DNA of 64,000 nt, from positions 1 to 64,000 of the forward strand of contig SYIK01000013.1 of assembly GCA_005798905.1 (NCBI GenBank), given 5' to 3'. Below are positions 1 to 64,000 of the stretch, in pieces (within the stretch, counting starts at the first letter, position 1; every line of letters begins with the position of its first letter). A program made the translations under genes and the position numbers. Under the pieces are notes generated by a model that worked only from the letters and a program-made list of their open reading frames with translations, did not search any database and was not told the DNA's origin. Source of the stretch: Bacteroidota bacterium. GTDB taxonomy: Bacteria > Bacteroidota > Bacteroidia > Chitinophagales > Chitinophagaceae.

Positions 1-1
1 A

Positions 2-1738
2 AAAAATCTTCTTTTTTTATTTATTTTCTTTACAAATATTTCATTCTCTCAGCACATAGGCACGGGGAGTATGAGTAACCATACAATAATAGCAAAAGCA
101 TATGGAACGGTTTATACTTGGGGGTCTAATGACTTTGGAGAGTTAGGGAATGGAACTAATGGAACTGGTACCAATAGCAATGTTCCTGTTGCAGTAAGCA
201 CAAGTGGAGTATTAAGTGGAAAAACAATTACACAAGTGGCTGGTGGCGCATACCATTCAATCGCATTAGCATCTGATGGAACGGTTTATACTTGGGGGGC
301 TAATGACTTTGGAGAATTAGGGAATGGAAATTATAGCAGTAGCAATGTTCCTGTTGCAGTAAACACAAGTGGAGCATTAAGTGGAAAAACAATTACACAA
401 GTTGCTGCTGGAGAAATACATTCCATCGCATTAGCATCTGATGGAACGGTTTATACTTGGGGTTTCAATGATGTTGGACAGTTAGGGAATGGAGATAATA
501 ATTATGCCAATAGCAATGTTCCTGTTGCAGTAAACACAAGTGGAGCATTAAGTGGAAAGACAATTACACAAGTTGCTTGTGGCGGAAACCATTCAATCGC
601 ATTAGCATCTGATGGAACGGTTTATACTTGGGGGGCTAATGGTGATGGAGAGTTAGGGAATGGAAATAATATCCAAAGCAATGTTCCTGTTGCAGTAAAC
701 ACAAGTGGAGTATTAAGTGGAAAAACAATTACACAAGTGGCTGGTGGCGCAAACCATTCAATCGCATTAGCATCTGATGGAACGGTTTATACTTGGGGTT
801 TCAATGGCTATGGACAGTTAGGGAATGGAGATAATACAGATAGCAATGTTCCTGTTGCAGTAAGCACAAGTGGAGTATTAAGTGGAAAAACAATTACACA
901 AGTTGCTGCTGGAGAAGTACATTCAATCGCATTAGCATCTGATGGAACGGTTTATACTTGGGGGTATAATTACTATGGACAGTTAGGGAATGGAAATAAT
1001 ACCAATAGCAATGTTCCTGTTGCAGTAACCACAAGTGGAGCATTAAGTGGAAAGACAATTACACAAGTTGCTTGTGGCGGAAACTATTCAATCGCATTAG
1101 CATCTGATGGAACGGTTTATACATGGGGATTTAACCACTATGGACAGTTAGGGAATGGAACTAATGGAACTGGTACCGATAGCAATGTTCCTGTTGCAGT
1201 AAGCACAAGTGTAATGGGATCACTCCCCGTAGAATGGCATAGCTTTACAGCCAAAAAACAAAACAACAATGTGTTGTTGGAGTGGAGCACAGCGAGTGAA
1301 CAAAACACAAAAGATTTTATTGTACAGCACAGCAGCAATGGTAGCGAGTATAAAAATATTGGAAATGTTACTGCTGCAGGCAACAGCAGTACAATAAAGT
1401 ATTATAACTGTTTGCATACTACTCCAATTAAAAGCAATAACTATTACCGAATACTACAAAGAGATTTGGATGGTAAGAGTAGCTACAGCGAAGTGCGAAT
1501 GGTAAAATTGCAACCCACGATTGATAAATTCAAAATCACAGGGAACCCGATAATAAATGGGCAGTTACAGATTACCATATTATCAGCATGTACCTTAAAA
1601 TTGTATTCGTCCGACGGAACCATTTTATGGAGCAAAAAATTTGCAGCAGGATCGCAAACGGTGGATATGAGTAAATATGCCAAAGGAATTTATTTGTTGA
1701 AAGCAGAAGGACAGAGTGAGCAGATTGTAGTGCAGTAA
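2..1738 (+). CDS. secreted RCC1-repeat protein with T9SS C-terminal sorting domain (5' end outside window)
   Basis: The reading frame is open to the left edge, and its first codons encode a Sec signal peptide (KNLLFLFIFFTNISFSQ, ending in a typical S-F-S-Q cleavage region). The ATG at 71 is therefore internal and the start lies before the window. Seven RCC1/WG-type beta-propeller units follow, each with the pattern TVYTWG, GxLGNG, SNVPVAV, HSIALASDG. After about residue 385 of the 71-based frame comes the Bacteroidota 'LPVEW.SFTA.....LEWSTASEQN' domain, then a C-terminal segment ending in KGIYLLKAEGQSEQIVVQ, typical of a T9SS type A sorting signal. It is predicted to be exported and surface-attached or released. 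RCC1 propellers bind proteins or other ligands; the ligand here is unknown. The units are nearly identical at the DNA level. Confidence 0.88.
   Translation, partial: KNLLFLFIFFTNISFSQHIGTGSMSNHTIIAKAYGTVYTWGSNDFGELGNGTNGTGTNSNVPVAVSTSGVLSGKTITQVAGGAYHSIALASDGTVYTWGANDFGELGNGNYSSSNVPVAVNTSGALSGKTITQVAAGEIHSIALASDGTVYTWGFNDVGQLGNGDNNYANSNVPVAVNTSGALSGKTITQVACGGNHSIALASDGTVYTWGANGDGELGNGNNIQSNVPVAVNTSGVLSGKTITQVAGGANHSIALASDGTVYTWGFNGYGQLGNGDNTDSNVPVAVSTSGVLSGKTITQVAAGEVHSIALASDGTVYTWGYNYYGQLGNGNNTNSNVPVAVTTSGALSGKTITQVACGGNYSIALASDGTVYTWGFNHYGQLGNGTNGTGTDSNVPVAVSTSVMGSLPVEWHSFTAKKQNNNVLLEWSTASEQNTKDFIVQHSSNGSEYKNIGNVTAAGNSSTIKYYNCLHTTPIKSNNYYRILQRDLDGKSSYSEVRMVKLQPTIDKFKITGNPIINGQLQITILSACTLKLYSSDGTILWSKKFAAGSQTVDMSKYAKGIYLLKAEGQSEQIVVQ
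108..1277 (+). repeat. tandem 165-174 bp coding repeats (RCC1 units)
   Basis: Seven tandem units begin with the same ACGGTTTATAC motif at about 108, 282, 447, 618, 783, 948 and 1113, giving periods of 174, 165, 171, 165, 165 and 165 bp. Length differences are multiples of three in the loop after GGGAATGGA. Near-identity between units indicates recent duplication or gene conversion, and the copy number could vary by recombination. Confidence 0.9.
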
Positions 1739-1756
1739 AATAATAACCGCTCATAA

Positions 1757-1781
1757 TTTTTTTTTTTTTTTGGGGGGGGGG
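1757..1781 (+). repeat. homopolymer pair T15 then G10 upstream of a sugar transferase
   Basis: Fifteen T are followed directly by ten G, 55 bp before the ATG of the sugar transferase at 1837 and 18 bp after the stop of the RCC1 protein. A ten-base G run is exceptional in DNA this AT-rich. Tracts of this kind can change length by replication slippage and so alter promoter or leader spacing. It could also be a sequencing or assembly artefact. Confidence 0.85.
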
Positions 1782-1836
1782 TAAAATGATAACAACTAAA
1801 TTCGCGAACAATATCAATGAAAGCTGAGGAAAAAAT

Positions 1837-2601
1837 ATGAGAATAATTCATTCACAAATAGAAACAATATCGTCAACTTTCAAACAGCGAAAGAAACTGT
1901 CAGCTTTCAATAAGCAGTTTTCTCCAACAAAAAAAGTAACTGGGTTCATAAAAACCAGCGAATCATATTGGATGCAAAATGCTAAAATTGATTTTAAACC
2001 CATGCATAGTGGACAGTTATTTACCAAAAGAATAATTGATATTATTGGTTCTGTTTTTTCATTAATTATTTTCTTTCCGATTTTACTTTTTTTAGCCATT
2101 CGTACAAAACTATCTTCTCCCGGTCCTATCTTTTATTTTCAGGAAAGAGTTGGTAAAAACGGCAAACGATTTAAGTTAATCAAATTTCGATCGATGGTTT
2201 TGAAAGCGGAAAAACACGGTCCGCAATTATCGCACAGAAACGATAGTCGAATTACACCTTGGGGAAAAACAATGCGCTATTGGCGATTGGATGAATTGCC
2301 GCAACTCTGGAATATCTTAAAAGGAGAAATGAGTTTTGTGGGCCCAAGACCAGAACGGAATTGCTTTGCAAAACAACTCATTGAAATTTTACCTAGTTAC
2401 AAAAAGTTGCAGCAAATAAAACCAGGCTTAAGTTCGTACGGTATGGTTCGATTTGGTTATGCCGAAAATATTGAAGAAATGCTGGAGAGAAGTCGTTACG
2501 ATTTTATGTATTTAAGAAATCCATCCCTTATATTTGATTTTAAAGTTGTAATAGGGACATTTAAAGTTATTTTTTTAAATACAAGCAAGCATCCTCATTA
2601 G
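1837..2601 (+). CDS. bacterial sugar transferase (undecaprenyl-phosphate glycosyl-1-phosphate transferase family)
   Basis: At 254 residues this matches the monotopic phosphoglycosyl transferase (PF02397) family that loads the first sugar-1-phosphate onto undecaprenyl phosphate for exopolysaccharide or O-antigen synthesis. The re-entrant membrane helix is at about 65-90 (KRIIDIIGSVFSLIIFFPIL). It is followed by SSPGPIFYFQERVGKNGK, the KFRSM motif, RLDELPQLWNILKGEMSFVGPRPE (catalytic Asp-Glu pair in LDELPQ) and KPGLSSYG. There is a non-conserved N-terminal extension of about 60 residues. The gene stands alone behind the T15G10 tract. The sugar substrate cannot be told from sequence. Confidence 0.9.
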   Translation: MRIIHSQIETISSTFKQRKKLSAFNKQFSPTKKVTGFIKTSESYWMQNAKIDFKPMHSGQLFTKRIIDIIGSVFSLIIFFPILLFLAIRTKLSSPGPIFYFQERVGKNGKRFKLIKFRSMVLKAEKHGPQLSHRNDSRITPWGKTMRYWRLDELPQLWNILKGEMSFVGPRPERNCFAKQLIEILPSYKKLQQIKPGLSSYGMVRFGYAENIEEMLERSRYDFMYLRNPSLIFDFKVVIGTFKVIFLNTSKHPH

Positions 2602-2941
2602 AAGAGAAAAAATCCAACTCCTTTTTTATTAGATTTTTGTTCATAACATGTGCTAATTCATATATCTATGGTTAATAACCTCCTTTATTTTGGTGCAGAA
2701 CTAGTGCATTAAAATGAAGCAAAAAGTTTGGATACGGATTAACTGAATTGTAATTTAGCATTATCAAGGTTGATAAAATCTGTAAAAGGAAAATGTTGAT
2801 CTGATACTGAAAAATCTGTAAAAAGATTGGACAGTTGCGGTTGAAAATTTGAAAGGCCAAAAGCCAGACAGATGAATGATTTCGAAAGGAATTTGTAGAT
2901 CGCGGAGGTTGAAAATCTTTAATCGGAGGAGAAACCTCAAC

Positions 2942-3012
2942 AAAAAGCGTTGAATTAATAGGATTTTCATTTGCTACGGCGAATGAGTATCTAAAAGATT
3001 CGGCGCTTTTTT
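2942..3012 (+). terminator. nested hairpin with T-run (possible terminator)
   Basis: GCGTTGAAT (2947-2955) pairs with ATTCGGCGC (2998-3006) over nine positions including two G-U pairs. The stem is extended by A5/T5, and an inner hairpin lies at 2969-2984. The A-rich left flank and T-rich right flank would let it act in both directions. Confidence 0.45.
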
Positions 3013-3029
3013 GTTTTTATATTGATTTT

Positions 3030-3057
3030 TTTGCTACCTAATTTTAAGTTAGTTTTG
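3030..3057 (+). promoter_or_regulatory. candidate promoter and leader hairpin of the L31 gene
   Basis: TAGTTTTG at 3050-3057 fits the Bacteroidota -7 element TAnnTTTG. The nearest TTTG is at 3030-3033, only 16 bp away, so the -33 box is weak. The leader downstream (3076-3093) contains GTACGG and CCGTGC arms around an A-rich loop, a small hairpin that may be regulatory. Both assignments are tentative. Confidence 0.4.
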
Positions 3058-3116
3058 CGGCTCAATTTTTTTTACTCGTACGGCAAAATCCGTGCGGCCT
3101 TTAAAATCATAAATTT

Positions 3117-3368
3117 ATGAAAACAGGAATCCATCCCGAAACGTACCGTTTAGTTGTGTTTAAAGACATGAGTAACGGACATTCATTTCTTAGTCGTTCC
3201 ACTACAGCCAGCAAAGAAACAATTGCTTGGGAAGATGGCAACGAATATCCATTAGTAAAATTGGAGATTTCCAATATGTCGCATCCTTTCTTTACCGGCA
3301 AAAGTATGTTGGTGGATACTGCAGGACGTATTGATAAATTTAAAAAGAGATACGAAAAGAAGAAATAA
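3117..3368 (+). CDS. rpmE2: 50S ribosomal protein L31, type B
   Basis: This 83-residue protein has the L31 signature: [11 protein letters not shown] at the start, FLSRSTT, then [13 protein letters not shown] and [14 protein letters not shown] near the C-terminus. It lacks the CxxC zinc-binding cysteines, so it is the zinc-independent type B form. It is a component of the large ribosomal subunit central protuberance. It has its own candidate promoter, a leader of about 60 nt and a strong downstream terminator, so it is probably a single-gene transcript. Confidence 0.95.
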
Positions 3369-3383
3369 TTGTTTCTTCAAACA

Positions 3384-3415
3384 AAAAATCCCGAAGATTG
3401 CTTCGGGATTTTTTG
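3384..3415 (+). terminator. intrinsic terminator after L31 gene
   Basis: AAAAATCCCGAAG and CTTCGGGATTTTTT flank an ATTG loop. This is a long GC-containing stem with A/T tails, so it may work in both directions. Confidence 0.9.
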
Positions 3416-3440
3416 TTTCATAAATAGTTAGTTTTACAAC

Positions 3441-4598
3441 ATGTCGTGCAAAATAATTTTTACAGAGACAAATTATAAACAGGAAGATTTTTTCCCCTTT
3501 ACACACACACGCAAAATTCAGGACGTCAGAATTGGAATTTTGAGTCTTCGCGAAAAATGGGAAAAATTGTTGTGGATGAAATCATGTGATGATTCATTGA
3601 GTTCAATTGCCCAAACAGAAAAAAATAATAAAAATGAAAGTTGGATAATACTTCCGGGAAATTTATTACCATCAGCGTCGTTGTGCAAAGCAATTCTAAA
3701 ATTAGAAAACGGATCATTTATTGCAAACGAAAAAAATCAACCCATTGCATTTCGGGTTTCCAAAAATGAAATTTTGCCAAATGGGAAAATAAAAAAAGGG
3801 AAAAGGATTTCAATAAATTTTGATGTGCACTATTTAACATCTCCGTTGGATATTATTTTACAAAACGATGCATCGCTTCGATTTGATTTTAATTTGATAA
3901 CCAAAGGAAGAAAATCAATTGCTATTCCAAAATATGTAAAGACAAAAAATCCTTCGAAAATATTTATTGAAAATGGAGCTCGATTGGAGCATTGTATTTT
4001 AAATGCTTCCGTAGGACCAATTTATATTGGAAAAAATTCACTGATAATGGATGGGGCTGTTTTGCGTGGATCCGTTGCCATTGGCGACGAGAGTGTAGTA
4101 AAATCGAATGCAACAATTTACGGGGCAACTACAGTTGGCACGGGATGCGTGGTAGGAGGTGAGGTTAAAAATTCTGTTTTTTTTGATTATTCAAATAAAG
4201 TGCACCACGGTTATATTGGCGATTCCATAATTGGTTCTTATTGCAATTTGGGTGCGGGTACTAGTAATTCTAATATTAAAAATAATGCTAGCAAAGTGAA
4301 GTTGAAATTTGCGAAAGGGATAGTAAATACTGGTGCAAAATGTGGCATGTTTATGGGCGATTATTCTCGAACGGCAATCAACACTTCTATAAATACAGGA
4401 ACAGTTATTGGTGTTTGTTGTAATATATTTGATAGCGGACTTACGCCAAAAAGTATTTCAAATTTTTCCTGGGGGAATTTTGCAAAATATGATTTGTTAA
4501 AAGCATTTGCGGATATTGGCGCTTGGAAGAAAATGAAAAAACAAAAAATTACAAAAGAAGAAAAAGAAAACTTGAAATATATTTTTGAAAATTATTAA
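3441..4598 (+). CDS. GlmU-like putative sugar nucleotidyltransferase with left-handed beta-helix
   Basis: This 385-residue protein belongs to the Bacteroidota 'GlmU family / putative sugar nucleotidyltransferase' group. The N-terminal half resembles the NTP_transf_4 domain (TRKIQDVRIGILSLREKWE) but lacks the classic G-x-G-T-R-M-x-P-K loop. Residues of about 180-330 carry hexapeptide repeats (GPIYIGKNSLIMDGAVLRGSV, SVVKSNATIYGATTVGTGCVVGGEV). The acyl or nucleotidyl substrate is not evident. It lies 8 bp upstream of tpiA, so the two are probably co-transcribed. Confidence 0.75.
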   Translation: MSCKIIFTETNYKQEDFFPFTHTRKIQDVRIGILSLREKWEKLLWMKSCDDSLSSIAQTEKNNKNESWIILPGNLLPSASLCKAILKLENGSFIANEKNQPIAFRVSKNEILPNGKIKKGKRISINFDVHYLTSPLDIILQNDASLRFDFNLITKGRKSIAIPKYVKTKNPSKIFIENGARLEHCILNASVGPIYIGKNSLIMDGAVLRGSVAIGDESVVKSNATIYGATTVGTGCVVGGEVKNSVFFDYSNKVHHGYIGDSIIGSYCNLGAGTSNSNIKNNASKVKLKFAKGIVNTGAKCGMFMGDYSRTAINTSINTGTVIGVCCNIFDSGLTPKSISNFSWGNFAKYDLLKAFADIGAWKKMKKQKITKEEKENLKYIFENY

Positions 4599-4606
4599 AT
4601 CGTAAA

Positions 4607-5368
4607 ATGAGAAAACAAATTGCTGCATCAAATTGGAAAATGAATCTTAATCTGCAAAAGGCGGATGAACTACTTCAAACTGTTTTAACAACAGTTCCGA
4701 AATTAAAAGCTCACCAACAAGTAATTATTGCAGTTCCATTTCCTTTTTTGCAAATGGCAAAAGAAAAAATTGCAACTAATTCCAATTTCGAAATTGCTGC
4801 ACAAAATTGCCATCATAAAAAAAGTGGAGCATTTACGGGAGAAATTTCTACCGAGATGTTGCAATCGATTTGTGTTAATTATTGTATTGTCGGACATAGC
4901 GAACGTCGAGAATATTTTTTGGAAACTAATAATCAGATAGCTGAAAAAATAAATTTGTGTTTGGCAGATCAGTTGGCTCCAATTTTTTGTTGTGGAGAAA
5001 ATTTATCGGTTCGTGATTCAGAAAATCAAAACAATTTTGTAAAAGTTCAACTTAGCGAATCGCTGTTTCATCTTTCGGAAGATGAAATCAAAAAAATAAT
5101 TATTGCTTATGAGCCAATATGGGCAATAGGAACAGGGAAAACAGCAACTGCAAATCAAGTGCAACAAATGCACGCACATATCCGTACTGTGATTGCAGAA
5201 AAATATGGAGAGGTTGTTGCAAATGAAATTTCAATTTTGTATGGCGGAAGTGTAAATGCTGCCAATGCAAAAGAAATTTTTAATTGTCAGGATGTGGATG
5301 GTGGTTTAGTTGGAGGGGCTTCATTAAAGGCAGTTGATTTTGTTGAAATAATTTCTGGGTTGAAATAA
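4607..5368 (+). CDS. tpiA: triosephosphate isomerase
   Basis: This is a full-length 253-residue TIM barrel interconverting dihydroxyacetone phosphate and glyceraldehyde 3-phosphate in glycolysis and gluconeogenesis. Catalytic Lys is in NWKMN (about residue 11), the electrophilic His in GHSERR (about 96), and the base Glu in YEPIWAIGTGKTA (about 168). The phosphate-binding loops YGGSVN and GLVGGASL are present near the C-terminus. It is cytosolic and follows the GlmU-like gene closely. Confidence 0.97.
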   Translation: MRKQIAASNWKMNLNLQKADELLQTVLTTVPKLKAHQQVIIAVPFPFLQMAKEKIATNSNFEIAAQNCHHKKSGAFTGEISTEMLQSICVNYCIVGHSERREYFLETNNQIAEKINLCLADQLAPIFCCGENLSVRDSENQNNFVKVQLSESLFHLSEDEIKKIIIAYEPIWAIGTGKTATANQVQQMHAHIRTVIAEKYGEVVANEISILYGGSVNAANAKEIFNCQDVDGGLVGGASLKAVDFVEIISGLK

Positions 5369-5406
5369 TTTGTGCTACTCTTTTGTAAATAAAAAATTCG
5401 TAATGC

Positions 5407-6672
5407 ATGTGGATGAAGATTTTTAATGCAAGTATTTACCGGTTTTTATTTTTGCTTGTCAATTTTTTTGTTTCCTTATTGGTTGCCAAACTTTCTGGTG
5501 CAACTAATTTTGGCATCATTTCCTTATTGATTGTGAATAGCGCTGTTTTTTTACTCATTTCAGGTTTGGGAACCGATGCGGCAATCATTTGGCATGGAGC
5601 AAAAAATGAACTTTCAACCAATCAAGTTTTTTCATTTGCATCTTTTGCAGGAATTTTTCAACTCTTGCTTTTTGCTTTATTGGAATTTTTTTCAATTTCA
5701 TTTTTCGATACAACATTACTAACGCAACAAGCGAGTAGTTCCTTTTTAATTTTGGAAATGATTTATTTCACGGGGTTGATTTTGGTTGAAAAATATGTTT
5801 CTCTTTTTTATGCATTGAATAAAGCTGCAATTGCAAATAAAGTTTTGTTGTTTGTGTCTAGTCTGTTTTTTGTTTTATTATTGCTTGGATTTACAGGTTT
5901 GTTTACAATTGTAAACTCTTTTTTACTTTTTTGTAGTTTAATTTTTTTACAAGGAATTTCTGTTTCTTTCGTATTCCATTATCTGAACAATAAGATAAAA
6001 TTTGAAAGGATAAAATCTGCACATTTAAAATCGCTATTTCATTTTTCTGCAATTGTCTTTTTTACCAATCTGATTCAATTTTTCGCTTATCGAAGTGACT
6101 ATTGGATTTTGAATTATTATTTCGGAAAAAGCGAAGTAGGAATTTATGCTCAAGCTTGTCAATTTGCACAACTGCTCTGGGTTGCTCCAAAAATTATTGC
6201 AGCATTAATAGTGCCGGCGTTTCTAAACCAACCCAATTATGAACGGACTAAATTTTTACAACTTTATCGAGTTATAAGTATTTTTTCAATTTTTATAATT
6301 ATTGCCATTGTATTAATGGCGGCTTTCATCTATCGCTTTTTCTTTCAAGTAGAATTTTCGAAAGGGTTTTTACCATTGTTGGTAATGCTTCCTGGTTATT
6401 TTTTATTTATTTCGACAACTTTTTTTGCCGCTTATTTTTCTATTCAGAAAAAACTTTGGATAAATTTCATAAACACAGCCTTTTGTTTAATTGTAATTAT
6501 TTCACTCGATTTTTTATTAATTCCAAAATCAGGAATGATGGGAGCAGCTTTTGCAAACTCAGTAGCATATTCAATTGCAGCTTTAATAATGGGGTTTCAA
6601 TTCTTAAAAAATGAAAAGATTTCCATTCGCGAATTTTGGAAATTTCAAAAATCAGATTTTATATTGTTGTAA
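5407..6672 (+). CDS. polysaccharide/oligosaccharide flippase (Wzx-like, MOP superfamily)
   Basis: This 421-residue integral membrane protein has about 12 hydrophobic segments. The N-terminus (RFLFLLVNFFVSLLVAKLSGATNFGIISL) is typical of the polysaccharide biosynthesis/MATE-like exporters that flip lipid-linked sugar units across the inner membrane. It sits between tpiA and a glycosyltransferase and 18 bp before the latter. The start is the ATG at 5407; an ATG at 5416 is also possible. Confidence 0.85.
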   Translation: MWMKIFNASIYRFLFLLVNFFVSLLVAKLSGATNFGIISLLIVNSAVFLLISGLGTDAAIIWHGAKNELSTNQVFSFASFAGIFQLLLFALLEFFSISFFDTTLLTQQASSSFLILEMIYFTGLILVEKYVSLFYALNKAAIANKVLLFVSSLFFVLLLLGFTGLFTIVNSFLLFCSLIFLQGISVSFVFHYLNNKIKFERIKSAHLKSLFHFSAIVFFTNLIQFFAYRSDYWILNYYFGKSEVGIYAQACQFAQLLWVAPKIIAALIVPAFLNQPNYERTKFLQLYRVISIFSIFIIIAIVLMAAFIYRFFFQVEFSKGFLPLLVMLPGYFLFISTTFFAAYFSIQKKLWINFINTAFCLIVIISLDFLLIPKSGMMGAAFANSVAYSIAALIMGFQFLKNEKISIREFWKFQKSDFILL

Positions 6673-6690
6673 CTACTTCAAAATTAAATT

Positions 6691-7860
6691 GTGGAAGAAA
6701 ATAATTCACCTATCCTTTGGCTTCCTTCTTGGTATCCGAGTAAGTTGGATAAATTTAATGGCGATTTTATTCAACGCCATGCCAAATCTTTGACTTTGTA
6801 TAAACCGGTTCATGTTTTGTATGTTATAAAAGACACTAAAAATTTTGTAACTGATAATATTAAAGTTGAAAAAAACAGCTTTCAAAATCTTACAGAAACA
6901 ATTGTTTATTATGCTGTACCAATGTATTTGCCGAGCATTGCAAATAAAATATATTCATTTTATAAATATTGTAGTATTTATAAAAAGCAGTTGAAACTAC
7001 TTTTCGAAAAAGAAGGAAAACCAAAGTTTGTTCATGTGCATGTTGCGTACAAAGCAGGGTTGATTGCTTTGTATTTAAAGTACAAGTTTGGAATTTCATA
7101 TTTTGTTACGGAGCATTGGTCGGGCTACAATAAAAATGTTGCGAACAATTATTTTAATCGAAATTTTATATTTAGATTTTTAGTTAAAAAAATATTTCAA
7201 CTTTCGAATTGTGTAATTCCTGTAAGTTATGATTTGGGTGAAAAAATAAAAGCAATTGAATCGAGTGCTAAAATAAAAATTATTCCCAATGTTGTGGATA
7301 AGCAATTGTTTTATTTTAATGAAACCAAAAATGAAAAATTTCAATTTGTACATTATACTTCACTTGATAATTCGAAAAATACAATTGGTTTATTAAGAGT
7401 GCTAAAATCATTGGTACTAAAAAGAGGTGATTGGAATTGTGTAATTTATGGACCAGCCATCGAAATGTTACGGTATTTTGTAATACAAAATAATTTGCAA
7501 CAAAATGTTCAGTTTGAAGGTGAAATTACGCATGAAAATGTAGCAACGCTTTTAAGAAATTCAGACATTTTTATTTCTTTTAGTAATTACGAAACGCAAT
7601 CGTGTAGCATTTTAGAAGCTTTGTGTTGTGGAATTCCTGTAATTGCAACCAAAGTTGGGGGCGTTACTGAAATTATTAATTCTGAAAATGGAGTTTTAGT
7701 TGAGCCAAACAATGAACCAGCTTTACTTTTGGCCATTGAAACAATGTTAACAAATTACAAAACTTACAATCGAATAATAAATGCTTTTACGGCTCAAAAT
7801 AAATATTCACAAACTGAAGTTAGCACTCAACTATTAGCTTTATATCAAGCTGGGTTTTAA
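6691..7860 (+). CDS. glycosyltransferase family 4 (GT-B fold)
   Basis: This 389-residue protein most likely starts with GTG; no in-frame ATG precedes the conserved ILWLPSWYPSKLDKFNGDFIQRHA. The N-terminal acceptor domain contains HVHVAYKAG and TEHWSGYN. The C-terminal donor domain has the family signature SFSNYETQSCSILEALCCGIPVIATKVGGVTEII, with the conserved Glu in the E-x7-E region. It transfers a sugar from a nucleotide-sugar donor during surface polysaccharide synthesis, in line with the adjacent flippase. Donor and acceptor are unknown. Confidence 0.88.
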   Translation: MEENNSPILWLPSWYPSKLDKFNGDFIQRHAKSLTLYKPVHVLYVIKDTKNFVTDNIKVEKNSFQNLTETIVYYAVPMYLPSIANKIYSFYKYCSIYKKQLKLLFEKEGKPKFVHVHVAYKAGLIALYLKYKFGISYFVTEHWSGYNKNVANNYFNRNFIFRFLVKKIFQLSNCVIPVSYDLGEKIKAIESSAKIKIIPNVVDKQLFYFNETKNEKFQFVHYTSLDNSKNTIGLLRVLKSLVLKRGDWNCVIYGPAIEMLRYFVIQNNLQQNVQFEGEITHENVATLLRNSDIFISFSNYETQSCSILEALCCGIPVIATKVGGVTEIINSENGVLVEPNNEPALLLAIETMLTNYKTYNRIINAFTAQNKYSQTEVSTQLLALYQAGF

Positions 7861-7905
7861 TTGGAATTACAAATTTTATTAATATTTCAACTCGCCGATT
7901 TTCGT

Positions 7906-7913
7906 TACCTTTG
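7906..7913 (+). promoter_or_regulatory. -7 promoter element of lepA
   Basis: TACCTTTG fits TAnnTTTG and lies 26 bp before the lepA start codon. No clear TTTG box lies 19-21 bp upstream (only TTTC at about 7885), so the assignment rests on the -7 element alone. Confidence 0.5.
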
Positions 7914-7939
7914 CGGCTCTTAAAAATGAGCTGAAACCC

Positions 7940-9733
7940 ATGAAGAATATTCGAAATTTTTGTATCATCGCACATATTGATCACGGAAAATCTACCTTGG
8001 CGGATCGGCTTTTACAAGTTACAAATACGATTAGTGAACGTCAAATGATGGATCAGGTTTTAGATGACATGGATTTGGAAAGAGAAAAAGGAATTACAAT
8101 TAAAAGCCATGCAATTCAAATAGATTACAAGCATACTGATGGGCAATCTTATAATTTAAATTTGATTGATACTCCAGGCCACGTTGATTTTAGCTACGAA
8201 GTGAGTCGTGCATTAGCAGCTTGCGAAGGAGCCCTTCTTTTGGTTGATGCTGCTCAGGGAATTCAAGCTCAGACAATCAGTAATTTATATCTTGCAATTG
8301 AAAATGATCTTGAAATAATTCCGGTTATCAATAAAATTGATATGGATGGTGCAATGATTGAAGAAGTGCAAGATCAAATTGTAGATTTAATTGGTTGCAA
8401 ACCGGAAGATATTTTATTGGCAAGTGGAAGAACAGGATTGGGAATTGATGCAATTTTAGAAGCAATCATCAGCCGAATTCCGCCACCAAAAGGAGATGAA
8501 ACTAAACCGTTACAGGCCTTGGTTTTTGATTCTATTTTTAATTCTTTTAGAGGTATTATTATTTATTATCGCATTTTAAATGGGAAAATAAAAAAGGGAG
8601 ATTTAGTAAAATTTGTATCTACCGATAAAGTTTATCACGCAGAAGAAGTTGGTATTTTAAAATTGGGACTCGAACCAAAAACTGAAGTGAATTGTGGTGA
8701 AGTTGGTTATATTATTACTGGTATTAAAGTTGCTAAAGAGGTGAAAGTGGGAGATACAATTACATTGCAAAGCAACAAAAACCCCATAATGGTAAAAGGT
8801 TTTGAAGATGTGAAGCCAATGGTTTTTGCCGGAATTTTTCCAGTGGATACAGATGATTTTGAAGAGCTGCGCGAATGCATGGATAAATTACAGTTGAACG
8901 ATGCTTCCTTAACTTACGAGTTGGAAACTTCAAAAGCACTTGGATTTGGATTTCGTTGTGGATTTTTAGGATTGCTTCACATGGAAATAATTCAAGAACG
9001 ATTAGAAAGAGAATTTAATCAAACGGTGATTACAACAGTGCCGAACGTTGCCTTCATCGCATTTACAACAAAAGGCGAAAGATTAATTGTAAACAATCCG
9101 CTTGAGTTTCCAGATCCGGTAAAAACAGACAGAATTGAAGAGCCATTTATTAAAGCACAAATAATTACAAAGCCCGAGTATATTGGAAATATCATGACAC
9201 TTTGTTTAGGGAAAAGAGGAATTTTATTAAATCAAAATTATCTAACGCAAACAAGAGTTGAACTTCTTTTTGAAGTACCATTAACAGAAATTGTTTTTGA
9301 TTTTTATGATAAATTAAAATCGCAAACAAGAGGTTATGCTTCTTTCGATTATCATCCAATTGGCTATCGCGAAAGTGATATTGTAAAAATGGATATTTTG
9401 TTGAACAATGAAAAAGTAGACGCTTTAAGTGCATTGATTCATCGAAGTCGATCGCAAGAATTTGGAAGAAAGTTATGCGAAAAATTAAAAGAATTACTTC
9501 CGCGCCAGCAATTTCAAATTGCAATTCAAGCAGCAATTGGAGCTAAAGTAATTGCACGAGAAAATATTTCTGCAATGCGAAAAGATGTAACTGCAAAATG
9601 TTACGGAGGCGATATAAGTAGGAAAAGAAAATTATTGGAAAAACAAAAAGAAGGTAAAAAGAGAATGCGTCAAATAGGTAATGTAGAAGTGCCACAGGAA
9701 GCATTTTTAGCAGTTCTTAAATTGGATGATTAA
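7940..9733 (+). CDS. lepA: elongation factor 4 (LepA), ribosomal back-translocase GTPase
   Basis: This is a full-length 597-residue LepA. G1 is AHIDHGKST (residues 10-18), G3 is DTPGHVDFS and G4 is NKID. Domains II and III follow, then the LepA-specific C-terminal domain with the [19 protein letters not shown]-type motif (here [18 protein letters not shown]) and [15 protein letters not shown]. It is a cytosolic or membrane-associated GTPase acting on stalled ribosomes. It has its own -7 element and converges with the next gene. Confidence 0.97.
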
Positions 9734-9738
9734 GATAA

Positions 9739-10677
9739 CTATTTAATTCCTTCCGATTTTTTTGTTGTTTTTTTTGTGTCAAAATAAGGAACAGAAACAG
9801 GGGCTTGTCCATCTTGCAATTTATCTTTAAATACTTTTTCAATGTGTACCCATTTTCCTTTTCTCCATTGAAATCCTTCATAATCTCCGTCGGGTACAAA
9901 AGTCCACGCATTTTCTTGTTCGGCAGTTTCTGAAATTAAATGATCAAATAAAATAACATTTAATTCTGGAACAAAATTTGCGAATGTGCTTGCTTCTTTT
10001 TTGTATTCAAAACCAAAACGATGTTGTGTTTCTTTGATGGTGCTATCTTCTTCAAAACTAAAAAAATCTCCTCCAAAAAGTGGACGATTCTTTTCATCAA
10101 AAGTTAAAACTTCAATCCATTTTTTGGAACTTCTAACAGAATGATAATCGTTGCCAAATAAAGTGTAGTAATTTTTGTTTTGAAATTGAGTCTTTATTAT
10201 ATTGTAATAAACAGCACCAATCCAATTCGAATCGCTGCAACTAATTGAATTGGGAAATTCCGTAAACTCGGAATTGTCGCGTAGCGCAAAACCTTTTAGT
10301 GTTCCATCTTTTGTGCGCATTTGAATAAATCCACGCTGCCTTCCGTAATAATCATCGTATTGCAAATACCAAGTAAAAATTTTAAAAGAGCTATCCGGAG
10401 CATAAATTTTAGAAATACCTTGAACAGAGTCGAAAGGATAAAAGAAAGAATTTTTTGTTTGTAAACTTCTAATCATTGTTTTTACAAAAAGGCTGTCGCT
10501 GCGCATTCTACTTTCTGTCAAACTATCGGTGATTAAATTCTTCGCTAAAAATTTAAGTGAATCTTCTTTCGATTTTAAAATTCTTTTATCGGTTGTAGAA
10601 ATCGTTTGTGCAAAAATTAATGAAGTAAAAGCTACACTTAACCAAAGAAATAAAAAATATTTTAATGACTTAATCAC
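9739..10677 (-). CDS. secreted hypothetical protein
   Basis: I do not recognise the family beyond its Bacteroidota look. The 312 residues begin with a Sec signal peptide (MIKSLKYFLFLWLSVAFTSLIFAQ). The mature part is soluble, rich in aromatic residues, and has no obvious catalytic motif or repeat. The C-terminus is lysine-rich (TKKTTKKSEG) rather than a T9SS domain. It is the last gene of a minus-strand run after gmhB and ends 6 bp from the convergent lepA stop. Confidence 0.7.
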   Translation of the reverse strand: MIKSLKYFLFLWLSVAFTSLIFAQTISTTDKRILKSKEDSLKFLAKNLITDSLTESRMRSDSLFVKTMIRSLQTKNSFFYPFDSVQGISKIYAPDSSFKIFTWYLQYDDYYGRQRGFIQMRTKDGTLKGFALRDNSEFTEFPNSISCSDSNWIGAVYYNIIKTQFQNKNYYTLFGNDYHSVRSSKKWIEVLTFDEKNRPLFGGDFFSFEEDSTIKETQHRFGFEYKKEASTFANFVPELNVILFDHLISETAEQENAWTFVPDGDYEGFQWRKGKWVHIEKVFKDKLQDGQAPVSVPYFDTKKTTKKSEGIK

Positions 10678-10704
10678 AGAAATGATGTTGAAGTTTATTC
10701 AAAG

Positions 10705-11259
10705 TTACAGTGCTTTTACAAAATCAGTTAGTGAATCAAAACGGAAATCGATTAATTGATTTGGAAAAGTTGTTTCGGGATGAGTGGTTGCTAAGAAAAC
10801 AGTGAACATGCCGGCGTTTCGTCCAAATTGCATATCACTTAATTTATTGCCAACCATAATACTTTTTGAAAAAATGATATCGGGAAAATCATTTTGTGCA
10901 GCAATAGCCATTCCTGTATTTGGTTTTCGATTGGGGTGATTATCAGCGATATTTGTACAAGCGTAAATGCCCGCAATATTCCCGCCAGCAGCTTCTATCG
11001 AAGATTTCATATTGGTGTGAATCTCAATCAAATCTTCATTACTAATTATCCCTCTACCCACACCTCGTTGATTTGTAACAACAATAATTTTTCCAAAAAT
11101 GGTTGTTAATAAATGAATGGATTCGAGTGATCCATTGTAAAATTTGAATTGATTCCAATTTAATACATATTCTTCTCTTTTTTCTTGATTGATAACTCCG
11201 TCTCGGTCTAAAAATATTGTCCAGGTTTTATCAATCTTTAACAATTCTAATGATGGCAT
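10705..11259 (-). CDS. gmhB: D-glycero-manno-heptose-1,7-bisphosphate 7-phosphatase (HAD-IIIA)
   Basis: This 184-residue HAD phosphatase has motif I FLDRDGVIN (DxD nucleophile and acid), motif II VVTNQRGVGRG, and a late acidic motif around GNKLSDMQFGRNAGM. It lacks one or more of the zinc-loop cysteines usual in E. coli GmhB (only one Cys, in IYACTNIADNHPNRKPN). It removes the 7-phosphate in ADP- or GDP-heptose synthesis. It lies 19 bp downstream of gmhA, which supports the heptose assignment. Confidence 0.85.
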   Translation of the reverse strand: MPSLELLKIDKTWTIFLDRDGVINQEKREEYVLNWNQFKFYNGSLESIHLLTTIFGKIIVVTNQRGVGRGIISNEDLIEIHTNMKSSIEAAGGNIAGIYACTNIADNHPNRKPNTGMAIAAQNDFPDIIFSKSIMVGNKLSDMQFGRNAGMFTVFLATTHPETTFPNQLIDFRFDSLTDFVKAL

Positions 11260-11278
11260 TGCAGTTACAAAAAAATAA

Positions 11279-11851
11279 TTAATTGAAATAGGTTTCTTCT
11301 ACAAGTTCACAAATAATATGTCCAATAAGTATGTGACTTTCTTGAATTCGCGGTGTGTCGGTTGAAGGGATATTAATTAGATAATTACTTAACTCCTTCA
11401 TTTTTCCGGCGTTGCTACCGGTAAAACCAATAGTAGTAATATTTTTTTCTTTGGCTGTTTCAAATGCTTTGATAATATTTTTTGAATTTCCAGAAGTTGA
11501 AATTCCAATTAAAATATCACCTTTATTTCCAATTCCGTCAATAATTCTGGAGTAAATAAATTCATACCCATAATCGTTTGCAACAGCTGTAACATACGAA
11601 CTGTTGCAGTGCAACGCTTCTGCAGGAAGTGCTTTTCGATCTTTATAAAATCGCCCAGAAAATTCTGCTGCAAGATGTTGTGCGTCTGCAGCACTGCCGC
11701 CATTTCCACAGAAATAAATTCTGTTGCCATTTTTAAAAGCAGTTGTTATTACTAAAATAATTTTTTCAATTGTAGCCAATAATAAATCGTCAGCAAGTAT
11801 AGCTTGTTTTGTGCTGATTGAAGATTCAATAATTTGTTTAATTGTTTTCAT
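11279..11851 (-). CDS. gmhA: phosphoheptose isomerase (SIS domain)
   Basis: This 190-residue sugar isomerase converts sedoheptulose 7-phosphate to D-glycero-manno-heptose 7-phosphate. The SIS signature is FCGNGGSAADAQHLAAEFSGRF, with TSGNSKNI as the second phosphate-binding loop and ESHILIGHIICELVE carrying the conserved His and Glu. With gmhB downstream and two glycosyltransferases upstream, it points to a heptose-containing lipopolysaccharide or polysaccharide. No heptose kinase/nucleotidyltransferase is in the window. Confidence 0.93.
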   Translation of the reverse strand: MKTIKQIIESSISTKQAILADDLLLATIEKIILVITTAFKNGNRIYFCGNGGSAADAQHLAAEFSGRFYKDRKALPAEALHCNSSYVTAVANDYGYEFIYSRIIDGIGNKGDILIGISTSGNSKNIIKAFETAKEKNITTIGFTGSNAGKMKELSNYLINIPSTDTPRIQESHILIGHIICELVEETYFN

Positions 11852-11866
11852 CGGTACTGTTTTCGT

Positions 11867-13000
11867 TTAAACATTTTTTGCTAATTGCATAATTGCGTTG
11901 ACCATATTACTCCAACTATATTTTATTTTTTCTTGACGAAGGTGAGGAATAAAATGATTTTCACCTAACGCATAAAAATGAATAATTGCATCTGTTAATG
12001 ATTTTGCATTCGGAAATGTAACCAATCCAACTTTTTCATGCGGAACAGAATGGGGGAGTCCTCCAACATTGGTAACAATCATTGGTTTTTCAAAATAATA
12101 GGCAAGGGGAGTAACGCCACTTTGCGTAGCACTTTTATAGGGTTGAATTACCGCATCTGCTGCACAGAAATAGTTTCGTACTTGCTCATCCGGAATGAAA
12201 TTGGTGTGTAAAATAACTTGCTTGCTGATGTTTAAATCTTGAATAATTTTTTTGTATTTATTCTCCTCTTCATAAAATTCGCCAGCGATTAATAATTTTA
12301 TGTTTGATTTTTTAATTTGTTCATCTGCCATCGCTTCCAATAAAATATCTAATCCTTTATATGCTCTAATAAATCCAAAAAATAAAATAATTTTTTCTGT
12401 GGGTTCAATTTTTAAAATTGCTCTTGAAACTTGTTTTTCAATTGCTGCACCAAAATTGTCGTAAAGAGGGTGTGGTTCTAGTTTTGACGGCTTTGAATTT
12501 TCAAACAATTTCAAATCGTTTTCTACTTGTTCACTCATTGTAATAAATGCATCGCAATTTTTTAAAAAGTAAGTGGTGAAAAATTTATCGCCAATTCTTT
12601 TTTCGTGGGGAATAATATTGTCGGCAATGCAAACTATTTTACTAATTCTATTTTTTTTAATGATTCGTAAAATAGTGCCAAGTGCTAATCCCAAAACAGG
12701 AATCCAAAATCGGACAATAATTAAATCGGGTTTTTCATTTTTAATTTTATTTCCAACTAAAATCCAATTGATGGGATTGATGGAATTAATTAAAGAGCGA
12801 ATGTGCAATGATTTTGGAGCAGGCTCATTCGTTTTTTGCGTTTTCCCCGGAAAAAAAATAGAAGGATATTGTAAACTAAACGAAACAATACTGCAATCAA
12901 ATCCGGAATCGTTAAATTCTTTGGCTAATCTTTGATTAAATGTTACCATTCCTCCACCACGGAGTGGATGTGCAGGGCCTATGATTATTATTTTTTGCAT
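11867..13000 (-). CDS. glycosyltransferase family 4
   Basis: This 377-residue GT-B enzyme has an N-terminal loop GPAHPLRGGGMVTFNQRLAKEF and a C-terminal domain with LLIAGEFYEEENKY, DAVIQPYKSATQSGVTPLAYYFEKPMIVTNVGGLP. Its start overlaps the stop of the GT2 gene by one base (TAATG), so the two are translationally coupled. It probably acts in the same surface glycan pathway as gmhA and gmhB. Confidence 0.88.
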   Translation of the reverse strand: MQKIIIIGPAHPLRGGGMVTFNQRLAKEFNDSGFDCSIVSFSLQYPSIFFPGKTQKTNEPAPKSLHIRSLINSINPINWILVGNKIKNEKPDLIIVRFWIPVLGLALGTILRIIKKNRISKIVCIADNIIPHEKRIGDKFFTTYFLKNCDAFITMSEQVENDLKLFENSKPSKLEPHPLYDNFGAAIEKQVSRAILKIEPTEKIILFFGFIRAYKGLDILLEAMADEQIKKSNIKLLIAGEFYEEENKYKKIIQDLNISKQVILHTNFIPDEQVRNYFCAADAVIQPYKSATQSGVTPLAYYFEKPMIVTNVGGLPHSVPHEKVGLVTFPNAKSLTDAIIHFYALGENHFIPHLRQEKIKYSWSNMVNAIMQLAKNV

Positions 13001-13941
13001 TAGAGTCCAACCTTTTCTTCAATCTGGTATGAATTTTTCCCCGGTGAATTTCTAGAAATTAGTTCGCCAATAAATCCAGCTAAAAATAATTGAACGCCAA
13101 TGATGCTTGCTGTTAATGAAAGATAAAATCCTGGGCGATTGGTGAGTGAAACTGATGAATCTAAAATTTTTGATACAATCAAATAAATGGCAATACTTAT
13201 TCCTGCAAGAAAAAATAACGTTCCCCACAAACCAAAAAAATGCATGGGTCGTTTGGAAAATTTTCCAACAAAACTGATGGAAAGTAAATCTAAAAAACCG
13301 TTGACAAATCTTTCCCAACCAAATTTTGTAATGCCGTATTTTCTTGCACGGTGTTCAACCACTTTTTCTCCAACTTTTTTAAAGCCTGACCATTTTGCAA
13401 TAACTGGAATATAGCGATGCATTTCTCCGTAAACTTCAATGCCTTTCACCACTTTGTTTTGATAGGCTTTCAATCCACAATTAAAATCATGCAATTTTAT
13501 TCCTGTAATTTTTCGCGTAACACCGTTGAATATTTTAGATGGAATATTTTTGGCAATTGTACTGTCGTAGCGCTTTTTTTTCCAACCGCTTACGATTTCG
13601 AATTTTTCTTTTGTAATCATTTTGTACAATTCAGGAATTTCATCGGGACTGTCTTGCATGTCAGCATCCATCGTAATTACAACATTGCCGATTGCTGCAC
13701 GAAAACCTTCGTTCAATGCCGCAGACTTTCCATAATTGCGTTGAAATTTTATTCCTTTTATACTTGCATATTGTACACTTAATTCTTTAATTACTTGCCA
13801 AGAATTATCGTTACTTCCGTCATCAATTAAAATTATTTCGTGCGAAAAATTATTTTCATTTACCACACGAGAAATCCATGCACATAATTCAGGAAGCGAT
13901 TCTGCCTCGTTGTATAATGGTATAACTAAAGAAATATCCAT
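13000..13941 (-). CDS. glycosyltransferase family 2, polyprenyl-phosphate type with two TM helices
   Basis: This 313-residue protein of the DPM1/ArnC/GtrB group has an N-terminal GT-A domain (SLVIPLYNEAESLPEL, IDDGSNDNSW, MDADMQDSPDEIPEL with the DxD metal site). Two membrane helices follow at about 225-300 (FFGLWGTLFFLAGISIAIYLIV and LSLTASIIGVQLFLAGFIGELI). Such enzymes move a sugar onto undecaprenyl phosphate for later use outside the cytoplasm. It overlaps both neighbours by single bases, so it is part of a tight operon. Confidence 0.9.
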   Translation of the reverse strand: MDISLVIPLYNEAESLPELCAWISRVVNENNFSHEIILIDDGSNDNSWQVIKELSVQYASIKGIKFQRNYGKSAALNEGFRAAIGNVVITMDADMQDSPDEIPELYKMITKEKFEIVSGWKKKRYDSTIAKNIPSKIFNGVTRKITGIKLHDFNCGLKAYQNKVVKGIEVYGEMHRYIPVIAKWSGFKKVGEKVVEHRARKYGITKFGWERFVNGFLDLLSISFVGKFSKRPMHFFGLWGTLFFLAGISIAIYLIVSKILDSSVSLTNRPGFYLSLTASIIGVQLFLAGFIGELISRNSPGKNSYQIEEKVGL

Positions 13942-14462
13942 TACATATTTGTTTGTTCAAAAGGATTAGAAGGATTCTTTTTTGTAACAGCACCGCCAAT
14001 AAGAGAAGCAATGCATCCGAAAATTAAATAAGCCAAAAGGATTCCTCCAATCATAAATGCCATAAACCATTTTTGTGTCATTGAAAGAGCCATTTCAATT
14101 TGTTCTTCTGTAATTTGAGGATTTTTTTCCATTTCTGCTCTTGCTATTTCTATTGCATTTTCTTTAATTTCAGGGAATAGAAAAATGAATAACGTCGAAG
14201 AAATAATCATCATGCAAGTAATTATTGCCGAAACTTTGAAGCCGTGAGCAAATACATTTCCAAAACTTACATTATTATCATTTTCCTTTCCATAGCTAAT
14301 GCAAGCCCACAGAACTCCTCCCATTAATATTATGTAGCTTACCCATTGTGCCCATTTTTCAGTTTGAAGTCCTAAAAAATAAATACTGGTACTTAAAACA
14401 ATTAAAAATCCGGAGATGATTAATCCTTTTTGAATTGCTGTAATTGGATTTGATTTTTCCAT
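13941..14462 (-). CDS. DUF4199 family membrane protein
   Basis: This 173-residue protein has four predicted membrane helices (about 12-32, 38-58, 75-97, 133-158) and an acidic loop (ENAIEIARAEMEKNPQITEEQIEMALS) between helices 3 and 4. The pattern matches DUF4199, a Bacteroidota family of unknown function. It is coupled by overlap to the downstream GT2 gene and lies 8 bp after the dihydroorotase-like gene. Confidence 0.82.
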   Translation of the reverse strand: MEKSNPITAIQKGLIISGFLIVLSTSIYFLGLQTEKWAQWVSYIILMGGVLWACISYGKENDNNVSFGNVFAHGFKVSAIITCMMIISSTLFIFLFPEIKENAIEIARAEMEKNPQITEEQIEMALSMTQKWFMAFMIGGILLAYLIFGCIASLIGGAVTKKNPSNPFEQTNM

Positions 14463-14470
14463 AAGTTGAG

Positions 14471-15736
14471 TTATTTGTTCAAAAATACTTGCTGTTTATT
14501 AATAATTCCTATAATTTTTCCTGTAAACTGGTTTTCAATAAAGGGTGAGTTTTGCGATTTTGATTGAATCGTTTCAATTTTGTAATTCCATTTTTTATTG
14601 GGATGAAACAAAGTAATACAAGCTGCAGCATCTTTTTTTATTGAAGCAGCAGGAAGGTTAAAAATTTTTCTTGAATTGGTTGAAAATATTTCCACCAATT
14701 TTTCATCTGAAATGTTTGGCATCGCTGTTTTCAAAACTCCGTAAGCAGTTTCTAATCCAGTCATTCCAAATTTTGCATATTCAAATTCGCAAACTTTGCT
14801 GTCTTTTTCGTGAGGATGGTGATGTGTTGCGATACAATCTATTGTTCCATCCATAATTGCTTTTTGCAATGCTTTGCGGTCGGATGCTGAGCGAATGGGA
14901 GGATTAACTTTAAAATTACTGTCGTAATCTTTCAAGTTTTCATCAGAATAAAAAAGATGATAGGGTGTAACCGAACAACTAATTTTTAAATTTTCTTTTT
15001 TAGCTTTTTTGATTCTGTCAATTGATTCTTTGGATGCAATTCCTGTAAAATGAATACGAGAGTCGGTATATTCTGAAAGTTTAATATCTCTTGCAACCAT
15101 TAACTCTTCCGAAATGGATGGTTTTCCAGGAAGTCCAAGTTGAGTGGAAATTACACTTTCATGCATTAAACCGTGCGGGTTTATACTTTTATCATCCGGA
15201 ATTTGAATTAAAACTCCATCATGTGCTTTTGCGTATTGAAGTGCTTTTACCATTAATCCTGCTGATTGAACCGAATTTGTTCCATCGCTAAATGCAACTG
15301 CGCCTGCAGCCCTCATGTCATACATTTCTGCCAATTCCTTTCCATCGGTGTTTTTGGTAATTGCACCAATGGGATGAATTGTAATCGGTAGTTTCTTCGA
15401 TTTATGTTTTAGGTATTCAACTTGACTTTTGTTGTCAATACTCGGTTTGGTGTTTGGTATTAAAAATACATCTGTAAAACCGCCTGCCGCCGCAGCCTTT
15501 GCCCCAGTTTGAATGGTTTCTTTTTGTTCAAACCCAGGTTCGCAAAAATTTGCAAAAACATCCACCCAACCAGGTGAAATACAAATTCCTTTTTCAGAAA
15601 TTACTTGATCCGCTTTTGAATTGATTTTTTTGCTGAGTTGAACAACAATTCCGTTTTCAATTAATACGTCAATAGTTTTACCATTGAATGGGGAACTTGT
15701 GTCAATAACCTTTGCCTGCTTAATGAGTAGTTTCAT
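14471..15736 (-). CDS. dihydroorotase-like protein lacking metal ligands (probably non-catalytic)
   Basis: The 421 residues align throughout with class I dihydroorotases (PGWVD..., EPGFEQKETIQTGAKAAAAGGFTDV, NTKPSIDN, AGAVAFSDG, PPIRSASDR, GMTGLETA). The catalytic residues are gone. The usual HxHxREPG is FANFCEPG, the HAED region is IPDD, HxCHxS is HFTGIAS, and the ATDHAPH Asp is His (ATHHHPH). Pseudo-dihydroorotases of this kind are known in other bacteria as structural partners of aspartate carbamoyltransferase. That role here is inference, and no pyrB lies in the window. Start MKLLIKQAKVIDTSS is canonical. Confidence 0.85.
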   Translation of the reverse strand: MKLLIKQAKVIDTSSPFNGKTIDVLIENGIVVQLSKKINSKADQVISEKGICISPGWVDVFANFCEPGFEQKETIQTGAKAAAAGGFTDVFLIPNTKPSIDNKSQVEYLKHKSKKLPITIHPIGAITKNTDGKELAEMYDMRAAGAVAFSDGTNSVQSAGLMVKALQYAKAHDGVLIQIPDDKSINPHGLMHESVISTQLGLPGKPSISEELMVARDIKLSEYTDSRIHFTGIASKESIDRIKKAKKENLKISCSVTPYHLFYSDENLKDYDSNFKVNPPIRSASDRKALQKAIMDGTIDCIATHHHPHEKDSKVCEFEYAKFGMTGLETAYGVLKTAMPNISDEKLVEIFSTNSRKIFNLPAASIKKDAAACITLFHPNKKWNYKIETIQSKSQNSPFIENQFTGKIIGIINKQQVFLNK

Positions 15737-15801
15737 TAAGGGACGAAGTTAATGGTTGTTTTTTAATTTTCTGAAATGTTGTAATGCAAAAAAAGGTTGA
15801 G

Positions 15802-16635
15802 CTATTCAATCAATGCTTTTCCCGTTTTCATAAAATTAGGGTTGACATACATGGCAGAAAGGCTATCGCGAATTTTGAGTGTGTCCGAAGGGAATGCCTT
15901 TACAGAAAAATAAAGAATGTATTTTAAAGAATCTTCTGTTTTTATTTTAATATCGAGACCGTAACTTTTTAAAAGATTGTATCGAATGCTTGCTCTTTGT
16001 TGCGTAGCTTCTTCAATGATAAATTGATATTCAATTTGTGCGTTCAAAGTGTCTTTTACTTGCAGAATGTCAATAGAATCTACTTGAACGAATGGTTCTG
16101 TTTTTGAATTTGTAGTTTCAAAATCTGCTTTGTTTGACTTGTTTTTTTCGATGTAAAATTTGTAACCCTGCCAAATCGAAAAACTGATTAATAATATTAT
16201 TGTTATGGTGAATACAATTTTTAATCTTTTTTTGTAACTGGAATATTTTAAATAAAGTATTGATTTAAAATCTGCAGCAACTGCTTCTTTTGTTTTTAAT
16301 TTTTCATTTTTTTGAATTTCCGGAGTGAATTGAAAGATTCCAGATTTTGGTTTCACCAAAGTTCCAATTCCTTCGAAAAAGAAGGGCTTTCCGATATTTA
16401 AAAATTGAGCAATTAAATCAAAATGAGATTCAAGATCGGCCTTGCTCAAACTTTTCATTTTTCCCGTTTGCGACGAAACAAATGCAATAAGTTCTTTGTC
16501 CATTTTCAGCGAAACATCTTGTGTAAATACAATATTTTGTAAATCTTCATTTTCAATAATAAAGCTTCCAATTCCTGCTAAATTCAATTTTTTAGTAGCG
16601 AACAAATATTTTGAAAGTAGTGCGGGTATTTTCAT
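15802..16635 (-). CDS. CCDC81-type prokaryotic HU domain membrane protein
   Basis: I place the start at 16635 (MKIPALLSKYLFATKKLNLAGIGSFII) because the upstream frame runs into the divergent promoter at 16703. Two HU-like domains occupy about residues 1-60 and 60-115 (FLNIGKPFFFEGIGTLVKPKSG). One membrane helix follows near 160 (IVFTITIILLISFSIWQGYKFYI), and then an extracytoplasmic tail of about 100 residues that could be a diverged SPOR-like domain. Related Bacteroidota proteins combine these HU domains with peptidoglycan-binding SPOR domains. The function is not established. Confidence 0.7.
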   Translation of the reverse strand: MKIPALLSKYLFATKKLNLAGIGSFIIENEDLQNIVFTQDVSLKMDKELIAFVSSQTGKMKSLSKADLESHFDLIAQFLNIGKPFFFEGIGTLVKPKSGIFQFTPEIQKNEKLKTKEAVAADFKSILYLKYSSYKKRLKIVFTITIILLISFSIWQGYKFYIEKNKSNKADFETTNSKTEPFVQVDSIDILQVKDTLNAQIEYQFIIEEATQQRASIRYNLLKSYGLDIKIKTEDSLKYILYFSVKAFPSDTLKIRDSLSAMYVNPNFMKTGKALIE

Positions 16636-16702
16636 TTTCCCATTTTCAGCTACTGCAATATATATTATATTATTGTAATGGCGTGAAGCTGCTAAGACTG
16701 TG

Positions 16703-16710
16703 TACATTTG
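16703..16710 (+). promoter_or_regulatory. -7 element giving a probable leaderless transcript
   Basis: TACATTTG fits TAnnTTTG and ends five bases before the ATG at 16716. This would put the transcription start at or next to the start codon. A matching TTTG box 19-21 bp upstream is not seen. Confidence 0.5.
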
Positions 16711-16715
16711 TAACC

Positions 16716-17033
16716 ATGTACACAGAGGAAGAAAAAAAGTTTCTAAAATTTTGGGAACAAAATAGAGAACAGCAAAAAAAGATTACCAGTCAATGGAGGG
16801 TGGGTTTGCCTTTAAGTTTCTTGTTTATCACAGCTTTATTTGTGAATATAGCTACTGGTTGGCATAAAAGAGCAGCAATGGTAATAAATAGCAGACCCTC
16901 GTTTATACTTGTGTTGATTTTTGCAATGTTTTTAATTTTTGTATTTGTACTAATTTTTACAACGCGACATCGCTGGGAAAGAAACGAAGAACAGTATCAA
17001 AGATTGATCTCAAGAGAGGGATATAAAAGTTAA
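16716..17033 (+). CDS. small two-helix membrane protein, function unknown
   Basis: This 105-residue protein starts at the ATG in CCATGTACACAG; a longer upstream frame (from 16611) overlaps the divergent gene and the promoter and is rejected. It has a charged N-terminus ([22 protein letters not shown]), membrane helices at about 28-45 and 58-80, and a charged tail. It resembles small Bacteroidota membrane proteins of unknown role. It lies 19 bp before the serine deaminase gene, so the two may be co-transcribed. Confidence 0.7.
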
Positions 17034-17052
17034 AATTTTAAATTCAATTAAT

Positions 17053-18480
17053 TTGTCAAACGAAGCAATTTCTGTTTTTGATATTTTTAAAATAGGTATT
17101 GGCCCTTCCAGTTCGCATACATTAGGTCCATGGCGAGCTGCACAACGGTTTATAAATACATTAGAAAATAAAAAATTTCTTTCGAAAACAAAATCAGTAA
17201 AAATATTTTTATACGGATCCTTGGCAAAAACAGGAAAAGGGCATGGCACAGATGTGGCTGTTCAACTTGGATTATGCGGCGCCGATCCGGTATCAGTTGA
17301 GGTTACAAGCGTTAAAACAAAAATTGATGGGATAGCTGCTACGAAAAAAATAGTTTTAAATGGAAAGCACGAAATCAGTTTTGATCCTGCAAAAGAAATT
17401 GAATTTTTAAGTAGCGAAACTTTACCCTTTCATCCCAATGGATTAACATTTGTTGCTGAGATTGAAGGCGAAAATTCAATAGCAGAAACTTTTTATTCAA
17501 TTGGTGGTGGGTTTGTAAAAAAAGAAGGAGAGGAGGAATCCGTTTTACAAACTGTTCAACCTTCATTTCCAATTAATACTTCAAACGATTTATTGCATTG
17601 GTGTATGAAAACCGGATTGTCGGTTTCGGAAGTTGTTTTAGAAAATGAAACTTGTTGGCGTACCGAAAAAGAAACAACTGACGGTGTGTTGCATATTTGG
17701 AAAACGATGAAAGAGTGCATCTACAAAGGATGTCACACTACTGGAATTTTACCCGGCGGATTGGAAGTAAAACGAAGAGCATTTGATTTAAATAAAAAAT
17801 TAATTGGAGAAAATGTTTACTCCGATTATGATTCTTGGGTTGAAACCATTCGAAACGGCGGCAAAGATTTTAATTATATTTTAGATTGGGTAAGCTGTTT
17901 TGCACTTGCAGTAAATGAAGAAAATGCATCGTTTGGAAGAGTTGTAACTGCTCCAACAAATGGTGCGGCAGGAGTAGTACCTGCTGTGTTGCAATATTAT
18001 ATTTGTTTTTGTGATGGAGCTAATGAACAAAAAATTATTCAGTTTTTATTAACGGCATCTGAAATTGGAAGCATCTTTAAAAAAGGTGCCACACTTTCTG
18101 CTGCAATGGGAGGTTGCCAAGCAGAAATTGGTGTTTCCTCTTCTATGGCTGCTGCAGCATTGACGGAATGTATGGGTGGAACTCAACGACAAGTATTAAT
18201 GGCTGCAGAAATTGCAATGGAACATCATTTGGGTTTAACATGCGACCCCATTGGCGGACTTGTGCAAATACCCTGTATCGAACGCAATACGATGGGCTCA
18301 ATTAAAGCAATTACTGCTTCTCAATTAGCACTACAAAGTAGTCCGGATTTTGCAAAAGTTTCATTGGATGCAGTTGTAAAAACAATGTGGGACACTGCCC
18401 GTGATATGGATAATAAATACAAAGAAACTGCCGACGGTGGATTGGCATTAAATGTGCCATTGAGTTTACCGGAGTGTTAG
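17053..18480 (+). CDS. sdaA: L-serine ammonia-lyase, single-chain iron-sulfur type
   Basis: This 475-residue protein converts L-serine to pyruvate and ammonia with a [4Fe-4S] cluster. The beta domain comes first ([21 protein letters not shown], with SSSHT substrate loop). The alpha domain carries [35 protein letters not shown] and [16 protein letters not shown]; cysteines in these segments and in FALAV surroundings supply cluster ligands. The start is TTG at 17053 (TTG-TCA-AAC-GAA), as no ATG fits before the conserved SVFDIF. Confidence 0.94.
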
Positions 18481-18588
18481 TTTTCAATTAAAAGACTAAA
18501 TTGCATATAATCAATTTAAACAAAATAAATTTCCAGTCATTGTTTGAATTTATGTGGAGACTTTAACCTGATCTAAAAACCAACTATT

Positions 18589-20373
18589 ATGCAGAAATAC
18601 TCCGTTAACCAACATTTAATTGAGACAATTTTAGCTTGGGTAAACTCAGGTGAAATAGCAATACCAGAAATTCAAAGACCGTTCGTTTGGGATAGTTCAA
18701 AAGTTCGTGACTTAATGGATAGTTTGTATCAGGGGTATCCAATCGGTTATGTTATCGCTTGGAGAAATCCAAATGTTCGACTTAAAGACGGTAGTTTAAG
18801 CGAAGGGAAAAAAATTCTAATTGACGGACAACAACGTGTAACTGCATTAACAGCGGCTATACTTGGTCAGTATGTAATCAACAAAACATACGAAAGAGTT
18901 AAAATCAAAATTGCATTTCACCCAATCAACGAAAAATTTGAAGTTCAAAATCCCGCAATAATTAAAGATAAAACATGGCTTCACGACATTGGAGAAGTTA
19001 TAAATGGAAGTGTTTTAAAAGTCATTAGAGACTATTTGAAATTAAATCCAGAAGCCGATGAGGGAAAAATTGAGAAAACAATAACAACACTTTTAAATAT
19101 TCCAAAAAAACAAATTGGATTAATTGAACTTGCACCGGATTTAGATATTGAAACTGTAACAGAAATTTTTATTCGTATCAATTCAAAAGGAGTTGTTTTG
19201 AGTCAGGCAGATTTTGCTATGAGTAAAATAGCTGCAAATACAGAATTTGATGGCAATACACTTAGAAAAGCAATTGACTACTTCTGTCATTTGGTAATAT
19301 CCCCTGAATTTTATAACCATATAGTTGATAACGATAAAGAATTTGCAAAAACTGACTTCTTTCAGAAAATGCAATGGCTCAGAAGTGAAAGCGAAGATTT
19401 GTATGATCCTCAATACACAGATTTGATTCGTGTTGCATTCACATCACAATTCAATAGAGGACGATTATCAGATTTGGTAAGTTTACTTTCAGGAAGAAAT
19501 TTTGAAACAAGAACTTTTGAAAATGAAATTGCTGCGAACTCATTCGAAACATTAAAACAAGGCGTTTTAAATTTTATAAACGAAACCAATTATAAAAGGT
19601 TTCTCATGATAATTAAGTCCGCAGGTTTCATTTCTCCTGAAATGCTGCGTTCTCAAAACGTAATAAATTTTGCGTACATCGTCTATCTCAAATTAAAAGA
19701 ATTGGGAGTTAATTCTGTTGCAATTGAAAAATATGTTAGGCGTTGGTTTGTTTACACAATACTCACTGGGCGTTATTCTGGTTCTCCTGAATCAGTTTTT
19801 GATTTTGACATCAAACAAATAGTTCATAAACCATTTGATGAGTATATAAAAGAAAAAGAAGAAGGCGAATTATCTGATGCATTTTGGAATGCTTCATTAC
19901 CTCAGAGTTTAGATACTTCAGTAGCAAGTAGCCCGTTTTTTCATGTTTTCTTAGCATCGCAAGTTAAAGCTAACGACAAAGGATTTTTATCAAAAGATGT
20001 TTTAATCAGCGATTTGATTTCTCTTCGAGGTGATATTCACCATTTGTTTCCAAAAGACTATTTAAAAAAGAATGGTTTGGATAGGAGCAAATACAATCAA
20101 ATTGCCAATTATGTTTATATGCAATCTGAAATAAATATTAAGGTTGGAAACAAACCTCCAAAGGAATATTTTGAAGTAGTTAAAACACAAATTTTAAGCG
20201 GCAATCAGCAAGTAAGTGGACTTTCTAATTTACAACAACTTTTGGAAAACCTAAAGATGAATTGTGTACCAATTGAAATTCAAAAAATGAGTATTGACGA
20301 CTACAACGATTTTTTGATATTAAGACGAAAACTTATGGCGACCAAAATCAAAGAATATTACCACTCCCTTTAA
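18589..20373 (+). CDS. DUF262 GmrSD-like putative nuclease with HNH/DUF1524 C-terminus
   Basis: The N-terminal DUF262 (ParB/sulfiredoxin-like) domain is clear: IAIPEIQRPFVWDSSKVRDLMDSLYQGYPIG, then the DGQQRVTAL nucleotide-binding motif at about 84. The C-terminus (about 480-540) has DIHHLFPKDYL, YNQIANYVYMQSEINIKVGNKPPKEYF, the layout of a DUF1524/HNH nuclease. GmrSD enzymes are type IV restriction systems cutting sugar-modified phage DNA, so antiphage defence is a reasonable inference. It stands alone, between sdaA and minus-strand genes, with an untranslated gap of 108 bp before it. Confidence 0.85.
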   Translation: MQKYSVNQHLIETILAWVNSGEIAIPEIQRPFVWDSSKVRDLMDSLYQGYPIGYVIAWRNPNVRLKDGSLSEGKKILIDGQQRVTALTAAILGQYVINKTYERVKIKIAFHPINEKFEVQNPAIIKDKTWLHDIGEVINGSVLKVIRDYLKLNPEADEGKIEKTITTLLNIPKKQIGLIELAPDLDIETVTEIFIRINSKGVVLSQADFAMSKIAANTEFDGNTLRKAIDYFCHLVISPEFYNHIVDNDKEFAKTDFFQKMQWLRSESEDLYDPQYTDLIRVAFTSQFNRGRLSDLVSLLSGRNFETRTFENEIAANSFETLKQGVLNFINETNYKRFLMIIKSAGFISPEMLRSQNVINFAYIVYLKLKELGVNSVAIEKYVRRWFVYTILTGRYSGSPESVFDFDIKQIVHKPFDEYIKEKEEGELSDAFWNASLPQSLDTSVASSPFFHVFLASQVKANDKGFLSKDVLISDLISLRGDIHHLFPKDYLKKNGLDRSKYNQIANYVYMQSEINIKVGNKPPKEYFEVVKTQILSGNQQVSGLSNLQQLLENLKMNCVPIEIQKMSIDDYNDFLILRRKLMATKIKEYYHSL

Positions 20374-20406
20374 ATAGTGAAGAGTCACCTTCTTTTTAAA
20401 TATTCT

Positions 20407-20694
20407 TTAATCGAAGAAAGTAAACAATACAAAAATTGTGGCAAGTTGAATAAGAAATAAAAAGAAGTACAGCGATTTGAAATTATATTTTTCCTTTATA
20501 AAATGATAAATGGAAATTAGAGGTAAGCAAAATAATAATGCAAGCATTGGTAACCAAAGAATTTCAAACAGTGCACCTACCAACACAATTTTATAAACAT
20601 CTATTAGCTGAGATAAAATCCAAAAAGCTGTAACAAATACACTTAAACAAAAAACGATTTTACTTAAAGTGTTTTTATTTTTCAAAATTGACAT
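20407..20694 (-). CDS. small membrane protein, function unknown
   Basis: The protein is about 95 residues with three hydrophobic helices (IVFCLSVFVTAFWILSQLI, IVLVGALFEILWLPMLALLFCLPLISIYHF, YFFLFLIQLATIFVLFTFF). The start at 20694 (MSILKNK) avoids overlap with mqnE; an ATG at 20718 is possible. I recognise no family. Confidence 0.6.
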   Translation of the reverse strand: MSILKNKNTLSKIVFCLSVFVTAFWILSQLIDVYKIVLVGALFEILWLPMLALLFCLPLISIYHFIKEKYNFKSLYFFLFLIQLATIFVLFTFFD

Positions 20695-20710
20695 TGTTAA
20701 AAATTGGCAA

Positions 20711-21838
20711 TTATGCAACTGAATAATCTTTAACTACATTATATAAGGTATCTCGCTCCACTGGTTTTCTGTTTGCTTGTTTAATTAGCGTAACTAATTG
20801 CTCCGTTGTCATCGAAGGATTTTGTTCTTCGGAACCGGCCATAGAATAAATTTTTGTTGTGTCGTCAATCGTTCCGTCAATATCGTTTACACCAAACGAA
20901 AGTGATAGTTGCGCATTTTGTCGGCCAAGCATTGGCCAATACGCTTTTATGTGTGGAAAGTTATCCAAGTAAATTCTTGCAATTGCAAAAATTTTCATTT
21001 CTTCTATCAATGAAGTTTCTGAAATATGGCTCATATCGTTATCCTTATTTCTAAATTTCAGCGGAATAAATGTGTTGAAACCATTGGTTTTATCTTGTAA
21101 ATTTCTTAGCCGACTCATGTGGTCGATACGATGAAAATTATTTTCGATATGACCAAAAAGCATGGTTGCATTGCTGTGCATATTTAGTTCGTGTGCTGTT
21201 TGATGAATTTCCAACCAACCTTCAGCATCTACTTTATCTGCACATATTTTTTCTCTTATTTCCGGATGAAAAATTTCCGCACCACCGCCTGGAATAGAGT
21301 CCAGTCCCGCTTCTTGTAAAAAATGCATTCCTTCTTTTGTACTCATTTTTGCTTTACGAAACATATAATCCAATTCCACAGCCGTAAATCCTTTGATGTG
21401 TAAATGGGGACGATGTGCTTTTATTTTTTTTAATAGGTTGGTAAAAAAATGCAACGTCAATTTTGGATGAACTCCACCTACAATATGCACTTCGGTAACT
21501 GGTTGGTCGTCATATTTTTTTACGATGTCTAACATTTGCTCTTCCGAAAGTTCCCATCCTTCTTCTTTGTGTGCGTACAAACGACTATAGCTACAAAAGT
21601 TGCAACTAAAAACACATAAGTTGGTTGGTTCGATATGAAAATTTCGGTTGAAATAAACCGTGTCGCCATGCAATTTTTCTTTTACATGATTTGCAAGTAA
21701 ACCTAAAAATGGGAGTGTAGCTTTTTCAAAAAGTAGAAGCGCTTCTTCGTCTGTAATTCGCACTGCATTAAAAACCTTTTCTTTGATTTGTAACAATTCT
21801 TTGGAAATAGAATGAGGATAATCTAACGCAGTATGCAT
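20711..21838 (-). CDS. mqnE: aminofutalosine synthase (radical SAM, menaquinone futalosine pathway)
   Basis: This 375-residue radical SAM enzyme joins 3-[(1-carboxyvinyl)oxy]benzoate and S-adenosylmethionine to make aminodeoxyfutalosine. The [4Fe-4S] site CxxxCxxC is CVFSCNFC at about 72-79. Other family motifs are FNRNFHIEPTNLC, EVHIVGGVHP, DSIPGGGAEIF, TMLFGHIE and FIPLKFRN. Its presence implies the futalosine rather than the classical men route to menaquinone. Downstream is the small membrane gene at 20407-20694. Confidence 0.95.
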   Translation of the reverse strand: MHTALDYPHSISKELLQIKEKVFNAVRITDEEALLLFEKATLPFLGLLANHVKEKLHGDTVYFNRNFHIEPTNLCVFSCNFCSYSRLYAHKEEGWELSEEQMLDIVKKYDDQPVTEVHIVGGVHPKLTLHFFTNLLKKIKAHRPHLHIKGFTAVELDYMFRKAKMSTKEGMHFLQEAGLDSIPGGGAEIFHPEIREKICADKVDAEGWLEIHQTAHELNMHSNATMLFGHIENNFHRIDHMSRLRNLQDKTNGFNTFIPLKFRNKDNDMSHISETSLIEEMKIFAIARIYLDNFPHIKAYWPMLGRQNAQLSLSFGVNDIDGTIDDTTKIYSMAGSEEQNPSMTTEQLVTLIKQANRKPVERDTLYNVVKDYSVA

Positions 21839-21875
21839 AGCTTTCTTTTGAGTTGCAAATTTAATTCAAAAAAAA

Positions 21876-21910
21876 TAACCCCGAAGTGAAATTCGGGGTT
21901 ATAAAAATTA
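21876..21910 (-). terminator. intrinsic terminator of the metalloprotease gene
   Basis: AACCCCGAA and TTCGGGGTT (21878-21900) form a strong stem. On the minus strand it is followed by TTATTTTTTTT, right after the metalloprotease stop at 21922. Confidence 0.9.
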
Positions 21911-21921
21911 TAGATTAATTA

Positions 21922-24900
21922 TTAATACTTAATAATTGGAACTACGATATTTCTATTGCTGTCTTCATAACCAAGATGCACACTGTACATTCCTGGAGCT
22001 CTGTTTGCAAGATCAACAGTAATCAATTTTTCTGCATTTCCTGTAAATTGTTTTGCCCATATTTTTTGTCCTGCAGCATTATAAATAGTTACATAGCGAA
22101 GGTTGCTAGGCATTTGATAATGCCAGATACCAAATGAATTTGTAAATGGACTTGGTAAAATCATGTAACCATCTTTTTTCAATCTTGCAGGTAAAACTTC
22201 CGTACGAACATTTACATCATCCAAATAAAAGTTGTTTTCGAAATTCCCACTGAATCGGAATAATAGTTTAAACAACGGCTCTGTAGCGCCAAGCCATCTA
22301 CCCAAATTCAATGAATCACTTTTCCATTGATTGCTAAGAGGAATAAAATTACTTAATGAAATTTGGAAGTTTGGATCATTAACAGTTTGTAAATCTTCCC
22401 CCCACTTCTTAGAAATAGTTGTAAATGTATTTCCACAATCTTTAGATAACAATACAGTAAGGGTATCCAATCTTACACCTGTTGTACCAGGAAGTGCTTT
22501 CGTTACTGTAGCAAGATTGTAGGTTAAGAAGATAGAGTCAATATTTGAATATTTATAATTTGGCATACCCAAATCATCTCTTCTATCAATAGTATTATTT
22601 GCGAAATCATTGAACCAAGCTGAACCAGGATTCTTTTTACCAACTGTGGCATTGTGTGCCCAAGTCATGTCAGCATCAGGATTTGTAACTGCCCAATTTG
22701 CCGGTGGGAATGTTGTTCCTGTAAATTCTTCGGAAACTGAACCCGGTAAATCATACACTACGTTAACAATTATATTCTTAGTTTTTGAATCGTTTGAAAC
22801 ATCTTCATCCGGTACATTGTTTGGGTCTGATGTATAAACTCTAAGACTGTGATTACCTGTAGTCCCGTATGAGGTAACCGGTAATGTTACTGTTGCTGTT
22901 TGATTTCTTGATAGATTTCCAGTCCATGCAAAAGTGGTCACAGCGCCGGTTCCGTCAACTTGGAAATTAATTTTAACGGAAGTCAATGGAATTTTTCCGA
23001 AGTTTTTAATTGTAACAACAGGAGCTTCGCTATTTACACAAATATTAGTGTAAGGTCTGTCAATGCTTATTACTCCTGCATCATTATTGAAAAATATCTT
23101 TTTATCAAGGTTGATATCATCTAAGAAAAAGTTGTTTCCAAAATTGTTTATGCTGCGGAATTTCAATTGAACATTACCGGAGGCAATAAAGCTGGAAATG
23201 TCAATTGATTTTTGAATCCAATGATCAACTGCGGCAGGGAAATAATTTGATCCGGTTGTTGTAGGAGATCCAGCTGGTCCAACAAATGCAGTATCATTTC
23301 TTACAGAATAAACTGTTTGGAATGTTTGTCCGCAGTCGCGAGAAGCAAGAATTTGGAATGCTTCAAATGGGAATCCTGGATAACCTCTATAAGCTCCCCA
23401 AAGACTTACCCACATTGAATCGGCAGTACCAATTGAATAGTTAGCAGTTTTTAAATCATCCGCTTGTCCACTTCCACTATAGTTAAAATGGTTGATGTAT
23501 GCTTTACCAATTCCACCATGTGCTACTCCTGTTAAATTTCTTGTCCAAGTATAGGCATCAGGAGGTGTTTGTTCTATTAACCATCCTGTAGGAGGGAAAG
23601 TAGTTGTTTCAAATCCTTCTACTAAAGGAAGAGGAGATCCGCCACCTCTTGAACCACTAACTGTTTTGCAGTCATCAGAAGGATCAGTGTCTGCAACTCC
23701 ATTAGGAAGTGAAGTACAAACTTCTATACTGTTAATTCCCATTGAAAGTGCAACTGCATTCAAAACTACGTTAGTTGTAGTCATTGAAGCTAAGTTGCCT
23801 GTCCAAGAATATGTTTGAATAGTTGTTGCATTTCTTTTTACAGTAATAGTTACAGAAGTAAGTGCGTTTAATCCTGCATTGCGTAATGTAACAGTAAGCG
23901 GAATTGTAGGGTCGCAAGTTACATAGTTACTTGTAGGTGTAACTATAGCTGAAATACTTGCATTATTATTTGTAAGTATTGGAGGTGTACATCCATTTGA
24001 GGTTAATAAAGTTGGTCTAAATGTAGCAACAGCTTGATAAGCTCTTGTGTTTTGTCCATTTGTAAACATGGAATAACAAGCATCGTTTGTATAGTCCATG
24101 TAGTTTTGATACATTCTACCAGGAGGAGTTGGAGAGGTACAACCTGTTGCTTGTGCACCAGATGGGCAACCACTTGTTAAATTACTTTGCAATGGAGTGT
24201 CATCTAATGCTGGTGTTGAAGGGAAATCGTTTCCACAAGATGCATCTCCATTAATATGTCTTAACCAAAAAAAGTGACCTGCTTCGTGAACAAGTGTACG
24301 GCCTAAATTATACGGAGCAGCTGTTCCGCCAGGTAAACTTTGACCTAGAACAACAACACCTTGTTGTGAAATATTTCCACCCGGATTTTCAGGAGATCCA
24401 ATTGGAAAACTTGCATAACCCAATAATCCACCTCCTGTAAAATTACCGACCCAAACATTAAAATATTTATTTGGATCCCAAGCATCAGCACCACCAGCAG
24501 CAGTTGATTTAATAGGATCGCTTGCAGAAGGGCCAGATGAAACTGTGCTTGAAGTAACTCTGTTTATCCCGTTTGTTGCTATGTTAGCGGGTGTACGTTG
24601 TGCTAAACAAAATTGAATATCTGAGTGTCCACGTACCGCTTGAAATTGAGGAGCATAGCTAATATTATTACTATCAGCATTTGTTCCTGCAAAATCTCTG
24701 TTTAAAACATTAAGTTGGTTCATAATCATTGCATCAGTTACAGATGCTTGATTAGATAGCACCACATGAAATACAATCGGAATAATCATCGGAGCATTTA
24801 TTCTGTTTGGGTTAACACTTTGTTGTGCTAAAAAACGATTAATTGCTTCTCCCAACATTCTTTCACTTGCATCATATTGTGCTTTGAATTCAGGATATGC

Positions 24901-25050
24901 CAACGTCATGTTGGCTTCCCACTCAGTAGTTCCGCAACGTTGAAAAGAGCTTGTAGTTGAGTTTTGTGTTGGCTTTTGTTGAGCATCAGCTTTGTAAGTG
25001 AGGCTAAAAATAAGAGACAACGTAATTGCTAGAAATGTAAATTTTTTCAA
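21922..25050 (-). CDS. secreted M43-type zinc metalloprotease with T9SS sorting domain
   Basis: The 1042 residues start with a signal peptide (MKKFTFLAITLSLIFSLTYKADAQ). The catalytic domain has the zinc motif HEAGHFFWLRH (HExxHxxxxxH, near 255) and a Met-turn-like NYMDYTNDACYSMF, typical of pappalysin/cytophagalysin M43 peptidases. Two beta-sandwich modules resembling 'choice-of-anchor J' and two CARDB-like repeats (VTPTSNYVTCDP..., IDRPYTNICVNSE...) follow. The end (about 965-1042: PSPFTNSFGIWHYQMPSNLRYVTIYNAAGQKIW...APGMYSVHLGY) is a T9SS type A sorting domain. It probably acts outside the cell on protein substrates. Confidence 0.92.
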   Translation of the reverse strand: MKKFTFLAITLSLIFSLTYKADAQQKPTQNSTTSSFQRCGTTEWEANMTLAYPEFKAQYDASERMLGEAINRFLAQQSVNPNRINAPMIIPIVFHVVLSNQASVTDAMIMNQLNVLNRDFAGTNADSNNISYAPQFQAVRGHSDIQFCLAQRTPANIATNGINRVTSSTVSSGPSASDPIKSTAAGGADAWDPNKYFNVWVGNFTGGGLLGYASFPIGSPENPGGNISQQGVVVLGQSLPGGTAAPYNLGRTLVHEAGHFFWLRHINGDASCGNDFPSTPALDDTPLQSNLTSGCPSGAQATGCTSPTPPGRMYQNYMDYTNDACYSMFTNGQNTRAYQAVATFRPTLLTSNGCTPPILTNNNASISAIVTPTSNYVTCDPTIPLTVTLRNAGLNALTSVTITVKRNATTIQTYSWTGNLASMTTTNVVLNAVALSMGINSIEVCTSLPNGVADTDPSDDCKTVSGSRGGGSPLPLVEGFETTTFPPTGWLIEQTPPDAYTWTRNLTGVAHGGIGKAYINHFNYSGSGQADDLKTANYSIGTADSMWVSLWGAYRGYPGFPFEAFQILASRDCGQTFQTVYSVRNDTAFVGPAGSPTTTGSNYFPAAVDHWIQKSIDISSFIASGNVQLKFRSINNFGNNFFLDDINLDKKIFFNNDAGVISIDRPYTNICVNSEAPVVTIKNFGKIPLTSVKINFQVDGTGAVTTFAWTGNLSRNQTATVTLPVTSYGTTGNHSLRVYTSDPNNVPDEDVSNDSKTKNIIVNVVYDLPGSVSEEFTGTTFPPANWAVTNPDADMTWAHNATVGKKNPGSAWFNDFANNTIDRRDDLGMPNYKYSNIDSIFLTYNLATVTKALPGTTGVRLDTLTVLLSKDCGNTFTTISKKWGEDLQTVNDPNFQISLSNFIPLSNQWKSDSLNLGRWLGATEPLFKLLFRFSGNFENNFYLDDVNVRTEVLPARLKKDGYMILPSPFTNSFGIWHYQMPSNLRYVTIYNAAGQKIWAKQFTGNAEKLITVDLANRAPGMYSVHLGYEDSNRNIVVPIIKY

Positions 25051-25229
25051 AGCAGTATTTTTTTTGGATTAAGAATTAAGTTTTAGTTCTAAATTTCTAG
25101 CTACAAGTTTACAAAACAATATGTAAATAGAAAAAAAAAGTTTTAAAATTTGAATATTAACCGCGTTTTGCAGGAAGTTTAAAATACTTATCTTCCCTTT
25201 TTTATTATTTAAACTTAAATAAAAGTTAG

Positions 25230-26471
25230 ATGAACATTAAATTACGACTTACTATTCAAAGCTTCTTACAGTTTTTTATTTGGGGTTCTTGGTTGATTAC
25301 GATTGGTGCATATTGGTTTCAAAATAAACAATGGGGCGGAGCGGAGTTTGGTGCTATTTTTTCTACAATGGGAATTTCGGCCATTTTTATGCCAACTATT
25401 ACTGGCGTAATTGCAGATAGATGGGTGAATGCAGAAAAACTTTTAGGAATTTGCCATCTAATTGGTGGTGCAATTTTGTGCTACATTCCTACAGTAAGCG
25501 ATCCTTCTACTTTTTTTTGGGTACTATTATTTTATATGCTTTTTTATATGCCCACACTTTCACTTACAAATACTGTTTCCTATACTATTTTAGTTAAAGA
25601 TGGTAAAAGCATTGTAAAAGATTTTCCACCAATTCGTATTTGGGGAACAATTGGGTTTATTGCAGCCATGTGGGTTGTAAGTCTTTTGCAGATTGAAAAA
25701 TCTGCATTACAATTTTATGTTGCAGCAACTGCTTCTTTTATTGTTGGATTGTATGCGTTTTCATTGCCTGCATGTCCGCCAAGTAGAAATACGATTAAAA
25801 ATAATTCATGGGTTGACTCATTAGGGTTACAAGCTTTTTCGCTTTTCAAAAATTCTAAAATGGCTTTATTTTTTATTTTCACATTGCTTTTGGGAGCTGC
25901 ACAACAATTGACGAATGCTTACGGAGATACTTACCTGCACGACTTTGCAAAAGTGGATGAATTTAAAGATACGATTGCTGTAAAGTTTCCTGCAATAATT
26001 TTATCTATTTCACAAATTTCAGAAACAGTTTTCATTTTAGCGATTCCATTTTTTCTAAAAAGATTTGGGATTAAGCAAGTGATGCTGTTTAGCATAATTG
26101 CATGGGTGTTGCGTTTTGGCTTGTTTGCTTACGGAGATCCTGCTGCTGGATTGTGGATGATAATCTTATCTTGTATTGTTTACGGAGTTGCTTTTGATTT
26201 TTTTAATATTTCCGGTTCATTATTTGTCGACTCACAAGTGAAGCCAGAAATTAGAGCAAGTGCTCAAGGAATTTTTATGATGATGACAAATGGTTTTGGA
26301 GCTTGGCTTGGCAGTAAAATAAGTGGGATGGTTATTGCGAACTATTTTACGAATGCCGACAATGGTTTGGATTGGTTCGGAATCTGGGTTTCATTTTCTT
26401 TCTATGCAGTAGTAGTAGCGGTTTTGTTTGCATTATTTTTTAAGCATAAACATACTCCAGGCGATTTATAA
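25230..26471 (+). CDS. nucleoside:H+ symporter (MFS, NupG/XapB-like)
   Basis: This 413-residue protein with 12 membrane segments resembles the nucleoside/H+ symporter family of the major facilitator superfamily: QSFLQFFIWGSWLITIGAYW at the start, RIWGTIGFIAAMWVV, and ISGSLFVDSQVKPEIRASAQGIFMMMTNGFGAWLGS. It would import nucleosides across the inner membrane. It is transcribed alone and closed by a strong terminator shared with convergent trxA. Confidence 0.88.
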   Translation: MNIKLRLTIQSFLQFFIWGSWLITIGAYWFQNKQWGGAEFGAIFSTMGISAIFMPTITGVIADRWVNAEKLLGICHLIGGAILCYIPTVSDPSTFFWVLLFYMLFYMPTLSLTNTVSYTILVKDGKSIVKDFPPIRIWGTIGFIAAMWVVSLLQIEKSALQFYVAATASFIVGLYAFSLPACPPSRNTIKNNSWVDSLGLQAFSLFKNSKMALFFIFTLLLGAAQQLTNAYGDTYLHDFAKVDEFKDTIAVKFPAIILSISQISETVFILAIPFFLKRFGIKQVMLFSIIAWVLRFGLFAYGDPAAGLWMIILSCIVYGVAFDFFNISGSLFVDSQVKPEIRASAQGIFMMMTNGFGAWLGSKISGMVIANYFTNADNGLDWFGIWVSFSFYAVVVAVLFALFFKHKHTPGDL

Positions 26472-26496
26472 ATCTAAGTAAGTATGTTGCAAAAAA

Positions 26497-26529
26497 GAAA
26501 ACCCCATTAGCAACGCTAATGGGGTTTTT
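26497..26529. terminator. bidirectional intrinsic terminator
   Basis: ACCCCATTAGC (26501-26511) pairs with GCTAATGGGGT (26515-26525) around an AAC loop, flanked by A-run and T-run. It lies between the convergent nucleoside transporter and trxA and should stop both transcripts. Confidence 0.93.
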
Positions 26530-26545
26530 CGTGTAGCCTAATTTT

Positions 26546-26863
26546 TTATTTATGTAAATCAATTTTTTTAACAAAAGTTCCTTTGGGGTGTGCACCTACT
26601 AGTTTATCTACTATTTCTCCATTTTTAAAAAACAAAATAGCGGGGATGGAAGTGATGCCATAATTCATACTTATAGATGGGTTGTTATCAACATTTACTT
26701 TTCCTATATTCACTTGGCCTGCATATTCTGTTGCTAATTCTTCAATAACTGGCCCTATTGCACGGCAAGGTCCACACCATTCTGCCCAAAAGTCAACTAC
26801 TGATAAATTATTGGAAGACAAAACTTCTGTTTGAAAATTTGCGTCTGTAAATTCTTTTGCCAT
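26546..26863 (-). CDS. trxA: thioredoxin
   Basis: This 105-residue cytosolic thioredoxin has the active site WAEWCGPCRAIGP (Cys-Gly-Pro-Cys) at about 28-36, the cis-Pro loop ITSIPAILFFKNG and no signal peptide. It is a general protein disulfide reductant. It follows dnaE on the same strand after 101 bp. Confidence 0.97.
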   Translation of the reverse strand: MAKEFTDANFQTEVLSSNNLSVVDFWAEWCGPCRAIGPVIEELATEYAGQVNIGKVNVDNNPSISMNYGITSIPAILFFKNGEIVDKLVGAHPKGTFVKKIDLHK

Positions 26864-26964
26864 TATTTGCTTGGTTTTAATTTTAGAGGTTGCGAAAGTA
26901 CAATAATTCGTTTGTGTTTATGCAGTTATTTTATATTCTGAATAAATAGTGCATATATGTTTTT

Positions 26965-29900
26965 TTATTGGCTTTTAATTTGCACATCCAATTTGGGATT
27001 GCCGTTTAAAAACTCCACAAAAGCTTGGTTCATTTCAAAGCCAGCTCCTGAATTTTTTAAAATTATTTCCAGTTTTTCATTCGGATCTGTTAATACAAAC
27101 TGAATAGATGCTTTCCCGGGATTTTTACTAATATTTGAATTTATATAATCAATCAATTCTTCAGAAATATTATTTGGGTGTGTTTCAATTGAAACTTGTT
27201 TTGTAAAATTCTTAAGTACAGATTCTAAAGTAGTTATGTTTAATACTTTAAATTCAAAATCGGAAGTTTTAAATCGTTGTTTGAAACAACCCACAATTAA
27301 AAATGTATTCCCGGGTTGTAAAAAAGCTGAATATTTTATATAATCATCTGACCAAAGTGTGAGTTCAGTTTTTCCGGAATAATCTTCAATTACTAATTTA
27401 CCATACTTGTTTCCTTTTTTTGAAATATTATGCTGCGCATCTGTACTTAAACCAGCCAAACGAAACACTCGATTTGAATTTGGATAATGGTGCAAAGAAG
27501 CTCTGAATTCGTTGAAGTCAGCAAGCGGCGTAATGTCGTAATGTGTAAGTTCAAACCGATAATGATCAAGCGGATGGCCGCTGAGGAACATTCCTGTTAC
27601 CTCCTTTTCATGATCTAATTGTTCAATTAAAGTCCATGGTTCACAATTGGGAAGAACCGGTTTTTTTATTTCAATTGCGGAAGAAAGATTTCCAAACAAT
27701 GTGTTTGAAGTGTTGGTTGCACTTTGCTGAACAGCTTGTCCAAATGCAATGATTTTTTCAAGAGCTGCTTTAGTTTCGTTTGACGAAACATGAAAAAATT
27801 GTGCACGGTGATGTTCGGGAAAACAATCAAAAGCTCCGGCATAAATCAAACTTTCCAATGTTTTTTTACTTACGTTTCGCTGGTTTATTCGTTGAATAAA
27901 ATCGAAAATATTTTTAAAGTTTTCACCTTTTGATCTTTCTAAAATAATATTTTCAACGGCTGCTTCTCCAACACCTTTCAATCCTGCAAGTCCAAATCTT
28001 ATTTCCCCTTTTTGGTTTACTGCAAATCCCGTGTTTGATTCATTAATATTGGGGCCAAGCACTTTTATTCCCATTCGTTTGCATTCTTCCATAAAGAATG
28101 CAATTTTTTCTATTGAATCAGCATGGTTTAAAACTGCCGACATATAATCGGCTTTATAGTTTGCTTTGAGATAGGCCGTTTGGTAGGCGATGAGTGCATA
28201 GCAAGTAGAATGGGATTTATTAAATGCGTATTCCGCGAAAGATTCCCAATCAGTCCATATTTTTTCTAGAGTAATACTTCCAAATCCTTTTGAAGTTCCA
28301 CCTTCGATAAATTGTCCCTTCATTTTATCGAGAATATGTTTTTGCTTTTTACCCATTGCTTTTCGCAAAACATCCGCATCGCCTTTGCTGAAATTTGCAA
28401 GTTTTTGTGCCAATAACATTACTTGCTCCTGATAAACTGTAATTCCATAAGTTTCTTTAAGATGTTCTTCCATTTCCGGAAGGTCATAATTGATATTTTG
28501 TCGACCATGTTTTCGTTCAATATATGCTGGAATATATTCCATAGGACCCGGTCGGTACAAGGCGTTCATTGCAATTAAGTCTTCGAATTTATCGGGTTTT
28601 AATGCACGCAAATGAGTTTGCATTCCGGCACTTTCAAATTGAAAAGTTCCAATCGTATCGCCGTGTTGAAATAGTTGAAATGTTTTTTCATCATTCAAAG
28701 GAATAAGATTGATATCAATTGTAACTCCATGATTTTGTTTGATGAGTTGTAATGCTGTTTTTAAAATGTTTAAAGTGCGCAATCCCAAAAAGTCCATCTT
28801 AATAACACCGGCTTCTTCAATTATATTTCCTTCAATTTGTGTAAGCCATAAATACGATTCTTTTGAAGTTGCAACGGGAATAAGTTCTGTTAAATCTACA
28901 GGTGCAATAATTATTGCTGAAGCATGAATTCCCGTACTTCGCACACATCCTTCCAAAATTTCTGCTTCGTGTAATATTTCACTTTCAATTCCATCGCTAT
29001 TGTAGATTTCGCGAATTTTTTTTACACGATCCATTTCTTCCGCTCCCAAACTATCTTTTTCTTCTAAAGATTTTGGATGATTGCTATTCGGTTTTTTAGT
29101 AGAATCATTTATTGTTAATGGGGCATGCAAAACTCTTTTTAATTCAATCCCTGGTTTTTCTGGAATTAATTTTGCAAGTGCATTTGAATCGCCAAGTGGT
29201 AAATCCAGTGAACGGGCCACATCTTTAATGCTCGATTTTGCAGCCATTGTTCCGTAAGTAATTATTTGTGCAACTTGATTTTTCCCATATTTTTTTACAA
29301 CATAATCAATTACTTTTTCTCTTCCTTCGTCATCAAAATCCGTATCGATATCCGGCATTGATTTACGATCAGGGTTTAAAAATCTTTCAAAAAGTAAATT
29401 ATATTTTATCGGATCGATATTGGTAATATTTATACAATAAGCAACAACACTTCCTGCAGCTGAACCACGGCCCGGCCCGATGAAAACACCCATGTCGCGG
29501 CCTTCTTTTATAAAATCAGCAACGATTAAAAAATAGCCTGCAAACCCCATGGTTTTTATGGTGAACAACTCAAATTCAATTCTGTCCCTCACTTCCGCTT
29601 CGATAGTGCCGTAGCGTAGTTTAGCGCCTTTGTAAGTAAGGTGTTTTAAATATTCCCACTGATTGAGCGCTTCTGGTGGAATAGCGGATTTTCCAATTGT
29701 TTCAGTTTTTGTATGTAATTCAAATTCTTTTGGAATTGGAAAGGCGGGAAGTAAAATATCTTTTTTTAAATCGAGCAAAGAAATTTTGTCAACAATTTCA
29801 TTTGTATTGTCTATGGCTTGCGGAAGATCTGCAAAAATTTTTTGCATCTCCTCCGTTTTTTTAAAATAAAACTGATCGTTTGGAAAAGCAAATCTTTTTC

Positions 29901-30660
29901 CTTTTGCATTTACATCATCGTCCGAAAATTCGCGTAAAGCTGGTGTGTCTCTTTTTTCTCCTGTATTGATGCAAAGCAAAATATCGTGTGCTTTAAAATC
30001 GGTAACGTCAACATAATGAGAATCGTTGCTGGCAATAATTTTTACATTGTATTTTATCGCAAATTTTAGTAAAACTTCATTCACCTTATCTTGATCTTTC
30101 ATTCCATGCCGCTGTAATTCTACATAATAATCTTCGCCAAAAATATCCAGCCACCATGTAAACTCTTTCTCGGCTTCTTCTTCAGTTTTTTTTAATATTA
30201 ATTGTGGAACTAATGCACCTAAACAACAGGTTGTTGCAATTAAACCTTTGTGATATTTTAAAATAAGTTCTTTGTCGATGCGCGGATATTTGCTGTAAAG
30301 TCCATCAATAAAACCAAAAGAACTTAGCTTGGATAAATTACGATATCCAATTTCGTTTTTTGCCAATAATATTTGGTGATGACGCGGATCTCTTTCTTCT
30401 TTCGTAAACGTTTTTCGATGACGATCTTTTGTAATATAAAATTCACAACCAACGATAGGCTTCACTTTTAGTGATCCGTCTTCATTTTTATGTTTGTATG
30501 CTTCAGCTACAAATTCAAAAACGCCAAACATATTTCCATGATCGGAAATTGCCAGTGCAGGCATTTTGTCGGCAATTGCTTTTTCAAAAAGTTTTGGAAT
30601 AGAAGCTGCGCCATCGAGTAAAGAAAATTGCGTGTGAACATGTAAGTGAGAGAAATTCAT
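26965..30660 (-). CDS. dnaE: DNA polymerase III subunit alpha
   Basis: This 1231-residue replicative polymerase has an N-terminal PHP domain (FSHLHVHTQFSLLDGAASIPKLFEKA). The C-family polymerase core carries the catalytic Asp pair in MPDIDTDFDD and GPGRGSAAGSVVAYC. Tandem HhH follows, and near residue 1060-1150 there is an OB-fold (FRLAGLSTDAQHNISKKGNKYGKLVIEDYSG). It is the main chromosomal replicase catalytic subunit. The start (MNFSHLHVHTQFS) is the family's usual one. Confidence 0.97.
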   Translation of the reverse strand: MNFSHLHVHTQFSLLDGAASIPKLFEKAIADKMPALAISDHGNMFGVFEFVAEAYKHKNEDGSLKVKPIVGCEFYITKDRHRKTFTKEERDPRHHQILLAKNEIGYRNLSKLSSFGFIDGLYSKYPRIDKELILKYHKGLIATTCCLGALVPQLILKKTEEEAEKEFTWWLDIFGEDYYVELQRHGMKDQDKVNEVLLKFAIKYNVKIIASNDSHYVDVTDFKAHDILLCINTGEKRDTPALREFSDDDVNAKGKRFAFPNDQFYFKKTEEMQKIFADLPQAIDNTNEIVDKISLLDLKKDILLPAFPIPKEFELHTKTETIGKSAIPPEALNQWEYLKHLTYKGAKLRYGTIEAEVRDRIEFELFTIKTMGFAGYFLIVADFIKEGRDMGVFIGPGRGSAAGSVVAYCINITNIDPIKYNLLFERFLNPDRKSMPDIDTDFDDEGREKVIDYVVKKYGKNQVAQIITYGTMAAKSSIKDVARSLDLPLGDSNALAKLIPEKPGIELKRVLHAPLTINDSTKKPNSNHPKSLEEKDSLGAEEMDRVKKIREIYNSDGIESEILHEAEILEGCVRSTGIHASAIIIAPVDLTELIPVATSKESYLWLTQIEGNIIEEAGVIKMDFLGLRTLNILKTALQLIKQNHGVTIDINLIPLNDEKTFQLFQHGDTIGTFQFESAGMQTHLRALKPDKFEDLIAMNALYRPGPMEYIPAYIERKHGRQNINYDLPEMEEHLKETYGITVYQEQVMLLAQKLANFSKGDADVLRKAMGKKQKHILDKMKGQFIEGGTSKGFGSITLEKIWTDWESFAEYAFNKSHSTCYALIAYQTAYLKANYKADYMSAVLNHADSIEKIAFFMEECKRMGIKVLGPNINESNTGFAVNQKGEIRFGLAGLKGVGEAAVENIILERSKGENFKNIFDFIQRINQRNVSKKTLESLIYAGAFDCFPEHHRAQFFHVSSNETKAALEKIIAFGQAVQQSATNTSNTLFGNLSSAIEIKKPVLPNCEPWTLIEQLDHEKEVTGMFLSGHPLDHYRFELTHYDITPLADFNEFRASLHHYPNSNRVFRLAGLSTDAQHNISKKGNKYGKLVIEDYSGKTELTLWSDDYIKYSAFLQPGNTFLIVGCFKQRFKTSDFEFKVLNITTLESVLKNFTKQVSIETHPNNISEELIDYINSNISKNPGKASIQFVLTDPNEKLEIILKNSGAGFEMNQAFVEFLNGNPKLDVQIKSQ

Positions 30661-30832
30661 GAGCGAAAATTAGATAGCGTAATTGTAATAAATACTGTCT
30701 GCAAATAAACGCGAATTGTAACTGTTTTTTGCAAAGTTCAATCATTTAATATCCACATGCGACAAAAAATATATTTTATATTTTTGTTGCAATTTTTTGC
30801 TATAGGGTGTTTAAATAATTTATAAAAGGAGC

Positions 30833-31534
30833 ATGTTTAAGTATATAATTTTAGAAAGTTTACTATTTGTTTTTTTGTGCAGTTGTTCTATTTTAAAACC
30901 ACAACAAACTATTAATACTTCGTCGGTAAAAAATATTAGTTCAGAAAGGAATAAAGAGTTAAAATTTTTAGATGAGATTTCTACACAAATTGAGTTTGTG
31001 CCAATTGTACAAAAAGTCGATAAAATAGAGGATGAAAAAAATGTTGATTTTGCAATTGAATCTTTCCCAAAAGAAGAGCTAAAACCACAACAAGACTTTC
31101 TAGATTTTTCCGCATTACTTTTTAAATACGCATTGTTATTAAATACAGAAGTAGAAAAAGTGCAAAATTTTAAAATGTTTGAATTTATTGATGCTTGGTA
31201 TGGAACCAGTTATTGCTTGGGTGGCGTTACGAAAAACTGTATTGATTGTTCCGCTTTTGTACAATTTTTATTTGCGGCTGTTTATGAAACAGTGTTGCCG
31301 CGAACAGCGAAAGAACAATTCAAATCTGCAATAAAAATTTCAAAAACTGATTTGCAAGAAGGCGATCTTCTTTTTTTTAATACACGAAGAGGCATTTCGC
31401 ATGTGGGGGTTTATTTACAAAACAACAAATTTGTTCACGCAGCAGTTACCGGTGGCGTGATGATTAGTGATTTGCTTGACAGTTATTGGGCAAAAAAAAT
31501 TATTGGGGTTCGGCGAGTTGAAAAAAAGAATTGA
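30833..31534 (+). CDS. NlpC/P60 (C40) cell-wall peptidase lipoprotein
   Basis: This 233-residue protein has a lipoprotein signal peptide (ESLLFVFLCSCS, lipobox Cys near 18). A linker of about 90 residues precedes the C-terminal NlpC/P60 domain with catalytic Cys in CIDCSAFVQFLF (about 138), His in GISHVGVYL and a second polar residue in FVHAAVTGGV. These enzymes cut peptidoglycan stem peptides. It faces the outer membrane or periplasm. A TAnnTTTG match (TATTTTTG, 30779-30786) lies upstream. Confidence 0.9.
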   Translation: MFKYIILESLLFVFLCSCSILKPQQTINTSSVKNISSERNKELKFLDEISTQIEFVPIVQKVDKIEDEKNVDFAIESFPKEELKPQQDFLDFSALLFKYALLLNTEVEKVQNFKMFEFIDAWYGTSYCLGGVTKNCIDCSAFVQFLFAAVYETVLPRTAKEQFKSAIKISKTDLQEGDLLFFNTRRGISHVGVYLQNNKFVHAAVTGGVMISDLLDSYWAKKIIGVRRVEKKN

Positions 31535-31538
31535 CAAA

Positions 31539-33038
31539 TTATTTTATCCCAAATTTCTTTTTAAAAGTTTCTAAAACCGGTTGCAAGTCGGGAGATAATT
31601 TAAAATAAAAAACACTTGCTCCAAAACAAATTACAAAAAAACAACTTCGGGTAAAAAGCCATTCAATTCCTTGTTTTTCATTGAAAAGAAAAAAACAAAT
31701 TGCAAAACTAATAGCTGCAAAAAGAATACTGTAAATACTCTTTGCGTCAAAAGGTTGCATGTTGAATTTTTTGAGAAGAAAAATATATCGAATCAAATTA
31801 TAAATAAAGAAACCAACTAAGTTAGAAATTGCCGGACCAATAAATCCAAAGCGGATTGTCAATATCCACGATAATGGAAGTGTGATGCAAAGCAAAAGAA
31901 TTCCGGTTAAAAAATCGAAACGCCAAAAAGTAGAAGTGCTAATTATTTGCCCGCTAACTCCGGTTCCCATGTCTACAATTTTTACCAAGCCAACTAATAA
32001 AAAAATATTGAAAGTGGTGAGGTAATCTTTTTGCAAATTAAATGACAGAATCGCATCATTGTAATTCAGACAAATTAAACAAAATAACGCCGCAGAATAA
32101 ATCAATTGATTGATGGAAGAGCGATGATAAATACGATTTATTTTTTCATAATTTTTATCTTTCCAAGCTTGTGATAAATGCGAAACAGATGCTGCAATTA
32201 TACTTCGCTGCGGTGCTTGAATAACACTCCCAAGATATTGTGCAAATGTGTAAAGCCCCGCCACTGCTAATCCATTTGGCATAATTGCCATGATAATAAT
32301 TACATCCGACATGTTTGCAATTGCACCAATAATACTTCCAAACCAAATAAAAGAAGAGAGTGTTGCAATTTTTCGAGAAAGCCGATTGGTGACTTTACTT
32401 AAACTAAAAACAAAATATATTTTTTTAGTTTTTAGTAAATAAAACAAAAGCCAACTTGCCAATAAAAGATAAATAAATGAAAAAGATTTAATGAAAAAAT
32501 CAAAGTCGGGGATTATTTCAAAACTAAGTAATACAAAAAGTAGTGTTACAAAAACTCGGTATTGAACTTCTTTTAAATAATTGGAAAGGATTGATTTGTG
32601 ATGATGCCATGCTAATGCTTCCAATACGGAAAAAAGGGTGAGGCCAAGTGTAAACGGAAAAAGCCATTTGTAATAAATAATTAGTTGCGGCGAGTTTTCA
32701 AAAATTTTGAAAATAGTTTCTTTTAAAAAAAATCCAACAAGCGTTAAAATAAAAAAACCAATTGCTGCAATTGTCAAAGCAAGCGATGGTTGGTCGTTTT
32801 TTTTTGCACTTAAATTGTCTTTATAATACGGTGAAAATTTATTGATATAAGCCGGCATTCCAAAATTAGCAATTGACATTATCAATGTGCCGAATGCTAA
32901 AAATGCGCCGGTAAGTCCGTATTGTTCTTTTGTAAAACCACCTTCTTTTGTAAATAAAAAAGTATTGAGTGCGCCAAATGCAAAGCCAATATAAATAAGT
33001 ACAGATGAAATAATGCTTTGCTTTCGAATAGTGCTCAT
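31539..33038 (-). CDS. lipopolysaccharide/oligosaccharide flippase (MOP superfamily)
   Basis: This 499-residue membrane protein has about 14 hydrophobic segments. The N-terminus RKQSIISSVLIYIGFAFGALNTFLFTKEGGFTKEQYGLTGAF is typical of the Bacteroidota polysaccharide biosynthesis C-terminal (PF14667-like) flippases. It probably moves lipid-linked saccharides to the periplasmic side. A TACCTTTA box (near TAnnTTTG) ends only four bases before the ATG, so the transcript may be leaderless. Confidence 0.85.
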   Translation of the reverse strand: MSTIRKQSIISSVLIYIGFAFGALNTFLFTKEGGFTKEQYGLTGAFLAFGTLIMSIANFGMPAYINKFSPYYKDNLSAKKNDQPSLALTIAAIGFFILTLVGFFLKETIFKIFENSPQLIIYYKWLFPFTLGLTLFSVLEALAWHHHKSILSNYLKEVQYRVFVTLLFVLLSFEIIPDFDFFIKSFSFIYLLLASWLLFYLLKTKKIYFVFSLSKVTNRLSRKIATLSSFIWFGSIIGAIANMSDVIIIMAIMPNGLAVAGLYTFAQYLGSVIQAPQRSIIAASVSHLSQAWKDKNYEKINRIYHRSSINQLIYSAALFCLICLNYNDAILSFNLQKDYLTTFNIFLLVGLVKIVDMGTGVSGQIISTSTFWRFDFLTGILLLCITLPLSWILTIRFGFIGPAISNLVGFFIYNLIRYIFLLKKFNMQPFDAKSIYSILFAAISFAICFFLFNEKQGIEWLFTRSCFFVICFGASVFYFKLSPDLQPVLETFKKKFGIK

Positions 33039-33066
33039 GTGCTAAAGGTAATTGATGAAGTGAAAA

Positions 33067-34686
33067 TTAGTTGTCAATTTTTTTTGTAAAAACATAAAAA
33101 TTTTCATCAATCATTAAATTCAAATCGTTTTGCATTTGTTGCTCTTGCCATTGTGTTGTTGGATGAAGCCAGATTTTAGAGTCTTTAATTTTAATCGGCA
33201 TATCAAAATTAGTTACACAATTCGTCCATCGATAATTTAGAAGTCCATTAATTTTTTTATACTCTAAAATTGGAATTTGATTTGTTCTTAAATATTGGTC
33301 AAATATTTTTGAAAGATTAATTCCTGAATTTTCGGAAATGTAGTTTTCAATTGTTTGCGTTGTAACTGTTTGATGATAAAAAGTTTTGTTCAACCCTCTC
33401 ATAATTTGCCTGAATTTTTCATCATAATCAACTAACTGACGAATTAAGTGAAGAAGGTTTCCACCTTTTGGATACATGTCGCCACTTCCTTCGCTATTAA
33501 CTCCGTATTCTCCAATAATATTTTTTTTGTTTTGAATACCTTTTCTTGTTCCAATTAAATATTCATTTCCTGCAGTTTTTCCAAAATGATAATCGGTGAA
33601 AAGTGTCTCGGAATAATTAGTAAATCCTTCGTGCAACCACATATCAGCGATATCTGTACTGGTAATATTGTTTCCAAACCATTCGTGTCCTGTCTCGTGA
33701 ACAATAATAAAATCCCATTTTAAACCCCAGCCAGTACCGGAAAGATCTCTACCCAAATATCCATTCTTAAATTTATTGCCATACGCAACTGCACTTTGAT
33801 GTTCCATTCCCAAATGTGGCGATTCAATTAATTTATATCCGTCTTCATAAAACGGGTAGGGGCCAAACCAATGTTCAAATGCTTTTAAGGTTAATGCAAC
33901 TTGTTTAAATTGTTCTTTTGCTGCATCGAGATTATAATCTAAAACCCAATAATCGCAATCAAGATTTCCTTTTTCTCCGGCAAAATCTTCGTGCCAATTC
34001 ACGTATTTTCCGATGTATGGAATAATATTATAATTGTTAATTGGGTTTACCACTTTCCATTTATAAGTTGTTTCGCCGGCAGCATAACTTTTTTTACCCA
34101 TAAAACGACCATTCGCAATTGCAACCAATGTATCAGGAACCGCCACATTTATAAAAGCACTGTCGGGTTCATCACTTTGGTGGTCTTTGCACGGATACCA
34201 AGCACTTGCACCTAAACCTTGACAAGCTACACTCATCCAAGGTCTTCCCAATTTATCTTCTTTAAAAATCCAACCGCCATCCCAAGGTGGTTTTTTTGCA
34301 ATTTGAGGATTGCCTTGAAAAACGATCGTAATAGTTTGAATTGAATATACAGGCAGTGATTCTTTAAAATCGATATAATAAACATTTCCATCGTTTGAAA
34401 AGGAAAGCGATTCTTTTTCTTTCCAATACACTCGACTAATTTTCATCGGAGCTTGAAGATCAATTTGCATTTTCATTCCCGGCTTTACAACTTTGAATTG
34501 AATTTCATTTTTTCCTTCAATCGTTTTATTGATAAAGTTTGGATAAATGCCAATAGTGTAACAAGTAACATCCCACCAATTTCTATTTTCATTAATCGTT
34601 CCTCGAAGAGAATCCTGCCGAGAATATTGTGCAGATGAAGAAAAGAAAATAAGAATTGTAAACAATAAAGTGAAATATTTTTTCAT
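33067..34686 (-). CDS. M1 family metallopeptidase (aminopeptidase N-like), secreted
   Basis: This 539-residue protein starts with a signal peptide (MKKYFTLLFTILIFFSSSAQ). The N-terminal beta domain is followed by the thermolysin-like domain, with the exopeptidase motif degenerate but recognisable (HLGMEHQSAVAYG, equivalent of GAMEN). The zinc motif HETGHEWFGN (about 330) is followed by the third ligand Glu in LHEGFTNYSE. It is shorter than cytosolic PepN and lacks the C-terminal helical domain, as in other Bacteroidota forms. It likely trims peptides in the periplasm or outside. Confidence 0.92.
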   Translation of the reverse strand: MKKYFTLLFTILIFFSSSAQYSRQDSLRGTINENRNWWDVTCYTIGIYPNFINKTIEGKNEIQFKVVKPGMKMQIDLQAPMKISRVYWKEKESLSFSNDGNVYYIDFKESLPVYSIQTITIVFQGNPQIAKKPPWDGGWIFKEDKLGRPWMSVACQGLGASAWYPCKDHQSDEPDSAFINVAVPDTLVAIANGRFMGKKSYAAGETTYKWKVVNPINNYNIIPYIGKYVNWHEDFAGEKGNLDCDYWVLDYNLDAAKEQFKQVALTLKAFEHWFGPYPFYEDGYKLIESPHLGMEHQSAVAYGNKFKNGYLGRDLSGTGWGLKWDFIIVHETGHEWFGNNITSTDIADMWLHEGFTNYSETLFTDYHFGKTAGNEYLIGTRKGIQNKKNIIGEYGVNSEGSGDMYPKGGNLLHLIRQLVDYDEKFRQIMRGLNKTFYHQTVTTQTIENYISENSGINLSKIFDQYLRTNQIPILEYKKINGLLNYRWTNCVTNFDMPIKIKDSKIWLHPTTQWQEQQMQNDLNLMIDENFYVFTKKIDN

Positions 34687-34932
34687 ATTAATTTGATTAA
34701 TACAGTTAAACCAATAAACGCAATATAAACAATTGTAAAAATTTGAATAGAGATTTTTATCCTTTGGATGAGAAAGTAATCTTTGAACTAATTACGATAA
34801 AAATGACACATTACTAATTAAGAAAATAAAATATATTTGGAAATCATTAATTAATAATTGTAAATTCATGTTGTAATTATCTTTTTAAAACCAAACAAAA
34901 TTAGAAAATTAATCTTCGGCTTAATTGCCACA

Positions 34933-35160
34933 ATGTTTTTGTTATCTTTTGAAATTAAAGAGATGGAAAAAAATCAAGATGGGAAATTTTGGGGGAAAGT
35001 TTGGACTTCTTGTACTCCTGTAACAAACGGAGCCGGTGGAGTTCTTTACTATTGGGCTTGCTATGATTACTATGTTCTGTGGATTAACACAGGTGAGCAT
35101 TGTGATACATATACAAGTTGCAATGGTAATGAAGGGGTAGGGTTAATTTCCCAATATTAA
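34933..35160 (+). CDS. small Cys-containing exported protein, start uncertain
   Basis: The ATG-based frame gives 75 residues with four cysteines (SCTPVTN, WACYDYY, EHCDTYTSCNG). The same frame stays open back to 34864, and the segment before the ATG (KPNKIRKLIFGLIAT) completes a good signal peptide with MFLLSFE. The true start is therefore probably upstream at a non-ATG codon near 34876-34885, or the start was lost. TATATTTG at 34832-34839 could be its -7 element. I recognise no family. It is followed after 52 bp by the carboxypeptidase-regulatory-like gene. Confidence 0.5.
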   Translation: MFLLSFEIKEMEKNQDGKFWGKVWTSCTPVTNGAGGVLYYWACYDYYVLWINTGEHCDTYTSCNGNEGVGLISQY

Positions 35161-35212
35161 AATTTTTTGCATGGGGCAAATCATCCTATGCAATTTATGA
35201 AATGAATTTTGT

Positions 35213-36073
35213 ATGAAATACGTGTTGCATATATTTATATGTATTGTGCAGTGTATTGATTTATTGGCTCAGTCAAGAAAACATCTAATAATTGCAAATG
35301 AGACCAGCCGTCAACCTCTTGCCTATGCAACTATAAAATATACAAACAAGAATATTGGCTTTTACACATCTGAATCAGGAGAAATTGATCTTGCGTTGGT
35401 ACATGATGATACTTTAATCATTACTTATGTTGGTTTTATACAAAAAAAAGTGTTTGGCGATTTGCTGAAGATTGATACCATATTCCTAAAACCTGTTTCA
35501 AATATCTTAACTGAATTAATAATAAAACCTCATAAACCAATTGATAAACCTCTTGAAGTAGGTTATATGAATGAGAAAACAGCTTTCAAATCTAGATCTA
35601 TGATTGCCGTTGAATTTGCAGTTCAGGTACCACTACCCGAAAAGTATCAATTGTATAAAATATCTCAAATAATAATTTCTTTACAAAAAACCTCAATTGT
35701 TAATCCAGTTCGTATTCATATTTATGAGCCAGCCTCAAATATGGAGCCTGGTGATGAAATTTTGAAGGAAGATATAATAATTAAAAAAGTAAACGGGACA
35801 AACAGATTTGAAATTGATGTAAGCCTTCAAAATATTGTTACTTCTTCAAAAATTATTTTCATTGGACTTGAATGGATTGAAAATACATATTATAGAAATA
35901 AAATCTCTGGCCCATATACGAGATTTACAACAAGTTTAAATGAGGCAAGAACCTACACAAGAACGATCAATGATATTTCACACAAATGGGTAAAATTCAA
36001 TCCCAATTCAGCTTCTACTCTCCCTCCACCAAACCTAATAGCTGGGCTTAAAATTCAACCATTAGAAAATTAA
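35213..36073 (+). CDS. secreted protein with carboxypeptidase-like regulatory domain
   Basis: This 286-residue protein has a signal peptide (MKYVLHIFICIVQCIDLLAQ). A CarbopepD_reg_2-like beta-sandwich covers about residues 23-100 (QPLAYATIKYTNKNIGFYTSESGEIDL...DTLIITYVGFIQKK), the form found at the N-terminus of TonB-linked receptors. The remaining 180 residues form no receptor barrel and are unassigned. It may be an orphan periplasmic or outer-membrane-attached protein. It is downstream of the small Cys-rich gene. Confidence 0.72.
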   Translation: MKYVLHIFICIVQCIDLLAQSRKHLIIANETSRQPLAYATIKYTNKNIGFYTSESGEIDLALVHDDTLIITYVGFIQKKVFGDLLKIDTIFLKPVSNILTELIIKPHKPIDKPLEVGYMNEKTAFKSRSMIAVEFAVQVPLPEKYQLYKISQIIISLQKTSIVNPVRIHIYEPASNMEPGDEILKEDIIIKKVNGTNRFEIDVSLQNIVTSSKIIFIGLEWIENTYYRNKISGPYTRFTTSLNEARTYTRTINDISHKWVKFNPNSASTLPPPNLIAGLKIQPLEN

Positions 36074-36164
36074 AACGTTTAAAAAAGTTCATGTTGGCAT
36101 TGCTAATACCCGTGTTTGCGGTAAAAAGTGTTAACCAAACAATTGTAAAATATATTACCGAACG

Positions 36165-36827
36165 CTAATTGGGTTTAAGTTTTGAATGGAAAACTTTTTT
36201 GAATTTTTCTAATTTCGGACGAATAACAATGGAGCAATAAGAATTTTTGTTTTTGTTAAGTGCATAGTAATCATCGTGGTAATTTTCGGCTGCATAAAAT
36301 TTTTGAAACGGTGTAATTTCTGTAACAATTGAATTTTCGAAAGCACCACTTTTATCTAATTTTATTTTATAGCTTTCTGCTTTTTGTTTTTGAATTTCAT
36401 TGTGATAAAAAATTACACTCCGATATTGTGTACCAATATCGGAGCCTTGTTTGTTTAAAGTTGTGGGATCGTGCACTTGCCAAAACACTTCTAACAATTC
36501 ATCAAAACTAATGACAGATGAATTGTAAATAATTTGCACACATTCCGCGTGACCGGTTTCTCCCGTGCAAACTTCTTTGTAAGTTGGCTTTAAAGTGTGT
36601 CCACCGCTATATCCCGATTTTACTGATTCTACGCCTTTTAATTCTTTAAAAATTGCTTCGGTACACCAAAAACATCCTGTGCCAAAAGTTGCAGTACTTG
36701 AATGAATACTTGGTTTTGATGAAATCATTTTTGATTTTTTGTTTTGTGCAATTGCACAAAAACTGTTAGCGAAGAAAATAAATAAAATTGGATAAAAGTA
36801 AAAAAACGAATTTAGTTGCCGTTTCAT
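36165..36827 (-). CDS. msrA: peptide-methionine (S)-S-oxide reductase, exported
   Basis: This 220-residue MsrA has catalytic Cys in FGTGCFWCTEAIF (about 52), plus SGYSGGHT, TGHAECVQI and QGSDIGTQYRSVIFYH. A hydrophobic N-terminus (FFYFYPILFIFFANSFCAIAQ) indicates export, so it would repair oxidised methionine in periplasmic proteins. It overlaps the upstream CBS gene by one base, suggesting a two-gene operon. Confidence 0.95.
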   Translation of the reverse strand: MKRQLNSFFYFYPILFIFFANSFCAIAQNKKSKMISSKPSIHSSTATFGTGCFWCTEAIFKELKGVESVKSGYSGGHTLKPTYKEVCTGETGHAECVQIIYNSSVISFDELLEVFWQVHDPTTLNKQGSDIGTQYRSVIFYHNEIQKQKAESYKIKLDKSGAFENSIVTEITPFQKFYAAENYHDDYYALNKNKNSYCSIVIRPKLEKFKKVFHSKLKPN

Positions 36828-37258
36828 TATTTGGAGTGAATATAATTATCCAAGTAATTAATTGTTTCCTGTTGCGAAAGAATAGTTTGTTTTACAATGT
36901 CGCTGATACTAACGATTCCAATTAACCGTTCGTTTTCAAATACAGTTAAATAACGAATGTTTTTATCTGTCATTAATTGCATACAATTTTCAACAGTTGT
37001 TGTTGGCGAAACAGCCGGAATATCAGTTCGCATAATTTCAGTAATGCGTGTATCGAGTGAATTTTTTCCTTTCAAAACAACTTTTCGTGCATAATCTCTT
37101 TCGGTAAATATGCCGAGATATTCACCTCCATCCATAACTAAAATGGATCCAATGTTTTTTTCTGCCATTAATTTTAATGCTTCAATAATTTTTGTATCGG
37201 GAGCAACTGCTACAGCCGATGCTCCTTTGCGATTAATAATAGTTGCTACTGTTGACAT
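36827..37258 (-). CDS. tandem CBS-domain protein
   Basis: The 143 residues consist of two CBS motifs: 1-65 (KIIEALKLMAEKNIGSILVMDGGEYLGIFTERDY) and 75-130 (TVENCMQLMTDKNIRYLTVFENERLIGIVSISDIVK). Such stand-alone pairs bind adenosyl ligands and act as sensors. The partner is unknown. Coupled to msrA. Confidence 0.93.
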   Translation of the reverse strand: MSTVATIINRKGASAVAVAPDTKIIEALKLMAEKNIGSILVMDGGEYLGIFTERDYARKVVLKGKNSLDTRITEIMRTDIPAVSPTTTVENCMQLMTDKNIRYLTVFENERLIGIVSISDIVKQTILSQQETINYLDNYIHSK

Positions 37259-37369
37259 ATTAATTAATTTTAGAATTTGTAAGGTACAAAAAAATAATTT
37301 AAAGCCACAATTACTGCCCTAACTTTAAAACTTATTTGAAAAACGAATAGCTAATAAAATAGATTAATT

Positions 37370-38647
37370 ATGGCTTTAAGTAAAATTTGGTCTGCTTTCA
37401 TCATCATCGCATTATTTGTTGCGGGGATGCACGTTTTATCTACGGGCGATTCTTCGATTTTTAAATGGATGGTTATTGGAAAAGCAGACGATATTGCCAA
37501 TCCGTTGAAAGTAGATGGAATAATTCAAACTTGTAAAAATGCTATTGAACTTGCCATCAATCTTATTGGAATAATGGCTTTGTTTATGGGTTTTATGAAC
37601 ATAGCCGAGAAAGCTGGCGGCATTCGTTTATTATCAAAAATTATTGGTCCATTTTTTAATAAATTATTTCCCGATGTTCCCAAAAATCATCCTGCACTTG
37701 GGCACATGATGATGAATTTTTCAGCCAATCTTTTGGGTTTAGATAATGCTGCAACTCCTTTTGGAATAAAGGCAATGGAAAGTTTACAATCGTTAAACAA
37801 CGAAAAACAAAACGCATCGAATGCACAACTGATGTTTCTTTGTTTGCACGCATCCGGACTAACATTAATTCCTGTAAGTATTATTGCCGCACGATCGGCA
37901 ATAAGTCCTGCTGCACTTGATCCTACGGATATTTTTCTTCCTTGCATCATAGCAACTTTTGTTGCAACAATGGCTGCCATGTTTATTGTTTCTTTCAAAC
38001 AAAAGATAAATATTTTTCAACCTGCGATTTTAATTTGGGTAGGAAGTATTTCAGCTGTCATGTCGCTATTAGTTGTTTACATAAATAAATTATCGGTTGA
38101 AGGTGTACAATCATTTTCAGGAGTTTTGAGTAACGGATTAATACTTGCCATTTTTTTTCTAATCATTTTGGGAGCACTTTATAAAAAAATAAATGTATTT
38201 GATGCTTTTGTTGATGGAGCCAAAGGAGGGTTTGAAACAGCTATTCGTATTATTCCTTATTTAGTTGGAATGTTAGTTGCAATTAGTTTGCTCAGAAGTA
38301 GTGGTAGTTTTGATATTATCATAAATGGAGCCAAATCAATTTTTGCAGCGCTAAATGCCGATACAAGATTTGTTGATGGTTTACCAACTGCACTAATTAA
38401 GCCATTTAGTGGAAGCGGTGCCAGAGGAATGATGATAAGCACAATGAATGAATTTGGGGCTGATTCTTTTGCGGGAAGATTGTCTTGCGTGTTGCAAGGT
38501 TCTTCTGATACAACTTTTTATGTTATCGCTGTTTACTTTGGAGCAGTAGGAATTAAAAACACACGTTATGCAATTTCTGCAATGCTGTTGGCAGATTTGG
38601 TTGGAATTATTACTTCAATATTTTTAGCCTATCTATTTTTTGGGTAA
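37370..38647 (+). CDS. SpmA-SpmB fusion / nucleoside-recognition membrane protein
   Basis: The 425 residues correspond to spore maturation proteins A (N-terminal half: MNFSANLLGLDNAATPFGIKAMESLQ) and B (C-terminal half: GAKGGFETAIRIIPYLVGMLVAI, KPFSGSGARGMM, VLQGSSDTTFYVIAVYFGAVG) in one chain with about ten helices. The fusion is common in non-sporulating Bacteroidota, where its role is not established. It is closed by a terminator. Confidence 0.88.
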   Translation: MALSKIWSAFIIIALFVAGMHVLSTGDSSIFKWMVIGKADDIANPLKVDGIIQTCKNAIELAINLIGIMALFMGFMNIAEKAGGIRLLSKIIGPFFNKLFPDVPKNHPALGHMMMNFSANLLGLDNAATPFGIKAMESLQSLNNEKQNASNAQLMFLCLHASGLTLIPVSIIAARSAISPAALDPTDIFLPCIIATFVATMAAMFIVSFKQKINIFQPAILIWVGSISAVMSLLVVYINKLSVEGVQSFSGVLSNGLILAIFFLIILGALYKKINVFDAFVDGAKGGFETAIRIIPYLVGMLVAISLLRSSGSFDIIINGAKSIFAALNADTRFVDGLPTALIKPFSGSGARGMMISTMNEFGADSFAGRLSCVLQGSSDTTFYVIAVYFGAVGIKNTRYAISAMLLADLVGIITSIFLAYLFFG

Positions 38648-38677
38648 AAAAAATCCCGAACAATTGTCGGGATTTTT
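38645..38677. terminator. bidirectional intrinsic terminator
   Basis: AAAAATCCCGA and TCGGGATTTTT form the stem, with A and T tails on both sides. It lies between the convergent SpmA-SpmB and DUF4397 genes. Confidence 0.9.
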
Positions 38678-38693
38678 AAAGAAATAAAAATTT

Positions 38694-39506
38694 CTAATAA
38701 TTTCCATGAAGCGAAGCACTTGGCGTTTTTCCGGTTAATCCATTTTTACCTCGTGCAACAACCGTATAAATTCTTTTACCGATTGGAGAAAAAGATTGTG
38801 GTGCAGTTTGGCTTCCTACATAATATGCTGCAACAGTAGTTCCCTTTTTTCTTACCTCAAGTGTGTCACTAATAATAGGTATTGGTAATTCTACAAAACT
38901 GCTTGTTTTTTTATGTGTGATATTGGAAATGATATTCGTTTGTGATAATCTTGAAAACAAACTCAATGTATCTGTAACATTTGCAGTTGTATTTACTAAG
39001 CGGATACTATAATTTCCGTTTGCAGGAACTACCAATGCATCTTCTGTAATTAAAGTAGTAAGTGCTGGAAATGTATCTACCAAATACATTGAATAATATT
39101 TTCCTGCAGTTGAATTAAAATAAGCACGAGCAACTGTATCACCTGCAATGGGAACAGGAACCGATGGCGTTGCTGTACTCATTCTTGCCATAACAAATTC
39201 ATACGTTTTCAATCCTGCAGGAACTGCTGCATAAACACTGGTTGCTGGCCATGCACCAGCATAAGATAAGCTTGTTCCATTTAGTTTTTGTGAATTGAGA
39301 TAAACAAAAACTTGTGGTCCAGTTGTTCCTGTCAATGTTGGCGTATTAGCTGCATGCGAATGAATAATTCTTAAATATGCAGCATTTGCAGGATCTGTGA
39401 ATTGCCATTTATTGTTTTCGTCAATCAAATCTTTCTTTTTGGAACAACCCATTAAAACAGTTGCAAGAACTATTGTAAACAGGGTGGATATTTTTAAAAA
39501 TTTCAT
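38694..39506 (-). CDS. DUF4397 domain lipoprotein
   Basis: About 270 residues. A lipoprotein signal peptide (TLFTIVLATVLMGCSKKK, lipobox Cys near 20) precedes a DUF4397 module (AYLRIIHSHAANTP...VFVYLNSQKLN..., VPAGLKTYEFVMA). It lies 16 bp downstream of the SusD gene on the same strand, so it is probably the third gene of that uptake locus and may be a surface glycan- or ligand-binding lipoprotein. The ATG at 39506 is preferred to that at 39512. Confidence 0.82.
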   Translation of the reverse strand: MKFLKISTLFTIVLATVLMGCSKKKDLIDENNKWQFTDPANAAYLRIIHSHAANTPTLTGTTGPQVFVYLNSQKLNGTSLSYAGAWPATSVYAAVPAGLKTYEFVMARMSTATPSVPVPIAGDTVARAYFNSTAGKYYSMYLVDTFPALTTLITEDALVVPANGNYSIRLVNTTANVTDTLSLFSRLSQTNIISNITHKKTSSFVELPIPIISDTLEVRKKGTTVAAYYVGSQTAPQSFSPIGKRIYTVVARGKNGLTGKTPSASLHGNY

Positions 39507-39527
39507 AATCATTTTGTTTTTATTTTT

Positions 39528-41072
39528 TTATGGTTTTGAAAACCAAACAGGATAAGTATGATAATCTGGATTTAATGCACCAATTGCTCTAAGTGATTCT
39601 ACATTCCATAAATACTCGGAATTGTATCGAGGACGAACACGATAGCACAATTTTCCGCTATTGTCTGGAAACAATGCAAGCCCGGTTGGAATTGTGTAAC
39701 CTGTATAAATATTGGTTACATCATAATTTTCTTTTCTAAGATCTACCCAAGTTTCTACAAATCCCCAACCCCAAAGTGCAATGTATTTTTGAAGTAAGAT
39801 CATTTTTCTTGTAAGTGTTGCCGGAGAAATGATTGGGTCATTTACATAAGCATCTCTTTGTGTAGAAGTGAAATTTAAATAACCTGTAAAATGAGTACTT
39901 AACATATCCATATTTCCGCGAATCCCATTTTTATATGCAGCTAAAGCACCAGCATTATCACCTTTCTTAAATGCTGCTTCAGATTTTAAAAATTGTAATT
40001 CTGCATAAGTCATTATTGGGAAAGGAGAAACATTTTTAAAATAGGTTCTTGCTCCTGTGTCAACTCCACCGGCAGGTGCAGCATAAACACCTGCAAATCC
40101 CCAAAAGTTTGGAGGTCGTTGAGTAGTTGATACAATGTCACCTTGGTTATGAGATAATCCATAAAAAGATCCATTGCCCGATGGTTTAAAAATATAGCGC
40201 AATCTTGGATCAGCTGCAGCACCAGTAAAAATTGTACCGTTCATTAGGTTGATTGGAAAAGCACCTGCTCTAAAAGTTCCAAAATTATTTCGTATAGGGG
40301 CATAAAAATTATATCCAGTAGCATCGGGAGGAGCTGGATTGAATCTTACCAATGCATCATCTGCTGTTGATGCCAATGATAAATCAACATATTTTATTAC
40401 AGAATCTGGTTTATAATTCGCTTTATTAAAATAGCGGTGATATGCTTTTGCTTTTACACCGTAAGCAAATTTTTTCCATTTTGATAAATCGCCACCATAA
40501 AAATATTGATCACCCGCAGAAAGTGGAGTAGAGCCTGCAAGTGCAAATGCAGCAATTGCAGAATCAACAATACTTATTACATGCGGATAAATTTCTTCTT
40601 GCTTGTCGTAAGAAAATTGTAAACGATCTCTTTCGAATGCTTGTTTTAAAATTGCTTCTCCATGATAGTCTGCAACATTTAACCAACCCCACGCAAGCGC
40701 GGTGTAAGCAACTGCTGTATAACCATGTTTGCCTGTATTATTCGCATTTCTTATCATATCCAAAATGTTCCAACCAAAGTTCCAATAATGCATTCTCCAT
40801 ATTTCACCGCCGGCATCACTTCCTGGTGCGTAGCCATGTCTTTCCCACGCATTGTTTGAAGAAGTAATTGCATAATATTGCGTCATTGGCCCCATCATTC
40901 TTGCATCAAATGCAATACCACGATGCATGTTTGCAATAATAGAAGGAAGAACTTCTTCTGGTGTTGCCATTGATGGATTATTAGGATTGAGATAGGCATC
41001 GTCAAGATATTTTTTACACGACATTCCTGTAATCAGTAATGTCGAAAATAGTATGATTGTAATTTTTTTCAT
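39528..41072 (-). CDS. SusD/RagB-family nutrient-binding lipoprotein
   Basis: This 514-residue lipoprotein (TIILFSTLLITGMSCKKYLDD, Cys near 19) of the SusD-like_2 group has the hallmarks NPNNPSMATPEEVLPSIIANMHRG, ALAWGWLNVADYHGE, FPIMTYAELQFLKSEAAFKKGD and a C-terminal WFSKP. It forms the lid over its SusC partner, encoded 12 bp upstream, and binds the imported ligand. The ligand is unknown. Confidence 0.93.
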   Translation of the reverse strand: MKKITIILFSTLLITGMSCKKYLDDAYLNPNNPSMATPEEVLPSIIANMHRGIAFDARMMGPMTQYYAITSSNNAWERHGYAPGSDAGGEIWRMHYWNFGWNILDMIRNANNTGKHGYTAVAYTALAWGWLNVADYHGEAILKQAFERDRLQFSYDKQEEIYPHVISIVDSAIAAFALAGSTPLSAGDQYFYGGDLSKWKKFAYGVKAKAYHRYFNKANYKPDSVIKYVDLSLASTADDALVRFNPAPPDATGYNFYAPIRNNFGTFRAGAFPINLMNGTIFTGAAADPRLRYIFKPSGNGSFYGLSHNQGDIVSTTQRPPNFWGFAGVYAAPAGGVDTGARTYFKNVSPFPIMTYAELQFLKSEAAFKKGDNAGALAAYKNGIRGNMDMLSTHFTGYLNFTSTQRDAYVNDPIISPATLTRKMILLQKYIALWGWGFVETWVDLRKENYDVTNIYTGYTIPTGLALFPDNSGKLCYRVRPRYNSEYLWNVESLRAIGALNPDYHTYPVWFSKP

Positions 41073-41084
41073 ATTGTTTCGATT

Positions 41085-44000
41085 TTACTTTTTTTGTTTA
41101 AAGGTTGCTTTTAATCCAAAATTAATTCCTATAGGTGTGGCAGTATTTCCATAATCAATTGCAAAAGAGCCAACACCGCCAGTTGCAGGTGTATTGCCAT
41201 TTACAGCAGGGTCAACTCCTGTATAATTGGTGAGTATGAAAAGGTCGGTTCCTGTTGCAAAGAACAAACCATTTTGCAGAAAGCGTAATTTGCTTAAAAG
41301 GTTTTTCCCAAAATTATAAGTCAATGTTACATCTCGAAGTCGTAACCAATTTACATCGTGTTCAACAAAATCTACTGCGTAAGTACGACTGGTATAGTAA
41401 TCGTTTTGAAAATACGGTGTAAATTGAATTGTGTTCGGTGTCGGATTAGCTGTGTTTTGTAAGCCATCACTTAAAACACCTGGAATTATTCGAGACTGTT
41501 CTCTGTTCAACGTTCTGATGCTTAATCCATTTTGAACTAACCATAGCTCGGTCCCATTTAAAACATCACCTCCAACTTTAACATCCATTAAAAAAGAGAT
41601 AGAAAGATTTTTATAATTAAAACGATTGGTTATTCCCAAAACAAAATCAGGATTTCTATCGCCAATGCTTACATAATTTGGATCTGCAATCGGATAACCT
41701 GTTAGCGGTTCAATCAATATTTTTCCAGCGGTATTTTTTAAATAAGTCGTTCCGGAAATTGTTGTAGTTGGTAATCCTCTAAAAAGACTTGCACGATAAC
41801 CTGCTAACCATGAATCGGAATTGTAAAACTCAGGTAAAGTTGCAGGTAAGCTGGTTACTTTATTCCACATTCTGCTTCCATTTAATGTTAATCTCCAATT
41901 AAAATTACTTTGTTTTACTAAATGAATATTTAACAATGCTTCAATCCCTTGGTTGCGTATTGATGCAGCATTTAGCGTATTTAAGATAAAACCTGTTCCA
42001 TAACTTGCACGCATATTTACAACCACTTGTTGATCCACGAAAGTGTTGTAATATGTAAAATCAACTCCGACACGATTGTTGAAGAGTTTCATTTCTAATC
42101 CTGTTTCTACCGTTGTTTGTCTTTCTGGTTTTAAGTCGGGATTGTTATTTGTAAATCCGTAAGCAACGCCATAAGTATTTGTTGCTGAAAACAAATTTGA
42201 ATAAACAGATTGGTTGGAATAAGGAGCAACTCGTTTTCCTGTTTGAGCTACAGATGCTCTTATTTTTCCTAAATTAATCAAATGATTTTCTCCCAATAAT
42301 TCAGAAAAAATGAAACTTAAACTTGCTGATGGGTAGAAAAATTTTCTGTTTGTTGCAGGAAATTCAGCTAGCCAGTCTTGTCTTCCTGTTAAGTTTAAAT
42401 ACAACATGGAATTGTAATCGAGATTTAACTCACTGAAAATTCCTAAACTTCTTTCAAGTATCAATGTATCTCTTCCAGAAGTTTTGCTGGTTATTCGTTT
42501 GTTTGGCGTCAGTGATGTAAAGTCAGCAACATTCATGTTATCATGCGTAATTGAAGTAACATTAACGATGCTATCACCTCTTCTTGAATAAATATCTGTT
42601 CTTCTATCGTCAATAGCACTACCAACACGTAGAGTAGCAGCAATTGGACCAAATTGTTTTTTTGCAGTTGCAATGAAAGTACCACTGTAGCCAGCAAATT
42701 TTTGTTCGTATTGTTCAATTCTTCCACCAATGGTATAAACATTGTACGATTGTGGATGCCACATATAACCACCATTTTGTTTGTAATTATCTGCAGAACC
42801 TCTTGCGCTTAAATTCAACCAATTTAATGGATCGTAAGACACTTGAAAATTCAATGTGCTTCTATCCAATTTGTCGAAATTTAAATTTTTATTTACTTCA
42901 AAGTAGGGATTGTTTTGCTCACTCATATTGTCGGCACCAGATGAAAGTTTAGTAATCATTCTTCTTGTACCATCTTCTTTGATATAATTTCTTGCGTCAT
43001 CATCTAATGGCCAATATAATAATCCTAACATATAACCACCAGTACCACGAAATGCTTTTTTGTTAAAACTGTTTAAATAACTTCCTATTGCAGTAACAGT
43101 AAGATTGTCGCGAAGTTTAGCAGAAACTGTAATTCTACTGTTAATCTTTCTTTCTTGTGTATTTGGAATAACACCAAATCGATCACTATAAGTTCCTGAC
43201 CAGCGATAGGAGAATATTTTATTTCCAGCTTCGGCAGTAAGTGTGTGTTTGCTCGATTGACCAACTTGAAAAAAGTTTTCTAAATTATCATACAACACCG
43301 TGTTGGCAGGATAAACAGGGCCAAAAAATCCACGCACTTGAGCACTCGTTAAACCATTTGTACCCAAATCATATTTCTTTTGCACATCATGAAATTTGGT
43401 GATTTGTTCGAAACGAAAATTATTTTCATATCCGAGTTTCATTTTTTGTTGTTTACCTTTTTTAGTAGTGATAACAATTGCACCACTTCCGGCTTCCGTT
43501 CCATAAAGCGCAGCAGCTTCTGGCCCTTTTAATACTGAAATAGATTCTATATCTTCTGGGTTAATGTCGGAAGCACGATTTGTAAAGTCGTTATTTCTGT
43601 TATCTAAATCGGAAGCCAAGCGATGCTGATTGAAAACATCATTATTCATCGGTAACCCATCAACAATAATTAATGGAGAATTATTTCCGCTGAGCGAATT
43701 GAAACCACGAAGCACAACTTGCGAAGATGCTCCTGGCGCACCGCTTGTAGCATTTACTGTTGCACCGGCAATACGTCCTTGAATGGCATTAAAAAAATTC
43801 TCTCTTTGGGTTTCTGCAATTTCATCGCCTTTAATATCTTGAACAGAATAACCGAGTCCTCGCTTTTCTTTCGGTATTCCCATTGCAGTAATTACAACTT
43901 CACTAAGTTGTTTTTCGTTTACCGAAAGTTTAATAGAAAATTCACTGGCATCCGTTACTGCCGATGAACTTTTTAAATAACCAACGGACGAAACATCCAA

Positions 44001-44207
44001 CATATCTCCTTTGGATGCTTTTAAAGAAAACCTACCAAGTTCATTACTGGTGGTACTCTTTTTTGTAGTTCGGTTTTGGATTGTTGCATTTGCAACGGGC
44101 TCACCATCTTTGTTTGATGTAACTGTACCCGTAACTGTTTTTTCTTGTGCTGTAGAAATTAAGCAAAAAAGAAAAAGTGGTACAATGAGCAGAAATTGTT
44201 TTAACAT
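41085..44207 (-). CDS. SusC/RagA TonB-dependent outer-membrane transporter
   Basis: This 1040-residue protein has a signal peptide (LKQFLLIVPLFLFCLISTAQ) and a carboxypeptidase-like domain (VTGTVTSNKDGEPVANATI). The TonB box region and plug follow with RGFNSLSGNNSPLIIVDGLPMN and SISVLKGPEAAALYGTEAGSGAIVITTKKG. A 22-strand barrel ends in NFGLKATFKQKK. With SusD and the DUF4397 lipoprotein it forms an uptake locus. No glycoside hydrolase or sensor is adjacent, so the substrate may be peptide or oligosaccharide. Confidence 0.95.
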   Translation of the reverse strand: MLKQFLLIVPLFLFCLISTAQEKTVTGTVTSNKDGEPVANATIQNRTTKKSTTSNELGRFSLKASKGDMLDVSSVGYLKSSSAVTDASEFSIKLSVNEKQLSEVVITAMGIPKEKRGLGYSVQDIKGDEIAETQRENFFNAIQGRIAGATVNATSGAPGASSQVVLRGFNSLSGNNSPLIIVDGLPMNNDVFNQHRLASDLDNRNNDFTNRASDINPEDIESISVLKGPEAAALYGTEAGSGAIVITTKKGKQQKMKLGYENNFRFEQITKFHDVQKKYDLGTNGLTSAQVRGFFGPVYPANTVLYDNLENFFQVGQSSKHTLTAEAGNKIFSYRWSGTYSDRFGVIPNTQERKINSRITVSAKLRDNLTVTAIGSYLNSFNKKAFRGTGGYMLGLLYWPLDDDARNYIKEDGTRRMITKLSSGADNMSEQNNPYFEVNKNLNFDKLDRSTLNFQVSYDPLNWLNLSARGSADNYKQNGGYMWHPQSYNVYTIGGRIEQYEQKFAGYSGTFIATAKKQFGPIAATLRVGSAIDDRRTDIYSRRGDSIVNVTSITHDNMNVADFTSLTPNKRITSKTSGRDTLILERSLGIFSELNLDYNSMLYLNLTGRQDWLAEFPATNRKFFYPSASLSFIFSELLGENHLINLGKIRASVAQTGKRVAPYSNQSVYSNLFSATNTYGVAYGFTNNNPDLKPERQTTVETGLEMKLFNNRVGVDFTYYNTFVDQQVVVNMRASYGTGFILNTLNAASIRNQGIEALLNIHLVKQSNFNWRLTLNGSRMWNKVTSLPATLPEFYNSDSWLAGYRASLFRGLPTTTISGTTYLKNTAGKILIEPLTGYPIADPNYVSIGDRNPDFVLGITNRFNYKNLSISFLMDVKVGGDVLNGTELWLVQNGLSIRTLNREQSRIIPGVLSDGLQNTANPTPNTIQFTPYFQNDYYTSRTYAVDFVEHDVNWLRLRDVTLTYNFGKNLLSKLRFLQNGLFFATGTDLFILTNYTGVDPAVNGNTPATGGVGSFAIDYGNTATPIGINFGLKATFKQKK

Positions 44208-44335
44208 AAGAAGAAGAATTAGTTTAAGAAGTAAACCTAATTCTTCTTTTGCATTTTACCAAATGATGATAAACAGAGTTTTTATATTCAAAAAAACTAT
44301 TATTTGTAAAACAAAAAGTTGAAAATATTCTTTAT

Positions 44336-44818
44336 TCAGTTATTTTTTCCAAAAACATAACGCATACTGAATCCAATATTAAATAATGAAAATTTGAGAT
44401 TGTCAACTATATTCAATTCGGGTTTGCAATCCAATTCTAAATTAATGGGAAGAGTTTTAAATTTATAATCGAGCCCAATTATTCCCTGTGCTCCCAATAA
44501 ATTTCTATTACTGATAGATTTTAAGTCGTTAAATCCAATGTAAGCGCCAGCTCCGTAGAACCAATTCAAATTTTCTATTTTGGATAATGGTTTGTGAATT
44601 TCGAAAATTGCACCAAGTGTTGGATTGTCGGAATAATCGAATAAAATTTTTCCTGCAGATTTTTCGTTAAAAAAATACTTGAAACTTATTGCATTTTGAA
44701 TTGCATAATCAGTTCCACCATTTTTTCCCAAACGCACACCTAAACTTGAAGTGTAGTTTTGCGCATTTAAAAAGTAGGAAACAAAAAGAATTGGGAGTAG
44801 TAAAAAATAATTTTTCAT
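44336..44818 (-). CDS. small outer-membrane beta-barrel-like protein
   Basis: This 160-residue protein has a signal peptide (MKNYFLLLPILFVSYFLNAQ), alternating hydrophobic strands (YTSSLGVRLGKNGGTDYAIQNAISFKYFF, NWFYGAGAYIGFN, GAQGIIGLDYKF) and a C-terminal aromatic (SMRYVFGKNN). This pattern resembles 8-strand outer-membrane barrels. Role unknown. It lies 39 bp downstream of the OstA-like gene. Confidence 0.7.
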   Translation of the reverse strand: MKNYFLLLPILFVSYFLNAQNYTSSLGVRLGKNGGTDYAIQNAISFKYFFNEKSAGKILFDYSDNPTLGAIFEIHKPLSKIENLNWFYGAGAYIGFNDLKSISNRNLLGAQGIIGLDYKFKTLPINLELDCKPELNIVDNLKFSLFNIGFSMRYVFGKNN

Positions 44819-44857
44819 AAGTTGTTTTTTGTTTTAAAAAACGAGTTGAATAAAACA

Positions 44858-46489
44858 CTATTGTTCAAATAATTCATACTTGGTTTTTGGTCTGCGGTTT
44901 TCCATCCATTTAAAATTTGGCAAACGCATTTCCTCCGGCTTCTTTTGTTGAATCGGCCAAATCGTCCCTTGCACTTCGCTTCTAAAAACAATTCGATTCA
45001 ATTCACCTTCCCTAAAAAATATATCGATAATATCTGCAGCCGATTGGTTGATGCCGGTAAATGCGCTGTCTTGGTCTTGAATAAAATAAATACAATTTGC
45101 TAACCCTCTTGCACGAACCGAATCGATTGTTCCATTTTTGAAAAATGCATTTAGTCGTACTGATTTTATTTGGTTATAAATTTCTGCTTGCACCCGACTG
45201 ATGATAAAACTATTTTTAAACACATCCATTTTTTCTGCTTTGTTATTTTTTGTAAAAAGCAAAATGGTGTCTCCAAAAATTTGATTTTCTTTTGCCCACA
45301 CAACCGGATTTTTGAATAATCGAAAAGTAGAATCTTGATAAGAATAAAATAAACTATCGCAAACTGCTTGCAGCGAATCGTTAAAAATTCGCACATTCCG
45401 ATATGCTTCGAAATACCGATTGGTGCTATCCGTTTTATTTACATCGTTTATTTTTTTTCGTTGTTCTTTTTTATTTATTGTGTCTTTTGAAAGATACAAT
45501 GCCGAAAGTTTGGAAGAAAAAAGTGTGTCAGCCGCAACAAAAATGGAATCATTTTCTTGTTTAAGAATCATCAATGGATTTTTAGATGCTAAAAAAGATT
45601 CTGTTTTTTTATTTATAAAAACTTCGCCGGCAATAACTGTTCTACTTTCTGCTGTGTCAACAAAAATGGCATTACCATAAAACTGAGTAATGCCGCTACT
45701 ATCATCGCTTATTACTTTATTCCCAGTTGCTCTTATTGAACCATCAATAATTAAAGGACGTTGATTAAATTCGGCTTTTCCCATTTTAGGATTGTAAAAT
45801 CCATCTTTGGTGTGAACGGTTCGATTACTGCTGTCTTTAATAATTGTTTCTGAAATAAATCGCGAAATTTCTGTTCTAGTATTGTACAACAACGAATCGC
45901 TTTTTAATGTGTACGAAGGATCTTTTAAAAAAACATTTTTTCTGAAATAAACATCTTTTAAGTCGGCATAATAAATTCCTTCATCACTTGTCAATACTGT
46001 TTTTTTGGAAACAACTTTTCCTCCTTTTTTATAAATACCAACTTTGGTGTTTACATCGTATTCCATGTTTTGCGTCGTCAGCGTTCCTTTTCCGTCGGTT
46101 AATTTTACATTTTTTGTTAAGTACGCAATTTTTTTATCGGTTAAATAGCGCAAGAAATCCGAATACACATTTATTGTATCGGAATCAATAATGTGTACGC
46201 TTCCCCAAGCTTCGAAAAGATTTAATCGTTTATTAATAACACAACTGTCGCAAGAAAAGAAACTGTTTCCTTGTTTCAATCTTACATTCCCAACTAAGAT
46301 TTGTACTTCGGTAATGGAATCAATTTTTCTGTATTCTAATTTTTTTACTCCCGATAAAATTTCAACATTTGTTGAAGTATCAGCAGGAGAGAAGGATTTT
46401 GTAGTTGGTAATTCTTGGCTATTCGCTATTTGTAGACTTAAAAAAAGCCAACTAATATAAAATAAAATGAGATATATTTTTGTTCGCAT
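44858..46489 (-). CDS. OstA/LptA-like envelope protein
   Basis: This 543-residue protein has a signal peptide (IYLILFYISWLFLSLQIANSQE). OstA-like repeated beta-jellyroll segments (EVQILVGNVRLKQGNSFFSCDSCVINKRLNLFEAWGSVHIIDSDTINVYSDFLRYL and later copies) resemble LptA and the N-domain of LptD. It is probably a periplasmic bridge element in lipopolysaccharide transport. Next to MlaD, amidase and LptD-like genes, it belongs to an envelope-assembly cluster. Confidence 0.85.
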   Translation of the reverse strand: MRTKIYLILFYISWLFLSLQIANSQELPTTKSFSPADTSTNVEILSGVKKLEYRKIDSITEVQILVGNVRLKQGNSFFSCDSCVINKRLNLFEAWGSVHIIDSDTINVYSDFLRYLTDKKIAYLTKNVKLTDGKGTLTTQNMEYDVNTKVGIYKKGGKVVSKKTVLTSDEGIYYADLKDVYFRKNVFLKDPSYTLKSDSLLYNTRTEISRFISETIIKDSSNRTVHTKDGFYNPKMGKAEFNQRPLIIDGSIRATGNKVISDDSSGITQFYGNAIFVDTAESRTVIAGEVFINKKTESFLASKNPLMILKQENDSIFVAADTLFSSKLSALYLSKDTINKKEQRKKINDVNKTDSTNRYFEAYRNVRIFNDSLQAVCDSLFYSYQDSTFRLFKNPVVWAKENQIFGDTILLFTKNNKAEKMDVFKNSFIISRVQAEIYNQIKSVRLNAFFKNGTIDSVRARGLANCIYFIQDQDSAFTGINQSAADIIDIFFREGELNRIVFRSEVQGTIWPIQQKKPEEMRLPNFKWMENRRPKTKYELFEQ

Positions 46490-46494
46490 GCTAC

Positions 46495-47478
46495 TTACTT
46501 CCGTAAAGAATCTTTTTTCAGTGGCGAATTTAAGGGAGGTGTTTTGTCTTTACGACCAAAGACAGAAACATTAACATAGCGTTTAGGATGTGCACGCAAA
46601 TCGTCCAACAGAATTTCTGCACTCAGCAAAGTTTCGTTCAGTTTTAAATAAAGTTGTTTATCGGAAAGTGCTGCACCAATTGAGTTTTCGCTGCTATTAA
46701 CTTTCAACAATGTTTTTTGGAGCGTACTAATTGTTGCTTTTGCAGAATCAATTGCACTTTGTAATTCTAGTTCTGAAAATTTTTCAGCTGTTCTTTTTAC
46801 TGCACTAATTGTTGCAGTAATACTATCGTTATTTTTTTTCAGGTTTTCAGAAATAGACGCTGCATTGTTGATAGTTCTTGTAAGCGAACCTGTCTGTTCA
46901 TTCAATAAAGAATTTAAAGAAACAGTTGTTGAATTTAAGTTGGCAACTATTTCATGAAAATTATTTTTAGTGTCTGTATCAAAAACTGCATTGAGGTTTA
47001 CTAATGTTTTTTGAAGCACATCAAGTGTTTCGCGCATTTTTCCAAACATAGGGTTTAGTTGTGCCTTTACATCGTTCAAGATGGAAGATGCTCTATCAGT
47101 AACTAGTGTGTCGCCATTTTGTAAAAATGTATTTGCATTGCCTTTGGAAATATTAATATAAGATGTACCTAATAATTCCGATTCGATCGTGGCGATTGAA
47201 TTTACAGGGATATTCAAATTGCGTTTTAACGTAATGGTTACAATAATCCCCGTTAAATCTTTATCGATTTCGCTATAAGTATAAACTGTTCCAATTGGAA
47301 GCCCATTGATACGCACTTCATTTGATTTTTGCAAACTTCCCAGCTCAGCGAAAACGGCATAAAGTTGTTTTTCTTTTTGAAAAACATCGTTGCCTTTCAA
47401 AAAATTATAACCGACAATCAAAATCGTTAAAGCCGTTACAACTAGTACTCCAACTTTTGTTTCATTATTTATCTTCAT
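46495..47478 (-). CDS. MlaD/MCE-domain lipid transport protein
   Basis: This 327-residue protein has one N-terminal membrane helix (KVGVLVVTALTILIVGYNFLKG) followed by an MCE domain (about 38-115: LYAVFAELGSLQKSNEVRINGLPIGTVY...TYINISKG). A long helical coiled-coil region (about 140-290) follows. MCE proteins form periplasmic hexamers moving phospholipids between membranes. It sits between the amidase and the OstA-like gene. Confidence 0.9.
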   Translation of the reverse strand: MKINNETKVGVLVVTALTILIVGYNFLKGNDVFQKEKQLYAVFAELGSLQKSNEVRINGLPIGTVYTYSEIDKDLTGIIVTITLKRNLNIPVNSIATIESELLGTSYINISKGNANTFLQNGDTLVTDRASSILNDVKAQLNPMFGKMRETLDVLQKTLVNLNAVFDTDTKNNFHEIVANLNSTTVSLNSLLNEQTGSLTRTINNAASISENLKKNNDSITATISAVKRTAEKFSELELQSAIDSAKATISTLQKTLLKVNSSENSIGAALSDKQLYLKLNETLLSAEILLDDLRAHPKRYVNVSVFGRKDKTPPLNSPLKKDSLRK

Positions 47479-47529
47479 TACAAAATTTTGAAAAAATGAA
47501 TGAGTTTTTAGAACGCCAAATTAATCAAA

Positions 47530-48522
47530 TTATTTCACCGATAAAGTTCTTTCTTGTTGTTTGAATAATGCGGCGACTGATTTTATATTTTTTGAATCAG
47601 GTAATTTTCCCCCATTGTTATTTGATGGTCGTTTTTCTACAAATGAAATATAGTTGTATAAAGCGTCTGTGATATTTGCAACAATTTCTACTTGTCCATC
47701 TTCACTATTTAAATAAACTTCTTCTGTTCCGATAAATCCTGTTTCTACAAGTACACTTGGCATTCCTGTTGCATGTAGCACCCAGATTCCAATATTGTTG
47801 CGTTGTTTTACACCACGGCTTTCGCGACCTTGTTCAACAAATTTTTGTTCAATGAAATCGGCAAAAACTAAACTGTTTTCAAAATATTTTTTAGCATACA
47901 ACAGTTGAATTGCTTTAATAACTGGATCATTCATATCGGGCGCAGTAATTGTACTGTCTGCTTCGCCTGTAATATCATCTGTATTTGTACTGATATGTCT
48001 TTCTTTACTTCCTGTTTCATCTGCAGCCCAAATGTATGTTTCCGTTCCTTTTGCTGGATTTGGAGAATAAGTAGTTCGATAAGTTGGAACTTTTCTTCTT
48101 TTTTTTCCTTTACCAACATATCGCGTTCCAATTTGTACACGGTGCGCAATTTTTCGTGCAGAGTTTACATGAATACTAATAAACAAATCCCCGCCAGATT
48201 GATTTGCAAAATCGGCTCGATAGCGAAGTCCTTCATTTTTATCGGATTTATTTCCAGGAATAATGTCAGTTGTTCTTGTAAATAAAACTTCAACTCCCGG
48301 AAAATTTTGTTCAATTGATTTTCCCAATTTTAATCCAATAGCAAGACAAATTTTTGCTTCGTTGGAAAAAGTGCCATTAGCGCCAATGTCTTTACCACCG
48401 TGACCTGGATCAATTATAATTGTTTTAATCGGGTTTATTTTTTCTTTAATTTTTATAAAAGATTGGGCACTGATTAGAAATCCGATTAATAAAAAGAGTA
48501 TCGTTATTTTTTTGAACATCAC
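47530..48522 (-). CDS. N-acetylmuramoyl-L-alanine amidase (AmiC type)
   Basis: This 330-residue Amidase_3 enzyme has a signal peptide (ITILFLLIGFLISAQSF). Zinc ligands are in IIDPGHGGKDIGANG (His) and the Glu of FSNEAK, with LFISIHVNSA and VLVETGFIGTEE carrying the second His and the catalytic Glu. An insert of about 60 residues (RVQIGTRYVGKGKKRRKV...) is usual in Bacteroidota. It cuts peptides from the glycan chain during cell separation. Confidence 0.93.
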   Translation of the reverse strand: MMFKKITILFLLIGFLISAQSFIKIKEKINPIKTIIIDPGHGGKDIGANGTFSNEAKICLAIGLKLGKSIEQNFPGVEVLFTRTTDIIPGNKSDKNEGLRYRADFANQSGGDLFISIHVNSARKIAHRVQIGTRYVGKGKKRRKVPTYRTTYSPNPAKGTETYIWAADETGSKERHISTNTDDITGEADSTITAPDMNDPVIKAIQLLYAKKYFENSLVFADFIEQKFVEQGRESRGVKQRNNIGIWVLHATGMPSVLVETGFIGTEEVYLNSEDGQVEIVANITDALYNYISFVEKRPSNNNGGKLPDSKNIKSVAALFKQQERTLSVK

Positions 48523-48583
48523 TATTTTAATTTTTTTAACAGTTTAGTTGTAATCTTTACTAAACCTATAACGCTGAATAAGT

Positions 48584-48591
48584 TATTTTTG
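48584..48591 (+). promoter_or_regulatory. -7 element upstream of LptD-like gene
   Basis: TATTTTTG fits TAnnTTTG and ends 19 bp before the TTG start. No clear -33 TTTG is seen at the usual distance. Confidence 0.4.
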
Positions 48592-48610
48592 TCTTTACTA
48601 TTTTAAAGAA

Positions 48611-51304
48611 TTGAGCAAATTTAACTTAAAATATTTGTTAGTGACTGTATTTACTACAGTCTTGTTTTTTTCACAGATGTGGAAAACTGTAAGTGCTGCA
48701 AATTTTATTGTGACAGCTCCATTTGTTTTTTCAAATTTGAATGATACAATTCCGTCATCTCAAAAAGAAGGAGATGTAAAATCAATTAAAAAAAATACTG
48801 TTGATACTTCTCTTTTGCAAAATAAAGTAGATACGATTTCTTATCGAATTTCTAAAGATTCGATGGTAGCGCCAGTTATTTATGAAGCGCAAGATTCTGC
48901 TGTAGTTTTAATTAGCGCCAACAAAGTTTTATTATATGGTAAAACAAAAATGCAATACACCGATGTTGATTTGAAAGCACCCGAAATGGTATTCGACCAA
49001 AAATCACAAATATTAACTGCTGTAAATAGAAAAGATAGTAACGGTGTAGTTGTTGAACGCGTTCACTTCAAACAAGGTGAGGATGCTTTTCAAACAGATA
49101 CTATACGCTATAATTTTGAAACGCAAAAAGGAGTTACAAAAAATACATTTACAAAACAAAATGAAATTTTTATTCAGGCAGAATATTTTAAAAAAATTTC
49201 AAACGAAATTACTTTTGCAGGAAATGGGGTGCTTACTACATGTAATTTGGATGAACCGCATTTTGGATTTCGTTACCAAAAAATAAAAGTTGTAAATAAT
49301 AAAGTTGCAGTTACGGGGCCTATTCACCCCGAATTTGAGAAAGTTCCGATTCCAGTTTATCTCCCTTTTGGATTTTTTCCAACGAAAAAAGGGAGACATT
49401 CCGGATTGTTAGGACCACAGTTTACAACAAATGAAGATAGAGGACTTGGATTGGAAGGGTTAGGTTTTTATAAAGTGTTGAATGAATATTTTGATATTAC
49501 TATTCGTACTAATATTTACTCCTATGGGGGATGGTCTGCCAATATTACTCCTTCTTATAGAAAAAGGTATCGATACAATGGGCAACTAAATTTAAATATA
49601 CAAAACACAAAATATAATTTTAAAGGAGATCCTGATTATATGAAAAATTTAGGATTTATGTTTATCTGGAATCATTCCATTGATTCGCGTGCAAGACCTG
49701 GGACTAATTTTTCTGCGAATGTAAATGCAGGATCTACAAAATTTAATCGCTATATTCCCAATAATCCCAATCGAAATTTTCAAAATAAATTAGGTTCATC
49801 TATTGTCTATTCAAAAACATGGGCAGGTAAACCTTTTAATCTTACGATTGCTGCCAATCATAATCAAGATAATGCACTTCACTTGGTTAGTTTAAATTTA
49901 CCAGATGTTGCATTTACTGTGAGTACGTTATATCCTTTCCAGTCAAAAAATAAATCTGGTTCTCAAAAGTGGTACGAAAAATTGGGAGTCGCATACAATG
50001 GAAATACAAGAAATCAGGTTTCTTTTTACGATACAGCATTTCGTTTTCAACAGTTGATAGATACATTGCAATGGGGAGGGCAACATAATTTTCCTATTAC
50101 ACTTTCTCTGCCTCCAATTTTAGGGGGTAAGATAATTTTATCACCTGGTTTTTCTTACGAACAAAAATGGATTGCACAAAAATTTAGAAAAACATGGAAT
50201 AATGCCAAGCAAAAATTGGATACAAGCTATTCAAAAGGTTTTTTTACAGACCATAAAGTTACGACTAGTATGGGCATTAGTACAGCTTTGTACGGAACAT
50301 TTCAGTTTAAAAAATCAAATATTGTAGCATTGCGGCATGTAATGCGACCTTCTTTAAGTTTCAACTATTCTCCATCTTTTTCTAAGCAGCATTATTATAA
50401 AACACAAGTAGATACTAGTGGAAGAATTCTTGATTTTTCTGAATTTGAAGGAAGTATGTTTTATTATTACGGTCAACAAGATTTTGGAGGCATGGGTTTT
50501 TCATTCGATAATAATTTAGAAATGAAAGTTCGTTCCAAAAAAGATACCACTCAAGGATCTGTTAAAAAAGTTAAGTTGATTGATGGGTTTGGTTTTAATA
50601 CTGGATATAATTTTATGAGTACGTATAAAAAATTATCACCTTTTAGTTTTTATTTATTTACAACTTTGTTCGAAAAAATTAGTATCAATTTTCAATCTAC
50701 ACTCGATCCTTATCAAGTAGATAGTAAAGGATTTAGTATTGATAAGTATGCTTGGGAAGGAGGTAAATTCAAATTGGGAAGATTTACAAATGGTAGTGTT
50801 TCCATCACATCCGATTTTAAAAGCAAACCAAAAGATCAAAATAAAGAAAACGAACGAAAGAAACAGGAGCAAAATTTATTGAATGATCCTATTTTGGGAA
50901 ATGACATGCAGAGTCAGTTGGATTATATGCGCAGAAACCCTGCCGATTTTGTTGATTTCAATATTCCGTGGACTGTAGGGGTTGGACTTTCAGTAATGTT
51001 CAATGAAAGAATGAAATCAGATTATAGCGGATTTATAAAAGATTTTAGTAGTAATTTAAATTTCAATGGAAGTTTTAGTCTTACACCAAAATGGAATTTT
51101 TCTTTGAATGGTTACTATGATTTTGACACAAAGAATTTACAAACTTTTCAAATGAGTATTTCTCGCGAGATGCACTGTTGGCAAATGTCTATAAATGTTA
51201 CGCCCATTGGTCCTTACCGTTATTTTAATATTAGTATCAATCCAAAATCTGGATTACTACAAGATCTACGTATCAACAGAACGAGATATTTTAGCAACTA
51301 TTGA
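48611..51304 (+). CDS. LptD-like LPS-assembly outer-membrane protein
   Basis: This 897-residue protein starts with TTG (TTG-AGC-AAA-TTT). A signal-type N-terminus (YLLVTVFTTVLFFSQMWKTVSA) and OstA-like N-domain strands (AVVLISANKVLLYGKTKMQYTDVDLKAPEMVFD) come first. A large C-terminal barrel contains the family's VPIPVYLPFGFFPTKKGRHSGLLGPQF and ends RINRTRYFSNY. It is predicted to insert lipopolysaccharide into the outer membrane, possibly with the OstA-like protein. It is divergent from the amidase operon. Confidence 0.88.
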   Translation: MSKFNLKYLLVTVFTTVLFFSQMWKTVSAANFIVTAPFVFSNLNDTIPSSQKEGDVKSIKKNTVDTSLLQNKVDTISYRISKDSMVAPVIYEAQDSAVVLISANKVLLYGKTKMQYTDVDLKAPEMVFDQKSQILTAVNRKDSNGVVVERVHFKQGEDAFQTDTIRYNFETQKGVTKNTFTKQNEIFIQAEYFKKISNEITFAGNGVLTTCNLDEPHFGFRYQKIKVVNNKVAVTGPIHPEFEKVPIPVYLPFGFFPTKKGRHSGLLGPQFTTNEDRGLGLEGLGFYKVLNEYFDITIRTNIYSYGGWSANITPSYRKRYRYNGQLNLNIQNTKYNFKGDPDYMKNLGFMFIWNHSIDSRARPGTNFSANVNAGSTKFNRYIPNNPNRNFQNKLGSSIVYSKTWAGKPFNLTIAANHNQDNALHLVSLNLPDVAFTVSTLYPFQSKNKSGSQKWYEKLGVAYNGNTRNQVSFYDTAFRFQQLIDTLQWGGQHNFPITLSLPPILGGKIILSPGFSYEQKWIAQKFRKTWNNAKQKLDTSYSKGFFTDHKVTTSMGISTALYGTFQFKKSNIVALRHVMRPSLSFNYSPSFSKQHYYKTQVDTSGRILDFSEFEGSMFYYYGQQDFGGMGFSFDNNLEMKVRSKKDTTQGSVKKVKLIDGFGFNTGYNFMSTYKKLSPFSFYLFTTLFEKISINFQSTLDPYQVDSKGFSIDKYAWEGGKFKLGRFTNGSVSITSDFKSKPKDQNKENERKKQEQNLLNDPILGNDMQSQLDYMRRNPADFVDFNIPWTVGVGLSVMFNERMKSDYSGFIKDFSSNLNFNGSFSLTPKWNFSLNGYYDFDTKNLQTFQMSISREMHCWQMSINVTPIGPYRYFNISINPKSGLLQDLRINRTRYFSNY

Positions 51305-52053
51305 TTGTTATGTAAAAGATAATAGTCGTTCATTATTTTAAAAACTCTTTCTTTTAATTCTAAAAAAGTTTCATTGGGCGAAAGGGAAACTGGTTTTAGA
51401 AAATGCATCTCCAATTTTCCTGGCCAAAAATAAAAAAAATGATTCGGTGGAATTATTTTTTTAGAATTAAATATCAGTGCAGGAATAATAGATTTTCCCG
51501 ATTCAACTGAAAGTTTAAAAGCGCCATCGTGAAAAGGTTGCAATGTATTTGTTGTTTTATTCCGTGTGCCTTCGGGGTAAATACACATGTGCATTCCCAA
51601 ATCTAAAACCGCTTTCATTTTTGAAAAACTTGCTTTTCTGCTTTCATTATTTTTTCGATCCACTAAAACTGAACCTCTTTTATAAATCAATCCAAATAAG
51701 GGAATTTTTGACATTGAAATTTTAGCAATCGTTCGGTTTGCTCCAGGAATTCCTACCGAACAAATAGGTACATCCATAAACGAATTGTGGTTACAAACCA
51801 CAATGTAATTTTCTCCGGGAGTAAAAAAATCTTTGCCGATATATTTTCTACGCACGAATGAAAAACAAAAAAATAATTTGATCCAAACACGGGATAGATT
51901 AATAAAAATAAAAGTTCGTTTTGGCTCATCTATTAATCCTATCAGCCAAACAAATGGCAATATTATTAACATGGGAGTAATAAAAACAAGAAAGGCCCAC
52001 AATGCAAAAAAACGAGCAAAAATATTCTTTAAAAAATGCATAGCAATTGGCAA
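51298..52053 (-). CDS. 1-acyl-sn-glycerol-3-phosphate acyltransferase (PlsC family)
   Basis: This 251-residue protein has two N-terminal hydrophobic segments. The acyltransferase motif I is HNSFMD (HX4D, near 88), motif II is in KRGSVLVDRKN and motif III is YPEGTRNK. It acylates lysophosphatidic acid in phospholipid synthesis at the inner membrane. The start may be the internal Met at 52041 (MHFLKNIFARFF). Its 3' end overlaps the convergent LptD-like gene by 7 bp. Confidence 0.9.
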   Translation of the reverse strand: MPIAMHFLKNIFARFFALWAFLVFITPMLIILPFVWLIGLIDEPKRTFIFINLSRVWIKLFFCFSFVRRKYIGKDFFTPGENYIVVCNHNSFMDVPICSVGIPGANRTIAKISMSKIPLFGLIYKRGSVLVDRKNNESRKASFSKMKAVLDLGMHMCIYPEGTRNKTTNTLQPFHDGAFKLSVESGKSIIPALIFNSKKIIPPNHFFYFWPGKLEMHFLKPVSLSPNETFLELKERVFKIMNDYYLLHNNQ

Positions 52054-52075
52054 GCTGATTTTTACAAATATAGAA

Positions 52076-52747
52076 TCACAAATGCCAATTGATGGGATCT
52101 ATTCCGCAGGAAATTAAATATTCATTTGTTTTTGAAAAATGTTTACAACCAAAAAATCCCGTGTGTGCTGAAAGGGGAGAAGGGTGAGGCCCTTTTAAAA
52201 TGCAATGTTTTTTTTCGTCAATTAAAACAATTTTTTCTTGTGCAAACTTTCCCCAAAGAATAAAAACAACATTTTTTTTATTTGTAGAAATTTTTTGAAT
52301 TACAGAATCAGTAAATGTTGCCCATCCAATTTTTGAATGACTCATAGGTTCGCCGGCACGAACCGTAAGCGATGCATTTAATAAAAAAACACCCTGCTTT
52401 GCCCAGGCTGAAAGATTGCCCTGTTTGGGAATTTGCATGCCGATATCATCGTTTAGTTCTTTAAAAATATTTACAAGCGATGGTGGAAGTGAAATTCCAT
52501 TGTTCACAGAAAAACAAAGTCCATTTGCTTGACCTTGGCCGTGGTAAGGGTCTTGCCCAAGAATTACCACTTTCAATTTAGAAAAAGGAGTTGTATTAAA
52601 TGCATTAAATATTTGAGATCCGGGAGGGTAGATTTCTTTTTTTTGTTCTTTTTCAATTTTAATGTGTTGCGGTATATTTTGAAAATATGATTGCTTGAAT
52701 TCATTTTTCAAAACTTCTTTCCAACTACTTTCAATTTTTACTTCCAT
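52076..52747 (-). CDS. ung: uracil-DNA glycosylase, family 1
   Basis: This 223-residue enzyme excises uracil from DNA. The water-activating Asp is in VVILGQDPYHGQGQANGLCFSV, the uracil-binding Asn in FLLNASLTVRAGEPMSH, and the DNA-intercalation loop with His is HPSPLSAHTGFFGCKHF. It is the last ordinary chromosomal gene before the tRNA-associated island. Confidence 0.97.
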   Translation of the reverse strand: MEVKIESSWKEVLKNEFKQSYFQNIPQHIKIEKEQKKEIYPPGSQIFNAFNTTPFSKLKVVILGQDPYHGQGQANGLCFSVNNGISLPPSLVNIFKELNDDIGMQIPKQGNLSAWAKQGVFLLNASLTVRAGEPMSHSKIGWATFTDSVIQKISTNKKNVVFILWGKFAQEKIVLIDEKKHCILKGPHPSPLSAHTGFFGCKHFSKTNEYLISCGIDPINWHL

Positions 52748-52754
52748 TATTTAC

Positions 52755-52785
52755 TTTGATGCAAGCTAAAAAAAAAATATCTTTG
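52755..52785 (+). promoter_or_regulatory. promoter of tRNA-Arg
   Basis: TTTG (52755-52758), 19 bp spacer, TATCTTTG (52778-52785): an exact match to the Bacteroidota TTTG-N19-21-TAnnTTTG promoter. The predicted start is about 10 nt before the tRNA. It serves as an internal reference for the promoter pattern also found in the CRISPR repeats. Confidence 0.85.
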
Positions 52786-52801
52786 CAACTCATTTTTTTA
52801 T

Positions 52802-52875
52802 GGTCCGGTAGCTCAGTTGGATAGAGAAACTGCCTTCTAAGAAGTAGGCCATTGGTTCGAATCCAATCCGGATCA
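52802..52875 (+). tRNA. tRNA-Arg(UCU), with a mismatch in the anticodon stem
   Basis: The 74 nt fold as a cloverleaf: acceptor GGTCCGG/CCGGATC with one G-U pair, T-arm ATTGG-TTCGAAT-CCAAT, anticodon loop CTTCTAA (anticodon TCT), variable loop AGGCC, discriminator A, no encoded CCA. The anticodon stem ACTGC/GAAGT has a G-A mismatch at pair 30-40, and position 10-25 of the D stem is G-A. It has a consensus promoter. Its 3' end is repeated at 56411-56422, so it is the apparent integration site. Confidence 0.88.
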
Positions 52876-52882
52876 CATAGTA

Positions 52883-52920
52883 TTGATAATGGTTTCATTG
52901 AAAAATGAAACCATTATCAA
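52883..52920. repeat. perfect 17-bp inverted repeat just after the tRNA
   Basis: TTGATAATGGTTTCATT and its exact reverse complement are separated by GAAA. No T-run follows on either strand, so it is not a standard terminator. It may be a tRNA 3'-processing or anti-transcription structure, or a protein-binding palindrome. Its first bases are also part of the direct repeat shared with 56423-56434. Confidence 0.9.
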
Positions 52921-53034
52921 TTGCGCTGGTTTAAACATAGTTTAAACTTTAATGCATATTATTAGTATACGCTGTTTTTTATCTTTAGTAAAATTAAGGG
53001 ACTTAGATTTGAATTATGAAGCAAAAAACATGCT

Positions 53035-53080
53035 TTAACTTCATATTTGCATAGCAAATATGAAGTTAAGGTTTTTTTTT
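53035..53080 (+). terminator. strong rightward terminator, possible end of a small RNA
   Basis: TTAACTTCATATTTGC (53035-53050) pairs perfectly with 53054-53069 around an ATA loop, followed by GG and ten T's from 53072. TAGATTTG at 53004-53011 fits a -7 element, so an RNA of about 65 nt from near 53016 is possible. No -33 box is seen. Confidence 0.7.
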
Positions 53081-53129
53081 CATAATTTCAAATTTGAATA
53101 TAAAAAATTAAAAAACAAGACTACTCTAA

Positions 53130-53248
53130 TTACTTGCTTACACGAAAATCATAATTAATAGTAAGATGAAGTAAGGTTGAAAATAATAGCTTACTCGAAA
53201 AATAACTTGTTGTTATCACTGGTTCAAAGATTTCGAGTAAGCAAGTAA
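53130..53248. repeat. inverted and direct repeat cluster next to the VapE gene
   Basis: Element A is TTACTTGCTTACACGAAA (53130-53147). Element B is GCTTACTCGAAA (53189-53200), in the same orientation. Element C is TTTCGAGTAAGCAAGTAA (53231-53248), the reverse complement of A with one mismatch. TTAATTAATTAATTA follows C. They may be sites for the island's HTH protein, integrase arm sites, or an origin recognised by the adjacent primase/helicase. Confidence 0.75.
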
Positions 53249-53283
53249 TTAATTAATTAATTAGTATACATTATTAAACTATG

Positions 53284-55272
53284 TCAAGAAATTTCAATCA
53301 CGAAATATCCGTAAATAGAATACTTTGAGTTTTTACAATAATCTTGCAATCTTTTAAAACCTAATTGCTTCATTGCCTTGCCAACGGAGGAGATATTAAA
53401 TCTCATTTCAGGGTTATCAAAACTAATTTTTTTTAATATGTTAGCAGCAGTAATAAATGTACCTCCACTTTCCTTAGAACCTTTGTAATAAGTATTTTGT
53501 ATTATTTGAAATTCAATACTATTAACTTGGAATGCTTTATTTGCTAATTCATTCTCTGCAATTTCTTTTGGTGTAAGTTGAAAATCAAATCCATTATTAT
53601 ATAACGAATATGCTTGCCGCCAAACATCATCAATGTCAACTTCGCTTTTATATTTAAAATTAATCATATCGGTAAGTTCAAAACATAACCAACGTACAGA
53701 ACCGGTTTCATCAGTTAGGAATTCATCTTTGTTTGTTGATCCTATAAAATTTGCCCTTCTTGGCATTGTTTGAGCCCTTTTACTATACGGCAATCGAACA
53801 CTTATTTTATCCTTACTTGTAAAACTTTTTAAAGAATTTAATTCAACTTTATTAAGTGTTGCCAATTCATCCATATTGATTATAAAGTTTGTAGCTAATG
53901 CAATTAAACTGTCTTTGTCTGTATTAATATTTTCTGCGATGTAATCTTTCAAAACTGGTGGGCAAAGCCATCTGCAAAAAGTAGATTTACCACTGTTTTG
54001 TAGATCATGAACTAAAATGAAAACTTGTTTATTAAAAATTTTGTCATCAATTGAGCAGGCAACAGACCGAACTAGCATTTTTTTTAAATGTAGCTCAAAT
54101 CTTTCTCTGTCTTTTGCAGGAATATAGCTTGCAAGTTTTAATATATAATCTTCATCACCTAGCTTCCATTCTTTCAAATTGTTAAAATATTCTTGAAATG
54201 GATTGTATGGAATAACGAAATCAGATTGCAATAAGGAACCAAGATTACCTAACGTTATCTTAATATTATTATGTTCTAATTCCCTACGTAGGGAATTATC
54301 ATTTAATTCCTTGAAAATACCTTGTACAGATTTTTCTCGAATTTCAATTTTAGTGTTAACCTCATTAAATCTGATTTCATATTTTTCGTTAATATAATTT
54401 TCAACTCTTGCCAAAGCCGAAAAGCTAATATTGTTTGAATTTATATCTTCAGTTTTAGATTCATTCTTAGTATATGAGTAGGCACTATTTACAGGATTAA
54501 AGATTTCTTCATTTTTAAAATCATTATCAGCGTATTTTTCTAATAAAAAGGTTTGACAAAAAGTTTTATCAAATCCTTCTTTTAAACAAATACTTGCAAA
54601 TTTGAAAATAAAATTGTTTCTATTACCGGGTGAAAAAGTTTCTTTCTTTTTGAATATTTCTAATAATGATTCAATTTGATACTTATTGTACTCTGTTAAA
54701 TTCCATTCTTTTGAATTCTCATTTACATATAAATCCTTATCGTAACTTAAAAACATTAGTCTAGTTATATCCTTACAGCTTTTATCAAGGATTAGTTTAT
54801 ACTTTTTTGAATAGTATGATTGAAGCAAATGAAAGTTTTCAGCGTGTTTTTTTGCATCTGTTTTAACTCTAACAAATAATTTTATGCCATTCCCAGAAGG
54901 ACTAATAAAAACGCAATATGTATAGAGATCAGTTGATAAGAAATTCTTTACTTCATAGGTATTTTTAATATTGTCAAAATCGAGACAAATAAAACCACTA
55001 TACTTAATTAATTGTTCTGACTTCCTTTGTCCATCAAAAAGCCCGGAAGGTGTTATGGCTGGGAGTTTCTTTTTTAAAAAATCAGCATTGTCTTTGTTTG
55101 TTTCGTTTCTCAATTGCTCAATAATTTGTTTAATATTAATATCACCTCTTATCATTTGAAAAATTTCGGACAATTCATACGATGTATTTGTCTTATCAGT
55201 TAAAGACTTATAATATGAAATAAAAAAAGAGTTTTGTCTGCTTACATTTTCAAAGTTGTTAAGCTTTTCCAT
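53284..55272 (-). CDS. VirE/VapE-type primase-helicase (BT4734-like N-domain)
   Basis: This 662-residue protein has an N-terminal BT4734/VirE_N-like primase-type domain (about 75-190: YSGFICLDFDNIKNTYEVKNFL, FISPSGNGIKLFVRVK). The C-terminal VapE superfamily-3 helicase domain has Walker A LQNSGKSTF near 428, Walker B IINMDELATL, and RANFIGSTNKDEFLTDETGSVRWL. Such proteins drive replication of Bacteroidota integrative and satellite elements. It overlaps the HTH gene upstream by 14 bp. Base composition is visibly more AT-rich than the cas1-cas2 genes. Confidence 0.88.
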   Translation of the reverse strand: MEKLNNFENVSRQNSFFISYYKSLTDKTNTSYELSEIFQMIRGDINIKQIIEQLRNETNKDNADFLKKKLPAITPSGLFDGQRKSEQLIKYSGFICLDFDNIKNTYEVKNFLSTDLYTYCVFISPSGNGIKLFVRVKTDAKKHAENFHLLQSYYSKKYKLILDKSCKDITRLMFLSYDKDLYVNENSKEWNLTEYNKYQIESLLEIFKKKETFSPGNRNNFIFKFASICLKEGFDKTFCQTFLLEKYADNDFKNEEIFNPVNSAYSYTKNESKTEDINSNNISFSALARVENYINEKYEIRFNEVNTKIEIREKSVQGIFKELNDNSLRRELEHNNIKITLGNLGSLLQSDFVIPYNPFQEYFNNLKEWKLGDEDYILKLASYIPAKDRERFELHLKKMLVRSVACSIDDKIFNKQVFILVHDLQNSGKSTFCRWLCPPVLKDYIAENINTDKDSLIALATNFIINMDELATLNKVELNSLKSFTSKDKISVRLPYSKRAQTMPRRANFIGSTNKDEFLTDETGSVRWLCFELTDMINFKYKSEVDIDDVWRQAYSLYNNGFDFQLTPKEIAENELANKAFQVNSIEFQIIQNTYYKGSKESGGTFITAANILKKISFDNPEMRFNISSVGKAMKQLGFKRLQDYCKNSKYSIYGYFVIEIS

Positions 55273-55603
55273 GTTTGCCTCCTTTTATTTTGGAACTATT
55301 GTCCTTTAAAATCTCTTTTATACTTGATTTTTTTCCGTCAGTTAACCATGCTTCTAATTCAGATTTTCTGAAATAAAGTTTTTTGCCTTTTTTGAAGAAT
55401 GGAATTGTACGGTTGGAAGTAAAACTGTACAGTGTTTGAATAGCTAAGTTTAAAAAACTTGCTGCCTCTGAAATACTTAAGATCTTATTGCTAATTTCAT
55501 TATTAGCTTTAAGACCACTTTCTTTAATCCCTTCACTTATTGAAGTTTTTAGAATCTCTTTAAATTCACTTTCGGTGAATTGAACAATGATGTTGTGTGC
55601 CAT
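55259..55603 (-). CDS. excisionase-like helix-turn-helix protein
   Basis: About 114 residues from the preferred ATG at 55603 (MAHNIIVQFTESEFKE; an upstream ATG at 55633 adds ten unconserved residues). The C-terminal half has the MerR-like HTH_17 excisionase domain, ILSISEAASFLNLAIQTLYSFTSNRTIPFFKKGKKLYFRKSELEAWL. In related elements these small proteins control excision or transcription. It is translationally coupled to the VapE gene. Confidence 0.85.
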   Translation of the reverse strand: MAHNIIVQFTESEFKEILKTSISEGIKESGLKANNEISNKILSISEAASFLNLAIQTLYSFTSNRTIPFFKKGKKLYFRKSELEAWLTDGKKSSIKEILKDNSSKIKGGKHGKA

Positions 55604-55683
55604 TTTAAAAATTTTAATTATGGCACAAAACAACTTATCAATATTTACACTAAAGTCCTACTAGGATGCTACTGGGATTAGAT

Positions 55684-56370
55684 TTATTTTTCCTTTTTTA
55701 GTTTTTCATTTTTATATTTATCAAAACCTTCTTCAAGTTTTTTAAATATTTTAGGTTTGTAATCGATATTTGAATTATGAATTGAACCAGATAAATTGCC
55801 CTGCCAGTCTTTAGTTAAAGTAATATTGAAAACCTTTGCAACATCTTTAACTAATTTAGTTATTTCACCTTTACTATTAGTTAAATATTCACCATGGAAC
55901 AGGCCATAGACTAATTGTGTGAATTCAGTGATATTATCCTTCTTCCATATTAGGTTTGTTGTTACTTTTTCAAGTTTTTTGTTATCAATTGAATTGTATT
56001 TGTTCTTTTCTAATTCAAGAAATTTAAACATTTCCATAAAAGCGTTGCACTTAGCTAAATTTTCTAAAAAGCCTTGTTTATTTCCCCCTTTTGTTGAAAT
56101 TATTTTTTTATTAAACTCGGTCTCAAAAATTTTATTTTTATCCGTGTTTAATTCATCAATTATTTCAATAAAAAAACGACTATGATTTCCTAAATCATTT
56201 TGTACTGCTAGATACTTTGTAGTAAGGTTCCTAAAAAATGTATTGTGTAATTCTAATTTAAATTTTTTTTTTGTATTTTTAATTTGCTTTTTATAATCGA
56301 TTAATAAGTTGTCAAAAATTGATTTCCACTTCTTTTCAAATATTAATAAATGTTTTTCATTTTTTTTCAT
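55684..56370 (-). CDS. RteC-like protein
   Basis: This 228-residue protein has a C-terminal part (about 145-225: TTNLIWKKDNITEFTQLVYGLFHGEYLTNSKGEI...VAKVFNITLTKDWQGNLSGSIHN) that fits the RteC family. RteC triggers excision-gene transcription in the Bacteroides conjugative transposon CTnDOT. The N-terminal part is lysine-rich and helical. It lies upstream of the HTH and VapE genes on the same strand and is predicted to regulate movement of the module. No tetracycline-type genes are present. Confidence 0.72.
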   Translation of the reverse strand: MKKNEKHLLIFEKKWKSIFDNLLIDYKKQIKNTKKKFKLELHNTFFRNLTTKYLAVQNDLGNHSRFFIEIIDELNTDKNKIFETEFNKKIISTKGGNKQGFLENLAKCNAFMEMFKFLELEKNKYNSIDNKKLEKVTTNLIWKKDNITEFTQLVYGLFHGEYLTNSKGEITKLVKDVAKVFNITLTKDWQGNLSGSIHNSNIDYKPKIFKKLEEGFDKYKNEKLKKEK

Positions 56371-56410
56371 AAAATAATTTTTTTTAAGATTTAGCTGAAC
56401 TTTTATTATT

Positions 56411-56434
56411 CATTCCGGATCAGTATTAATAATG
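56411..56434 (+). repeat. imperfect direct copy of the tRNA-Arg 3' end and flank (candidate att site)
   Basis: CATTCCGGATCA (56411-56422) matches CAATCCGGATCA at the tRNA 3' end (52864-52875) in 11 of 12 bases. The next 12 bases GTATTAATAATG match GTATTGATAATG (52880-52891) in 11 of 12, after a 4-nt gap (CATA) present only at the tRNA. Both copies are in the same orientation, as expected of att direct repeats. The copy lies between the RteC-like gene and the CRISPR array. Confidence 0.72.
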
Positions 56435-56502
56435 CTCGTATTTTTTAAATTTAGTGACTTTTTTTATGTTAACTATTTTTAAAAATTATTACAGCTATTT
56501 AG

Positions 56503-57317
56503 GGGCTAGGACACTTTCAAATTATGTTCTTTCTATCTTTGATAACAACGAGTACCGCTCAGTGGACGGGGTCTCCCAGTTGTGATTTGCTTTCAAATTA
56601 TGTTCTTTCTATCTTTGATAACAACCATTGATTCTGTTTGCGAAGTTCCGATAATCGTTGTGATTTGCTTTCAAATTATGTTCTTTCTATCTTTGATAAC
56701 AACTGCAAATCGTTTGTGTGCCATTACTCCACAGTTGTGATTTGCTTTCAAATTATGTTCTTTCTATCTTTGATAACAACAGATCAGGATTAACCCACCC
56801 ACTTATAACAGTTGTGATTTGCTTTCAAATTATGTTCTTTCTATCTTTGATAACAACTGCAACTTCGTGTTGAAGTCTGTTTTTTGAGTTGTGATTTGCT
56901 TTCAAATTATGTTCTTTCTATCTTTGATAACAACAGGAAGCGGCAATGTACAAGGAAGCGGAAGTTGTGATTTGCTTTCAAATTATGTTCTTTCTATCTT
57001 TGATAACAACAGCTAACGTCAACGACCAATAAGCCTTTTGGTTGTGATTTGCTTTCAAATTATGTTCTTTCTATCTTTGATAACAACATTGCCAGCTTTA
57101 TTGCATTTGTTCAAAAAGTTGTGATTTGCTTTCAAATTATGTTCTTTCTATCTTTGATAACAACTCGGCTGTATCATCAAAACCAACTGCACCAGTTGTG
57201 ATTTGCTTTCAAATTATGTTCTTTCTATCTTTGATAACAACCTGTATGGGTTGCCCCCCAAAAAATATCAGTTGTGATTTGCTTTCAAATTATGTTCTTT
57301 CTATCTTTGATAACAAC
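56503..57317 (+). CRISPR. type II-C CRISPR array, 11 repeats of 47 nt, 10 spacers of 29-31 nt
   Basis: Repeats start at 56503, 56579, 56657, 56734, 56811, 56888, 56964, 57041, 57118, 57195 and 57271. The last ten are identical, beginning GTTGTGATTTGCTTTC and ending TATCTTTGATAACAAC. The first has lost its first 11 bases of identity (shared from 56514). Spacer lengths are 29, 31, 30, 30, 30, 29, 30, 30, 30, 29. The repeat 5' end pairs with the tracrRNA at 62841-62912, so crRNAs are read rightward, against the cas genes. A 28-nt possible eleventh spacer and an eroded repeat follow. Spacer targets cannot be told from this window. Confidence 0.98.
56586..56617 (+). promoter_or_regulatory. promoter inside a CRISPR repeat (present in all ten complete repeats)
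   Basis: Repeat positions 8-11 are TTTG and 32-39 are TATCTTTG, separated by exactly 20 bp, matching the Bacteroidota consensus TTTG-N19-21-TAnnTTTG. The copy given is in the second repeat; the same occurs in every complete repeat. Transcription would start in the last bases of the repeat and read the spacer to its right. The first repeat keeps the -7 box but has GACA in place of the -33 TTTG. Confidence 0.7.
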
Positions 57318-57369
57318 AGTTTATGGAGAAAGTCCTTAAATACAAGTTGTTATAAGGATTTGAAGAATG
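57318..57369 (+). repeat. possible eleventh spacer (28 nt) and eroded terminal repeat
   Basis: After the last full repeat come 28 unique bases (57318-57345), then GTTGTTATAAGGATTTGAAG from 57346. GTTGT and the AT at positions 7-8 agree with the repeat start, but the 3' half with the -7 box is absent. It is either a degenerate end repeat or the start of the leader/trailer on the cas2 side. Confidence 0.5.
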
Positions 57370-57387
57370 AAAAAATCAAAGATTTTG

Positions 57388-57420
57388 TGTCCCGGAAATA
57401 AATTCTGGGACATTTTTTTT
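57388..57420 (+). terminator. terminator of the CRISPR array transcript
   Basis: TGTCCCGGAA (57388-57397) pairs with TTCTGGGACA (57403-57412) over ten positions including one G-U, followed by eight T's. The T-run is only on the + strand, confirming rightward transcription of the array into the convergent cas2 end. A weaker hairpin AAAATC-AAA-GATTTT lies just before it. Confidence 0.9.
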
Positions 57421-57428
57421 GCCCAATT

Positions 57429-57767
57429 TTAGAAAAGTTCAAGTTGTTGCGGCACATCCATTCGTTCGGCAAGTTTTTTACCTCGGTAAATTTCCATCAT
57501 GCCAAATTGTTTGTCGGTTATAGTCATAATACCGATATGACCTTTCTCGGGCAAAATACTTTTTACCCTTTTAATATGCACTGCTGCATTTTCTGAACTG
57601 GCGCAATGACGCATGTAAATAGAAAACTGAAACATCTGAAACCCATCTTGCATAATATTCTTTCTGAAACGGGCATAAATCTGTCTGTCTTTCTTGGTTT
57701 CAGTCGGCAAGTCAAAAAATACAAGTACCCACATAATGCGGTATGCTTTCAGTCTATCTGATTTCAT
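57429..57767 (-). CDS. cas2: CRISPR-associated endonuclease Cas2
   Basis: This 112-residue ferredoxin-fold protein has the N-terminal strand RIMWVLVFFDLPTETKKDRQIYARFRKNIMQDGFQMFQFSIYMRHC, with the conserved Asp in FFDLP. The C-terminus IGIMTITDKQFGMMEIYRG is typical of type II Cas2. It bridges two Cas1 dimers in spacer integration. Its start overlaps the cas1 stop (ATGA), so it is the last gene of the cas operon. Confidence 0.97.
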   Translation of the reverse strand: MKSDRLKAYRIMWVLVFFDLPTETKKDRQIYARFRKNIMQDGFQMFQFSIYMRHCASSENAAVHIKRVKSILPEKGHIGIMTITDKQFGMMEIYRGKKLAERMDVPQQLELF

Positions 57768-58675
57768 GTCAAAACAGGATAGGCTAATTTTTTAGTTTCT
57801 CCGGAATAAAATTTTGCAAGTGAAGCAGTGGTTTTTTGCACAGCTACAAAAAGTGGGCTGCTTTCGTTTTCTATTTCCACATCTATTGTTGGTATTTTCA
57901 ATAATTGCACTTTCAGCTCGGGTGTTAGGTTTTCAAGATGTGATGTTTTGTCAACCATTGCTCTTACTACTTCATCCACAAATGGGCGATAAGGTTCCAT
58001 AATATCATCGGCAAGGCAATAGGAATTGTAGCGGTTGCGGTGAAACACACCGAGGGTGGGCAATAAGCCCGAACCTACCAATGCTCTTGCAATACTTGCC
58101 CGTAATATAGCATAGCCGTAATTCAATATATTATTTGGTGGTGCGCCATCCCTTTTTCGGTAAAACATCCATGCAAGCGGTAATAAATTTTTCCAATAGT
58201 AGGCGGCAGCTTTTGCTTCATTATTATCGGCATCGCCACTTTTTACATTTTCGCTGTATCGTTTTAAAGTTTCAGCCGGTACATTATATTTTACAAGCAA
58301 GTTTGCCTGGTTCATAATTTTGGCTTTTACAGTTTGCTGCCAAATCTGTTTCTTCAACGGCTCGGCAGCATTTACTTGTGCTTGAAATCGTTCGGACTGA
58401 ATGGTATTTCCATCGAGATTCATAAATAGTCCAGTAGGATGGTGGGATGCATTGCAGGTAACAACTGCTGCATTGTTCAGTAGTAATCTGTCGAGCAAAA
58501 AATGAGAAATATTTATTTGATGGTGTTCGAGAATGACAATTCCAATATCCTCTATTGGGACTGATTTTTCTGGTATTTCCTCCATGCCCTTAATTCCGTT
58601 ATACGAAATAATGAACTGATCGTTTCGGCATTTGAGGTGTGCGGGGTTCTCAATGCAGATAGTTCGTTTTATCAT
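57764..58675 (-). CDS. cas1: CRISPR-associated endonuclease Cas1 (type II)
   Basis: This 303-residue integrase of spacers has an N-terminal beta domain (RTICIENPAHLKCRNDQFII...IVILEHHQINISHFLLDRLLLNNAAVVTCN). The catalytic helical domain has the metal ligands Glu in NNEAKAAAYYW (about 151), His in LGVFHRNRYN (about 207) and Asp in CLADDIMEPYRPFVD (about 220). It lies between cas9 and cas2. There is no csn2 or cas4, which defines type II-C. Sampled sequence is about 37% G+C in this operon end against about 27% in the RteC-like gene. Confidence 0.97.
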   Translation of the reverse strand: MIKRTICIENPAHLKCRNDQFIISYNGIKGMEEIPEKSVPIEDIGIVILEHHQINISHFLLDRLLLNNAAVVTCNASHHPTGLFMNLDGNTIQSERFQAQVNAAEPLKKQIWQQTVKAKIMNQANLLVKYNVPAETLKRYSENVKSGDADNNEAKAAAYYWKNLLPLAWMFYRKRDGAPPNNILNYGYAILRASIARALVGSGLLPTLGVFHRNRYNSYCLADDIMEPYRPFVDEVVRAMVDKTSHLENLTPELKVQLLKIPTIDVEIENESSPLFVAVQKTTASLAKFYSGETKKLAYPVLT

Positions 58676-58727
58676 AGGTTTTTGATTTGCTTTGTTAAAA
58701 CGGAAGAGAAGAGAAATTGGTATTCAA

Positions 58728-61700
58728 TCAAACTTTCCAGTTTATTTCACCATCGATAGTTATTTCAAAATGTTTGTTTTCAACAGCACAGGTAAAGTTA
58801 TTAGCAACTAGTCTTAATCTTGCTTGATATATTTCACTTTTAAAAAGCGTTTCTTCATTTGCAAGTTTATCATCGGATCTTGCTTCAATTTGGTTTCGAA
58901 GAAATATTAAAGGCGCTCCGGTTTCATTAAACTTATAAATCCTAAACAACCTTTTTAATAATTCTTTATTGGAAAGTTCTTTTAATTCTTCAATATGTTC
59001 TTTATAGAAGATAATCTTCGTTCCCACTTTTAGTATATGAATCAAAGGGATTTCCTTTTTCTTATTCCCTTTTCTGGTTTCTATCTTGTTATAATAGTTA
59101 TCCTGAAATAGTTCTTTCTCATTTTTTATTCCAAGTTTTGATAGGTCAAACAAGCCGATAATTCGGAACGCTCTTTCCACCTTATTTTCAAAATCACTTT
59201 CGTAGAATAAGCAATATGTATTTTGATTGTTTTGGGCATAAATATGTTGTTTATAATTATGTTTAGACTGGAAATTATGTTTTTGAATTTCTATTGCTTT
59301 TTCTGGTGTAAGGTATCCTCTTCCTGCAGCCACTTTACAGCGTACTTTTTTTATTATGGCTTTACCGGTTGGAAATGGAATTGGATTAAGCTTAGCTTTT
59401 TCAAAAGAAAGCCCCTCACTCATTCGTGCTTCTAATACTTCTTTTACGATTTTTCTTACAGCATCATCTACAATGTTTTTACAATCATCTATTTTGGCAA
59501 AGGCATCAATTGGATATCGTTCCACTAAATTCAACTCACCTTTATTTTTTATTGCTCCAAAATAGCTTTCCTTGTGCAACTGACCTCTTATACTATCTCC
59601 CTTAGCTTGCAAAGGAATTTTATCTCCATCTTTATCCAATTTGTACTGCCATTTTCCATCTGCCCATTTTACTTTTACAAATTGTACTTTTCCTCGTTTT
59701 CTTACTGTTTTAAAGGTGGGAGTTAGTGTTCGATGATCTGCCTGATAATTAATCAATACTTCATCTTCTATTCCTATGATATGTTGTTGATGGAAATTAT
59801 TCCATTGCTTCGGCTTTTCATGATAGCCCTGCTTGTTTTCATTGGCTTCATTGTATCTGAGCAATATTTTATCTCTTATTGCTGCAGGAGGTATGAGTGT
59901 TAATACGGCTGCATCGATAGCATGGTGGCTGTGTTTGGTTCGTTCTTTTTTCTCTAATCGATTTTGTATTTTAAATATTTTTCTAAAATCTGCCGTAATA
60001 CTTCCTTTCTGTACATCTACTTTATTGAATACGGTTTTTAAAAAGGGAAGTGCATATTTGGTAATGGTTTGAGTATCCCTTAACTGGCTATTTCGCCAGC
60101 CTTCTTTATACTCAGTTGTTGTAAAAGTAATCAACTTGTAACTCCAGTAGTCCAGATGCATTTTTGCAATATGTTTATCAACTATGTTTCTGTCTTTTGA
60201 ATCTTTTGTTTGTGCATTTTTTGCGAAATATTTATATCTATCATACAATGGTTCGTAATGCTCAATTTTATTTCTAATGAAATCAAGTCTTGGTAAAATT
60301 GCTGAAAACCCTAAAGCATCATTTTCATAATTCGGGCATTCAAATGGTAATTTCTTTTTTTTGATTTCTCTGTTATAATAACTGTCGGCAATTGTTAGAT
60401 TTTTAAGCTCATTGTCAAAGCTCATGCTTGCCGGAATACTGTGTTCGTAATCGTATTTTACCCCATTTAAAACATCGCAAAGCCCGATGGTTTTTCCTGT
60501 GTAAATACAAGTTCTCATCTGTTCTTCCCATAGTCTTATTTTATCTATAATGTTTTTATCTTCTCTATTAAAATCTGTTTTACTTTCCTTGTTAATTTCG
60601 TCAATAGTTTTTTTGTAAGTGTCATTTTCTTTTTCTTTAGCTCTTTGCCAACGTTCAATTGCTTTACGTTTATTTGTATCATTTAATTCACGTGCTATTT
60701 CAATAACTACTCTCGTATCTTCATCTATTTTGCCAACAGAAATCAAGTAGTTGATTAATTTTTTAAGCTTATATAATGTTTTTAAAGCCATCGGATTTTT
60801 GAAACCTTTGCTGATTGGCTCTGGTGTTCCTAAATAATGTTTGCCGTCTTTCTCAATGGCTCGGCTATAGGTTTCCTGTTCGGAGGGGTGCCACAAATAC
60901 TGAATATTAGATTCAGGTACATGGTAAGTATCTTTTATCCAGTTGAAAATTTTGTCGTGTAATCTTTCTGGTTTTTCGAATACATTTTTTGCATGAATCC
61001 TTTTTTGAAGAAAGGTCAGGTATTTATTACTAATTGTAGTTGTGGCAATGATTTTTTCTTTATTATCAAGATTGTTCCATGAATATTTACCAAAGGTTTC
61101 AACCAATTTTTGTTCAATATCTTTACGGTCGTCTTCATCTAATTGATAATTGGAATTCATTCCAAACCTATTTTCACCATTGAGTTGATCACTTATTAAT
61201 TCATTGGCGGCTTTATTGAGTTTTTTTTCAAAACTATTTTCCTTTATAATTCTTTTTACTTCTTCTGAAAAATGTTTTACAATATCGTCAGAAACATGTG
61301 CAACTCCCATCACTTTATGTAGATTGGCCAAATAGATGGCTTCGCTGTAAATAAATCCTTGCCTCAGGTAAGGCAATATTTTTTTAATTGCACTGAGGCT
61401 TAGTGTGGCGTAGCCTTGCTGAAGCCTTGTTTTGGCAAATATTTCAGCTTTTACATCTTCGAGTTTCAGTCTTTCAATTCCAAAACGTTTTAGAAAATCA
61501 AAAGCAGTTTCGCCTGTTTCTTTATTGTCTTTCTTTACAAAATGTAAATGCCAGAGGTCTTCGATATTGTATTTTTGTTTTTCTTTTTTTTCATTTAAGA
61601 GATTGTCCCATTCTGTCACTTCCTTCCATCTTTCTCCAAAAATTTCTTTCATTTTATATAAAAAAGAAAGGTTGATGACTTTTGTGTCATCAGGAAACCT

Positions 61701-62801
61701 TGCTGTTATTTCAAAACCTTTTTTCTTCAGTTCTTTAACAATACTTGATAATTTAAAATCTGCTGCTTTAAAAAATTGCGGATAAACATTATCATTTAAT
61801 AGAGATAACAATTGTCTGTTTTGTTCTTCATTAGTTTTAGTTTCATCTTCAGCAATTGGTTTTATTTTCAGATTATTTATAAAAACCCATGTTCTATATT
61901 CTTCATACAATGGATGACTTATAGGACAGCGCCTTTTATTTTGCTCAAATGTGCAAACACCCACTAACCCCTTTTGGCTTCTTAGTGGTCGTTGCCAAAT
62001 AATAGCTCTCCAAAAATCTTTGTATAAATTTTCCAATCCTTGAACATGACATATTTCTTTAATTTCTTTTTCATAATCACTTCTTAAATTGTAGCGCTTT
62101 CTTATTCTTACATTTTGCTCTTTCTGTATTTGATACAAAGCTGCGCCCAGTGTTTTGTATTTTATGATGTATGGCTGAATTTCATTTGCTCCAACAGCAC
62201 CACTATCACCGCCTCCCTTCATAATGGTTTTACTTAATTCATTTTTTTCATTTTCATCAATATTCTGTCCGTCATTATAACCTCTTCTTTGAACTAATTG
62301 ATATAAAACTCTTCCAATAATGTGTGGTTCATTTTTAAAAATTTCTACTTTGTTTTCATCTACGATCAGTGCTCTGAATAGGTAATAACTTTCATGTTTA
62401 CTAAAACCAAATCTTTCAAAGTCGGGTTTTCCATCTGCATCAAAATCAAAACGAAGCCAATTGATAAATCTTTCGTTTTGAGGGTATTTTCTTCCAATTC
62501 CTTTTTTATACTGCCTCCATGCATTCAATTCTTTAATTGACAATGGACACATTTTGTTTTCAATAAGACACTTAAGTAATTCCCACTTTCTATATTTTTC
62601 AGCTTGGTAGTTTCTTCTTTTTCCTCTGCTTTCAGTTCTTTTCTGAACCATTGGATGTTCACCAGATTTATCTTCAGCTACTCCTTTATCAAATGTTAAA
62701 ACTCCCTTATCAATAATCTGATTTTCGAGTTCACTATTTATTTCCCTAATTGCCCATCCAATCGAGTTGGTTCCTAAATCGAGGCCTAAAATTTTTTCCA
62801 T
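58728..62801 (-). CDS. cas9: Cas9 RNA-guided nuclease, type II-C
   Basis: This 1357-residue protein is near the upper size for II-C enzymes. RuvC-I is ILGLDLGTNSIGWAI with catalytic Asp8. The arginine-rich bridge helix follows (QKRTESRGKRRNYQAEKYRKWELL). RuvC-II is VVIEIARELN (Glu near 699). HNH is YDYEHSIPASMSFDNELKNLTIADSYYNREIKKKK (catalytic His near 788). RuvC-III is HSHHAIDAAVLTLI (His-Asp near 960). All catalytic residues are intact. It is first in the cas9-cas1-cas2 operon, 52 bp before cas1. The tracrRNA promoter begins 5 bp beyond its start codon, divergent. Confidence 0.98.
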   Translation of the reverse strand: MEKILGLDLGTNSIGWAIREINSELENQIIDKGVLTFDKGVAEDKSGEHPMVQKRTESRGKRRNYQAEKYRKWELLKCLIENKMCPLSIKELNAWRQYKKGIGRKYPQNERFINWLRFDFDADGKPDFERFGFSKHESYYLFRALIVDENKVEIFKNEPHIIGRVLYQLVQRRGYNDGQNIDENEKNELSKTIMKGGGDSGAVGANEIQPYIIKYKTLGAALYQIQKEQNVRIRKRYNLRSDYEKEIKEICHVQGLENLYKDFWRAIIWQRPLRSQKGLVGVCTFEQNKRRCPISHPLYEEYRTWVFINNLKIKPIAEDETKTNEEQNRQLLSLLNDNVYPQFFKAADFKLSSIVKELKKKGFEITARFPDDTKVINLSFLYKMKEIFGERWKEVTEWDNLLNEKKEKQKYNIEDLWHLHFVKKDNKETGETAFDFLKRFGIERLKLEDVKAEIFAKTRLQQGYATLSLSAIKKILPYLRQGFIYSEAIYLANLHKVMGVAHVSDDIVKHFSEEVKRIIKENSFEKKLNKAANELISDQLNGENRFGMNSNYQLDEDDRKDIEQKLVETFGKYSWNNLDNKEKIIATTTISNKYLTFLQKRIHAKNVFEKPERLHDKIFNWIKDTYHVPESNIQYLWHPSEQETYSRAIEKDGKHYLGTPEPISKGFKNPMALKTLYKLKKLINYLISVGKIDEDTRVVIEIARELNDTNKRKAIERWQRAKEKENDTYKKTIDEINKESKTDFNREDKNIIDKIRLWEEQMRTCIYTGKTIGLCDVLNGVKYDYEHSIPASMSFDNELKNLTIADSYYNREIKKKKLPFECPNYENDALGFSAILPRLDFIRNKIEHYEPLYDRYKYFAKNAQTKDSKDRNIVDKHIAKMHLDYWSYKLITFTTTEYKEGWRNSQLRDTQTITKYALPFLKTVFNKVDVQKGSITADFRKIFKIQNRLEKKERTKHSHHAIDAAVLTLIPPAAIRDKILLRYNEANENKQGYHEKPKQWNNFHQQHIIGIEDEVLINYQADHRTLTPTFKTVRKRGKVQFVKVKWADGKWQYKLDKDGDKIPLQAKGDSIRGQLHKESYFGAIKNKGELNLVERYPIDAFAKIDDCKNIVDDAVRKIVKEVLEARMSEGLSFEKAKLNPIPFPTGKAIIKKVRCKVAAGRGYLTPEKAIEIQKHNFQSKHNYKQHIYAQNNQNTYCLFYESDFENKVERAFRIIGLFDLSKLGIKNEKELFQDNYYNKIETRKGNKKKEIPLIHILKVGTKIIFYKEHIEELKELSNKELLKRLFRIYKFNETGAPLIFLRNQIEARSDDKLANEETLFKSEIYQARLRLVANNFTCAVENKHFEITIDGEINWKV

Positions 62802-62805
62802 TTCT

Positions 62806-62837
62806 TTTGTTTTATTGGTTTTTAGTATTTAGTTTTG
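62806..62837 (+). promoter_or_regulatory. tracrRNA promoter
   Basis: TTTG (62806-62809), 20 bp spacer, TAGTTTTG (62830-62837): the same arrangement and spacing as in the CRISPR repeats. The -33 box lies 5 bp from the cas9 start codon, in its 5' leader region. Confidence 0.8.
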
Positions 62838-62840
62838 GTT

Positions 62841-62912
62841 TGAAAGCTTATCACAATAAGGCTATAAGCCGAAGATTATTCTTAAGCCCTGCGTATTCCG
62901 TGGGGCTTTTTT
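62841..62912 (+). ncRNA. tracrRNA
   Basis: The anti-repeat TTTGAAAGC-TT-ATCACAAT (62839-62857) pairs with the repeat's 5' end. GTTGTGAT pairs with ATCACAAT over 8 positions (one G-U), then a TT/TT internal loop, then GCTTTCAAA pairs with TTTGAAAGC over 9. After it come AAGG, a nexus hairpin GGCT-ATA-AGCC (62860-62870), and a terminator AGCCCTGCG/CGTGGGGCT (62885-62907) with T6. Size is about 72 nt. The -7 box predicts a start near 62841, which would trim two bases of the upper stem. It is divergent from cas9. Confidence 0.92.
62885..62912 (+). terminator. intrinsic terminator of tracrRNA
   Basis: A nine-pair stem (two G-U) around a TATTC loop, followed by six T's ending at 62912. Confidence 0.93.
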
Positions 62913-63157
62913 AAAATATTTTATTAGCAAAAAATTATATTATTCGAGAAAAATATCTTGTAAGGTAGGAGATTAATATATATAAAACAATACAACTTAT
63001 CGGGGGGGGGGGTATAATTAGGCTAAAAGAGGGAAATGCACTAATTGGGTAAAAAATCAATGCTCTTAATTATTTCTACTTTTTTTAGAGAAAGAAATTT
63101 TCGGTGTTTGTCAAATTTATTACTGAAGATTAACTCATTTTGTTATTAACTGTTACT
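62913..63157. other. intergenic 245 bp with a G11 tract
   Basis: No gene is seen. The stretch is AT-rich except for eleven consecutive G at 63002-63012, directly followed by TATAATTA. It separates the tracrRNA terminator from the 3' end of the integrase gene. No copy of the tRNA 3' end was found here. Confidence 0.6.
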
Positions 63158-64000
63158 TTATAGCAAAGCATTACTTGCTGCATCTAAAATATTATTTTCA
63201 AAACTCTCTAAATATATTTTAGTAGTTTTTTCGCTATCATGCCCCATAGCTTCACTGATAATTGCAGTTGTAATTCCGCTTTTCTTTAAAATAGTAGCAT
63301 AACTATGTCTTGCAACATAAGTCGTTAATTCGCTTTCTATTCCTGTTAATAAAGCAATTTCCTTTAAATCGGTATTAATTTTTCTAATTAATTTCTCTTT
63401 ACGGTTAAAAATTGATTGCGGTGTGTTGTGTGTTTCATTTAGAATTGGGAAAACATAACTTTCAGAATTTGAAAAAGTTTGTTTTTTATAAAATTTTAAA
63501 ATTTCATAAACCTCCGGCCGTATTTCAATATTAAATAACTCATTTGTTTTTTTTCGTGTATAAATCAAGCGACCATTTTTTATATCCTTCCATTTCAATA
63601 ATGCTATATCAATAAAATTTATTCCTCTGCATAAATAACTAAACATGAATATATATTTTGCATCTGTTAAGTGAGGATGTTTTAATAAGTTTAGATTATT
63701 TATTTTTAATATTTCTTTTTTTGAAATAGCTCTTTTTTCGGTTTTAATCTTTGCATATTTAGCCAAACTAAATTTTTTGAAAGGGTAGTACTTGTCACTA
63801 CAAATTTCTTCTTTAATTGCTTTATTTAACAATGCTCTTAATGTTCTCAGGTATATATAAATTGTATTCCCACCATTTTTATTAGATTTTAAATATTCTT
63901 CATATTTGTTTAAAAACTCAATATCAATATCTGAGAAGTGGAGGTCTTTTGAATTTGTAAAATGACTCAAGTTCCTTTTTGCATCTTTATAGATCAAAGA
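63158..64000 (-). CDS. tyrosine recombinase/integrase (5' end outside window)
   Basis: At least 280 residues of a phage-type site-specific recombinase; the frame is open to the right edge and the N-terminus is missing. A SAM-like core-binding domain (FSDIDIEFLNKYEEYLKSNKNGGNTIYIYLRTLRALLNKAIK) precedes the catalytic domain. That domain has Arg in SYLCRGINFIDIALLKWKDI, the HxxR-type box TYVARHSYATILKKSG, and GHDSEKTTKIYL with the nucleophile Tyr. It is of the Bacteroidota element type. It may move the CRISPR-bearing segment or another element to the right. Confidence 0.93.
   Translation of the reverse strand, partial: SLIYKDAKRNLSHFTNSKDLHFSDIDIEFLNKYEEYLKSNKNGGNTIYIYLRTLRALLNKAIKEEICSDKYYPFKKFSLAKYAKIKTEKRAISKKEILKINNLNLLKHPHLTDAKYIFMFSYLCRGINFIDIALLKWKDIKNGRLIYTRKKTNELFNIEIRPEVYEILKFYKKQTFSNSESYVFPILNETHNTPQSIFNRKEKLIRKINTDLKEIALLTGIESELTTYVARHSYATILKKSGITTAIISEAMGHDSEKTTKIYLESFENNILDAASNALL

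Follow-up and report, generated by a model that had tools for sequence, protein, structure and literature searches.

Candidate Bacteroidota promoters inside the repeats of a type II-C CRISPR array

Results

A type II-C locus with ten identical repeats

The stretch of DNA analysed here, 64,000 nucleotides long and referred to as the window, carries a type II-C CRISPR-Cas locus of a Bacteroidota genome, with cas9, cas1, cas2 and a tracrRNA (Table 1). Neither csn2 nor cas4 is present, and the interval between the array and the tracrRNA holds cas2, cas1 and cas9 only. The complete repeats start at positions 56579, 56657, 56734, 56811, 56888, 56964, 57041, 57118, 57195 and 57271; in the eleventh, degenerate one, the part pairing with the tracrRNA and the −33 TTTG are lost and the box TATCTTTG is kept at 56534-56541. 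As the intact end of the array faces cas2 and the degenerate repeat lies at the far end, we place the leader on the cas2 side, where the terminator of the array sits just ahead of the 3′ end of the convergent cas2. The anti-repeat of the tracrRNA, encoded on the plus strand at 62839-62856, pairs with nucleotides 2-19 of the repeat at 16 of 18 positions, and the crRNA strand is thus the plus strand.

Table 1. Coordinates of the CRISPR-Cas features and candidate promoters in the window
Feature	Position	Strand	Comment
tRNA-Arg promoter, TTTG-N19-TATCTTTG	52755..52785	+	local positive control; tRNA at 52802-52876
Degenerate oldest ("extra") repeat, eleventh	56503..56549	+	nt 1-11 replaced, nt 12-47 intact
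CRISPR array	56579..57317	+	47-nt repeat GTTGTGATTTGCTTTCAAATTATGTTCTTTCTATCTTTGATAACAAC in ten identical copies, with nine spacers (29-31 nt) between them
Candidate repeat-internal promoter 1	56586..56617	+	TTTG 56586-56589, N20, TATCTTTG 56610-56617
Candidate repeat-internal promoter 2	56664..56695	+	motif match
Candidate repeat-internal promoter 3	56741..56772	+	motif match
Candidate repeat-internal promoter 4	56818..56849	+	motif match
Candidate repeat-internal promoter 5	56895..56926	+	motif match
Candidate repeat-internal promoter 6	56971..57002	+	motif match
Candidate repeat-internal promoter 7	57048..57079	+	motif match
Candidate repeat-internal promoter 8	57125..57156	+	motif match
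Candidate repeat-internal promoter 9	57202..57233	+	motif match
Candidate repeat-internal promoter 10	57278..57309	+	motif match; leader-proximal, would transcribe the newest spacer position
Putative leader, acquisition side	57318..57386	+	between last repeat and terminator
Intrinsic terminator for rightward array transcripts	57387..57421	+	11-bp stem and T run
cas2	57429..57767	-	TIGR01573
cas1 (type II)	57764..58675	-	TIGR03639
cas9	58728..62801	-	TIGR01865; 1357 aa
tracrRNA promoter, TTTG-N20-TAGTTTTG	62806..62837	+	motif match
tracrRNA: anti-repeat, hairpin, terminator	62839..62913	+	fold z = -2.4

A complete promoter motif in each complete repeat

In all ten complete repeats, TTTG at nucleotides 8-11 is followed, after 20 nucleotides, by TATCTTTG at nucleotides 32-39, the whole reading toward the spacer on the right. 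The exact pattern occurs ten times in the window, always within a repeat, and has no match on the minus strand; the looser TTTG-N18-21-TAnnTTTG gives 13 matches, again none on the minus strand, and the three that fall outside the repeats lie at 33281, 52755 (tRNA-Arg) and 62806 (tracrRNA). Being identical, the ten repeat copies count as a single event for statistics. The initial annotation had assigned this signal to every repeat and also to the tRNA-Arg and the tracrRNA; it was right about the two genes and the ten complete repeats, the degenerate copy without TTTG being the exception. Matches to the sigma-70 consensus on the minus strand of every repeat were set aside as artefacts of a consensus unsuitable for this host.

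The housekeeping sigma factor of Bacteroidota recognises TAnnTTTG at −7 and TTTG at around −33 (PMC7366714), the −7 box spanning positions −12 to −5 (PMC9723704). An array-independent check of this model comes from the comparison of intergenic and coding DNA in about 2.2 Mb of Bacteroidota sequence fetched around cas9 genes, the statistics being those of the fetched loci and not of the window's own genome: intergenic enrichment of TTTG-Nd-TAnnTTTG is confined to d = 18, 19 and 20, with 47, 111 and 34 matches per Mb against 5, 10 and 6 in open reading frames. The window repeats, with both elements in the crRNA sense and 20 nucleotides apart, fall within this 18-20 nt range, on the shoulder of the optimum rather than at its peak. 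In mismatch tests against off-spacing controls, box position 7 proved free (TTAG 3.3-fold, TTCG 2.8-fold and TTGG 2.5-fold enriched) and G at position 1 partly tolerated (about twofold), changes at positions 2, 5, 6 and 8 were not tolerated, and GTTG at −33 served as well as TTTG (4.3-fold). The boxes of CRISPR repeats vary in just the ways that genomic promoters tolerate. The strict bipartite promoter is also found within 70 nt upstream of 16 of the 54 putative anti-repeats.

Enrichment of the −7 box in related repeats

We detected arrays at 104 cas9 loci and added more repeats from the window's own family. Once oriented in the crRNA sense, the set comprised 98 unique long repeats (44-48 nt) and 33 short ones (36-37 nt). 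Grouping by the repeat 3′ part at 80% produced 46 clusters of long repeats; at 70%, the repeats chained into nine uninformative clusters. With the tolerances from the genomic mismatch tests, we defined a relaxed −7 box as TAnnTTnG or GAnnTTTG, and used shuffles, antisense strands, permuted motifs and non-Bacteroidota arrays as controls. The relaxed box is present in 32.6 of the 46 clusters, which share ancestry and hence are not fully independent. When this 3′ part is shuffled the figure drops to 3.8, and none of 1,000 shuffles reached the observed number; the antisense strand gives none. TAnnTTnG alone is found in 26.9 clusters, against at most 5.6 for any of 19 permuted motifs, the bipartite form in 25.6 against 1.6, and the strict TAnnTTTG in 13.4 against 1.7. 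Dinucleotide shuffling of the long repeats gives TTG-N17-21-TAnnTTTG about 0.28 times per 37 repeats. The scan of related repeats that the initial annotation had proposed for its promoter thus turned out in the promoter's favour. At the unconstrained positions of the box, repeats differ at the same place, with TATCTTTG in the window, TAATTTTG in L217 and L242 and GATATTTG in L245, and three related 36-nt repeats carry TAGATTTG, TAATTTTG and TAGTTTTG. No box match was found in 22 of the 98 unique long repeats.

The interior box is absent from the 36-nt repeats of Flavobacterium and Bacteroides type in the survey. Such repeats (L063-L067, L075, L106-L119 and similar) end in TAGATT, TACATT, GATATT or GACATT, exactly 19 nt after a TTTG at nucleotides 8-11, and the same place is occupied by TACAAT or TATAAT in several non-Bacteroidota II-C repeats. 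We considered a split −7 box that would be completed by the first two nucleotides of the spacer, and reject it for now because spacer nucleotide 2 has no excess of G (0.173 against a background of 0.204, in 542 spacers). Nor does it hold that the extra 10-11 nt of the long repeats exist to house a promoter, as some 36-nt repeats within long-repeat clades keep the box at nucleotides 23-24. The repeats of eight non-Bacteroidota II-C-like arrays on plasmids are all 36 nt long; four of the eight end in a sigma-70 −10 box (GTTACAAT, GGTATAAT, GTTATAAT and GCTACAAT), and one, from Ilyobacter, has the relaxed box at nucleotide 17, by chance or otherwise. A small contig binned in a Bacteroidota genome (L201, at G469:C28) encodes a Neisseria-like Cas9 and has repeats ending in GGCTACAATC, with a sigma-70 −10 box; the same genome has an array of the Bacteroidota type (L124), and L201 is possibly contamination or a recent transfer.

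Registers of the box and the −33 TTG

Among the long repeats, the box starts mainly at nucleotides 23-24, 26-28 or 30-32. The first of these registers lies 18-20 nt from a TTG at nucleotides 2-4 and the last one 18-20 nt from a TTG at nucleotides 9-11; for the register 26-28, comprising 32 unique repeats, there is no TTG at 18-20 nt. The exact arrangement of the window, with TTTG at nucleotides 8-11 and the box at 32-39, describes its own lineage and not most of its relatives, which have the box at nucleotides 23-24 and would use the TTG at nucleotides 2-4. L034, L035, L185 and L192, which are relatives of the window on a Cas9 tree, carry the box at nucleotides 30-32. Of the 15 repeats with the box at nucleotides 29-32, 14 retain TTTG at nucleotides 8-11, compared with 38 of the 74 others, a difference with p = 0.002 for unique and 0.012 for dereplicated repeats in statistics that ignore phylogeny. 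Pairing with the tracrRNA or integration also fixes both TTGs, and their conservation alone thus says little about a −33 element.

The register 26-28, fitting neither TTG at 18-20 nt, is what the promoter reading accounts for least well. The −33 element may be dispensable in this group, or the box may work differently; in Flavobacterium johnsoniae, no −33 element was found (PMC7366714). L246 (genome G812), from the window's own genus, differs from the window in the 3′ half of the repeat, with TAGCTTAG at nucleotide 28 and no TTG at 18-20 nt, so both register and sequence have changed within one genus.

Pairing with the tracrRNA, polarity and the oldest repeat

A gapped Smith-Waterman search for anti-repeats was too permissive and was replaced by an ungapped one. 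The output of the latter still contains noise, its pick for the window being a chance match inside cas9, and we place the window's anti-repeat at 62839 on separate evidence. The clear matches to long repeats mostly cover nucleotides 1 to 15-27, the pairing of the window ending at nucleotide 19, and the box hence lies largely outside or at the edge of the crRNA:tracrRNA duplex. It also lies upstream of the guide, and crRNA function does not obviously demand it.

Where both ends of an array are in view, the terminal repeat on the sense 5′ side is the more degenerate one in 32 of 46 arrays and that on the 3′ side in none, with 14 ties. The degenerate end being the sense 5′ end, transcription runs toward the acquisition end, as it does in other II-C systems (PMC12080349). 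The window follows the same layout, its oldest repeat standing at the sense 5′ end and acquisition at the 3′ (leader and cas2) end. Erosion enters the oldest repeat from its outer end and usually spares the box: among 36 eroded repeats, a count that leaves out L134 and L226 with runs of N as their breakpoints, the breakpoint falls at nucleotides 1-22 in 32 and at nucleotides 23-32 in four. Erosion halts just ahead of the box in L184 (breakpoint at 22, box at 23), L146 (23 and 24) and L238 (27 and 28); the box is lost in two eroded terminal repeats, L152 and L164. Mutations in the first 15 nt of the II-C extra repeat were already known, and a retained promoter function has been suggested for it (PMC12080349); new here, on small numbers, is the relation of the erosion to the Bacteroidota −7 box. 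A strict bipartite promoter was found within 250 nt to the left of none of 47 arrays, nor in the corresponding flank of the window, and in none of 61 leaders did one read into the array.

Discussion

We consider it likely, judging from the sequence, that the crRNAs of this II-C array start from sigma-ABfr promoters inside the repeats and run toward the acquisition end. RNA polymerase would bind TTTG and TATCTTTG of each complete repeat and, as the box spans −12 to −5, is predicted to start at about repeat nucleotide 44 (around position 56622 in the first complete repeat), four nucleotides before the spacer. Each spacer would get a primary transcript of its own, consisting of about four repeat nucleotides and the spacer and continuing into the next repeat, whose first ~19 nt would pair with the anti-repeat of the tracrRNA; a single cut, presumably by RNase III, would then make the 3′ end of the crRNA. 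Transcription would proceed from the oldest spacer to the leader and cas2 side, ending at the terminator, and a newly added spacer would therefore already have a promoter upstream of it. Boxes at nucleotides 23-24 would place the start at nucleotides 35-36, leaving 11-12 repeat nucleotides before the spacer.

Taken together, the observations invite a broader reading, for and against which we see about equal chances: that II-C repeats were remodelled throughout the phylum to suit its own sigma factor. An interior −7 box would have taken the place of the sigma-70 −10 box that other phyla have at the repeat end, shifting between registers but holding a distance of 18-20 nt to one or the other of two TTGs; in the oldest repeat, purifying selection would stop at the box; and each spacer would form a transcription unit with a 5′ leader of about 4 or 11-12 nt, depending on the register.

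The conventional alternative is one long pre-crRNA, started by a promoter to the left of the oldest repeat or by read-through, with the motif in the repeats a relic or a coincidence. The II-C array of Flavobacterium columnare drew only eight reads (PMC8092290), which could speak for it, but the 5′ flanks of 47 arrays and that of the window hold no match to the promoter, the motif is enriched against permuted controls and absent from antisense strands, and eroded oldest repeats keep their 3′ part; we regard the long transcript as unlikely. In some other CRISPR types, integration is guided by motifs within the repeat, and TAnnTTnG could be kept because Cas1-Cas2 reads it during spacer integration, a notion that agrees with the exact duplication of repeats and their near-constant length of 46-47 nt. 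Yet the box starts at nucleotide 17, 23, 24, 26-29, 31 or 32, between 7 and 22 nt from the spacer end, and is ill suited to a fixed ruler; its tolerated substitutions are those of genomic promoters; and it persists in the oldest repeat, where integration no longer takes place. An integration signal is, on this evidence, very improbable. Scarcely credible to us is that the element is kept for RNA reasons, through extended pairing with the tracrRNA or crRNA processing, rather than as a DNA promoter: complementarity does reach the repeat 3′ end in several 36-nt repeats, but in long repeats with a clear anti-repeat it mostly stops before or at the edge of the box, and the repeat 3′ part, upstream of the guide, is not expected in the mature crRNA.

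The established cases of repeat-internal promoters, Neisseria and Campylobacter, are bacteria using sigma-70. The II-C array of Neisseria meningitidis is reportedly leader-independent, with a functional promoter in each repeat (Zhang et al. 2013, a study that PMC5006608 and PMC8092290 cite), and its 36-nt repeats are said to carry a sigma-70 −10 box in place of the sigma-ABfr −7 box seen here. The scheme predicted for the window, a promoter in each repeat reading the next spacer, is also that of Campylobacter jejuni (Dugar et al. 2013, PMC3656092), where crRNA 5′ ends are primary, the 3′ end is produced with the help of tracrRNA and RNase III, and the repeat-end box GGTAAAAT has been tied experimentally to the primary crRNAs. 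There, the repeats are 36 nt long and the extended −10 box forms their extreme 3′ end, with transcription starting at spacer nucleotide 5; in the window, where the start is a prediction, TATCTTTG lies eight nucleotides before the end of a 47-nt repeat and is accompanied by a −33 TTTG. No sigma-70 extended −10 box is found at the 3′ end of the window repeat, which ends in GATAACAAC. We thus file the array as a variant that would work in the same way as the Neisseria and Campylobacter arrays, not as one of that exact kind, and its independent origin, as proposed in the initial annotation, is plausible because both the type and the position of the box differ.

The idea itself is not new for Bacteroidota: earlier papers suggested promoters in the repeats of F. 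columnare (PMC8092290) and of F. psychrophilum (PMC10309648), and II-C arrays as a class have been described as having one promoter per repeat (PMC12080349). Hoikkala et al. 2021 (PMC8092290), with eight array reads as support, pointed to a TTG situated 33 bp ahead of every spacer in F. columnare, and the suggestion of a repeat-encoded −33 TTG was repeated for F. psychrophilum (PMC10309648). These arrays belong to the same phylum as the window and share with it the proposed repeat-encoded TTG and transcription toward the variable end; the passages concerned name the TTG alone and no −7 box in the repeat, and the Flavobacterium-type 36-nt repeats of our survey, unlike the window repeat, lack TAnnTTnG. 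The survey of II-C extra repeats found the oldest repeat mutated in its 5′ part, as here; its text mentions neither Bacteroid- nor Flavobacter- and does not treat the Bacteroidota signal (PMC12080349). In elements and 18-20 nt spacing, the motif equals the sigma-ABfr promoters of surrounding Bacteroidota DNA (PMC7366714, PMC9723704), differing from these in that it sits inside a CRISPR repeat and is copied with each new spacer. Our full-text searches of the literature, with most subscription journals outside their coverage, found no description of a −7 box in a Bacteroidota repeat. What appears new is the complete −33/−7 element and its phylum-wide support, the principle being known.

The result would carry repeat-encoded transcription of crRNAs beyond the sigma-70 bacteria, into a phylum whose housekeeping promoters follow another code, and the loose suggestion of a −33 TTG in F. 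columnare becomes a complete element open to testing. Should it hold, gut, oral and aquatic Bacteroidota can do without a promoter in the leader of their arrays, spacers are expressed as soon as they are acquired, whatever their position, and minimal crRNA cassettes of one repeat should work in Bacteroides without an added promoter. It would also give a reason why one part of the oldest repeat persists while the rest decays. Predictors trained on other organisms would miss such a promoter. This may explain why a published search of the 47-nt repeats of Riemerella anatipestifer, for which the tool named is the BDGP promoter predictor, found none (PMC5006608).

Some further features of the locus deserve a mention. 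It is flanked by the tRNA-Arg gene (52802-52876) and a tyrosine recombinase gene (63158-63997), and the same interval contains an excisionase-like gene (55259-55633) and a primase-polymerase/helicase-like gene (53284-55272); within this region (52802-63997), the CRISPR-Cas locus may be carried by an integrative element that used tRNA-Arg as its insertion site. A run of about ten G at 63002-63012, in the AT-rich region between the tracrRNA and the recombinase gene, is possibly a phase-variable tract or an assembly artefact. Elsewhere in the window's own genome, on the minus strand at G000:C8:193121-193213, two copies of the repeat start, one of them with a mismatch, lie 76 nt apart, a possible remnant or second small array.
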